The notes under the pieces are model-generated. The model was not told the DNA's origin. It saw only the letters and a program-made list of their open reading frames with translations, and made no database searches. 42,475 nt of DNA from Chromatiaceae bacterium. Lineage in GTDB: Bacteria; Pseudomonadota; Gammaproteobacteria; Chromatiales; Chromatiaceae. Positions 1 to 42,475 of this stretch are shown here, piece after piece (position 1 is the stretch's first letter; each line of letters opens with the position of its first letter). The position numbers were made by a program, and so were the translations under genes. The stretch lies in the NCBI GenBank assembly GCA_003562815.1, contig PWTO01000094.1, forward strand, positions 1 to 42,475, read 5' to 3'.

Positions 1-195
1 CGCATCGCTAGGGCAGAGAACCAGATGACCTGCGGCCTCGCCGAGCACGGTCTTGGCGCTGACGGCGAGCAGGTTCTCACCGGCGGCATTGATATAGCGC
101 AGTCGCAGATCGCGATCGAACAGCAGCACGGCCGTGCTCAGGTTGTCGAGGATCATGGTGCCAAGCCGGCTGACTCCGCTCTCGATGTCGTTCAT
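1..195 (-). CDS. glnL: Nitrogen regulation sensor kinase NtrB, N-terminal part only
   Basis: The gene begins with ATG at 193-195 and leaves the window at position 1, so only 65 N-terminal residues are visible. They form the start of a PAS domain: ILDNLSTAVLLFDRDLRLRY, then INAAGENLL, which is the typical opening of NtrB (GlnL). NtrB is the cytoplasmic sensor kinase that, under control of PII, phosphorylates or dephosphorylates NtrC, the activator of nitrogen-assimilation genes. The position downstream of glnA on the same strand agrees with the common glnA-ntrB-ntrC order. The histidine kinase part is outside the window. A sigma54-type promoter and an NtrC-type site lie upstream. Another PAS protein is possible but unlikely given this context. 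Confidence 0.85.
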   Translation of the reverse strand, partial: MNDIESGVSRLGTMILDNLSTAVLLFDRDLRLRYINAAGENLLAVSAKTVLGEAAGHLVLCPSDA

Positions 196-253
196 CGGTC
201 TCACTGTGGGCGCCTGATCTAAAACCCGCTGGATCAGTCATTTCCATCGATCA

Positions 254-269
254 AGCAAACACCGAGCCA
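254..269 (-). promoter_or_regulatory. Sigma54 (RpoN) -24/-12 promoter of ntrB
   Basis: On the minus strand this reads TGGCTCGGTGTTTGCT. It keeps the invariant GG and GC with the required ten bases between them and differs from TGGCAC-N5-TTGCT at one informative base. Transcription would start near 243, leaving a leader of about 48 bases before the ntrB ATG. Confidence 0.6.
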
Positions 270-334
270 GATGACGGAGGCCTTTTCGGATCAGGAGCTG
301 CAGGCGCCATCGGCACCCATCCGTTGAAACAGTC

Positions 335-349
335 GCACTAGTTTAGTGC
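335..349. promoter_or_regulatory. NtrC-type binding site upstream of ntrB
   Basis: GCACTAGTTTAGTGC is a perfect inverted repeat of the form GCAC-N7-GTGC, the core of the NtrC enhancer consensus. Its centre lies about 100 bases upstream of the predicted sigma54 start, a normal distance for an enhancer. It points to autoregulation of ntrBC. Confidence 0.65.
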
Positions 350-395
350 CTATCGCCTCTGGTGGGTGTGCTGGGCTGCACCAGGTTTGAACAGG

Positions 396-431
396 GAGAA
401 ACGGAAGGGGAGGGGGAAAGGGGGAAGCGGA
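396..431 (+). other. G-rich purine tract just beyond the glnA stop
   Basis: The plus strand has runs of 4, 5 and 5 G separated by 1 and 3 bases, preceded by a GGG about ten bases earlier. This can form a G-quadruplex on paper, or a polypyrimidine run in the glnA transcript. A small inverted repeat, GACGC-AG-GCGTC, lies between the tract and the stop codon. No function is shown by the sequence. Confidence 0.4.
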
Positions 432-467
432 GACGCAGGCGTCCTTGCCCGCAGGCTGGCTGGTCGA

Positions 468-1877
468 TTAGAGGCTGTAGTAGAGGTCGAACTCGACCGG
501 ATGCGTGCTCATCCGCAACTGAGTGACCTCGGACATCTTGAGCGCGATATAGCTATCGATGACATCGTCGGTGAAGACGCCGCCGACGGTGAGGAACTCG
601 CGGTCGGCATCGAGCGCTTGCAAGGCCTGATCGAGCGAATAGCAGACCTGTGGGATGGACTTCTCTTCTTCTGGAGGAAGATCGTAGAGATCCTTATCCA
701 TGGCGTCGCCGGGATGGATCTTGTTTTGGATGCCATCGAGGCCGGCCAACATCATCGCCGAGAACGACAGATACGGGTTGCCGGTGCTGTCCGGGAAGCG
801 CACCTCGATGCGCGTGGCCTTGGGGTTTGCATCATGCGGGATGCGAATCGAGGCCGAGCGGTTCTTGGCCGAGTAGGCCAGCATCACCGGCGCCTCGAAG
901 CCGGGCACCAAGCGCTTGTAGGAATTGGTGGAGGCGTTGGTGAAGGCATTCAGCGCGCGCGCGTGCTTGATGATGCCGCCGATGTAGTAGAGCGCGGTAT
1001 CGGACAGGCCGCCGTATTTGTCGCCGGCGAAGATGTTCTGGCCATCCTTGCCGAGCGACTGATGCACATGCATGCCGTTGCCGTTGTCGCCGACCAGCGG
1101 CTTGGGCATGAAGGTGGCCGTCTTGCCATAGGCATGGGCAACATTCTGCACGCAGTATTTGAGGATCTGGTTCATGTCGGCGCGCTTGACCAGGGTGTCG
1201 AAGCGGGTGCCGATCTCGCACTGGCCAGCGGTGGCGACCTCATGATGGTGCACCTCGACCGGCACGCCCATCTCTTCCATCGCCAAGCACATGGCGGCGC
1301 GCAGATCGTTGAGCGAGTCCACCGGCGGCACCGGGAAATAGCCGCCCTTGACGCCGGGGCGGTGGCCCATGTTGCCGTCCTCGAAGACGCGCTCGGAGTT
1401 CCACTCGGCCTCCTCGGAATCGACCTTGTAGAAGGCCCCGGCCATGCTGATACCCCAACGCACATCGTCGAGGACGAAAAATTCCGGCTCGGGGCCGAAG
1501 AAGGCCGTGTCGGCGATGCCGGTGGAGGCCAGATAGGCCTCGGCACGCTTGGCCACCGAGCGCGGATCGCGCTCGTAGCCCTGCATGGTGGCGGGCTCGA
1601 GGATGTCGCAGCGCACGATCAGGGTCTTCTCGTCGGAGAACGGGTCGAGCACCGCCGTCGCGGCCTCCGGCATCAGGACCATGTCCGAGGCCTCGATGCC
1701 CTTCCAGCCGGCGATCGAGGAGCCGTCGAACATCTTGCCATCCTGGAACAGGGCCTCATCGACGATACGGGCCGGCAGCGAGACGTGCTGCTCCTTGCCG
1801 CGCGTATCCGTGAACCGAAGGTCCACGAATTTCACGTCCTCGTCTTTAATCGTCTTCAACACGTCAGTGGCGGACAT
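468..1877 (-). CDS. glnA: Glutamine synthetase, type I
   Basis: A 469-residue protein of full type I (GSI-beta) length. It makes glutamine from glutamate, ammonia and ATP in the cytoplasm as a dodecamer. The N-terminal beta-grasp part contains [17 protein letters not shown]. The catalytic domain has the metal-binding stretch [12 protein letters not shown], the [17 protein letters not shown] motif and the ATP-site [11 protein letters not shown]. The tyrosine in [11 protein letters not shown] (near residue 398) matches the adenylylation site, so control by GlnE is likely. The ATG at 1875-1877 gives the usual N-terminus ([19 protein letters not shown]). The leader carries a sigma54-type promoter and an NtrC-type site, as expected for nitrogen control. 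Downstream on the same strand is ntrB. Confidence 0.98.
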
Positions 1878-1978
1878 CTGCGAAATCTCCCGCGATTGGT
1901 CTTGGGCTTGAGAATGGAACGCTAGGCGGCGCCGGTCATCGATCGCTCATCGACCCGGTGTTCGCTCGCTCAGTCGCT

Positions 1979-1994
1979 AGCAGGTTATATGCCA
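1979..1994 (-). promoter_or_regulatory. Sigma54 (RpoN) -24/-12 promoter of glnA
   Basis: The minus strand reads TGGCATATAACCTGCT. The GG and GC dinucleotides are ten bases apart as sigma54 requires; two other consensus positions differ. The start would lie near 1968, giving a leader of about 90 bases before the glnA ATG at 1877. Confidence 0.55.
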
Positions 1995-2090
1995 TTGTCT
2001 GAGCGACGGTCGTTGCACGCAGCCGAGCGTCGAGCAGCCCGCCGAGCAGCCACGGCTGCGCACACAAATAGACCATACCTTAGCTCGTGT

Positions 2091-2107
2091 TGCACCGAAA
2101 GGGGGCA
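2091..2107. promoter_or_regulatory. NtrC-type binding site upstream of glnA
   Basis: TGCACCGAAAGGGGGCA matches TGCACC-N5-GGTGCA with one mismatch (GGGGCA for GGTGCA). It lies about 105 bases upstream of the sigma54-type promoter, mirroring the ntrB arrangement. It sits in the 240-base gap between the cation transporter and glnA, where no gene is seen. Confidence 0.5.
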
Positions 2108-2117
2108 TGGACAGCCG

Positions 2118-3263
2118 TCAGCCGAAATAGAGGCGCACGTCGGCAATGTCGGGATCATCCTGAATAGCGGTACGCAAGCGGTGTTGCAGCTCCCGGGCGG
2201 CGGTGTCATCGATGAAGGTCCGCAGCGGGAAGAAAAGATCGACCGTGATCGCGCCATCGAGGTAATGCAGAAGGACGCGCTTGCGGGTCAGCGCCTCGGG
2301 AATCGGCTTCCAGTACTGGTCGAGGCGCTCGAGGACTTCGGTGCGCATCGGCAGGCCCCTGGTCGGGTACGCGCGCTCGTCGTCTTCCGGATCGATGTGG
2401 ACGGTGACATCGGACATGCGATCAATGGTCTCCATCAGCCGCTCTTGCACCAGGACGCTAATCGCGTGGCCTTCGGAGACGCTGATGTCGGCATCGACCA
2501 GCACATGGACATCGGCTGAAGTATTGCCGCCGAGGGTGCGGGTGCGCAGCATGTGAACGTCGCGCACGCCGGTGCTGCGATGGATGGTTTGGCTGATCTC
2601 GCGCAGACGCTCGGGACCGAGGCCGGTGTCGACGAGTTCGCGGGTGGCGCTGGTTCCCAGCTCCCAGGCGATCTTGGCGATCATCACCGCGACCAGCACC
2701 GAGGCGATGGCATCCAAATCGGGGAGGCCGGCGAGGGTGCCGGCAACGCCGATCATCACGATGACCGAGGAGATGGCATCGGAGCGATGGTGCCAGGCAT
2801 TAGCGAGCAGCAGATCGGAGCGCACGCGCAAGCCGTAGGCGCGGGTGTACCAAAACAGCGCTTCCTTGATCACAATCGAGAGTGCTGCGGCATAGAGCAC
2901 GATCGGTTCGGGATGCAGCAACGCCTCAGGCTCGAACAGGCGCTGGCCAGCATCCCAGATGATGCCGATGGCGACTGCCAGTAGCAGGAAGCCGAGCACG
3001 AGTGTGGCGACCGTCTCGAAGCGGCCATGGCCATAGGGATGCTCGGCATCCGGGGCCTGGCCCGCCTTGTGGCCAGCGAACCAGACCAAAATGTCCGAGA
3101 GCAGATCGGAGAAGGAATGGATGCCGTCCGCGATCAGCGCCTGCGAGTGTCCGAACCATCCGACCGAGAGCTTGAGCGCAGCGAGGAGCAGATTGGCGAG
3201 CGCGCCGACGAGGGAGGTCCGCTTGATCGCTTGGGAGCGCGCCTGGCGATGATTGGTTTCCAT
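2118..3263 (-). CDS. Cation diffusion facilitator family transporter with a second C-terminal domain
   Basis: A 381-residue inner-membrane antiporter of the CDF family, which exports divalent metals such as Zn, Fe, Cd or Co against protons. The start METNHRQARSQAIKRTS (ATG 3261-3263) opens directly into the first helix; the frame stays open far upstream but across the divergent glyQ. Metal-site motifs are visible in TM2 (HSFSD, near residue 48) and TM5 (HHRSD, near residue 155). About six hydrophobic segments lie between residues 20 and 215. A cytoplasmic ZT-dimer domain follows (about 215-300), then roughly 80 more residues that look like a degenerate second copy, ending PDIADVRLYFG. That makes it longer than the usual ~300 residues. 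The metal cannot be read from the sequence. Confidence 0.88.
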   Translation of the reverse strand: METNHRQARSQAIKRTSLVGALANLLLAALKLSVGWFGHSQALIADGIHSFSDLLSDILVWFAGHKAGQAPDAEHPYGHGRFETVATLVLGFLLLAVAIGIIWDAGQRLFEPEALLHPEPIVLYAAALSIVIKEALFWYTRAYGLRVRSDLLLANAWHHRSDAISSVIVMIGVAGTLAGLPDLDAIASVLVAVMIAKIAWELGTSATRELVDTGLGPERLREISQTIHRSTGVRDVHMLRTRTLGGNTSADVHVLVDADISVSEGHAISVLVQERLMETIDRMSDVTVHIDPEDDERAYPTRGLPMRTEVLERLDQYWKPIPEALTRKRVLLHYLDGAITVDLFFPLRTFIDDTAARELQHRLRTAIQDDPDIADVRLYFG

Positions 3264-3398
3264 AAGGGCATGCCGATGCGGTCGCTGCGGGCGCAGCCTT
3301 GATGGGTGTCGATTATAACGGCAGGGGCGCGCTGATGAGGGCGATGCTTGCGGTGGTCCAGAGGCAGCGGTGATCGCTATACTGTGTGGTTTTAGCCC

Positions 3399-4343
3399 AT
3401 GCTGGAGTTCGCGTTGCGCCCTCAGACGGACGATTTCATCAGTTTCCAAGAACTCATCTTCAGGCTCGAACGCTACTGGAGTCGGCAAGGCTGCGTCATC
3501 CTGCAGCCGTATGACATGGAGGTGGGCGCCGGAACCTTCCATCCGGGCACCTTCCTGCGCTCGATCGGCCCCGAGCCTTGGAACGCAGCCTACGTGCAAC
3601 CCTCGCGGCGGCCGACCGATGGCCGCTATGGCGAGAATCCGAACCGGTTGCAGCATTACTATCAGTATCAGGTGGTGATGAAGCCCTCGCCGGATGGCAT
3701 CCAAGCACTGTATCTGGACTCGCTGCGCGAGCTGGGCATCGACCCCTTGGTCCACGATATCCGCTTCGTCGAGGACAACTGGGAGTCGCCGACGCTCGGT
3801 GCCTGGGGGTTGGGCTGGGAGGTCTGGCTGAATGGGATGGAGGTGACCCAGTTCACCTATTTCCAACAGGTCGGCGGGCTCGAATGCCGCCCGGTGACCG
3901 GCGAGATTACCTATGGGCTGGAGCGCATCGCGATGTATCTGCAAGGCGTCGAGAGCGTCTACGATCTGCGCTGGACCGACTCGGCCACCGGGCCAGTCTC
4001 CTATGGCGATGTCTTCCTGCAAAACGAGCGCGAGCAGTCGGCCTATAACTTCGAGCAGGCCGATGTCGCGGCGCTGTTCGCGGCCTTCGATGGCTGCGAG
4101 CGCCAGAGCCAAGCCTTAGTCGAGGCGGGCCTGCCGTTGCCGGCCTATGAACAGGTGTTGAAGGCCTCGCATACCTTCAATCTGCTAGATGCGCGCGGGG
4201 CCATCTCGGTGACCGAGCGCCAGCGCTTCATCCTGCGCGTGCGCACCCTCGCGCGCGCTGTGGCCGAGGCCTACTACCAGAGCCGCGAGGCGCTCGGTTT
4301 TCCGATGGTCCCTGTCACCGCGAACCGCCAGGAGGCCGCATGA
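3399..4343 (+). CDS. glyQ: Glycyl-tRNA synthetase alpha subunit
   Basis: A 314-residue protein, the catalytic subunit of the bacterial alpha2-beta2 glycyl-tRNA synthetase, which charges tRNA-Gly in the cytoplasm. Class II motifs are intact: [58 protein letters not shown] and [20 protein letters not shown]. The C-terminus [12 protein letters not shown] is typical. The N-terminus is about nine residues longer than in E. coli, and no strong ribosome site precedes the ATG at 3399. The stop overlaps the glyS start (ATGA), so the two subunits are translationally coupled. It is divergent from the cation transporter gene across a 135-base gap. Confidence 0.98.
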
Positions 4344-6439
4344 GTTCGATCCCAGTCGCTGATCTGCTGGTCGAGATCGGCACCGAGGAATTACCGCCGA
4401 GCGCGCTCGCGGGCCTGTCCGAGGCGTTTTGCGACATGCTGCTGAAGCAGCTCGACGAGGCCCGGCTCGGCCACGGCGAGGCGCGCGCCTTCGCCAGTCC
4501 CCGGCGGCTGGCGGTGATGATCGAGGCGGTTGCGACAGCACAACCCGATGAGCAGGTGACGCGGCGCGGACCGGCCGTGAAGGCGGCCTTCGATGCCCAA
4601 GGGGCTGCGACCAAAGCCGCGCTCGGCTTCGCTCAGTCCTGTGGCGTTGAGGTCGAGGCCCTTGAGCGAGAGGAGGCGCCCAAGGGCGCGTGGCTGTGTT
4701 ACCGGCAGCAGGTGACTGGCGAGCTGGCAGCCGCACTCCTGCCCGGCTCGATCGAGCAGGCGCTGGCGGCGTTGCCGATCCCGAAGCGGATGCGCTGGGG
4801 CGATCGCAGTGTCGAATTCGTGCGCCCGGTGCACTGGGTGTGCGTGCTGCTCGGCGAGACGCTGGTGCCGGGTCAGGTGCTCGGACTCGCCATCGATCGG
4901 CTGACCCAGGGTCATCGCTTCCATCATCCCGAGGCGATCAATCTGGCCGCGCCGGGCGACTATCTCGCGGCCCTGCGTGCAGCGCGGGTCGAGCCCGATA
5001 GCAAGACCCGGCGCCATTCGATCCGCAAGCAAGTCGAGGCGCTCGCGGCCGAGGCTGGCGGTGAGGCGATGATCGACGACTCGGTGCTCGATGAGGTCAC
5101 GGCGCTCTGCGAATGGCCGGTCGCCCTGCTGGGTCGGTTCGAAGCGGATTTCCTCGAGGTTCCGCCCGAGGTCTTGATCGAGACCATGCAGGCCAATCAG
5201 AAATATTTCCCGGTGCTCGATGGCGAGGGCCGATTGCTGCCCTGTTTCATCACCGTCAGCAATATCGAGAGCCGCGAGCCAGAGCAGGTGCGGGCCGGTA
5301 ACGAGCGCGTGATTCGTCCGCGCTTCGCCGATGCCAAGTTCTTCTGGGAGCAGGATCTCAAGACGCCGCTGGCCGAGCGGGTTGCCGCGCTGCAGGGCAT
5401 CGTCTTCCAACACCAGCTCGGCACGCTCTTGGAGAAGACCGAGCGGGTCGCCGCGCTCGCGGCCTGGATCGCTGGCGAGATCGGCGCCGATGTTGACGCG
5501 ACGCGACGCGGCGCGCGCCTGGCCAAGGCCGATCTGGTCACGCTGATGGTCGGCGAGTTCGGCAGCTTGCAAGGGGTGATGGGGCGCTATTACGCGCAAC
5601 GCGCGGGTGAGCCGACCGCCATCGCCGAAGCCATCGAGCAGCATTACTGGCCGAAGCACGCGGGTGATCGGTTGCCGCAGACTGACCTCGCACGCGCGAT
5701 CGCGATCGCCGATCGGATCGATACCCTGGTCGGGATCTTCGCCATCGGCCAGCGCCCAACTGGCGTCAAAGATCCCTATGGGCTGCGGCGAGCAGCGATC
5801 GCGGTTCTGCGACTGCTGATCGAGACGCCGCTCGCGCTGGATCTACGGGCCTTACTCGAACGTGCTGCAGCCGGCTATCCGGCTTCGATCAACGCAGCGA
5901 GCGGCATTGATGAGGTCTTGCAGTACAGCATCGACCGGCTGAAGCGCTATTACGCGGATGCCGATAGCGAGCGCTTAGCCGATCAAGATGTCATCGCGGC
6001 CGTGCTCGCGCTTGGGCTGACGCAGCCGGTGGATATCGATCGGCGCATTCACGCCGTTCAGGGCTTCAGGCGACGTCCGGAAGCCGCCGCGCTGGCGGCC
6101 GCGAACAAACGCACGCGCAATCTTCTGCGCAAGGCCTCGCCCGAGGAACTTGGCGAGCAGCGGATCGATCCAACCCGATTACGGGATGAGGCCGAGCGCG
6201 CGCTGGTCACGGCGATCGATGCGATGATGGAGCGGGTTCCCGCCTTACTCGCGCAGCAAGACTACGACTCGGCCCTGAGCGAACTGGCGGGGCTGCGGCA
6301 GGGGCTCGATGAGTTCTTCGAGCAGGTGATGGTGATGGCCGAAGAGCCCGAACTCAGAGCAAACCGTCTCGCCATCCTGCAACGATTGGAGACCCTGTTC
6401 CTCGGCGTTGCCGATATTTCCTTGTTGCAAGCATCCTGA
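4340..6439 (+). CDS. glyS: Glycyl-tRNA synthetase beta subunit
   Basis: A 699-residue protein of normal length for GlyS. It provides tRNA recognition for the alpha2-beta2 enzyme. Typical sequence includes [16 protein letters not shown] at the start, [18 protein letters not shown], then [12 protein letters not shown] near residue 285. HD-like and anticodon-binding regions follow in the C-terminal half ([37 protein letters not shown]). It starts at the ATG inside the glyQ stop (ATGA, four-base overlap), which keeps subunit output balanced. gmhB follows after 36 bases and is probably co-transcribed. Confidence 0.98.
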
Positions 6440-6475
6440 ATCCAGGCGAGGGGGACGCGACGTGAAGAGGGCGCG

Positions 6476-7021
6476 ATGAAGCTAGTAGTGTTGGATCGCG
6501 ATGGCGTGATCAATTACGACTCCGAGGAGTACATCAAGTCGGCGCGCGAATGGGAGCCGATCCCGGGCAGTCTGGAGGCGATCGCGCGCTTGAACAATGC
6601 CGGGGTGACCGTCGCCGTGGCGACGAATCAATCGGCGATCGCGCGCGGCCTCTGCGATCTGGATGACCTCAATGCCATTCATCAGACCCTGCGCTCACGG
6701 CTCAACGCGGTGGGCGGTCGCGTCGAGGTGATCGCGTTCTGCCAGCATGCTCCCGGGCAGAACTGCGATTGCCGCAAACCCAAGGCCGGCTTGTTGAAGG
6801 AGATTCGCCGGCGGACCGGGATTTCCCTCAGTGATGCACCGGTGATCGGCGATTCCCGGCGCGACCTGGACGCCGCCGCGAGCGTCGGCGCCCGGCCCAT
6901 CCTGGTGCGCACCGGTCAGGGCGAGGAGACAGAACGCAACCTCCCGCCGGCGCTCGCCGCCGAGATTGCGATCTTCGATGATCTCGCCGCAGCCGTGGAC
7001 GGCTTGCTCGAACACGCCTGA
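6476..7021 (+). CDS. gmhB: D-glycero-beta-D-manno-heptose-1,7-bisphosphate 7-phosphatase
   Basis: A 181-residue HAD phosphatase that removes the 7-phosphate from heptose bisphosphate in ADP-heptose synthesis for the lipopolysaccharide inner core. HAD motif I is LDRDGVIN (Asp nucleophile near residue 8), motif II is the TNQS stretch, and the last motif is IGDSRRDL. The zinc loop is present as CQHAPGQNCDCRKP (Cys, His, Cys, Cys). A GAGG ribosome site precedes the ATG. It sits between glyS and the acyltransferase plsC, a common gammaproteobacterial order. A histidinol-phosphatase role is less likely given the zinc loop and length. Confidence 0.93.
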   Translation: MKLVVLDRDGVINYDSEEYIKSAREWEPIPGSLEAIARLNNAGVTVAVATNQSAIARGLCDLDDLNAIHQTLRSRLNAVGGRVEVIAFCQHAPGQNCDCRKPKAGLLKEIRRRTGISLSDAPVIGDSRRDLDAAASVGARPILVRTGQGEETERNLPPALAAEIAIFDDLAAAVDGLLEHA

Positions 7022-7035
7022 CCCCTACCGCATCG

Positions 7036-10229
<3,194 letters not shown>

Positions 10230-10393
10230 CTATGGTGCTATCGAACAGGGGCCCCGCGCCTTGATCAGGCCTGGTCGGCGACGCCGGCGGATCAAGGACA
10301 GGTGCGCCCCTGTGGTGAATTCGGCTGGACTGAGCGATCAGTAGCGCCCGGATTAACGCCTCTCAACGGTGAGAAACGCGCCGGAACCGATTG

Positions 10394-10399
10394 ATTATA
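10394..10399 (-). promoter_or_regulatory. Possible -10 box for gyrB
   Basis: The minus strand reads TATAAT, a perfect -10 hexamer, in the 306-base gap between recF and gyrB. No good -35 hexamer is seen 16-18 bases upstream, so this is tentative. The leader would be about 170 bases. Apart from this and a parS-like site at 10487 I see nothing else in the gap. Confidence 0.35.
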
Positions 10400-10486
10400 C
10401 ACGGATGGCGCTGATTCCGGGGGGCTTGATGGCGGCTCGTCGAGCAGCGGTACCCGAGGCTCAAGACTGTCGCTCCACGCGAGTCG

Positions 10487-10502
10487 TGTTCCACGTGGAA
10501 CG
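10487..10502. promoter_or_regulatory. parS-like ParB-binding site 1
   Basis: TGTTCCACGTGGAACG matches the palindromic parS consensus TGTTCCACGTGGAACA at 15 of 16 positions. It lies in the recF-gyrB gap, about 2.4 kb from the probable oriC, where chromosomal parS sites usually cluster. No parA or parB gene is in the window. Confidence 0.85.
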
Positions 10503-10523
10503 CGGTGAGGGCCTTTTATGCAC

Positions 10524-11585
10524 TCACGACAGGTGCATGTCGGCAGGCTCCACGCGTCCATGTTCCACGTGGAACACGGCATCCTCTGCTGCGCGAGAGG
10601 CGTCGATAGGCATCTTGCCCGGCAGGGCGGTGACCAAGATCTGGCCAGGTTGGCGCCTGAGCAAAGCCATGATCCGGGCGCTCCATTCTGGGGACAACTC
10701 GGCATCGAGATCATCCACCAGCCAGACGGCGGCACGCCCGTCGGCCGCAGAGACCACCGCCTCGGCGGCAAGCTGGATCATGATCCCCGCCACCTTGCCC
10801 TGACCACGCGACGCCAGCCAAGGCTGCCCCCGAGACCGAAACGAAAAATCAGCGCGTGAAGCACCCAGATAGGTAAAACCCCGATCGCGATCAGCCGCGC
10901 GCATCTGCTCCAGCCGTGCCAGCAATTCGCTCCGATCAGCGACCAGTCCGTCCCAGTGGGGCTCGATCTCGGTCAACCAATCCGCCTCGGCGCTCAGCCG
11001 ATGAAAAGCCTCGACCAAGGCCGCGAAGAAGCGCGCTCGCGCCTCGAAGACCGCCGCCAGTGCCTCGGCATAGGGCCGATCCCAGACCGGGGGCCCAAAG
11101 GAGGAACCGGCCCCGGACCTCAACCAAGCATTGCGTTGCGCCGCAAGACGCCGATAGCGCGAGAAGAGCGCTGGCGCCGAGCGCTCCCAAAGAGACAGAT
11201 TCCAATCCACGAAACGCCGGCGCAGCGCGGGTTCGCCATCGACCAGCGCATGCGTCCACTCGCAGATTAGTCGGACAGGCAGCGTGGAGCCCGAGCCCTG
11301 GTGTTGAGCCCGCTCATCGGCGCTACTCGACCACGCGATGCGCGATGCGCCCAACGGGTGGCGCACCCAGCCTTGGATCCGCGACGCACTGAACCCCTGC
11401 TCGATCAGGCTTCCGAAGCGTCGCCCGCGAAAACTGCGCCCGCGACCGAGGCAGTAGATCGCCTCGAGCAGGGCTGTTTTGCCGGCCGCATTGGGGCCAA
11501 CAACCCAGCTCAACGCATCGCCGATCTCGATATCGACCGCGTGCAGATTCCTGAAGCGCTGGATAAGGACGCGTTCCAATGGCAT
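10524..11585 (-). CDS. recF: DNA replication and repair protein RecF
   Basis: A 353-residue SMC-like ATPase that loads RecA at gaps together with RecO and RecR. I choose the ATG at 11583-11585 (MPLERVLIQRFRN) because this is the usual RecF start; the open frame upstream has no homology I recognise. Walker A is GPNAAGKTALLEA (near residue 30), followed by CLGRGRSFRG. The ABC signature region is ASRGQGKV and Walker B is WLVDDLDAELSPEW. The RecF signature is somewhat degenerate compared with LSRGQQK. The 3' end contains a perfect parS palindrome that encodes FHVEH. It follows dnaN by about 60 bases and belongs to the dnaA operon. Confidence 0.95.
   Translation of the reverse strand: MPLERVLIQRFRNLHAVDIEIGDALSWVVGPNAAGKTALLEAIYCLGRGRSFRGRRFGSLIEQGFSASRIQGWVRHPLGASRIAWSSSADERAQHQGSGSTLPVRLICEWTHALVDGEPALRRRFVDWNLSLWERSAPALFSRYRRLAAQRNAWLRSGAGSSFGPPVWDRPYAEALAAVFEARARFFAALVEAFHRLSAEADWLTEIEPHWDGLVADRSELLARLEQMRAADRDRGFTYLGASRADFSFRSRGQPWLASRGQGKVAGIMIQLAAEAVVSAADGRAAVWLVDDLDAELSPEWSARIMALLRRQPGQILVTALPGKMPIDASRAAEDAVFHVEHGRVEPADMHLS
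10561..10576. promoter_or_regulatory. parS-like ParB-binding site 2, inside recF
   Basis: TGTTCCACGTGGAACA is a perfect 16-base palindrome equal to the parS consensus known from Pseudomonas. It lies inside the last codons of recF, 74 bases from site 1. Two closely spaced copies make chance very unlikely. Confidence 0.9.
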
Positions 11586-11646
11586 GGCGTGCGTCGATAA
11601 GGTCCGCGCGCGCGAAGGCGGATGAGCGCCTGCAGGAGCGCCAGAC

Positions 11647-12762
11647 CTAGAGCCGCATGGGCATGATGACAAAGATCTCATCTTCAGCCCCGAGCCCCTG
11701 CCAGACTGCGCTGCTCTCGGCGCTGCGGAAGCGAATTTCGACCGTTTCGGCATCCACCGCCGAGAGCACATCGAGCACATAGGCAACATTGAAACCGACC
11801 GAAACCGACTCGCCCTCATACTCAATCTCAATCTCATCTTCAGCCTCCTCCTTCTCGGGATTCTGGGTTTGCAGCCCCAGACGTCCCGTATCGAAGGTCA
11901 CGCGCACGCCCTTGTATTTCTCGTTCGAGAGGATCGCTGTGCGTTGCAGCGCACCCTTGAGCCGGTCGCGATCGATGGTGGCATGCCGCTCGAGATCCGC
12001 CGGAATGACGCGGTTGTAATCGGGATACTGACCTTCGACGAGCTTGGAGACCACCAGCGTCTTGCCAAGCGCGACTCGCAGCGTGCGATCCGACAACTCA
12101 ATCTGGATCTCGTCTTGGGCCGAACCGAGCAGGCGCTTGAGTTCCAACACCGTCTTCGCAGGCACGATGACCTGCTGCGGTTCGACACCGAGCCCTTCGC
12201 CATCGCTGGCGAGGGCTGCCACGACCTTGGCCAGGCGATGACCATCGGTGGCGACCGCGACCGCGCGCTCCGTCGATAGCTCGAGCAAGACGCCATTGAG
12301 GTAGTAGCGAACATCCTGCTGCGCCATGGCGAAGGAGGTCTTCTCAAGCAGCCGGTGCAGGGTCTCACGCTCCATGCGCAGTCCGATTCGCGCTGGTGGA
12401 ACCTCCATGGCAGGGAAATCGGCCGCCGGCAAGGTGCTGAGCATAAAACGGCTGCGCCCGGAGGTGACGCTGGCCCGTTCCGTCTGGGCCTTAATCTGAA
12501 TCTGCGCGTCCTCTGGCAAGGATCGGCAGATATCGATCAGCTTGCGCGCTGGCAAGGTAACCGCACCGCTTTCCTCGACCTCGGCAACGGCGGTGCTGCT
12601 GATCTCGATCTCGAGATCCGTGCCCTTCAACCGCAGCAAGCCATCCTCGGCGGTGAGCAAGAGGTTGCCGAGGATGGGCAAGGTTTGACGCCGTTCGACA
12701 ACGCCACCGACCACCGATAACGCCGGCAGCAGAACAGACCGATCGACCGCAATCTTCATCAT
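11647..12762 (-). CDS. dnaN: DNA polymerase III beta subunit (sliding clamp)
   Basis: A 371-residue clamp protein, normal length, which holds DNA polymerase III on DNA as a ring dimer. Recognisable stretches are VDRSVLLPALSVVGGVVERR at the start, LPILGNLLL, GTDLEIEI, ADFPAMEV, VATDGHRLAKV near residue 170 and the C-terminal EIFVIMPMRL, which is the classical ending. Two adjacent ATG codons (12760-12762 and 12757-12759) could start the protein; an AAGAGAAG ribosome site precedes them. Three clamp-fold repeats of about 120 residues are expected from the family. The gap upstream holds the probable oriC. Confidence 0.98.
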   Translation of the reverse strand: MMKIAVDRSVLLPALSVVGGVVERRQTLPILGNLLLTAEDGLLRLKGTDLEIEISSTAVAEVEESGAVTLPARKLIDICRSLPEDAQIQIKAQTERASVTSGRSRFMLSTLPAADFPAMEVPPARIGLRMERETLHRLLEKTSFAMAQQDVRYYLNGVLLELSTERAVAVATDGHRLAKVVAALASDGEGLGVEPQQVIVPAKTVLELKRLLGSAQDEIQIELSDRTLRVALGKTLVVSKLVEGQYPDYNRVIPADLERHATIDRDRLKGALQRTAILSNEKYKGVRVTFDTGRLGLQTQNPEKEEAEDEIEIEYEGESVSVGFNVAYVLDVLSAVDAETVEIRFRSAESSAVWQGLGAEDEIFVIMPMRL

Positions 12763-12947
12763 TATCTTCTCTTAAATATATACATAGTCGTCATAATAGG
12801 CTCTGTGGATAACTCGGTAAACCAGCCGAAACTGCTGATACAACAATCGACTAGCACCTGATAAAACCTGTTTGGAACGACGTTGTTTTGTTGTGCATGG
12901 CCTGTGGATAAAATCCGCCCGCAAAACCATGCACGGGTTATCCACAG
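12763..12947. other. oriC: Probable replication origin (oriC) between dnaA and dnaN
   Basis: This 185-base gap holds three perfect DnaA boxes: TGTGGATAA at 12804-12812 and 12903-12911, and TTATCCACA at 12938-12946, touching the dnaA stop. Next to the first box, on the dnaN side, is an AT-rich stretch (about 12763-12798) that could unwind. On the minus strand the box is followed by CTATTATGACGACTATGTAT, reminiscent of the CTA-type DnaA-trio element of the basal unwinding system. The gap also lies where many bacteria keep oriC. A second DnaA-box region upstream of dnaA is the alternative or a partner site. Confidence 0.7.
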
Positions 12948-14288
12948 CTAATTCTGTAGGGTTCTCAACAGGATCTTATAGTCTTCCTCGATCATGGTGT
13001 CGCCCGCGCGCAGCTCGGCGATCTTGCGCGCGGCATGAATCACGGTGCTGTGATCGCGCCCGCCGAAGGCCTTACCGATCTCTGGCAGACTGTGCTTGGT
13101 GAGTTCCTTGGCCAGAGTCATGGCGACCTGCCGTGGACGCGCCACCGAGCGGGAGCGGCTCGAGGAGAGCAGATCGTTGACGCGGATCTGGTAATGCGCG
13201 GCGACGGTCTTCTGGATATTCTCGATCGAGACCTGCTTGTCCTGTGCCACCAGCATGTCGCGCAGCGCGTCCTTGGCAAACTCGACCGTGATCGGGATCC
13301 CGAGGAAGCGCGAGTTGGCGGCGAGGCGTCGCAGGGCACCCTCGAGTTCGCGGATGTTGGAGCGCACCCGCTTGGCGACGAAGAAGGCGACATCATCCGG
13401 CAGCTCCATCTGCAGCATGGTCGCCTTGGTGTTGAGGATGGCGACACGGGTCTCGAGGTCTGGCGGCTCGATGGCGACCGTCAGCCCCCAGCCGAAGCGC
13501 GAGCGCAAGCGCTCCTCGAGGCCGCTGACCTCCTTCGGGAAACGGTCGCTCGAGAGCACGATCTGTTGCTGGGCTTCGAACAGGGCGTTGAAGGTGTGGA
13601 AGAACTCCTCCTGTGAGCGATCCTTGCCGGCGAAGAACTGCACATCGTCGATCAGGAGCACATTGACGCGCCGGTAGAACCGCTTGAACTTCTCGACCTC
13701 GTTGTGCTGTAGCGCTCCGATCATGTCCGAGACGAAGCGCTCGGAGTGGACATAGATCACATGGGCCTCGCGATTGGCCTCGATGATGGCGTTACCGATG
13801 GCGTGCATCAGATGCGTCTTGCCGAGCCCGACCCCGCCGTAGACGAAGAGTGGGTTGTAGGCCGTGCCGGGGTTCTGCCCGATTTGCATCGATGCCGCCC
13901 GCGCGATCTGGTTCGATTTCCCCTCGACAAAGGAGTCGAAGTTGAAGGCACGGTTGAGGCAGGCATCGGCGCGGCGCTTCTCGAGCAGCGAATCGGCGTC
14001 CGCCGCGCTGGCGTTGACGGCGCGGGCGTCGTTTTCCTGGCGTTTGCGCAGAGCCCCGATCTCGAAGCTCACATGCTCGATACGGCCCTCGCTGACACCG
14101 AGGCAGTGGGTGGCGATCTGTTTTTCGTAATGCTGCTTCACCCAGTCCTTGACGAACCGGTTGGGCGCGAACAGCCGGAGTCGTCCATCCTCCTCGCTGG
14201 CTTGCAGCGGCATGATCCAGGTGTTGAATTCAGAGTCAGTGAGATCCTGTTTTAGCAGGTTCGTACACTGGTCCCAGAGCTTCGGCAT
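12948..14288 (-). CDS. dnaA: Chromosomal replication initiator protein DnaA
   Basis: A 446-residue AAA+ initiator that binds DnaA boxes and opens oriC. Domain I starts with [21 protein letters not shown] linker of about 30 residues follows at about 90-125. Domain III has Walker [10 protein letters not shown] (near residue 150), Walker [10 protein letters not shown] and [18 protein letters not shown]. Domain IV ends with the DNA-binding signature [20 protein letters not shown]. The ATG at 14286-14288 is chosen because AAGGGGAT precedes it and the N-terminus matches other DnaA proteins; the frame stays open upstream without homology. It heads the dnaA-dnaN-recF series. Confidence 0.99.
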
Positions 14289-14374
14289 CGGCCGATCCCC
14301 TTGTTGATCGTTGGTTGGTTGGGCGCCGCTTGGGTGGCGACTTCGATGCCTCAGTCTAGTCGTCGCAGGGAGCG

Positions 14375-14394
14375 TTATCCAAGCGTTATCCACA
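14375..14394. promoter_or_regulatory. DnaA box upstream of dnaA
   Basis: TTATCCACA at 14386-14394 is a perfect DnaA box, and TTATCCAAG at 14375-14383 is a weaker one eleven bases away. They lie 87-107 bases upstream of the dnaA start. They suggest DnaA autoregulation or an accessory part of the origin. Confidence 0.7.
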
Positions 14395-14437
14395 GGAACC
14401 CCTGGGGTCGCGAGTGACGCTGAAAGCGCGCTAGGCG

Positions 14438-14466
14438 TTGACCCATCCCCTAGCGCGTTCTAAGAT
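14438..14466 (+). promoter_or_regulatory. Sigma70 promoter of rpmH
   Basis: TTGACC (14438-14443) and TAAGAT (14461-14466) are separated by exactly 17 bases. Transcription would start near 14473, giving rpmH a leader of about 178 bases. Within the 362-base dnaA-rpmH gap I see only this promoter and the DnaA boxes. Confidence 0.6.
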
Positions 14467-14650
14467 GGGCGGTCTTGCTCTGCGGGCGCGTACGGCGGGG
14501 GGCTTGTGCGCCCGATGCTCGATGCTGGCTCCCGCTGAGGTTCACGCGCCCACCGGCGTCCCTGTGTGAGCTTCAACGAGCACCGAAACAACAACCCTGA
14601 CGATTATTGGCCGATCCCGCTCTAGCGGGTCCTATCCGTGGAGACTTTTC

Positions 14651-14785
14651 GTGAAACAGACCTTCAAACCGAGCCGCCTGAAGCGTGCGCGTACTCATGG
14701 GTTCCGAGCGCGCAATGCCACGCGCAATGGCCGCAAGGTGTTGCAGGCACGCCGTGCCAAGGGCCGTGCGCGGTTGACGCCCTAG
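14651..14785 (+). CDS. rpmH: 50S ribosomal protein L34
   Basis: A 44-residue basic ribosomal protein of exactly the usual length: starts [20 protein letters not shown] and ends in the typical Lys/Arg/Leu-rich tail ([14 protein letters not shown]). The start codon is GTG at 14651-14653, preceded by GGAG. It is the first gene of the rpmH-rnpA-yidD-yidC-mnmE series and is divergent from dnaA, the standard bacterial arrangement. Confidence 0.97.
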
Positions 14786-14829
14786 CCTTGTTGGACCAAC
14801 GAGCGCGAGCCGAGACGGATCATGATCAG

Positions 14830-15204
14830 GTGCCGCCGCAGTCTTCACGCGTGCCGACGTTCGCCTTCCCGCGCTCGGCGCGCTTGCTCGACTCCAAAAG
14901 CTATACGCGCGTCTTCGCCGACGCGCGCCGCTGCGCTGACCGCTACTTCACCATCCTCGCCCGGGCCTCTGATCGGGATGCGTTTGGGGCCGCTCGGCTT
15001 GGACTGGCGATTTCCAAACGCAATGCCCCGCGCGCCGTTGCCCGCAATCGGATCAAGCGCGTGATTCGTGACAGTTTCCGTCATGCCAGGCCCGGGCTGC
15101 CTTGTGCGGATCTGGTGGTTCTCTGTCGCCGCGCCGCCGTGGATGCCGACAACGCCACTCTACGCGCCTCGCTCGCAACGCATTGGCAGGAGTTAGCCCG
15201 ATGA
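14830..15204 (+). CDS. rnpA: Ribonuclease P protein component
   Basis: About 124 residues; the protein partner of RNase P RNA in 5' maturation of tRNA precursors. The family core is clear: [17 protein letters not shown] at the N-terminus, then the basic signature [20 protein letters not shown]. The start is uncertain. I prefer GTG at 14830, about 14 residues before FPRSARL, with a weak GAGACGGAT upstream; GTG at 14851 and TTG at 14788 or 14791 are alternatives. The frame runs on upstream through rpmH, but that part is a shadow. Its stop overlaps the yidD start (ATGA). Confidence 0.9.
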
Positions 15205-15467
15205 TCGCTCGCCGCCTCGCTCGCGGGTTGCTGCGCGGATATCAGCTCTTTTTGAGCCCATTGCTCGGCAATCATTGCCGCTTTTACCCCACCTGCTCGC
15301 AATACGCCCTTGAGGCGATCGAACAGCATGGGGTGCTGCGCGGCACCTGGATGGGCTGCCGACGCTTGCTGCGCTGCCATCCTTGGCATCCGGGGGGCGT
15401 CGATCTCGTGCCGCCCGCGCGCACCTCGTCGCCGACCCCTCACTCTCATTCCTCCACCAACCGCTAG
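15201..15467 (+). CDS. yidD: Membrane protein insertion efficiency factor YidD
   Basis: An 88-residue protein of the YidD (DUF37) family, which aids YidC-dependent insertion of inner-membrane proteins. The hallmark residues are present: [20 protein letters not shown], then [12 protein letters not shown] and [11 protein letters not shown]. The N-terminus is a basic amphipathic helix ([13 protein letters not shown]). The C-terminus is a short Ser/Thr/Pro-rich tail. The ATG overlaps the rnpA stop by four bases and yidC follows after 19 bases, so these genes are probably co-transcribed. Confidence 0.95.
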
Positions 15468-15486
15468 CGCAAGTCGTCTCCCCCTC

Positions 15487-17196
15487 ATGGAAAACATGCG
15501 CCTGATCTTGATTCTGGCCCTCGCCTTCGTCCTGTTCCTGATCTATCAGGCCTGGGTCGAGGATTACGGAACGCCACCCGCCACCGCGCCGCAGACAACC
15601 GAGGTTTCCTCCGCTGACTCGGGCGGCGGCGAGGGTGTCGGTCCTCCCGCCGATACGCCGGATGCGCCGGCGGTTGAGGCCCCAACCATTCGGGAAGCCC
15701 CTGGTGTTTCGGGCACGGGTGGCGATGCGGCCTTGGACGCGGGTCCAATCGTGGTCGAGACCGATGTGCTGCGCGCCGAGATCTCGCCGCGCGGCGGTAC
15801 CATCCAATCGCTCCACCTGCTCGGTTACAAGCAGGAAGCCGATGATCCGACGCGGCCATTCCAGCTGCTGAAGCCGACAACGCCGAATCTGTTCATTGTC
15901 CAATCGGGTCTGCTCGGTGGACCGAATAGCGAACTGCCGACGCATGGCGCGGTGTTCACGCCGGCCAACACGCGCTATACCCTGGCCGAGGATGAGGATG
16001 CACTGCTGGTCGAGCTGTTCTGGGAGAACGAGACCGGACTGCGCGTGGTCAAGCGCTACCGCTTCGAGCGCGGGCGTTATCTCGTCCACGCGAGTCAAGA
16101 GGTCATCAATCAGAGCGATATGCCGATCTCGGTGCGCGACTACCAGCAACTGAAACGCACCGAACTCTACGACCCGAACAAGTCAAGCTTCATCCATACC
16201 TATACCGGCGGTGTCTACTACGGCCCGGAGGTGAAGTATAAGAAGGAATCCTTCAGTGATATCAGCAAGCGGCCGCTGGACGTGACCATCACCGATGGCT
16301 GGGTGGCGATGATCCAGCACTACTTCATGGCCGCTTGGATTCCGCCGAGCGGTGTCGAGCAGCATTTCTACACCAAGGTCGTCGATCATGGCAGCCAATA
16401 CATCATCGGCGCCTACTCGCCTGCGCTCAGCATTCCGGCCGGTGCCAGCCACACCTTCGAGACGCAGCTGTTCGCCGGGCCCAAGCTCCAGGATCGGCTC
16501 GCCGAGATCGCACCGGGCCTGGATCTGGCGGTCGACTATGGCTGGCTGACCATCCTCGCGCAGCCGATTTTCTGGCTGCTGAACGCGATCCACTCGCTCG
16601 TCGGCAACTGGGGCTGGTCGATCATCATCCTGACGATCATGATCAAGGGAGCGTTCTACAAGCTCTCCGAGACCAGCTACAAGTCGATGGCCAACATGCG
16701 CAAGATGACACCGCGCATCCAGGCCCTGAAGGACCGCTATGGCGATGACAAGGAGAAGCTGAACCAGGCCTTCATGGAGCTGTACAAGAAGGAGAAGATC
16801 AATCCGCTCGGCGGCTGTCTGCCGATCTTGGTGCAGATCCCGGTCTTCATCGCGCTCTATTGGGTGCTGCTCGAGAGCGTCGAGCTGCGCCATGCGCCCT
16901 TCATCCTCTGGCTCGATAACCTCACCGAGCCCGACCCCTACTACATCCTGCCGCTGATCATGGGCGTGTCCATGTTCGTGCAGCAGAAGCTGAACCCACC
17001 GCCGCCGGACCCGATGCAGGCCAAGATCTTCATGGCGCTGCCGTTCGTGTTCACGGTGTTCTTCGCCTTCTTCCCGTCCGGCTTGGTGCTCTACTGGACG
17101 GTGAACAATCTGCTCTCGATCACGCAGCAGTGGTACATCACCCGCAAGGTCGAGCAGGCCGCGCATGGTGGAGGCGGCGCAAAGAAGGGGAAATGA
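15487..17196 (+). CDS. yidC: Membrane protein insertase YidC
   Basis: A 569-residue Oxa1-family insertase of gammaproteobacterial length. The first transmembrane helix is at residues 4-24 (MRLILILALAFVLFLIYQAW), followed by a Pro/Ala-rich linker and the periplasmic P1 domain to about residue 345. The five-helix core fills the C-terminal 210 residues, with YKKEKINPLGGCLPILVQIP and FFPSGLVLYWTVNNLLS. In the first core helix the sequence is TIMIKGAFYKL, so Lys replaces the key Arg of the E. coli protein. The ATG at 15487 is chosen because it precedes the TM1 directly. Its stop overlaps the mnmE ATG. Confidence 0.98.
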   Translation: MENMRLILILALAFVLFLIYQAWVEDYGTPPATAPQTTEVSSADSGGGEGVGPPADTPDAPAVEAPTIREAPGVSGTGGDAALDAGPIVVETDVLRAEISPRGGTIQSLHLLGYKQEADDPTRPFQLLKPTTPNLFIVQSGLLGGPNSELPTHGAVFTPANTRYTLAEDEDALLVELFWENETGLRVVKRYRFERGRYLVHASQEVINQSDMPISVRDYQQLKRTELYDPNKSSFIHTYTGGVYYGPEVKYKKESFSDISKRPLDVTITDGWVAMIQHYFMAAWIPPSGVEQHFYTKVVDHGSQYIIGAYSPALSIPAGASHTFETQLFAGPKLQDRLAEIAPGLDLAVDYGWLTILAQPIFWLLNAIHSLVGNWGWSIIILTIMIKGAFYKLSETSYKSMANMRKMTPRIQALKDRYGDDKEKLNQAFMELYKKEKINPLGGCLPILVQIPVFIALYWVLLESVELRHAPFILWLDNLTEPDPYYILPLIMGVSMFVQQKLNPPPPDPMQAKIFMALPFVFTVFFAFFPSGLVLYWTVNNLLSITQQWYITRKVEQAAHGGGGAKKGK

Positions 17197-18551
17197 CGGG
17201 CGACACCATTGCCGCGATTGCCACCGCGCCGGGCACCGGCGCGGTCGGCATCGTGCGTATCTCTGGGCCGGCGGCCGGCAGGATTGGTCGCGCGCTGTTT
17301 GGCGCTGGCATCTTGCCCGAGCCGCGCCGGGCGACGCTGCACGGCTTTGTTGACGCCGATGGCGAGCTGATCGACCAGGGGCTCGCGCTCTGGTTTCCGG
17401 CCCCCGGCTCCTTCACCGGCGAGGATCTGCTCGAACTCCAGGGCCACGGCGGCGCGCGCGTGCTCGATCTTCTGCTCGCGCGCGTGCTGGAAGTGGGCGC
17501 GCGCCCGGCCCGACCTGGCGAATTCAGCGAGCGCGCCTTTCTCAACGGCAAGCTCGATCTGGCTCAGGCCGAGGCCATCGCCGATCTGATCCAGGCCGCA
17601 ACCGAGACCCAGGCCCGCCTCGCCAGCCGCAGTCTGCAGGGTGTCTTCTCGCGCCGCGTCGAGGCGCTGGTCGAGCATCTGACTCGCCTGCGCGCGCTGA
17701 TCGAGGCCGGGCTAGACTTTCCCGACGAGGATCTCGATGAGCTTGGGGTCGGCGAGGCCGACTTCGCGACGCTGATCGAGGCTACCGAGGCCTTGCTGGC
17801 GAGTACCCATCAAGGCGAGCTGATCCGCGACGGGTTGTTGGTGGTGATCGCCGGGGCACCCAATGCCGGCAAGTCCAGCCTGCTGAACGCCCTCGCCGGC
17901 ACCGATGCGGCGATCGTCACCGCGATTCCAGGCACCACCCGCGATCTGCTGCGCGCCGACATTCAGCTCGACGGGCTCCCGCTCCGGCTGGTGGACACGG
18001 CCGGCCTGCGCCCGTCAACCGATCCAGTCGAGCAGGAAGGGATTCGGCGCGCGCGGGCGCAGATCGAGCAGGCCGATCATCTGCTGGTGCTGATCGACGA
18101 TACCGTGCCTTCTGAGCAGGGCACGGTGCGGGCGCATCTTGACGCACTCGATTTGGCCCCGCAGGTGCCAGTGACCCTCCTGCGCAATAAGATCGATCGC
18201 AGCGGGCGCCCGGCGGGATCGACGACCACGACCGAGGGCCAGACCGAGATCGGCTGCTCGGCGCTGACCGGCGCCGGTCTCGATGCGCTGCGCGGTCATC
18301 TCAAAGCCGTTGCCGGCTATCAAGGCGCGAGCGCTGGCGAATTCTCGGCGCGCCGGCGTCATGTCGAGGCACTGCGCCTCGGGCGCGAGCGACTGCTCGA
18401 AGCGCGCGCGGTCTGGTGTAGAACGGCGGCACCGGAGCTGGTCGCCGACGATCTGCGCCTCGCGCAACAGGCTTTTGCCGAGATCACCGGCGCGCTCAGC
18501 TCGGACGAGTTGCTCGGGCGCATCTTCAGCGAATTCTGTATTGGTAAGTGA
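17193..18551 (+). CDS. mnmE: tRNA modification GTPase MnmE (TrmE)
   Basis: A 452-residue GTPase that, with MnmG, installs 5-carboxymethylaminomethyl-type groups on wobble uridine of certain tRNAs. The N-terminal tetrahydrofolate-binding domain begins DTIAAIATAPGTGAVGIVRI. The G domain has P-loop GAPNAGKSSLLNA (near residue 225), TTRD, DTAG and NKID. The C-terminus FCIGK carries the essential cysteine. The ATG lies in the yidC stop (ATGA). In many gammaproteobacteria mnmG, rsmG and parAB lie near; here trpD follows instead. Confidence 0.98.
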   Translation: MTGDTIAAIATAPGTGAVGIVRISGPAAGRIGRALFGAGILPEPRRATLHGFVDADGELIDQGLALWFPAPGSFTGEDLLELQGHGGARVLDLLLARVLEVGARPARPGEFSERAFLNGKLDLAQAEAIADLIQAATETQARLASRSLQGVFSRRVEALVEHLTRLRALIEAGLDFPDEDLDELGVGEADFATLIEATEALLASTHQGELIRDGLLVVIAGAPNAGKSSLLNALAGTDAAIVTAIPGTTRDLLRADIQLDGLPLRLVDTAGLRPSTDPVEQEGIRRARAQIEQADHLLVLIDDTVPSEQGTVRAHLDALDLAPQVPVTLLRNKIDRSGRPAGSTTTTEGQTEIGCSALTGAGLDALRGHLKAVAGYQGASAGEFSARRRHVEALRLGRERLLEARAVWCRTAAPELVADDLRLAQQAFAEITGALSSDELLGRIFSEFCIGK

Positions 18552-18606
18552 GGAATGGTTTACCCTAGCCTCCCTGCATGTTCCTGACGAGGAGAGCCTT
18601 AAGACA

Positions 18607-19626
18607 ATGTCGATCAAACAGGCGATCGCTCAGGTCGTCGATGGTCATGATCTCGACGATGAGCAGATGACTGCGGCGATGGATGCCATCATGACCGGAC
18701 AGGCGACGCCGGCGCAGGTGGCGGGCTTTTTGGTGGCGCTGCGGCTCAAGGGCGAGACGGTGACCGAGATCGCCGCCGCCGCGCGGGTGATGCGCGGGTT
18801 GGCGACCGGTGTCGATCTCGATGGACTGGCGCCGACGGTCGACATCGTTGGCACCGGCGGCGATGCTTCCGCCACCTTCAATGTATCGACCACGAGCATT
18901 TTTGTCGCCGCCGCAGCGGGCTGCTATGTCGCCAAGCATGGCAATCGCTCGGTGTCATCGAAATCGGGCGCGGCGGATGTGCTCGAGGCTGCCGGGCTGC
19001 GCCTGGATTTGGGGCCAGAACAGGTGGCGCGCTGCGTGCGCGAGGTCGGTGTCGGGTTCATGTTCGCGCCGGCGCATCACAGCGCCATGAAGCACGCGAT
19101 CGGACCGCGCCGCGACCTGGGGATTCGCTCGATCTTCAATGTGCTCGGGCCGTTGACGAACCCGGCGGGCGTGCGTCAGCAGGTGCTCGGGGTGTTCTCC
19201 GAAACCTTGTTGATGCCCCTGGCCGAGGTTCTGCAACGCTTGGGCTCGCGGCATGTGCTGGTGGTCCACGCGCGCGATGGTCTCGATGAGATCAGCGTGG
19301 CCGAGCGCACCGATATCGCCGAGCTGAAGGAGGGCGTGATCAGCCGCTATAGCATCGCGCCCGAGGATTTCGGCCTGCGCCGGTCACGCTTGGACGCGAT
19401 CCGCGTCGAAGATCCGGCGCAGAGTCTGGCGCTGCTGATGGCGGTGCTGGACAACCAGCCCGGCGCCGCGCGCGATATCGTCGCGCTCAATGCGGGCGCG
19501 GCGATCTACGCCGCCGATGTCACCGACTCGCTCGCCGAAGGGGTGCGCGTGGCCGATGCGGTCATCGCCAGTGGCGCCGCGCGCCAGCGCTTCGAGGCGT
19601 TGCTCGCCCTGGCCAAGACCCTATGA
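18607..19626 (+). CDS. trpD: Anthranilate phosphoribosyltransferase
   Basis: A 339-residue enzyme transferring phosphoribosyl from PRPP to anthranilate, the second step of tryptophan synthesis. Typical motifs are [18 protein letters not shown] (PRPP binding, near residue 80), [32 protein letters not shown] and [21 protein letters not shown] ribosome site precedes the ATG at 18607. The stop overlaps the trpC start (ATGA). trpG, which usually precedes trpD in Pseudomonas-type operons, is absent; mnmE is 55 bases upstream instead. Confidence 0.98.
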
Positions 19627-20426
19627 GCGAGACGCCCGATATCCTCAGACGCATCGTTGCACGCAAGCGCGAGGAGATCGCCGAGCGTGCGCAGCGGCTG
19701 CCGCGTTCCGCTCTCCAAGCGCGCCTGGCCGAGGCCGATCCGCCGCGCGGCTTCGCCGAGGCCTTGCACCGCCGTGTCGCCGCTGGCGAGGCGGCGGTGA
19801 TCGCCGAGATCAAGCGCGCGAGTCCGAGTAAGGGCTTGATTCGGGAAGACTTCGATCCGGCCTGGCTCGCGCGCTCCTATGCCGCCGGTGGTGCCTGTTG
19901 CCTGTCGGTGCTGACCGATCGCGATTTCTTTCAGGGCGATGACGCGCATCTGATCGCGGCGCGCGCCGCCTGCGCGCTGCCGGTGATCCGCAAGGATTTC
20001 ATCGTCGATCCCTACCAGGTAATCGAGGCGCGGACGCTGGGCGCGGACTGCATCCTGCTGATCGCCGCCTGTCTTGAGGATGCCGCCCTGGCCGAACTCG
20101 GCGCGCTGGCCACGGAACTCGGACTCGATGTGCTCACCGAGGTCCATGATGTGCGCGAGCTGGAGCGTGCGCTGGCGCTGCCGGGTCGCCTGTTGGGCAT
20201 CAACAATCGGGATCTGCGCAGCTTCGAGGTCGATCTGCGCACCACACTGAACCTGAGCGCACAGGTTCCGACGGAGCGCCTGCCGATCACCGAAAGCGGC
20301 ATCCACGCCCGCGAGGATGTCGCGCTGATGCGCGCGAACGGCGTGCATGCGTTCCTGGTGGGCGAGTCCTTGATGCGCACCGATGATCCGGGGCAGACCC
20401 TCGGTGCGCTCTTTGCGCCGCCCTGA
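19623..20426 (+). CDS. trpC: Indole-3-glycerol phosphate synthase
   Basis: A 267-residue TIM-barrel enzyme that closes the indole ring in tryptophan synthesis. Recognisable segments are [18 protein letters not shown] (catalytic Lys near residue 62), [53 protein letters not shown] and [12 protein letters not shown]. It is a monofunctional TrpC, not the TrpC-TrpF fusion of enterics. It overlaps trpD by four bases. Its end faces the crp-like gene across about 30 bases. Confidence 0.98.
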
Positions 20427-20458
20427 AGCGCTCGGCCGAACAGCATCCGCGTCCTCGC

Positions 20459-21106
20459 TCAGCGGGTGCCGAAGACGACGATGGTCTTGCCGGTCACACT
20501 GATATGCTCCTTCTCCTCAAGCGCTTTCAGAACCCGACCGGCCATCTCGCGCGAGCAGCCGGCCATGCGGCCAAGGTCTTGACGCGTGATGCGAATCTGC
20601 ATCCCGTCTGGATGGGTCATGGCGTCCGGCTGCTTGCACAGTTCGAGCAGGGCGCCGGCGATCCGACCGGTGACATCGAGAAAGGCGAGATCGCTGACTT
20701 GGCGGCTGGTCTTGCGCAGCCGCCGTGCGAGCTGTTCGCCGATCGCCAACAGCAGCGTCAGTGCGTGCTCGCGCAGTTCGCGGTGCAGTAATTGCTGGAT
20801 GCGTGAGTAGCTGATCTCAGCGATGGCGCAGGGTTCGCGCGTGCGCACGATCACGCTGCGTGTGGTCAGGGGTTGGAACAGGCCGATCTCGCCGATGAAT
20901 TCGCCCTTGTTGATGTAGGCAAGGGTGAGTTCACGGCGCTGATCGTCCTTGATCAGCGCCGTGACCGAGCCGTCGATCAGGTAGTACAGGCTTTTTGCCG
21001 GCTCGCCGGGGCGAATGAAATCGATGTGCTTCTCGTGGTGTTTGGTATGGCAGTAGCTCAAAAACGGTTTGAGCCAGGGTGGCTCTTGCGGCGGCTGACT
21101 CAGCAT
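20459..21106 (-). CDS. vfr: CRP-family global regulator (Vfr/CRP type)
   Basis: A 215-residue transcription factor with an N-terminal cyclic-nucleotide domain and a C-terminal winged helix-turn-helix. The cAMP pocket region reads YINKGEFIGEIGLFQPLTTR SVIVRT with the family's Gly-Glu and Arg placements. The recognition helix region is GCSREMAGRVLKALEE, close to the CRP sequence SRETVGRILKMLE. The position after trpDC and before an OsmC gene and speD matches Vfr of Pseudomonas. It probably binds cAMP and regulates many genes. Whether it complements Crp or Vfr cannot be read. It is divergent from the osmC-like gene. Confidence 0.92.
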   Translation of the reverse strand: MLSQPPQEPPWLKPFLSYCHTKHHEKHIDFIRPGEPAKSLYYLIDGSVTALIKDDQRRELTLAYINKGEFIGEIGLFQPLTTRSVIVRTREPCAIAEISYSRIQQLLHRELREHALTLLLAIGEQLARRLRKTSRQVSDLAFLDVTGRIAGALLELCKQPDAMTHPDGMQIRITRQDLGRMAGCSREMAGRVLKALEEKEHISVTGKTIVVFGTR

Positions 21107-21239
21107 GGGCGCGCGCCCCTTGTGGCAATGGGTGATTGCAGTCTAGCAAGTCTTGGCTAACGCATGATCCGTGCTAGGCTTCGCCCGCATGAAGAGTGGA
21201 GCGCGTGGGACGCCCTTGCGAGGGCTAATGGGAGGGTTG

Positions 21240-21662
21240 ATGAAGGCAAGCGTCAAATGGGTCGATGGGGCGGCGATGGAGGGGACCGCTGGCAGTGGGC
21301 ATCGGGTGCTGATGGATGGGCCGCCGGCGGCAGGCGGTCGCGACCTCGGGCCGCGACCGATGGAGATGCTGTTGCTCGGCATGGGCGGATGCACGCAGTT
21401 CGATGTCTTACTGATCCTGCGTAAAGCGCGGCAGGAGGTCACCGCATGCGTGGTCGAACTTAGCGCCGAGCGCAGCGAGACCGACCCCAAGGTGTTCACC
21501 CGCATCCATGCCCACTTCATCGTCACTGGTCGGGCGCTGAGCGAGCGCCGCGTCGCGCGCGCCATCGAGCTGAGCGCCACCAAGTATTGCTCGGCATCGA
21601 TCATGCTTGGCGCAACCGCGACCGTGACGCACGATTACGAATTACGCAACGCCGATGGCTGA
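21240..21662 (+). CDS. OsmC/Ohr family protein
   Basis: A 140-residue protein of the OsmC fold, a family of small thiol peroxidases. I choose the ATG at 21240 because GGGAGGG precedes it; the frame stays open upstream. The first catalytic Cys lies in [20 protein letters not shown] and the second in [14 protein letters not shown]. The chain ends shortly afterwards. The order crp/vfr, osmC, speD is shared with Pseudomonas, which supports the assignment but gives no substrate. Confidence 0.85.
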
Positions 21663-21708
21663 GGGGTTAGAATCGCGCCTTTCGCGCCCGCCGTTGGAGG
21701 GATCAGTC

Positions 21709-22536
21709 ATGCCGAAGATGCATAAACGCTTGAAGTTGCAAGGGTTCAACAACCTCACCAAGTCCTTGAGCTTCAACATCTACGATGTCTGCTACGCCAG
21801 CACGGCGGAGCAGCGTCAAGCCTATCTGGACTACATCGACGAGGCCTACAACGCCGAGCGCTTGACCGGCATTCTGACCGATGTGGCCAACATCATCGGC
21901 GCCAATGTGCTCAACATCGCGCGCGAGGACTACGAGCCCCAGGGCGCCTCGGTGACCATGCTGATCGCCGAGGAAGCTGTGCGCGAGGAGGAGGTCTTGA
22001 ATACCGCCACGCCCGGACCCTTTCCAGATGCCGTGGTGGGCCATCTGGACAAGAGCCACATTACGGTTCATACCTATCCAGAGAGCAATCCGCATAGTGG
22101 CATCAGTACCTTCCGCGCCGATATCGATGTTTCGACCTGCGGCCTGATCTCGCCGCTGAAGGCGCTGAATTATCTGATCCATGCGCTCGAGTCCGACATT
22201 GTCATCATGGACTACCGGGTGCGCGGATTCACCCGTGATATTGGCGGGCGCAAGCACTTCATCGACCACAACATCAGCTCGATCCAGAACTATCTCTCGC
22301 GCGACACCAAGGATCGCTTCCAGATGATCGATGTGAATGTCTATCAGGAGAATCTGTTCCACACCAAGATGGTCGTCAACCACTTCGACTTGAGCGACTA
22401 TCTGTTTTGCGTCACCGCCGCAGACCTCTCGGACAAGGAGCAAGAGCGGATCGAGCGCTTGGTGCGGCGCGAGATGATGGAGATCTTCTACGGTCGCAAT
22501 CTCTCGCGCGAGATCGAGACCTGGAAGATGCCCTAG
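21709..22536 (+). CDS. speD: S-adenosylmethionine decarboxylase proenzyme
   Basis: A 275-residue enzyme of the E. coli type (about 264 residues). It decarboxylates S-adenosylmethionine to supply aminopropyl groups for spermidine. It self-cleaves to make a pyruvoyl group from the Ser in [14 protein letters not shown]. Other hallmarks are [54 protein letters not shown] and [12 protein letters not shown]. The ATG at 21709 is preceded by GGAGG at a good distance. speE is not in the window. Confidence 0.97.
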
Positions 22537-22544
22537 TGATCAGC

Positions 22545-23189
22545 TCAGACCCAATAGGTGCTGTGCGTCATCAATTTGGAGACCGCGCGCATCGCGAGTT
22601 TGACCGGTTCGGGTAGCTCGGCCCCACCGGCGGTCTGGGCGACCCGGGCATGGTGAGCCTCGTCGAGCTTCATCTGCTCGAGGATCGCGCGGGTGCGGTG
22701 ATCATCGGCCGGAACCTGGGTGATATGCTCGTCGAGGTGATCCTCGACTTGGCGTTCGGTCTCGACCACGAAGCCGAGGCTCCATTGGTCCCCAGCGATG
22801 CCAGCGGCACTGCCCATCGCGAATGAGCCCACGTACCAGAGCGGGTTCAGTAGGCTCTTGCGGCCGCCGAGTTCCTTGATCCGCTCCTCGCACCAGGCGA
22901 GATGATCGTTTTCTTCGTGCGCCGAGCGCTCGAGCCGTTCGCGCACGGCGGTGTCGCGCGCGGTCAGGGCCTGACCTTGATAGAGCGCCTGCGCGCAAAT
23001 CTCCCCGGTATGGTTGATCCGCATCAGGCAGCCGATGTGGCGGCGCTCCTGAGCGGTGAGGTCGACCTCGGCCTGGGCTTTGCCGGGATTGACCCGCTCG
23101 GTCACGGGCGGGCGGCCGAACAGGGTGCGCAGGGTTTGATCCATGCCGATCAGCGCGCGATCGATGGGGCTGTAATCACGGGTGTTCAT
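22545..23189 (-). CDS. coq7: Ubiquinone hydroxylase Coq7 (2-octaprenyl-3-methyl-6-methoxy-1,4-benzoquinol hydroxylase)
   Basis: A 214-residue di-iron monooxygenase that performs the last ring hydroxylation in ubiquinone synthesis, replacing UbiF. Di-iron ligands are visible as two E-xx-H motifs: RSAHEENDHLAWCEERI and QMKLDEAHHARVAQTAG, plus Glu residues in RINHTGEICAQALYQGQA and FVVETERQVEDHLDEHI. It likely sits at the inner membrane face. A GGAG site lies 11 bases upstream of the ATG, inside the end of the preceding gene. It is read with the Fe-S protein upstream (15-base gap). Confidence 0.95.
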   Translation of the reverse strand: MNTRDYSPIDRALIGMDQTLRTLFGRPPVTERVNPGKAQAEVDLTAQERRHIGCLMRINHTGEICAQALYQGQALTARDTAVRERLERSAHEENDHLAWCEERIKELGGRKSLLNPLWYVGSFAMGSAAGIAGDQWSLGFVVETERQVEDHLDEHITQVPADDHRTRAILEQMKLDEAHHARVAQTAGGAELPEPVKLAMRAVSKLMTHSTYWV

Positions 23190-23204
23190 AGAGAGGAATG
23201 CTCC

Positions 23205-24464
23205 TTAGGCGTCGGTGGGAAGTTGTTGCTCGATGAGCTGAAGCGGGTGCAAGACCGGGATCGCGAGGCCAGCCTCACGCAGTCGCGCGGCCAGATGCAA
23301 GGCGCAGCCGGTGTTGGTCGTGACCAGATAGTCTGGCGCAAGCTGTCGCAAGGCGTCGATCTTGGGCGCGGCTAGGGCGAGCGCGGTCTCTGGATGCTCA
23401 GTAAGATAGGTTCCAGCGGCGCCGCAGCAAGTCTCGTTGCCAAGGAGCGGGGTCAGAGTGGCCGCAGGGATGCGTTGCAATAATTGATAGATGGCGCCCT
23501 GATCGCGTAGCTGATTGCGGTGCGAACAGGGCTCATGCACGACGATCGTGGCCGACAAGGGCCGTAGCCGAAGCCCGGCCGGCCAAGGCTGATCGAGCAG
23601 GTAGCGGCAGACCTCGATGGCGTTGAACCCACCGTGCTCGCGCAGCTCGGCGACGCAGGCGCTGGCGAGCCCGATGGTGACGCGCTCACCAACGCACCGT
23701 GCATTTAGCGCGAGGCGCTGATCGGCTTGCGTTGGATAGCCGTTGTGGCGATGGATGGCGCCACAGCAGACCTGGTGGCTGGGCACCTCGAGCGGATGGC
23801 CAAGCTGCGCGAGCAACCGTTGCGCGGCCGCCTCCAAGGGCTGGTCGGTCAGGCGTGCGACACAGCCGCGGAACAGAATCGGCCGGTGACTGGTTGCATC
23901 GATCTCGGCCTGGATAGATGCGGATCGGGCTGGCGCGGACTGGACGGACCTGAATGAAGCGGGCAATCTTGGCCAGCGCAGCGCGCGCGCGAGGGGATCG
24001 AGCACGCGGATAGCCGGCCAGACCCTGCCGAGGCCATTGATCCATCCCCTCGGCAAATGCAGCCAGCGGTAGCCGATACCGAGCATGGCGAGGAGTCGCA
24101 GGCCATCGGGCCGGGTCAAGAGACCGAGCGCGGCACGACGTTGCCAGCGCCGCCAGCGCGGGCGGCGCTGTTCGCGCAGCGCGCGCGTGCCATCCATCAG
24201 GGCGCCATAGCGCACCAAGGAGGGGCAGCTCGGCTCGCAGGCGCGGCACTCCAGGCAATTGTTCAGATGCCGCGCGAGTCTTGGCCCATCGGCGATCTCG
24301 CCACTGAGCCAGCCCTGGATCAGCGCGATGCGCCCACGCGGTGACTCGCCTTCGTCCTGCGCGAGCTTGAAGGTTGGGCAATGCGGTAAGCAGTAGCCAC
24401 ATTTCACGCATTGGTCGGCTAAGCTGAGCAGCGTGGCGACCTGAGGCTCGGAGCTATCCCTCAT
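23205..24464 (-). CDS. GlcF-like iron-sulfur oxidoreductase subunit (two 4Fe-4S motifs, two CCG domains)
   Basis: A 419-residue protein with two CxxCxxCxxxCP ferredoxin motifs (Cys 19, 22, 25, 29 and Cys 70, 73, 76, 80) and two cysteine-rich CCG domains ending in CCGAIHRHNG and CCGAAGTY. This is the GlcF/DUF224 architecture of the iron-sulfur subunit of glycolate oxidase and of related electron-transfer proteins. The ATG at 24462-24464 (MRDSSEPQV) is chosen because the 29 residues upstream look non-homologous. There is no glcD or glcE flavoprotein beside it; its neighbours are coq7 and a ferredoxin. Glycolate oxidase, lactate oxidase or another flavoprotein partner are all possible. Confidence 0.8.
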   Translation of the reverse strand: MRDSSEPQVATLLSLADQCVKCGYCLPHCPTFKLAQDEGESPRGRIALIQGWLSGEIADGPRLARHLNNCLECRACEPSCPSLVRYGALMDGTRALREQRRPRWRRWQRRAALGLLTRPDGLRLLAMLGIGYRWLHLPRGWINGLGRVWPAIRVLDPLARALRWPRLPASFRSVQSAPARSASIQAEIDATSHRPILFRGCVARLTDQPLEAAAQRLLAQLGHPLEVPSHQVCCGAIHRHNGYPTQADQRLALNARCVGERVTIGLASACVAELREHGGFNAIEVCRYLLDQPWPAGLRLRPLSATIVVHEPCSHRNQLRDQGAIYQLLQRIPAATLTPLLGNETCCGAAGTYLTEHPETALALAAPKIDALRQLAPDYLVTTNTGCALHLAARLREAGLAIPVLHPLQLIEQQLPTDA

Positions 24465-24577
24465 GGTCGCTTGGCGTCTTGGCTGAACGCGCGTTGCGAT
24501 GTTGGCGTTCGGGCCGCACGCTCTAGGCTTGTTGCCAGCGGTGTTGGCCAATCACTTCGATCATGGAGCCTCTGATT

Positions 24578-24898
24578 GTGACCTATTACAAATATCATCT
24601 GTTCATGTGCGTCAATGAGCGCGCCGACGGCAGTCAGTGTTGTGCACAGTGTAACGCCCAGGCGTCGCGCGACTTCTTAAAGAAGCGCAGCAAGGAGTTG
24701 GAGATAGCGGGTCCGGGTGGGGTACGCATCAATACCGCCGGCTGTCTGGACCGCTGCAGCGAGGGGCCTGTGGCCGTCGTCTATCCCGACGGGATTTGGT
24801 ACACCTATGTGGACAATGAGGATCTGGAAGACATTCTGCAGTCACATTTGATCGGTGGTGAACCGGTAGCGCGGCTGCGGCTGCCGGATGCTGTCTGA
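24578..24898 (+). CDS. Thioredoxin-like [2Fe-2S] ferredoxin
   Basis: A 106-residue ferredoxin of the thioredoxin-fold family. Cysteines sit in HLFMCVNERADGSQCCAQC (N-terminal) and in the loop NTAGCLDRCSEGPVAVVYPD. The end is VDNEDLEDILQSHL. The start is probably GTG at 24578, giving MTYYKYHLF as in homologues, with GGAG nine bases upstream; the ATG at 24563 overlaps that ribosome site and is less likely. The partner is unknown. It is divergent from the GlcF-like Fe-S gene (114-base gap) and convergent with a glycosyltransferase gene. Confidence 0.85.
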   Translation: MTYYKYHLFMCVNERADGSQCCAQCNAQASRDFLKKRSKELEIAGPGGVRINTAGCLDRCSEGPVAVVYPDGIWYTYVDNEDLEDILQSHLIGGEPVARLRLPDAV

Positions 24899-24910
24899 GT
24901 GCACCTGGCG

Positions 24911-26101
24911 CTAGTTGGCGTTGGCCCTGTTTGTCTGCGCCAGGCGTTGGTACAGCTCGGCGAGACGCGCCCCCAATGCTGGGGCTGAGAACAGCTGTTC
25001 GAAGCGCAGGCGAGCGGCTCGGCCTAGCTGATCGGCCCACTCGCGATCGTCTTGGAGTCTTTGCATGGCGTGCTGCAGCGCCTCGGCGTCGTTCGGCCTA
25101 ACGACAAGGCCCGTCTCGCCGTGGCGGTTGATGTAGGTGGTCCCGGTGCCGAGTTCGGTGCAGATCAGCGGGCGCCCGAGCATGGCGCCCTCCAGCAGCG
25201 TGATGCCGAAGGCCTCGGAGCGAGCGTTGGAAGGAAAAACGATCGCTCGGCAGTGACGGATCAACGCCACCTTCTCGGCATCGCTGACGATACCGGTGAA
25301 GCGCACGTTGGCGGACGCTTCCTCGCGAGCGCGCTGTTTCAGTCGGGGGCCTTCCGGTCCATCGCCGACGATGACGACCCGCAAGGAGGTCTCGCGCACC
25401 GCCTGGATCAGGGTATCAAGACCCTTGTAGTAACGCAGCACGCCGATAAAGAGAAAGTAATCGCGGCCAAACTCGGCGTCTATCGCCTCGGCTTGCGCTG
25501 GGCTTGGTTCGGGATAGGCTTGCTCATCGAGGCCGAGAGGAATGATCTCGAGCCGGTCGCGATGGGCCTGTAGCACACTGCTCGAAGCGGCATAAGCCGG
25601 CGAGGTCGCGATGATCCGGTCCGCGCGCCTCAGGAAACGACTCATCAAGGGGCGATAGAGCAGGAGTAACCCCTGTTGGCGCACAATGTCAGAGTGATAG
25701 GTCACGAGTTTGGGCTTGCGCACGCGCCCGATCAGATCGAGCAGATCGGCAAACGGCCAGGGAAAGTGATAGTGGACGATATCCGCCCATTCCACCAGCG
25801 CGCGAAAAGGCGCCAATGCCGACAGCGAGAATCCCGAGGAGGTGATCTCGATGTGTTGGTGCGCCCGATAAACCAGCCCCTCCGGGCGGCGAATGATCTG
25901 CGGGGTCGCGCTCGGGCTCAGCGTGAAGATGCGATGCTGGATGCCAAAGGGCCGGGTGGCCAGACAGCCTTGGCGGATCGCCTCCTGGAGCCCCCCCTGC
26001 GGATCGGGGAAATAGGTCCGGTAGACCTGTAGAACACGCAGCGGGCGATGTTCTGCGCATTCGTCTCCGGTGCCTGCTCGCCTTGTGCCTGGCTCAGGCA
26101 T
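24911..26101 (-). CDS. Glycosyltransferase family 4 protein
   Basis: A 396-residue GT-B fold glycosyltransferase. The N-terminal half has LQVYRTYFPDPQGGLQEAIR and VHYHFPWPF. The nucleotide-sugar half has FLFIGVLRYYKGLDTLIQAV, VIVGDGPEGP and the GT4 signature SEAFGITLLEGAMLGRPLI with its EX7E pair. The start is probably the ATG at 26099-26101, overlapping the stop region of the preceding glycosyltransferase. It probably adds a sugar to an envelope or exported polysaccharide; donor and acceptor are unknown. It is the last gene of a bcp-GT-GT series. Confidence 0.88.
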   Translation of the reverse strand: MPEPGTRRAGTGDECAEHRPLRVLQVYRTYFPDPQGGLQEAIRQGCLATRPFGIQHRIFTLSPSATPQIIRRPEGLVYRAHQHIEITSSGFSLSALAPFRALVEWADIVHYHFPWPFADLLDLIGRVRKPKLVTYHSDIVRQQGLLLLYRPLMSRFLRRADRIIATSPAYAASSSVLQAHRDRLEIIPLGLDEQAYPEPSPAQAEAIDAEFGRDYFLFIGVLRYYKGLDTLIQAVRETSLRVVIVGDGPEGPRLKQRAREEASANVRFTGIVSDAEKVALIRHCRAIVFPSNARSEAFGITLLEGAMLGRPLICTELGTGTTYINRHGETGLVVRPNDAEALQHAMQRLQDDREWADQLGRAARLRFEQLFSAPALGARLAELYQRLAQTNRANAN

Positions 26102-27212
26102 CCATGACCTCGGCCACGGCCTGGCGCATGCGCTCGGCGAAGGCCGCCTTGGCGAAGCCCTGGGCGCGCCGCTCACAGGCAGCTCGCAGGGTGCTTGCGC
26201 GCGCGGCGCTCAGCGCATGAACCGCATGAATAATCTTATCTGGTGTGGGGGGGGGAGCGATCAGGAGTCCGGTCGTGCCATCAATCACGGTTTCCAAAAG
26301 CCCTCCTTCGGCGACGCCGATGACGGGTTTACCCGCAGCCATCGATTCCACTGGTGACATGCCGAAATCCTCATCCTCGGCAATATACAAGGTGGCAATG
26401 CAGTTGCCCACCAGGTCGCGCAAGGCCTGCTCATCGAGCCAGCCGGTGAAGGCGATGTTACGGGTACCGGCCGCGAGGCGTCGGAGACGACGCTCGTCGC
26501 TGCCGCCCGAGGCGATGCGCAACTGATGTTGCGGGAGGCGCCGAAAGGCCTCGATCAGCAGGTCGATGCGTTTGTAGGGCTCAAGACGCGCCGTTGAGAG
26601 ATAGTAATCCGCCTGTCCCTGCCAGCCGAAGCCGTGAACATCACATGGGGGATGGATGACGCGGGCCTCCTGGCCGAGGTAGCGCCGCAGACGGCCGCGA
26701 ACATTTTCCGAATTGGCGATAACGAGATCCATTTTCCTCAGGGCTTTTCGATAGCGGTAGCGCATCACGGCTGCCACGGCGCGGAGCGCTGGTCGGGCCC
26801 AAAACGGCAGTCGCGCCTCGTAATAGGCGCGCAGATCATAGGCGAAACGGGGCAAGGTGTGGCAGTAATAGAGGTTATGCCCCTGGCTTCGATGGTGGAC
26901 AGCTTCCACGGCAGTCGAGCCGCTGAAGATCGCCCATGGATAGTTGTGGATACGGCGCGTCGCGAAGCGAAAGCCGAGCAAACCGAGCAAGGTGCGCCCC
27001 CCCGGAAAGCGCGCCGGAAGCCGAAGGTTGCGCAGGCGTCCACCTGCAAGCTGCTGGTCGGGAAACCACCGGTGATCACGGTAGCCGACCCAGAGATCGG
27101 CACCTGGGAAGGTGTCGAGCAGATCGAGCGTCAGTTGCTCGGCACCGCCGCGACAGTGCAGGAAGTCGTAGAGAATGGCGCCCTGCTCATGGTCGGCGAG
27201 CTGGTTGTGCAT
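26094..27212 (-). CDS. Glycosyltransferase family 4 protein (WbaZ-like)
   Basis: A 372-residue GT-B glycosyltransferase, similar in style to mannosyltransferases of O-antigen or capsule clusters. It opens with AILYDFLHCRGGAEQLTLDL. Later motifs are LYYCHTLPRFAYDLR, VIANSENVRGRLRRYLG, YYLSTARLEPYKRIDLLIEA and the C-terminal FGMSPVESMAAGKPVIG. A run of nine G (26247-26255, plus strand) encodes the Pro triplet in LLIAPPPTPDK; slippage there would truncate the protein. It starts six bases after the bcp stop and overlaps the next glycosyltransferase, so the three genes form one operon. Confidence 0.88.
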   Translation of the reverse strand: MHNQLADHEQGAILYDFLHCRGGAEQLTLDLLDTFPGADLWVGYRDHRWFPDQQLAGGRLRNLRLPARFPGGRTLLGLLGFRFATRRIHNYPWAIFSGSTAVEAVHHRSQGHNLYYCHTLPRFAYDLRAYYEARLPFWARPALRAVAAVMRYRYRKALRKMDLVIANSENVRGRLRRYLGQEARVIHPPCDVHGFGWQGQADYYLSTARLEPYKRIDLLIEAFRRLPQHQLRIASGGSDERRLRRLAAGTRNIAFTGWLDEQALRDLVGNCIATLYIAEDEDFGMSPVESMAAGKPVIGVAEGGLLETVIDGTTGLLIAPPPTPDKIIHAVHALSAARASTLRAACERRAQGFAKAAFAERMRQAVAEVMDA

Positions 27213-27218
27213 ACGGCG

Positions 27219-27707
27219 CTAGACGTCTTGCGATGAAGGCGCCGAACTGTTCTGGACCAATTCCAACATCCGCCGCGCGTGCCCTTTGGGCACCACATCG
27301 TAGAGGGCATGTTGGATGATGCCGTCGCGGCCGATGACGAAGGTGGTGCGGGCGATGCCGAGTAGGCGTTGACCATGTTTCTCCTTCTCGCGGAGCACGC
27401 CATAGGCTTGGCAGACCTCGCCATCGGTATCGGCGAGCAGGCGCATGGTGAGGCCGTATTTGTCGCGAAAGGCGCCGTGACTGGCGCAGGTGTCGCGACT
27501 GATGCCGACGATCGCAGCACCACAGGCCTCGAACTCCGGCTGCAGGTCGGTGAACTCGAGCGCTTCCATGGTGCAGCCCGGGGTGTCGTCCTTCGGATAG
27601 AAGCAGAGCACGAGGTTGCGCTCGCGCAACAGGTCGACGCTCTTGACGCGCTCCATGTCGGCGTCGGGCAGGGAGAACTCGGGGGCCTGGTCACCCGCTT
27701 GTAGCAT
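27219..27707 (-). CDS. bcp: Peroxiredoxin Q / bacterioferritin comigratory protein
   Basis: A 162-residue thiol peroxidase that reduces peroxides using thioredoxin. The peroxidatic Cys is residue 45 in FYPKDDTPGCTMEALEFTDL. The resolving Cys found five residues later in E. coli BCP is a Leu here; Cys 74 (SRDTCASH) or Cys 62 may take over, as in BCP variants with a distant resolving Cys. AGGAG precedes the ATG. It is the first gene of an operon with two glycosyltransferases. Confidence 0.93.
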   Translation of the reverse strand: MLQAGDQAPEFSLPDADMERVKSVDLLRERNLVLCFYPKDDTPGCTMEALEFTDLQPEFEACGAAIVGISRDTCASHGAFRDKYGLTMRLLADTDGEVCQAYGVLREKEKHGQRLLGIARTTFVIGRDGIIQHALYDVVPKGHARRMLELVQNSSAPSSQDV

Positions 27708-27929
27708 GGGTCTTCACTCCTCTGGCGGACGCCTCTGAGGGCGCTCGATCGGGTCGGGGGGATGGCGTGCGCGCTAGCGCGTGTCTCGCTGAATCTAGGT
27801 GTCGTGGCTCGGTGCGTCAACTGTGGATGTCGCCGACCCTGAGCCGGAAGCGACGGCCCTCACAGCGCCTGGGCTCTTCGCACTGTGCGCAGCGGTGACC
27901 AGCTTGAGCGGCTGATAGCACGCGCGTCA

Positions 27930-29258
27930 TCAGTGCACCGACTCGGTATCATCGCCAGCGCGCGGCATCGGCAGCCGGATGCTGGCGATCAGGCCGCCGC
28001 CGTCGCGATTCGCAAGCTCGATCTCCATCTCATTGGCAACCGCGAGCTGGCGCGCGATCGCCAGGCCGAGCCCGGAACCGCCCGTGGTGCGGTTGCGTGA
28101 GCGCTCAAGCCGGTAGAAGGGGCGGAACACCGCCTCGCGCTCGTCGTCCGGAATACCGGGGCCCCGATCGAGCACGAACAACGCTGGCGTCTGGTGGCGG
28201 CAATCGAGTCGGATCTCGACGGTGCCATGGCTGTAGCGCAATGCGTTTTCGATCAGGTTGCCGAGCACACGCCTGAGTGCCTGCGCGTTGACCGAGTGAA
28301 TACAGCGCCCGAGCGGGCGCCAAAGGATGCGAGGTTGGCTGCCGACCACCTCGCCGATGAGCTGTGCCAGGTTTTCCGGGTGGCGCTCGCCGGCGCCCAA
28401 GGTGCCGCCAAGCTCGACGGCCTGACCGATCTGCGCGCTCATCTCCTCGATATCGCGTTGCATGCGGGCACTGAGTGCGGGGTCGGTCTCCTCGGGCAGC
28501 ATCTCGAGCGCGAGCCGCAGCCGGGTCAGCGGCGTGCGCAGATCATGCGAAATGCCCGCGAGAAGCACGGTGCGGTCGGCCAGCAGCTCTCGTACCTGCT
28601 GACTGGTCTCGTTGAACTGGCGCGCCAGATTGGCCAGCTCGCGCGGGCCGCTTTCGGCCAGGGGCTGTGGCGATCGGCCCTTGGCGACCTCTTCGGCGGC
28701 CTGCGAAAGTCGCGTCAGCGGAGCGGTGACGCGTCTGGCCAGGATGGTGGCGGTGAGCAGCACCAGCAAGACGGCGAGCGTGCAGATGACGACCACGCCG
28801 ATCATCGGTCGGGTGCCGATGCGATCGATGGGAATACCGGCCCAGACGGTACCCGAAGCGGTGTCCAGATCGACCCAGAACCAACGACGACCGTCGATCA
28901 GGTTGCTCTGCATGCGCACCGGTTGCTCCAACCGTCGGCTCAGCGCCTGGCTCAAGCGCACGACATAAGGATAGAAATAGTCGTCGAGCCCTTGCGGCGG
29001 TGCCGAGCCGATCAGCAGCCGCACCTGGTACTCATCGAGCAGTTTGGCTTGATAGTCCTGTTGCGCCGGTTCCGGGAGCAGGGTCAGGGTGCGCGCGGAG
29101 AGTTCCATGAAGGCGGCCAGATCGGCCGTGGAGCGCTGCACGACCGGGTAGAGCACGTAGTAGAGCGCGGAGCCGAAGGTGATCAGCGCGAAGCTGCCGA
29201 AGCTCAACACCAGCGTCAGCAGCACGCGGGTGAAGAGTGAGCCGGGCCGCGAGCGCAT
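27930..29258 (-). CDS. envZ: Osmosensor-type histidine kinase EnvZ
   Basis: A 442-residue inner-membrane sensor kinase. TM1 is at about residues 9-35, followed by a periplasmic domain of about 110 residues and TM2 at about 145-170. A HAMP linker contains RRVTAPLTRLSQAAEEVAKG. The H-box is LLAGISHDLRTPLTRLRLAL, the EnvZ form. N, G1 and G2 boxes appear as NLIENALRYS, DRGPGIPD and GGSGLGLAI. The ATG at 29256-29258 is 17 bases after the ompR stop; the longer open frame includes ompR sequence. It phosphorylates the OmpR encoded upstream. The signal sensed is not visible. Confidence 0.93.
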   Translation of the reverse strand: MRSRPGSLFTRVLLTLVLSFGSFALITFGSALYYVLYPVVQRSTADLAAFMELSARTLTLLPEPAQQDYQAKLLDEYQVRLLIGSAPPQGLDDYFYPYVVRLSQALSRRLEQPVRMQSNLIDGRRWFWVDLDTASGTVWAGIPIDRIGTRPMIGVVVICTLAVLLVLLTATILARRVTAPLTRLSQAAEEVAKGRSPQPLAESGPRELANLARQFNETSQQVRELLADRTVLLAGISHDLRTPLTRLRLALEMLPEETDPALSARMQRDIEEMSAQIGQAVELGGTLGAGERHPENLAQLIGEVVGSQPRILWRPLGRCIHSVNAQALRRVLGNLIENALRYSHGTVEIRLDCRHQTPALFVLDRGPGIPDDEREAVFRPFYRLERSRNRTTGGSGLGLAIARQLAVANEMEIELANRDGGGLIASIRLPMPRAGDDTESVH

Positions 29259-29275
29259 GCGGGTCGTGTCAGGGC

Positions 29276-29998
29276 TCAGATTTCGCCAGCCGGCGTGAAG
29301 ATGTAACCGCGCCCCCACACAGTGCGGATATAGCAGGGGGCCTTCTTATCCGGCTCGATCTTGGCGCGCAGACGGGCGACTTGCACATCGACACTGCGAT
29401 CGAACGGATTGCGCTCGTAGCCCTTGAGCAGATCGAGCAAGCGATCGCGGTCGAGCACCCGATTGGGATGCTCGACGAAGATGCGCAAGAGATCGAATTC
29501 ACTGCCGGTGAGGGCCACGCTCTCGCCGTCGCGGGTCAGCCGGCGGCTGGCCAGCTCGAGGCGATAGGGTCCAAAGCTGACCTGGCTGGCGCCCGCGCCA
29601 TCGCTGCCGTTGTGCGCGGGGCGGCGCAACACGGCGCGAATGCGCGCGAGCAGCTCGCGCGGGTTGAAGGGCTTGGCCAGGTAGTCATCGGCGCCGACCT
29701 CGAGGCCCACGATGCGATCGATCTCATCGCCGCGCGCCGAGAGCATGATAATCGGCACCTGGGTCTTTTGACGCAAGCGCCGGGCGAGGGTCAGGCCATC
29801 GTCGCCGGGGAGCATCAGGTCGAGGATGATGATGTCCGGCTCGCGCTCGCCGAGCCACGCGAACATGGCGACGCCATCTGACACACCGCTGACCTTGAAG
29901 CCTTCGCGCTGCAGATAGTCCTGAAGCAATTCGCGCAGCGAGGCATCGTCGTCCACGACGAGTACCTGCGTCTTCGCGCTTAGGTCGTCGCTGTTCAT
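29276..29998 (-). CDS. ompR: Response regulator OmpR
   Basis: A 240-residue two-domain regulator. The receiver domain has the acidic pair VVDDDASLRELLQ, the phospho-acceptor Asp in DIIILDLMLPGDDG and the Lys in DYLAKPFNPREL. The C-terminal winged helix has LTGSEFDLLRIFVEHPNRVL and ends with YIRTVWGRGYIFTPAG. I choose the ATG at 29996-29998; a TTG two codons earlier is possible. It forms an operon with envZ. A palindrome of GTAACA half-sites lies about 30 bases upstream and suggests autoregulation. Confidence 0.95.
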   Translation of the reverse strand: MNSDDLSAKTQVLVVDDDASLRELLQDYLQREGFKVSGVSDGVAMFAWLGEREPDIIILDLMLPGDDGLTLARRLRQKTQVPIIMLSARGDEIDRIVGLEVGADDYLAKPFNPRELLARIRAVLRRPAHNGSDGAGASQVSFGPYRLELASRRLTRDGESVALTGSEFDLLRIFVEHPNRVLDRDRLLDLLKGYERNPFDRSVDVQVARLRAKIEPDKKAPCYIRTVWGRGYIFTPAGEI

Positions 29999-30029
29999 GA
30001 CCAATTTCGGGGCGTTCTCTGGGGTTTGT

Positions 30030-30046
30030 TGTTACACACTGTAACA
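30030..30046. promoter_or_regulatory. Palindromic operator at the ompR promoter
   Basis: TGTTACACACTGTAACA is a perfect inverted repeat (7-base arms, 3-base spacer). GTAACA is the core of OmpR half-sites. The minus-strand hexamer TATACT at 30052-30057 is a fair -10 box that would start ompR transcription near 30045, inside this element. I infer autoregulation by OmpR. Confidence 0.5.
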
Positions 30047-30198
30047 GCATAAGTATATGCTGAAATACGTTGGGCGTCGGCTGCGGCGATACTCACTGCT
30101 CAGTGATGAGCGAATCAGTACGCATCACACCTGTTTCTGGGCAGCAAGCCTCTTCGGCCGCCTCGACGGAACCCCTCCGTTGCGGCGGCCGTTTTTTT
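30045..30198 (+). ncRNA. Candidate small RNA or attenuated leader
   Basis: This is a non-coding stretch with three elements in a row on the plus strand: an inverted repeat CAGCATA-AGTA-TATGCTG (30045-30062), a second TCACTG-CT-CAGTGA (about 30093-30106), and a strong intrinsic terminator (30155-30198). A possible promoter has TTGTTA at 30029 and AGTATA 17 bases later. No plus-strand gene lies upstream for more than 5 kb, so the terminator must serve a short transcript starting here. It may be an independent small RNA or a terminated leader of the SOUL gene starting at 30322. No known RNA family was recognised. The remaining 120 bases to the SOUL gene hold nothing I can identify. Confidence 0.4.
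30155..30198 (+). terminator. Rho-independent terminator, plus strand
   Basis: CGGCCGCC pairs with GGCGGCCG, with an inner ACGG/CCGT stem and a seven-base loop, followed at once by seven T. There is no matching A-run on the other side, so it acts on plus-strand transcripts only. Confidence 0.85.
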
Positions 30199-30321
30199 GT
30201 CTCGCGCACCCGAGCACCAAGTGCGTGGCCCGCGCCGGTTTGACGGTGGACAACGCACGCGTGCGCTCGGCATGGTTGAATCGCCGGTCAGCTCGTTGAC
30301 AGACCGGTTTTGAAGCTTGAC

Positions 30322-30966
30322 ATGAAACGCAAAGCGCTGATCGCGATCGCGGCCCTGATCCCGCTGGTGATGATAGCCATTGCGCTCGTCTCATTGCCAG
30401 AGCCCGATTTCGAGGTCGTCGCCGAGGGCGATGGGTTCGAGCTGCGCCGCTATCCCCCCTTCAATGTCGCCCAGGTCCAAGTCAGCGCTGACTTCGAGCA
30501 CGCTAGCAAGCGCGCCTTCGAGCCTCTTGTCGGTTACATCCAGGGTGGAAACCGTGGAGGGCGCAACCTGCCGATGCTGGCGCCTGTCAATCAACAGCCG
30601 CTGGATGAGGCGCCTGCATCTGCGCTCACAGCGACAGCGGCGGAGCAAGCCTGGCGAGTCCAGTTCGTGATGCCGAAGGAATATTCGCTGTCTTATCTGC
30701 CGGCGCCGGCCGACGAGCGGGTCTCGCTACAGCGGCTGCCGACACGACTGCTGGCTGTCCACCGCTATCGTGGCGGTTGGGGCGAAGCGCGTTACCGTGA
30801 GCAGGAGGCCGCACTTTTAGAGGCGCTCGCGGCGAGCGGCGCAACAATCATCGGCGCGCCGATCTTCGCGCGCTACAATGCCCCCTTCGTGCCTGGGTTC
30901 TTGCGCCGCAATGAGGTCTTGGTCGAGGTCGCCGATGATAGATCGGCAGCGTTCGCACGCGACTGA
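30322..30966 (+). CDS. SOUL heme-binding family protein, membrane-anchored
   Basis: A 214-residue protein with an N-terminal hydrophobic anchor or signal (residues 5-26, KALIAIAALIPLVMIAIAL) and a SOUL domain. Family features are FEVVAEGDGFELRRYPPFNV, QFVMPKEYSLSYLPAP and FARYNAPFVPGFLRRNEVLV at the end. The ATG at 30322 is chosen because it starts the anchor directly. It should be periplasmic or membrane-attached. Heme binding is known for eukaryotic members; the bacterial role is unsettled. An alpha/beta hydrolase gene follows 85 bases later. Confidence 0.85.
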   Translation: MKRKALIAIAALIPLVMIAIALVSLPEPDFEVVAEGDGFELRRYPPFNVAQVQVSADFEHASKRAFEPLVGYIQGGNRGGRNLPMLAPVNQQPLDEAPASALTATAAEQAWRVQFVMPKEYSLSYLPAPADERVSLQRLPTRLLAVHRYRGGWGEARYREQEAALLEALAASGATIIGAPIFARYNAPFVPGFLRRNEVLVEVADDRSAAFARD

Positions 30967-31051
30967 ATCGGCGCCCGGCACGCTGGGTCGAACCGGCCTT
31001 GAACGGCTGCTTCTGGAAACTTTCGCTACTCTAAAGTATTAGGTGAATCCC

Positions 31052-31999
31052 ATGTCCGTAGTCACGGGAGCGCGTGTCGATGACGGCTTCGGCCAGCACA
31101 CAAGGGTCGATGAGGCACCGATGCGCCGGCAGGTCGAACTGCCCGAGGCCTTGGAGGCCACGCGCGATTGCTTTGCGACCTCGCATCTGAAAGAGATCAG
31201 TTACTACGTCGGCGGGCCCGAGGACGGCCAGCCCTTGGTGCTACTGCACAGCATTAACGCCGCCCCGAGCGCCTTCGAGATGAAGCCGCTCTACGATCAC
31301 TACTGCACCACCCGTCGGGTCTATGTGCCGGAGCTGCCGGGCTTCGGTTTCTCCGATCGCAGCGATCGGCCCTACTCGCCGGAACTCTATGCCAACGCGA
31401 TCAACGCCTTCTTGACCAACGTGGTGCAGAAGCCGGCGGATGTGATCGCCTTCTCGCTCAGCAGCGAATTCGCCGCACGCGCCGCGCTGAGCGCCAGCGA
31501 GCGCTTCCTGAGCCTGAGTCTGCTCTCGCCGACCGGCTTTAGCGCGCGCAAGCTGCCCTCCGGCGGTGTCGGCCGGGCAATGCATGGGGTGTTCACCCTG
31601 CCCGGACTCGGCCAGGGGCTGTATCGGTTGCTCACCAAGCGTGCGAGCATCCGCTACTTCTTGCAGCGCAGCTATGTCGGCAAGCCGCCGGAGGCGATGG
31701 TCGAGTACGCCTATGCGACCTCGCACCAGGTCGACGCGCGGCACGCGCCCTATCGTTTCCTCGCCGGTCAACTGTTTAGCCGAGAAGCAACCGAGACGCT
31801 GTACGCGAAGCTCCAGGTGCCGGTGCTCGTGCTCTACGATCGCGATGCCAATGTCGGCTTCGATCTGTTGCCCGCACTCGTCGCCAGCCATCCGAACTGG
31901 ACGGCGGTGCGCATCGAGCCGACGCTGGGTATTCCGCACTGGGAGCGCACCGCCGATTGCGTCGCGGCGCTGGACGCCTTTTGGGCGAAGCAGGATTGA
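31052..31999 (+). CDS. Alpha/beta hydrolase fold protein
   Basis: A 315-residue protein of the alpha/beta hydrolase fold. The oxyanion strand reads PLVLLHSINAAPSAFEMKP and the cap entry is VPELPGFGFSDRSDRPYS. The nucleophile elbow is DVIAFSLSSEF, so Ser 135 is in an A-x-S-x-S setting instead of G-x-S-x-G. The acid may be an Asp in YDRDANVGF and the base the His in GIPHWERT. The ATG at 31052 has AGGTGA just upstream. It sits between the SOUL gene and menF, but it is not the expected MenH, which is at the end of the window. Substrate unknown. Confidence 0.8.
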   Translation: MSVVTGARVDDGFGQHTRVDEAPMRRQVELPEALEATRDCFATSHLKEISYYVGGPEDGQPLVLLHSINAAPSAFEMKPLYDHYCTTRRVYVPELPGFGFSDRSDRPYSPELYANAINAFLTNVVQKPADVIAFSLSSEFAARAALSASERFLSLSLLSPTGFSARKLPSGGVGRAMHGVFTLPGLGQGLYRLLTKRASIRYFLQRSYVGKPPEAMVEYAYATSHQVDARHAPYRFLAGQLFSREATETLYAKLQVPVLVLYDRDANVGFDLLPALVASHPNWTAVRIEPTLGIPHWERTADCVAALDAFWAKQD

Positions 32000-32083
32000 G
32001 GCTAGGGCGGCAGGCGTTTCGCCGCGCGCGGTTCGGGCGCCAGCCTCCTTTGGCCGACCGGGCATCGCGGCTCAAGCTAGGCC

Positions 32084-33520
32084 GTGCCCGCCCGCAGGAC
32101 ACGTGTTGACGTGCTCGCTCCACTGCAAGTGCTTGACCAACTGAAGGCCAGGCTCGCCGAGAGCGTCGCGATGCTGCCGCTCGCCTCGGCGCAAGGGGCC
32201 GGCGAGGCTGCAGGGCCGGGTCTGGTCTCGCTGCTGCTGGCGCTCCCGCGCGTGCCCAGCGCGTTGCCGCAGCTCGCCGGGGCGCAGTTCCAGTTTCGCC
32301 ATGTGCATCGAAACGAGCTGCGCGCCGGCTATGGCATAGCCGCCGAATGGCGCGCGGAAGGCGCCGATCGGCTCCGTCATCTGGCCGCCTCGGGGCGAGC
32401 ACTGCGCGCCCATTGGCATCGCGCCGATCCCGACGAAACCGGCTTCGAGGCCTTTGCGATGCTCGGCTTCGCGGCAAATTCCGACCCATCGCCGATGATC
32501 GAGGATCATCTGCCAAATGCCTTGCTCTGGGTACCCGAGGTCGGTGTGCGGGCCAGTGACGGCGCGGCTGCGCTGGTGCTCTCGGCCCCCCACCAGAGCA
32601 CGGCCGAGGCCCTACGACAGCGCTGGAGCGCGGCGCTCGATGCGCTGGTGCCGTTGCTCTATCGTCCGGTCGAGGGGCCACGCATGGCGGCGAGTCTCAG
32701 CCGCGAGTTTGCCGAGCCGGATCGGTCAGGCTGGGCGGAGCTGGTCGATGCGGCGCTGCGCGCGATCGACGCCGACTCACTGCAGAAAGTGGTGTTGTCG
32801 CGGCGCCTGGATGTGACCGGTACTCGCGGTTTCGATGTCGATCGGCTGCTCGGTGCGCTGAGCTGTTTGTTTCCCTCCTGTCAGGTGGTCAACCTGCGTC
32901 GGCATGGCTCGAGCTTTATCGCCGCAACGCCGGAGCGTCTGCTCAGTCAGCAGGGCCGTTTGCTCGAAGTCGATGCGATTGCTGGCACTGCAGATCGCGA
33001 CGAGGATACCGCCGCCGATGCCGCCTTGGGCAAGGCCTTGCGGGCATCGGACAAGAATTTGCGCGAGCATCGGTTCGTCATCGATGCGATCCGCGACGCA
33101 TTGCAGCCCTGTTGTCGCGACATCCAGGCCCCGGCTGAGCCGCAGCTGATGCAGTTGAGTAATGCGCAGCATCTCTGGAGCCCGATCTGCGCCCGTGTCG
33201 ATGCCGGCATCGATCTCTTTGAATTGGCCGAGCGTCTGCATCCCACGCCCGCCACCAACGGCCAGCCTCGGCGTAGCGCGAGCGCCTGGCTGGCCCAGGG
33301 CGAGCCATTCGAGCGCGGCTGGTACACCGGCGCTGCGGGCACCCTGGAGCCCGATCTCAGTGGTGAGCTGTGGGTGCTGCTGCGCTGCGCGCGCGTCTGT
33401 GGCAACCGCGCCGAGCTTTACGCGGGCGCGGGCATCGTCGCCGGCCCCGATCCCGCGACCGAGTGGGATGAGACCGAGGCCAAGCTGCGCGCCATGCTCA
33501 GTGCATTGCAGTACGCGTGA
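32084..33520 (+). CDS. menF: Isochorismate synthase (menaquinone type)
   Basis: A 478-residue chorismate-binding enzyme that converts chorismate to isochorismate, the first step of menaquinone synthesis. The C-terminal catalytic half has LQKVVLSRRLDV, FIAATPERLLS, VDAIAGTADRDED, LHPTPATNGQPR and GWYTGAAGTLEPDL, as in MenF/EntC. The N-terminal half is weakly conserved. The start is uncertain: GTG at 32084 or a GTG about nine codons later; neither has a strong ribosome site. The stop overlaps the menD start (GTGA), which ties it to menaquinone rather than siderophore synthesis. Confidence 0.93.
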   Translation: MPARRTRVDVLAPLQVLDQLKARLAESVAMLPLASAQGAGEAAGPGLVSLLLALPRVPSALPQLAGAQFQFRHVHRNELRAGYGIAAEWRAEGADRLRHLAASGRALRAHWHRADPDETGFEAFAMLGFAANSDPSPMIEDHLPNALLWVPEVGVRASDGAAALVLSAPHQSTAEALRQRWSAALDALVPLLYRPVEGPRMAASLSREFAEPDRSGWAELVDAALRAIDADSLQKVVLSRRLDVTGTRGFDVDRLLGALSCLFPSCQVVNLRRHGSSFIAATPERLLSQQGRLLEVDAIAGTADRDEDTAADAALGKALRASDKNLREHRFVIDAIRDALQPCCRDIQAPAEPQLMQLSNAQHLWSPICARVDAGIDLFELAERLHPTPATNGQPRRSASAWLAQGEPFERGWYTGAAGTLEPDLSGELWVLLRCARVCGNRAELYAGAGIVAGPDPATEWDETEAKLRAMLSALQYA

Positions 33521-35364
33521 GCCAGTCAGCACGGCAACCGCCGATCTCAACGGATGCGCCAGCCGCGCATGCGGTATCGACTCTGTCGATCGGCTGCCTC
33601 AACCTGCGCTGGGCCTATGCGCTGCTTGCGGGGATGGTCGCAACCGGGCTGGAGCAACTGGTGCTCTCGCCGGGTGCGCGCTCGACGCCGCTGCTGATCG
33701 CCGCGCAGCGCCTCGAGGCCGCTGGTCGGCTCCGCTTGACCCCGATCCTGGACGAGCGCAGCGCCGCCTTTTTCGCCCTCGGACTGGCGCGCGCGACCTT
33801 GCGCCCGGTGGCGCTGCTCGCCACCTCGGGCAGTGCGCTAGCGCATTGGTATCCGGCCGTGATCGAGGCCTCCGAGGCCGGGCTGCCATTGCTGCTGCTG
33901 TCGGCGGATCGCCCGCCACGGCTGCACGGCTGGGGCGCCAATCAGACCATCGATCAGACGCGGCTGTTCGGCGCCTTCGTGCGCGCCTTCCATGATCTCG
34001 GCTTGCCCCAAGCAGCGCCGGCGGCGCTCAAGGCGCAGTACGCGCTCGGCCGTCGCGTGGCGCTGGTCAGCTCCAGCAAGCGGCCGGGGCCGGTGCATCT
34101 GAATCTGCCGTTCGACGAGCCGCTGGTGCCAGAGGCCGATTGCGCCGAGCCCTTGGCTGAACGGGTGATGCCCCAAGCGGGCCTTGGCACGGTTGGACTG
34201 GAGGTGAAGCGCCTCGATTGGCCGGCCGGCCGGGGCCTGATCCTCTGCGGCCCTGGCGCCGAGCCGCGCACGCCGGTGAGTCGGGCCACGCAGCCGAGTC
34301 TGTCGCAAGCGCTCTGGCGTTGCGCCGAAGCCCTGGCACTGCCCGTGCTCGTCGATCCGCTCTCCGGGCTACGCGGCGGCGCGCTCGGCGAGACGCCTAT
34401 CGGCCCCTATCGCATCAGCGCCTATGATGCCTTCTTGCGCAACCCCGCCGTGGCGCGCGCGCTGCGCCCGGACTGGGTGCTGCGCCTCGGGCGCGCGCCG
34501 GTCTCCAAGGTGCTCGGCCAATGGCTCGAGGGTGTGCCATCGATCTTGGTCTCGGAAACCGGCGCCTGGTCCGATCCGAGCCATGATGCGCTGCGCCAGC
34601 TCGAATACCCGGCGGCGGCGGTGTGCGATGCGCTGCGCGTAGAGGGCTTGGTCAAGCCCCGCCCCGATTGGCTGGTCCATTGGTGTGCGATCGAGCAACA
34701 TGCTTGGCGACTCGCCGACCTTCAGAGGCCAACATGGCCTTGGAGTGAGGTGCAGGCGATCCAGGCACTGAAGGCCGCGATCCCCGACGGCGAGGCGCTG
34801 TTCTGCGCCAACTCGATGCCAATCCGCCAGCTCGATACCTGGTGGCGTGCCGACGGGCGGCGGGTGACACTGCTCGGCAATCGCGGGGCGAGTGGGATCG
34901 ATGGCTATCTCTCGACGCTGGCTGGGCTGACTCAGGCCGGGCTGCCCTGCTGGGGGCTGGCGGGAGATCTTTCGCTCTGCCACGATCTCAGTGGGCTGTT
35001 GTTGGCGGCGCGGCTCGACCGTCCGCTGCTAGTGCTGAATAATGGCGGCGGCCATATCTTCGACTATCTGCCGCAGCGCGAACTGCCCGATTACGAGCGA
35101 CTCTGGCAGACGCCCCAAGCGCTCGACCTCCAGGCGCTGGCCGCGCTCGGCGGTGTGCGGCACTGGCGGGTCGAGGATGGCGATCAATTGGAGTGCGCCC
35201 TGGGTGAAGTTGGGCTGGGGCCGGGTCTGATCGAATGCGTGATCGACCCGCAAATCAGTCGCCGTGTGCACCTGGCTTTCTGGGAAGAGATGCGGCGGGC
35301 CGACTTTCCCGATGCGGCACCGGTTCACCAACAGGTACACGAAGGCGTCCATCGCGCGCCTTGA
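33517..35364 (+). CDS. menD: 2-succinyl-5-enolpyruvyl-6-hydroxy-3-cyclohexene-1-carboxylate synthase
   Basis: A 615-residue thiamine-diphosphate enzyme that joins 2-oxoglutarate to isochorismate. The N-terminal part has LVLSPGARSTPLLIAAQRL and ILDERSAAFFALGLAR with the catalytic Glu. The binding end has LLGNRGASGIDGYLSTLAGL, LAGDLSLCHDLSGLL and LNNGGGHIFDYLPQ, where the ThDP pyrophosphate and magnesium bind. The start is the GTG overlapping the menF stop; this gives an N-terminus about 25 residues longer than the conserved region, so a later start is possible. menB follows after 24 bases. Confidence 0.96.
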   Translation: MSQSARQPPISTDAPAAHAVSTLSIGCLNLRWAYALLAGMVATGLEQLVLSPGARSTPLLIAAQRLEAAGRLRLTPILDERSAAFFALGLARATLRPVALLATSGSALAHWYPAVIEASEAGLPLLLLSADRPPRLHGWGANQTIDQTRLFGAFVRAFHDLGLPQAAPAALKAQYALGRRVALVSSSKRPGPVHLNLPFDEPLVPEADCAEPLAERVMPQAGLGTVGLEVKRLDWPAGRGLILCGPGAEPRTPVSRATQPSLSQALWRCAEALALPVLVDPLSGLRGGALGETPIGPYRISAYDAFLRNPAVARALRPDWVLRLGRAPVSKVLGQWLEGVPSILVSETGAWSDPSHDALRQLEYPAAAVCDALRVEGLVKPRPDWLVHWCAIEQHAWRLADLQRPTWPWSEVQAIQALKAAIPDGEALFCANSMPIRQLDTWWRADGRRVTLLGNRGASGIDGYLSTLAGLTQAGLPCWGLAGDLSLCHDLSGLLLAARLDRPLLVLNNGGGHIFDYLPQRELPDYERLWQTPQALDLQALAALGGVRHWRVEDGDQLECALGEVGLGPGLIECVIDPQISRRVHLAFWEEMRRADFPDAAPVHQQVHEGVHRAP

Positions 35365-35388
35365 TCAAGAGCAATTCACGGATCACGC

Positions 35389-36237
35389 ATGAACGACGAG
35401 CAACAACAGCACCGACCGATCACCTGGGAAGCCGTGACCGAACCCGGCTATCAGGACATCCTGATGCATCGCGCCGAGGGCATCGCCAAGCTCACCATCA
35501 ATCGTCCCGAGGTGCGCAATGCGTTCCGCCCGGAGACCGTGCTCGAGCTGATCGACGCCTTCCATCGAGCCCATTTGGACCCCGAGGTGGGCGTCATCAT
35601 CCTCACCGGTGCCGGCGAACTGGCGTTTTGCTCCGGCGGCGATCAGCGCATCCGCGGCGAGGGCGGCTACCGCGATGCGGCCGGCACCGAGCATCTGAAC
35701 GTCCTCGAGCTGCAGCGCCAGATCCGCACGCTGCCGAAGCCGGTGGTGGCGATGGTGGCCGGCTACGCGATCGGTGGCGGCCATGTGCTGCATCTGATCT
35801 GCGATCTGACCATCGCTGCCGAGAACGCCCGCTTTGGCCAGACTGGGCCCAAGGTCGGCAGCTTCGATGCCGGCTTCGGCGCCGGGCAGATGGCGCGCAC
35901 CATTGGCCTCAAGCGTGCCAAAGAAATCTGGTTTTTGTGCCGTCAGTACGATGCTCAGGAAGCGCTGCAGATGGGGCTGGTCAATACGGTGGTGCCGCTG
36001 GCCGAGCTGGAGGCGACCACGATCGACTGGTGTCGACGGATGCTGCGTCACTCGCCGACCGCGTTGCGTCTGCTCAAGGCCGCGTTCAATGCCGACAGCG
36101 ATGGTCTGGCCGGCATCCAAGAGCTGGCCGGCAATGCGACCGGCTTGTTCTATCAGACCGCCGAGGCACAAGAGGGACGCGATGCTTTCCTCGAGAAGCG
36201 CGCGCCAGACTTTGGGCCGTTTCGGCGCCGTCCATAA
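35389..36237 (+). CDS. menB: 1,4-dihydroxy-2-naphthoyl-CoA synthase
   Basis: A 282-residue crotonase-fold enzyme that closes the naphthoquinone ring from o-succinylbenzoyl-CoA. It begins [20 protein letters not shown] as in other MenB proteins. Further signatures are ITINRPE-like [49 protein letters not shown] and [18 protein letters not shown], with [12 protein letters not shown] at the end. The ATG at 35389 has no striking ribosome site but fits the family start. It is the third men gene in the row. Confidence 0.98.
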
Positions 36238-36343
36238 TCGCTGTCCATTGTCGGCGTCCCGTGCCCGCGTCCAGGTTCATAGTCGCTGTCTTCGAGGGGC
36301 CACTGATCGGCCTCTGAGCGCAAGGTCTTTGCAGGCAATTGTT

Positions 36344-37270
36344 ATGGAATCGACTCGTCAAACATCGGTGCCAGCGAGCGGCGTCTCCCCGCCCAACGCG
36401 CGACTGCGGCGCTGGATCGAGGCCGCGCGACCGCGCACCCTGCCGCTGGCGCTCTCGCCGGTGCTGGCGGGGTTGTTCCTGGCGATGGCCCAGAGCGGAC
36501 AGTTGGCGCTTTTCACGGCACTGGCGACGCTGCTCGCGGCGGCGGGTATCCAGATCGGCACCAATCTGCACAACGATGCCGCCGACTTCGAGCGTGGCAC
36601 CGATACCGCCGATCGGCTCGGGCCGCCGCGCGCTGCGGCACAAGGCTGGTTCAGCGCCACGCAGGTCAAGCGCGCCGCGCATCTGGTGTTCCTGACCAGT
36701 TTCCTGCTCGGGCTGCTGCTGGTACTGCGCGGTGGCTGGCCGATCTTCGCGCTCGGGGTCGCCGCGATCGCCTCCGGCTATGCCTATACCAGCGGCCCCA
36801 AACCGATCGCCTATGGCCCCTATGGCGAGCTGTTCGTGCTCGCGTTCTTCGGCATCGCTGCCGTCGGCGGCACCTATTACCTGCAGACGCTGAGCCTGTC
36901 GCTGCAGGCCATCGTGCTCGGCAGCGCGCTTGGGCTGCCAGCGGCGGCGGTGCTGCTGCTCAACAACTATCGCGATTTCGAGACCGACAGGATCGCCGGT
37001 CGGCGCACCCTTTGCCATCTGCTCGGTCGCCCGAAGGCACGCGTGGTCTATGCGTTGCTGCTGCTGAGCCCGATTCCGCCGCTGATGCTCGGCGGACTGC
37101 CCATGCAAGGTTGGCCACTGCTGCTGGCATTGCCGCTGGCGGCGCTGCTGATCCGCCAGCTCTGGCGCAGCGAGGGGCGCGCGCTGAATCAGCTGTTGGC
37201 TCGCACCGGGCAGTACCAATTGGCGTTGACGCTGCTGCTCGGGCTGGGATTGCTGCTCGACGCCTGGTGA
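36344..37270 (+). CDS. menA: 1,4-dihydroxy-2-naphthoate polyprenyltransferase
   Basis: A 308-residue integral membrane UbiA-family enzyme that attaches the prenyl chain to 1,4-dihydroxy-2-naphthoate, giving demethylmenaquinone. It begins ARLRRWIEAARPRTLPLALS after about 22 residues. The first Asp-rich motif is NLHNDAADFERGTDTADR, the second is LLLNNYRDFETDRIAGRRT. GYAYTSGPKPIAYGPYGEL is typical of MenA. About eight hydrophobic helices are visible. The ATG at 36344 follows a 106-base gap after menB with a pair of short direct repeats. Confidence 0.96.
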   Translation: MESTRQTSVPASGVSPPNARLRRWIEAARPRTLPLALSPVLAGLFLAMAQSGQLALFTALATLLAAAGIQIGTNLHNDAADFERGTDTADRLGPPRAAAQGWFSATQVKRAAHLVFLTSFLLGLLLVLRGGWPIFALGVAAIASGYAYTSGPKPIAYGPYGELFVLAFFGIAAVGGTYYLQTLSLSLQAIVLGSALGLPAAAVLLLNNYRDFETDRIAGRRTLCHLLGRPKARVVYALLLLSPIPPLMLGGLPMQGWPLLLALPLAALLIRQLWRSEGRALNQLLARTGQYQLALTLLLGLGLLLDAW

Positions 37271-37343
37271 GTCTGCGCTTCGGAGAAGCCAGGCTGAAAC
37301 CCGAATCCCTGCAGCTTCTTCGACTCCGTGACTGAGTGCCCCA

Positions 37344-38480
37344 ATGACGCCGCGACTGCTGCTGACGCCCTACCGGCTGCCCTTGCGCGCGCCCTGGCGC
37401 AGCGCGCATGGCCTTCGCCGTGAGCGTGAGGGCTGGCTGGTGCAGGCGCATTGGCAAGACTGTTGTGGCTACGGCGATTGCGCACCCTTACCCGAGGCGG
37501 GAACCGAACCCTCGATCGCCGCTGCAAAACGCTTGTCGATCTGGCTGCGAGATCATGGTCAGTCCAGCCTGGAGACGCAGCTTGCCGTGCTCGAGCGGCG
37601 GATCCCGTCGCCCACGCCAGCCGCTGATGCGGCATTGGAGACGGCCTTGCTCGATCTGTCCGCGCGCCTCTGTGGCCTGCCGCTGTCTGAGTCTCTCGTG
37701 AGCGGGCAGCGAGAAGCACAAGATCAAGAACAAGCGCTCAAGCCGGGGTCGGAGATCGAACTCAACGCCGCGCTTGGCGCCGTTGCCGATCTGCAGCCCG
37801 ATCGGCTCGACCGGGCGCTGGCCGTCGGCTTTCGGGTATTGAAGGTCAAGGTTGGGGTGGCGCCGATCGACCGCGAACTCGAGGCGATTCGGCATCTCAG
37901 CGCGCAGTTGCCCACTGATGTGCGCTTGCGACTGGATGCGAACCGTGCCTGGTCGCTGGCAACGACAGCCAAGCTGATAGACGCGCTACGACCGATCGCG
38001 AGCCGGATCGAGTGCCTTGAGGAGCCCTGTGCTGAGGCCACTGACATCCAGCTTCGCACCCTGCAGGCGCAGGCCCCCTTTGCGTTGGCGCTCGACGAGT
38101 CCTTGCCGGCGCGCGGCTGGCCGCTCGATCCGGAGCAACTGCCGCTGCGCCGCTTAGTGCTGAAACCGGGCGTCATCGGCGGCCTCCGACCAACCCTGTC
38201 GCTAGCGCGCCGCGCTCAGGCTGCGGGCCTGGAGGTCGTGATCACCAGTCTGATCGAATCCGCCGCTGGACTCTGGAGCAGCGCCCAGCTGGCAGCAGCG
38301 ACGGGCTCGACGCTCGCGCACGGACTCGCGACCGCCGATTGGCTCGCGGCGGATTTGGGTCCAACACCCGCGATTCAGGCAGGCCGTCTCCAATTGCCAA
38401 CTTGTCCGGGAAGCGGCTTCGTGCACGCCGATGCATCCGCCAAGCAAAAATTAGGACGCGGTTGCTCGCCCCGGCTCTGA
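37344..38480 (+). CDS. menC: o-Succinylbenzoate synthase
   Basis: A 378-residue enolase-superfamily enzyme that dehydrates the MenH product to o-succinylbenzoate. Active-site parts are RVLKVKVGVAP (catalytic Lys), LRLDANRAWS, CLEEPCAEATD, ALDESLPARGW and LVLKPGVIGGLR (second Lys). A MenC usually ends soon after PTCPGSGF; here about 20 more residues follow (HADASAKQKLGRGCSPRL), reading into and overlapping the 3' end of the convergent ATPase-nuclease gene by 30 bases. The tail may be an insertion scar. Confidence 0.93.
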   Translation: MTPRLLLTPYRLPLRAPWRSAHGLRREREGWLVQAHWQDCCGYGDCAPLPEAGTEPSIAAAKRLSIWLRDHGQSSLETQLAVLERRIPSPTPAADAALETALLDLSARLCGLPLSESLVSGQREAQDQEQALKPGSEIELNAALGAVADLQPDRLDRALAVGFRVLKVKVGVAPIDRELEAIRHLSAQLPTDVRLRLDANRAWSLATTAKLIDALRPIASRIECLEEPCAEATDIQLRTLQAQAPFALALDESLPARGWPLDPEQLPLRRLVLKPGVIGGLRPTLSLARRAQAAGLEVVITSLIESAAGLWSSAQLAAATGSTLAHGLATADWLAADLGPTPAIQAGRLQLPTCPGSGFVHADASAKQKLGRGCSPRL

Positions 38481-40262
38481 AGCCCAGACGAAGCGCAACA
38501 GTCCGATACAAACCACGGCATGGGTGTGCAGCTTGAGCGGTGAGCCGTAGATGGCTTGCAGCCGCTTGCGATAAACCGCCAGCTGGGCGTTAGCCTCGGC
38601 GATTCGGTTGGCGATCTCCGGGCGCGCGCGCAGTTGCTCGATCGGCATCTTGGCCAGGGTCTCGGTCTCGAGCCCGGGCAGGTCGGCGAGTTTTAGATGC
38701 TTGAACTCGATGACATGATCGAGAAAGCCATAGGGGCGCGCATCCGGGCGCACGATCATCGACAGATCACAGTAACCGCGTCCGACGGCGGTTTCCGAAT
38801 CCATGATGTAGCCCAAATCATCGAACAGCGTCACCAAAAAGGCGGTCTTGACCACCAGCTCGTTCGACCAGCGCAGGTCGCGATTGTCGAAGACCGGTAG
38901 AAAGCGCTGTTCGATGAATTCACAGACCGGCCCGATCTCGTCCTCGGCATAGAAGCCGTTGCAGACCGCGCGGCGTTCGCGGTCGAGATGAAAACCCGGC
39001 AGCAGCGACTCCTGAATGCGCTCCACATAGAGCTTGCGCACCACCAGATTCGGGATCACCAGTTGCAGGTGCCGCAGTTGCCCGCGCCCGCCGTAGGTCA
39101 GCACGCCGAAGAAGTAGAGCAGAGAGGCAAGAAAATCCTCGGTCTGCGGTGCGCGCAACATGCGCTCGACACCAAAACGCCGCTCCAGCTTTTCGACCGT
39201 CAGCGGGTCACCGCGATCCAGGGCCGCAGTCACGACGGATTGGCCATGGGGTAGTTGGGCAATATAGTCGATGCGATTGCGGTCCATCGCCAGATTGTTG
39301 TCGAGCATCTCTTCCGGATAGCGGCAAGACTTGGCCAGATGCTCAAAGAAGTAGAGCGCGAGCGTTGGGTTATAGATCTGCCCGCCCTCGGGTGTTAAGG
39401 AGAAGTTGTAGCCGTTGTAAAACGCCCGCATCAGGTCAAGCGCTTCCTTGGCTTGTGCGGCGGGCAGTCCGCACTCGGCGATGATTTGGTCAAGGACGAC
39501 CGCGATTTCAGACTCATGGAAGCCGCACAGATCCGCCAACTCGGGTTCGAGCGTGATGTCCTTGGCGACGTTATAGCCACTGGTGATATCCGCCATCACC
39601 ACCGGCGAGACCCCGGTGATGAAGACCCGGTCCAGCGCGCCCCCTTCGGCGGCCATCTTGACGACTTTGAACAGCGTCTTGATCACACCTTCGCCGCCGA
39701 CCAGTTCGTTGTAGCGCTGCTCGCCGCGATCGCGGCTGACCAGCACCTCGTTGGCAAAGTTGTCGTATTCGTCGATCAGCAAGTACAGAGAATGCGGGCT
39801 CTGACCCACGGCGGCGAGCAGGGATCGAAAAGAGGCTAGCGCATCGTCCTGAATCTCAACCCGACCGGGGAGTTGATCCCCATAGCGGGTGAGGGTCGCG
39901 GCAATTTCGCTATTGATATGCCGGTAAAGCGCTGCGCGGATGGCCTTGGCATCGCCGATGGGATCCACGGCAGAGAAGTTCCATTTCATGATGAAATAGC
40001 GATTGCGCCGCACGGTCGGCGCCCGACCGATGGCGAGATGGCCGAACAGCGTCTCAAACTCGTCAGCACGGGCGAGATCGTAATAATGCTCCAGCGTCGA
40101 CAGCCACAGCGTCTTACCAAAGCGCCGCGGGCGCAGTAGCAGGAGCTGCCGGCCGATCGTCTCCATGGTCTCGATACGGTCGGTGCGGTCGATGTAGAGC
40201 GCGCCGTCGTCGTGAATGGCGCGGAAGTTGGCGATGCCGTAAGGGAAGCACAGGCGGGTCAT
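38451..40262 (-). CDS. AAA-ATPase-like protein with C-terminal PD-(D/E)XK nuclease domain
   Basis: A 603-residue protein of the AAA-ATPase_like (PF09820) plus PDDEXK_9 (PF08011, DUF1703) architecture. The Walker A is RPRRFGKT (residues 44-51), a variant without the first Gly, typical of the family. Walker B is LYLLIDEYDNF (near residue 180). The middle has FITGVSPVVMADITSGYNVA and FYNGYNFS. The nuclease core appears as YCDLSMIV followed by HVIEFKHLK (Asp, then ExK) near residues 510-535. These proteins are abundant in some bacteria with no firm role; a link to mobile DNA or defence is speculation. It is on the strand opposite the men genes and convergent with menC. Confidence 0.85.
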   Translation of the reverse strand: MTRLCFPYGIANFRAIHDDGALYIDRTDRIETMETIGRQLLLLRPRRFGKTLWLSTLEHYYDLARADEFETLFGHLAIGRAPTVRRNRYFIMKWNFSAVDPIGDAKAIRAALYRHINSEIAATLTRYGDQLPGRVEIQDDALASFRSLLAAVGQSPHSLYLLIDEYDNFANEVLVSRDRGEQRYNELVGGEGVIKTLFKVVKMAAEGGALDRVFITGVSPVVMADITSGYNVAKDITLEPELADLCGFHESEIAVVLDQIIAECGLPAAQAKEALDLMRAFYNGYNFSLTPEGGQIYNPTLALYFFEHLAKSCRYPEEMLDNNLAMDRNRIDYIAQLPHGQSVVTAALDRGDPLTVEKLERRFGVERMLRAPQTEDFLASLLYFFGVLTYGGRGQLRHLQLVIPNLVVRKLYVERIQESLLPGFHLDRERRAVCNGFYAEDEIGPVCEFIEQRFLPVFDNRDLRWSNELVVKTAFLVTLFDDLGYIMDSETAVGRGYCDLSMIVRPDARPYGFLDHVIEFKHLKLADLPGLETETLAKMPIEQLRARPEIANRIAEANAQLAVYRKRLQAIYGSPLKLHTHAVVCIGLLRFVWASEPGRATAS

Positions 40263-40485
40263 GAGCGGGCGTTCTCTGATGCGGATGCCATCCGCTCAGG
40301 ATACCCAGCGGATCTGGGGTTTGCCCATCGGGTTTGGTGTCATTGAGGCAAGATGCGCCCGATCCGCCGCAGCGTCTACGAACGCGCTGGGGTGTTTCGC
40401 ACCGCCGATGGCCGCCACGGCAGTCGGACCTTAATCCGCTGCGGATCGATCCCTTCTCACGGCCATGGCCCCATGAGCCTCGCGA
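40263..40485. other. Gap between the two ATPase-nuclease genes
   Basis: A 15-base perfect palindrome GCGGATGCCATCCGC (40281-40295) lies about 19 bases upstream of the first ATPase-nuclease start and can be an operator or leader hairpin. A plus-strand open frame of 47 codons (40353-40496, MRPIRRSVYERAGVFR at the start) has a GAGG site but resembles nothing I know and overlaps the next gene; I do not call it a gene. Confidence 0.35.
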
Positions 40486-42060
40486 TCAGGCCCTAATCAC
40501 CTGAATGCACCGCCCATCCGGACTGAGCGCCTCGGCGACGCTGGTGCGCTCGGCGATCGGCGGCTGTCCGCTGCGGCGATCGAAGAGCACTAGCCAACCG
40601 CTGTTGAGTCCCAATCCAGCCAGATAGCCATCGAGCTGATCCAGGCCTCGCGCGAGCGGATCAGGCCGCCCATCGCGCCAGACCTTCAGCTCGATACCCA
40701 GCGTCACCGCGCCATAGCGCAGGCATAGATCCATGCGCCCGGCGCCGATGGCATATTCGCGCTCTAGGGTGCCGCCACCGTTGACCACCCGATGCAGAAA
40801 GGCCATCAGCACCAGGTGCGGGGCGATCTCGTGATAGGGCGCGCTTTTGAGCAGCGGCTCGCCATGCTGGCGCCAGAAGTCGAGAAAGGCGGCGAGTAGC
40901 GCCTCAAGATCAAGCCGGCCCTGGTCATCGAGCCAGGTCGGGCTGATCTGCGGCAGGGAATCCTGCGGGCCCAGTGCCAACATGCGCGGCAGCACCTCCC
41001 GATAGATCGGATTGGCGATCTCCAGGCCACCGCCAACCGCACGGCGTAGCAGTCCGAGATCGACCAGATAGTCGCGATCGTCCAAGGGCACGCTGTCGAG
41101 CGACTCACCGGCCAGCATCGGCTCGATGATGCGTCGCACCCGCTCCTCGCGCAGCTTATCGGCGAGCTGATCGAGATGGGTCACACGATTGAGGATGAGA
41201 TGCTCCTTGGCCGCGTCGATCATCGCCGCATCGATCGGTCGCGTGCGATCACGCCCCTCGGGCGAGCGAAAACAGGCCTGATAGGCCAGCGCGTTGACCA
41301 GCCAAGGTTGACCTTGGGTGAGTGTCCAGACCTGCTGCAGCGCCTCCGGAGTAAAGACTTGACTGGTCTCCTGGGTATGCTCTTGCAACAAGGTCCGGGT
41401 TTCCGCCTCGCTGAAATCGCCCAAGCGCAACGACTCGGCCTTGATGTTGAAGGCACTGCCGCCGGTGATCGGCGCCGCCTCGGAGCGGGCGTGGATGCGA
41501 TAGTCGCGCAGATCGCGCACGCCGCAGAGGATGACCGTGTTGGGGAAGGCCTGCGGACGCTGGGGATAGCCGGCGCGCAGTTGGCGCAGCAGGGCGATGA
41601 GGGTGTCGCCGATCAGGGCGTCGACTTCGTCGAGCAGCAGCACCAGGGGTTGCGAATCGGCGCCAGCCCAATATTCGAGCAATGCCACGAAGCGGTCGCC
41701 GGCGGCAATCTCGCGGCCCTCTGCTCTGCACCAGTCGCCTGGGCGCGCATCGTCGAGATACAACTTCGCCGCACGTCCAAGCGCGCTACAGACGATCGCC
41801 ATCCCTTGCTCGACCTGCTCGCGGGCGCTCTGGGCGCCTTCGATGTTGACGTACAGCGCACGATAACGGTCTTGCTGATTGAGATAAGCCATCAACGCCA
41901 GCAAGCAGGAGGTCTTGCCGGTCTGGCGCGGTGCGTGGAGTAGTAAGTATTTTTTCTGCTCGATCAGCGCGAGCACTTCCTCCAGATCCCAGCGCGTGAG
42001 TGGTGGTAGGAGGTAATGCTCACCGGCCCGCACCGGCCCCTCGGTATTGAAAAAGCGCAT
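40486..42060 (-). CDS. AAA ATPase (AAA_35-like) with C-terminal PD-(D/E)XK nuclease-like domain
   Basis: A 524-residue ATPase. The start MRFFNTEGPVRAGEHYLLPP (ATG 42058-42060) is typical of this family, so the longer open frame upstream is not used. Walker A is APRQTGKT (residues 43-50) and Walker B is LVLLLDEVDAL (near residue 140). A sensor-like ILCGVRDLRDYR follows, then a winged-helix-like region (YLVDLGLLRRAVGGG; ANPIYREVLPRM). The C-terminus has GAGRMDLCLRYGAVTLGIEL followed by KVW, fitting a PD-(D/E)XK core (Asp, then ExK). It is only distantly like the neighbouring ATPase-nuclease, so it is a second family, not a tandem copy. Function unknown. Confidence 0.82.
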   Translation of the reverse strand: MRFFNTEGPVRAGEHYLLPPLTRWDLEEVLALIEQKKYLLLHAPRQTGKTSCLLALMAYLNQQDRYRALYVNIEGAQSAREQVEQGMAIVCSALGRAAKLYLDDARPGDWCRAEGREIAAGDRFVALLEYWAGADSQPLVLLLDEVDALIGDTLIALLRQLRAGYPQRPQAFPNTVILCGVRDLRDYRIHARSEAAPITGGSAFNIKAESLRLGDFSEAETRTLLQEHTQETSQVFTPEALQQVWTLTQGQPWLVNALAYQACFRSPEGRDRTRPIDAAMIDAAKEHLILNRVTHLDQLADKLREERVRRIIEPMLAGESLDSVPLDDRDYLVDLGLLRRAVGGGLEIANPIYREVLPRMLALGPQDSLPQISPTWLDDQGRLDLEALLAAFLDFWRQHGEPLLKSAPYHEIAPHLVLMAFLHRVVNGGGTLEREYAIGAGRMDLCLRYGAVTLGIELKVWRDGRPDPLARGLDQLDGYLAGLGLNSGWLVLFDRRSGQPPIAERTSVAEALSPDGRCIQVIRA

Positions 42061-42076
42061 CGTCACACAGTTCCCA

Positions 42077-42112
42077 TTGACACTTGACACCGCCCGCGCG
42101 TCTAAGCATAGC
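42077..42112 (+). promoter_or_regulatory. Possible promoter of menH with doubled -35
   Basis: TTGACAC occurs twice in tandem (42077-42083 and 42084-42090), each containing a perfect -35 hexamer. The best -10 after a 17-base spacer is the weak CATAGC. It lies in the 161-base gap between the divergent ATPase gene and menH; the rest of the gap shows nothing. Confidence 0.3.
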
Positions 42113-42221
42113 ACTCCCCGCCGGCCCGGCGCGGTCAGACGCACCGCAGGCTGCGGGCTCAGGGCCGGCACCATCCCAGCCAGTCGGCTAGACTCAGCGG
42201 TAGGCGCTGCGAGCAGCGGGG

Positions 42222-42475
42222 GTGACCAAGGTGATCAAGCCAGTCGGGCCAGCACGAACATGTCTCAACGGCGCCGACCCCTGCGCTGCACTCGCCGAGC
42301 AAGGCTTTCGCGCGGTGCGCATCGGCGGCCTAGAGGCCGATCAGCCACTGCGGAGTCTGCTGCTGCATGGGTTCACCGGCTTGGCCGAGGATTGGCGTGA
42401 CTGCTGGCCGATGACAGTGCCGAGGTCGAAGCGAAAGCCAGAACCAGAACTGGAGACCGAGCCAGAGCCAGAGCC
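42222..42475 (+). CDS. menH: 2-succinyl-6-hydroxy-2,4-cyclohexadiene-1-carboxylate synthase (MenH), N-terminal part
   Basis: The frame starts at GTG 42222 (MTKVIKPVGPARTCLNGADP), with a GCGGGGG stretch just upstream, and runs off the window end after 84 codons. SLLLHGFTGLAEDWRDCW is the oxyanion-hole strand of MenH, the alpha/beta hydrolase that removes pyruvate from the MenD product. The N-terminus is about 40 residues longer than needed. Right after CWP comes a charged low-complexity stretch of Pro-Glu repeats (KPEPELETEPEPE), not expected in MenH; where it ends is outside the window. The catalytic Ser, Asp and His are not visible. Confidence 0.7.
   Translation, partial: MTKVIKPVGPARTCLNGADPCAALAEQGFRAVRIGGLEADQPLRSLLLHGFTGLAEDWRDCWPMTVPRSKRKPEPELETEPEPE

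Follow-up and report, generated by a model that had tools for sequence, protein, structure and literature searches.

The gap between ompR and the SOUL gene in the window, a 42,475-nucleotide stretch of DNA from a Chromatiaceae bacterium to which all positions refer, probably harbors a conserved small RNA (sRNA) gene that is divergent from ompR-envZ, linked to OmpR, likely to act in trans, and dual-function in most relatives. An OmpR-linked sRNA had been proposed for this gap in a sequence-only reading; the comparison with related genomes supports the proposal, because both the element and a promoter with OmpR-type half-sites are conserved, ompR adjoins 52 of 66 loci, and the RNA persists where the accompanying small open reading frame (ORF) is gone. 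Transcription of the RNA and its control by OmpR are what we infer from this arrangement. OmpR most likely controls the promoter through two half-sites spaced by 10 bp, and the near-invariant GCAGCAAGC in front of a terminator with a long U-tail corresponds to the typical architecture of base-pairing sRNAs, suggesting that the RNA most likely regulates mRNAs in trans. In most relatives, the RNA would also encode a membrane protein of 36–58 residues, so that it could be classed either as dual-function or as an mRNA that carries an sRNA at its 3' end; the window has lost this ORF by deletion, leaving only the predicted ~98-nt RNA form.

Table 1 Features of the ompR–SOUL region and the adjoining genes in the window
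Feature	Position	Strand	Remarks
bcp-like peroxiredoxin gene	27219–27707	-	Behind ompR/envZ
envZ-like sensor kinase gene	27930–29318	-	Start uncertain; best NCBIfam model EnvZ, E 6.8e-74, under cut-off
ompR, response regulator gene	29276–29998	-	Divergent; Pfam Response_reg and Trans_reg_C
OmpR-type half-sites GTTACA-N4-GTAACA	30031–30046		GTTACACACTGTAACA; 10-bp spacing; aligned with half-sites of relatives
GAAATA box, about the -35 region	30062–30067	+	Fixed distance to half-sites and -10
Predicted -10 hexamer GATACT	30088–30093	+	20 nt past GAAATA
Predicted sRNA, ~98 nt	30100–30198	+	Start inferred from -10, end from T-run
Probable scar of deleted ORF, ~15 nt	30103–30117	+	GTGATGAGCGAATCA versus GTGATGAGGGGATCA in the ORF of G003, compared by eye
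Conserved 3' RNA element	30131–30201	+	Match of covariance model R1
Presumed seed GGCAGCAAGCC	30140–30150	+	Contains near-invariant GCAGCAAGC
Intrinsic terminator	30155–30198	+	Stem CGGCCGCC (30155–30162) / GGCGGCCG (30184–30191), inner stem, T7 (30192–30198); stem pairs covary

The product of ompR finds its best NCBIfam model in OmpR (E = 1.6e-86; 289.6 bits, the model cut-off of 331 not being reached). The next credible gene on the plus strand is the SOUL gene, which starts at about position 30322, ~125 nt past the terminator. Upstream of the terminator, no credible plus-strand gene lies closer than one that ends at 24898 according to the ORF list, read by eye, and the longer plus-strand frames in between resemble shadows of minus-strand genes; the earlier statement that more than 5 kb upstream are free of plus-strand genes is thus borne out. 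An 80-codon plus-strand frame running across the terminator (30057–30299) was taken as a chance occurrence.

The two arms of the GC-rich terminator stem pair perfectly over 8 bp and, together with the inner stem and the run of seven T residues that follows, confirm the strong plus-strand intrinsic terminator recognized before. A simple terminator scan of the window did not list it, since the rules of the scan (uninterrupted stem, loop of 3–8) are unfit for an interrupted stem. Folding of positions 30100–30198 alone gave a minimum free energy of -42.6 kcal/mol (z = -4.0; none of 200 shuffled sequences as low), and this fold does contain the terminator. Both perfect inverted repeats that had been noted before the terminator exist (CAGCATA/TATGCTG, 30045–30051/30056–30062, and TCACTG/CAGTGA, 30093–30098/30101–30106), but they represent promoter DNA or chance rather than RNA hairpins, since the former sits within conserved promoter DNA, and the latter straddles the predicted start and is missing from the closest relative.

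A DNA search of 55 genomes, comprising the window's own and those of relatives, matched the region in five of the seven other genomes of the genus, in two blocks each, and found no match outside the genus. In these five relatives, a longer distance separates the two blocks, which enclose an ORF of 51–55 codons; this ORF is preceded by a Shine-Dalgarno-like ACGGAGGTAG and codes for a protein of the pattern M[CS]FDALT...GGFLxGLV... with one hydrophobic span. The conserved stretch of the region was also present in six stretches of named records, originating from three Halochromatium species (four stretches), Lamprobacter modestohalophilus, and a metagenome-assembled genome, which makes it most likely that the window belongs to Halochromatium, a genus of the Chromatiaceae, or to a near relative. 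When loci were fetched by the ORF alone, GCAGCAAGC or GGTAGCAAGC plus a terminator followed the ORF in 28 of 30 cases, the exceptions being L038 and L039. From 29 aligned sequences (the window, locus L012, and 27 of those 28 loci), the covariance model R1 was built, which describes the last ~72 nt of the locus including the terminator.

R1 matched 70 of 194 family genomes (E ≤ 0.01, down to 3.6e-21), distributed over 20 of 61 genera, with a single match per genome in 60 of the 70. The search for conservation and covariation in relatives, suggested as a check by the sequence-only reading, retrieved the element in about one third of the family genomes, and its stem covaries. At the order level, the 70 matching genomes (of 210) all belong to the family, and at the class level there were matches in two of 274 genomes, i.e. 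the window's own and a weak one at E = 8e-4. No match was obtained in 124 of the 194 family genomes, among them G007 of the window's genus (89% complete), in searches whose filters lose weak matches. The E value of 2.7e-17 for the window element in its own genome follows by construction, the window being among the 29 model sequences. An Rfam scan of the window gave no match at the gathering score; scanning six loci yielded one match up to E = 1, far below the cut-off and outside the element. All counts over 66 loci given here refer to one locus per genome with E = 1.4e-8 or better (28 in the model, 38 not); G082, G086, G109 and G149 (E = 1.9e-4 or weaker) and the second copies L012, L111–L117 and L119 were left out.

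GCAGCAAGC directly precedes the terminator, outside its hairpin. Its columns contain 1.5–2.0 bits each in the 66 loci, as compared to 0.4 or less at positions -25 to -10, an invariance which is in part due to selection, because loci with the motif served to seed the model. In alignment A4, which was fitted to the structure of the model and hence favors pairing, 99% of the cells are paired in the terminator stem, and four of its six pairs show two-sided changes. The whole structure shows 27 cells with two-sided changes versus 7.2 in shuffled alignments (none of 500 as high); five pairs covary, a number that 41 of 500 shuffles also attained. Terminator function alone would account for the stem, but would leave the near-invariant linear stretch outside the stem unexplained. 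The hairpin GGC-AGCAA-GCC was dismissed as a conserved RNA structure and is read as linear conservation, because its two inner pairs, which hold in all counted cells, hardly vary, and the outer pair holds in 73.8%.

By the rule of our script, a GAAATA or GAAATG box is present in 51 of the 66 loci and absent from 15. In the 51 loci the -10 hexamer lies at a fixed distance of 20 nt past the box, with A at its second and T at its last position in 92% each. Two GNNACA half-sites 10 bp apart precede the box. A sigma-70 consensus scan of the window found no promoter. At the sequence level, GTTACA-N4-GTAACA corresponds to the OmpR-type site expected of an OmpR-regulated sRNA promoter; for comparison, the repeat recognized by E. 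coli OmpR is given as GTTACATTTTGTTACAT in PMC5438342, and a predicted OmpR box of Acidithiobacillus caldus as GTTACAACTTGTTACATAAG in PMC9861516.

Both half-sites occur in 46 of the 52 ompR-adjacent loci versus one of the 14 others (Fisher p = 1.7e-8, kinship ignored), and at least one half-site in 51 of 52 versus two of 14, again ignoring kinship; among these entries, the missing half-site of L028 is an artefact of the script, as its promoter lies beyond the 700-nt limit (half-site at -205 from the ORF), and in L027, L092 and the four loci of genus g26 the promoter itself may have been missed. G011 retains both half-sites without a clear ompR, and G189 has GTTATA and GTTAAA where G165 and G198 carry GTTACA twice, TATTAG and GAAATA being unchanged. 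The association of the half-sites with ompR fits an action of OmpR at this position, on the promoter of the RNA, on that of ompR, or on both. The half-sites could also serve the promoter of ompR itself, which would likewise fit their absence where ompR is gone.

In the 14 genomes whose element is not adjacent to ompR, a genome-wide search with the OmpR protein of the window did not find an ompR of the neighbor type elsewhere. G004 and G025 gave nothing at E = 1e-45, and G117, G202 (88% complete) and G151 nothing at 1e-58; the best proteins showed 40–44% identity in the four g26 genomes and 50% in G011, and G189, G132, G062 and G178 contain only proteins of 58–60% identity (and weaker ones). 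The latter resemble the second such protein of G165, which also possesses an adjacent OmpR with 71%. All of nine control genomes with adjacent ompR returned it, at 65–75%; percent identity by itself is not enough to tell the two kinds of OmpR apart, since the adjacent protein of G083 shows 57%. The bcp-like gene adjoins the RNA element in several genomes without ompR: in nine loci (L080, L083–L085, L087, L091, L107, L109 and L030), a neighbor-type ompR is lacking, the element is kept, and the bcp-like gene lies alongside, as though the segment containing ompR-envZ had been lost. The losses of ompR and ORF do not go together: of the 14 loci without adjacent ompR, seven have the ORF and seven do not.

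Of the 66 loci, 52 (51 identified by pattern, one by profile) include an ORF of 36–58 codons that would encode a small membrane protein, so that a conserved ORF within the same RNA, a hallmark of dual-function RNAs, is found in these relatives and not in the window. With a protein profile from five sequences, matches were obtained in 63 of 194 family genomes (E ≤ 0.05; 21 of 61 genera), the weakest being doubtful, and none in the genome of the window; a profile from 22 sequences gave weak matches in two of 274 genomes across the class. NCBIfam returned no match for two members of the protein family, nor did Pfam for one of these, and when viral contigs were searched for the small protein, none of 37 pattern matches was confirmed. 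Differences within genera are distributed over codon positions 1, 2 and 3 as 553:210:1362, and 1020 synonymous versus 657 non-synonymous codon differences were counted in the first 30 codons of 129 within-genus pairs, indicating that the ORF is under purifying selection.

The distance between promoter and element is 90 nt in the window versus 298 nt in its closest relative, G003, i.e. the window is ~208 nt shorter net, and the probable scar resembles the ORF of G003 towards its 3' end. In the window the terminator would end a short RNA only, while the predicted transcript of most relatives also holds the small ORF that was deleted here. The absence of the ORF from the window is a loss, as its place in the OmpR tree is next to an ORF-bearing relative, inside a group of its genus that carries the ORF; deeper in this tree, gain and loss of the ORF cannot be told apart. 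Besides the window, ORF-less loci (14 of 66) occur in G004, G083, G147, G195, G027, G095, G125, G178, G062 and four genomes of g26, the G062 locus (L092) being ORF-less only formally, as it has no recognizable promoter; a weaker second copy in G062, L119, carries an ORF. Both states are found in five genera (g1, g21, g23, g26 and g56). A quick OmpR tree with 52 rows, seven of them ORF-less, requires at least five changes of state, two of which are forced by well-supported branches; the mean after shuffling was 6.7, and 12 of 500 shuffles were as low as five, so that the ORF-less label is somewhat clustered.

Alternatively, the terminator might be a leftover of a small-membrane-protein gene and the RNA functionless, the window representing a dead remnant. 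The net loss of ~208 nt, the probable scar and the purifying selection on the ORF agree with such decay, which we nevertheless consider rather unlikely: thirteen other loci without ORF retain the element, nine ORF-less loci including that of the window have a recognizable promoter, GCAGCAAGC is kept outside the hairpin in ORF-less loci too, and in one genus an additional copy without ORF, again with GCAGCAAGC in front of a terminator, is present in six genomes. Retention in the 14 loci without ORF also speaks against a 3' element that serves only to stabilize or process the small-protein mRNA; its place behind the ORF, as seen in 52 of the 66 loci, would suit this role, but ORF paralogs (L038, L039) exist without an element seen behind them, making it an improbable explanation. 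Taken by themselves, the ORF-bearing copies could be no more than mRNAs for the small protein whose 3' end is conserved.

The sequence-only reading had alternatively suggested a leader RNA controlling the SOUL gene by attenuation, in accordance with the location of the terminator between promoter and plus-strand SOUL gene, ~125 nt before the start of the latter. This idea has become very hard to sustain, since a SOUL gene is near only two of the 66 elements, those of the window and its closest relative, with at least 0.6 kb downstream covered per locus. The orientation of the downstream gene (27 on the same strand, 29 opposite, 10 undetermined) was discarded as a test for leaders because the method selected a frame on the antisense strand in the window itself.

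As to possible targets of the putative trans-acting sRNA, complement searches in eight genomes of the genus did not reveal a convincing candidate close to a start codon. Exact 11-mer complements gave more matches than the control in these genomes, and among 30 loci inspected, the placeable ones were mostly inside reading frames. A complement followed by ATG was too common to rank among the matches listed (the control, the pattern read backwards, has a different codon make-up), and GCTTGCTGC did not occur on either strand in 122 kb of upstream neighborhood. The ompR mRNA was rejected as a target, with a duplex value of -35.5 versus a mean of -36.2 for shuffled sRNA, as was a match common to the genomes of the window and G003 (L148, L149), which lies antisense in a recombinase-like frame (by eye).

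In the dual-function sRNA SgrS/SgrT, a single transcript carries a small ORF together with a conserved RNA portion. The same holds for VcdRP of Vibrio cholerae (PMC8672173). The locus presented here differs from both in its protein, in the absence of the ORF from several lineages, and in that base-pairing is putative. With OmrA and OmrB, the OmpR-activated sRNAs of Enterobacterales, which feed back on ompR-envZ according to a review (PMC12692685), it has in common the OmpR-linked promoter, the short RNA and the intrinsic terminator; unlike these, it has no Rfam match at the gathering score, is located divergently beside ompR, has its conserved stretch next to the terminator, often contains an ORF, and yielded no pairing with ompR. 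The small protein resembles MzrA, a membrane protein of 127 residues linked to EnvZ/OmpR (PMC2727453), in its single span and its EnvZ/OmpR linkage, but it is shorter (36–58 residues), and two members lack Pfam/NCBIfam matches as specified above; from its position beside envZ, one might guess at an MzrA-like role. Among the papers listed in searches of the open-access literature on small RNAs of Allochromatium vinosum, Chromatiaceae and purple sulfur bacteria, no such RNA appeared, and those listed for a loose query on Halochromatium, Lamprobacter, sRNA and OmpR concerned other organisms throughout.

For the EnvZ-OmpR system of a group of purple sulfur bacteria and relatives, two candidate components are now at hand, an sRNA and a small membrane protein, and the natural losses, of the ORF alone or of ompR plus its sites, provide ready-made comparisons of the role of each half of a dual-function RNA. 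Going further, one may speculate that an OmpR-controlled transcript yields both a tiny membrane protein tuning EnvZ and a base-pairing 3' sRNA, that lineages repeatedly drop the protein half, or ompR and its sites, and keep the RNA half, and that the seed was copied elsewhere in one genus, in some genomes beside another response regulator; we regard this scenario as tentative.

The genus in question is g23, six genomes of which contain a weaker second element without ORF, consisting of GCAGCAAGCAATT and then a terminator (L111–L116). A response-regulator-like frame lies directly beside L112, L115 and L116 and ~1 kb away in L113 (by eye), and CTTTACAGATCTTTAC is located upstream of the second copy in L111–L113. 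Possibly, these copies represent a sister sRNA under another two-component system. L038 and L039 (in G151 and G132) are paralogous 32-codon ORFs with MCFDALTITGIIAGILSGGFLIALVAGNDTGS; no RNA element was seen in the 220 nt behind them, and there was no second R1 match in either genome. In Halochromatium glycolicum, L012/L015 (G001:C53, about 2640–3317) comprises a second ORF copy with an in-frame TAG and a second element, and a repeated stretch beside this element resembles the end of a mobile element. A diverged, weakly scoring version, GCAGCAGCCTGCC followed by a terminator, with TTAGC...GAAATACT upstream, is found in G082 (L118), where it adjoins response-regulator-like and bcp-like frames.
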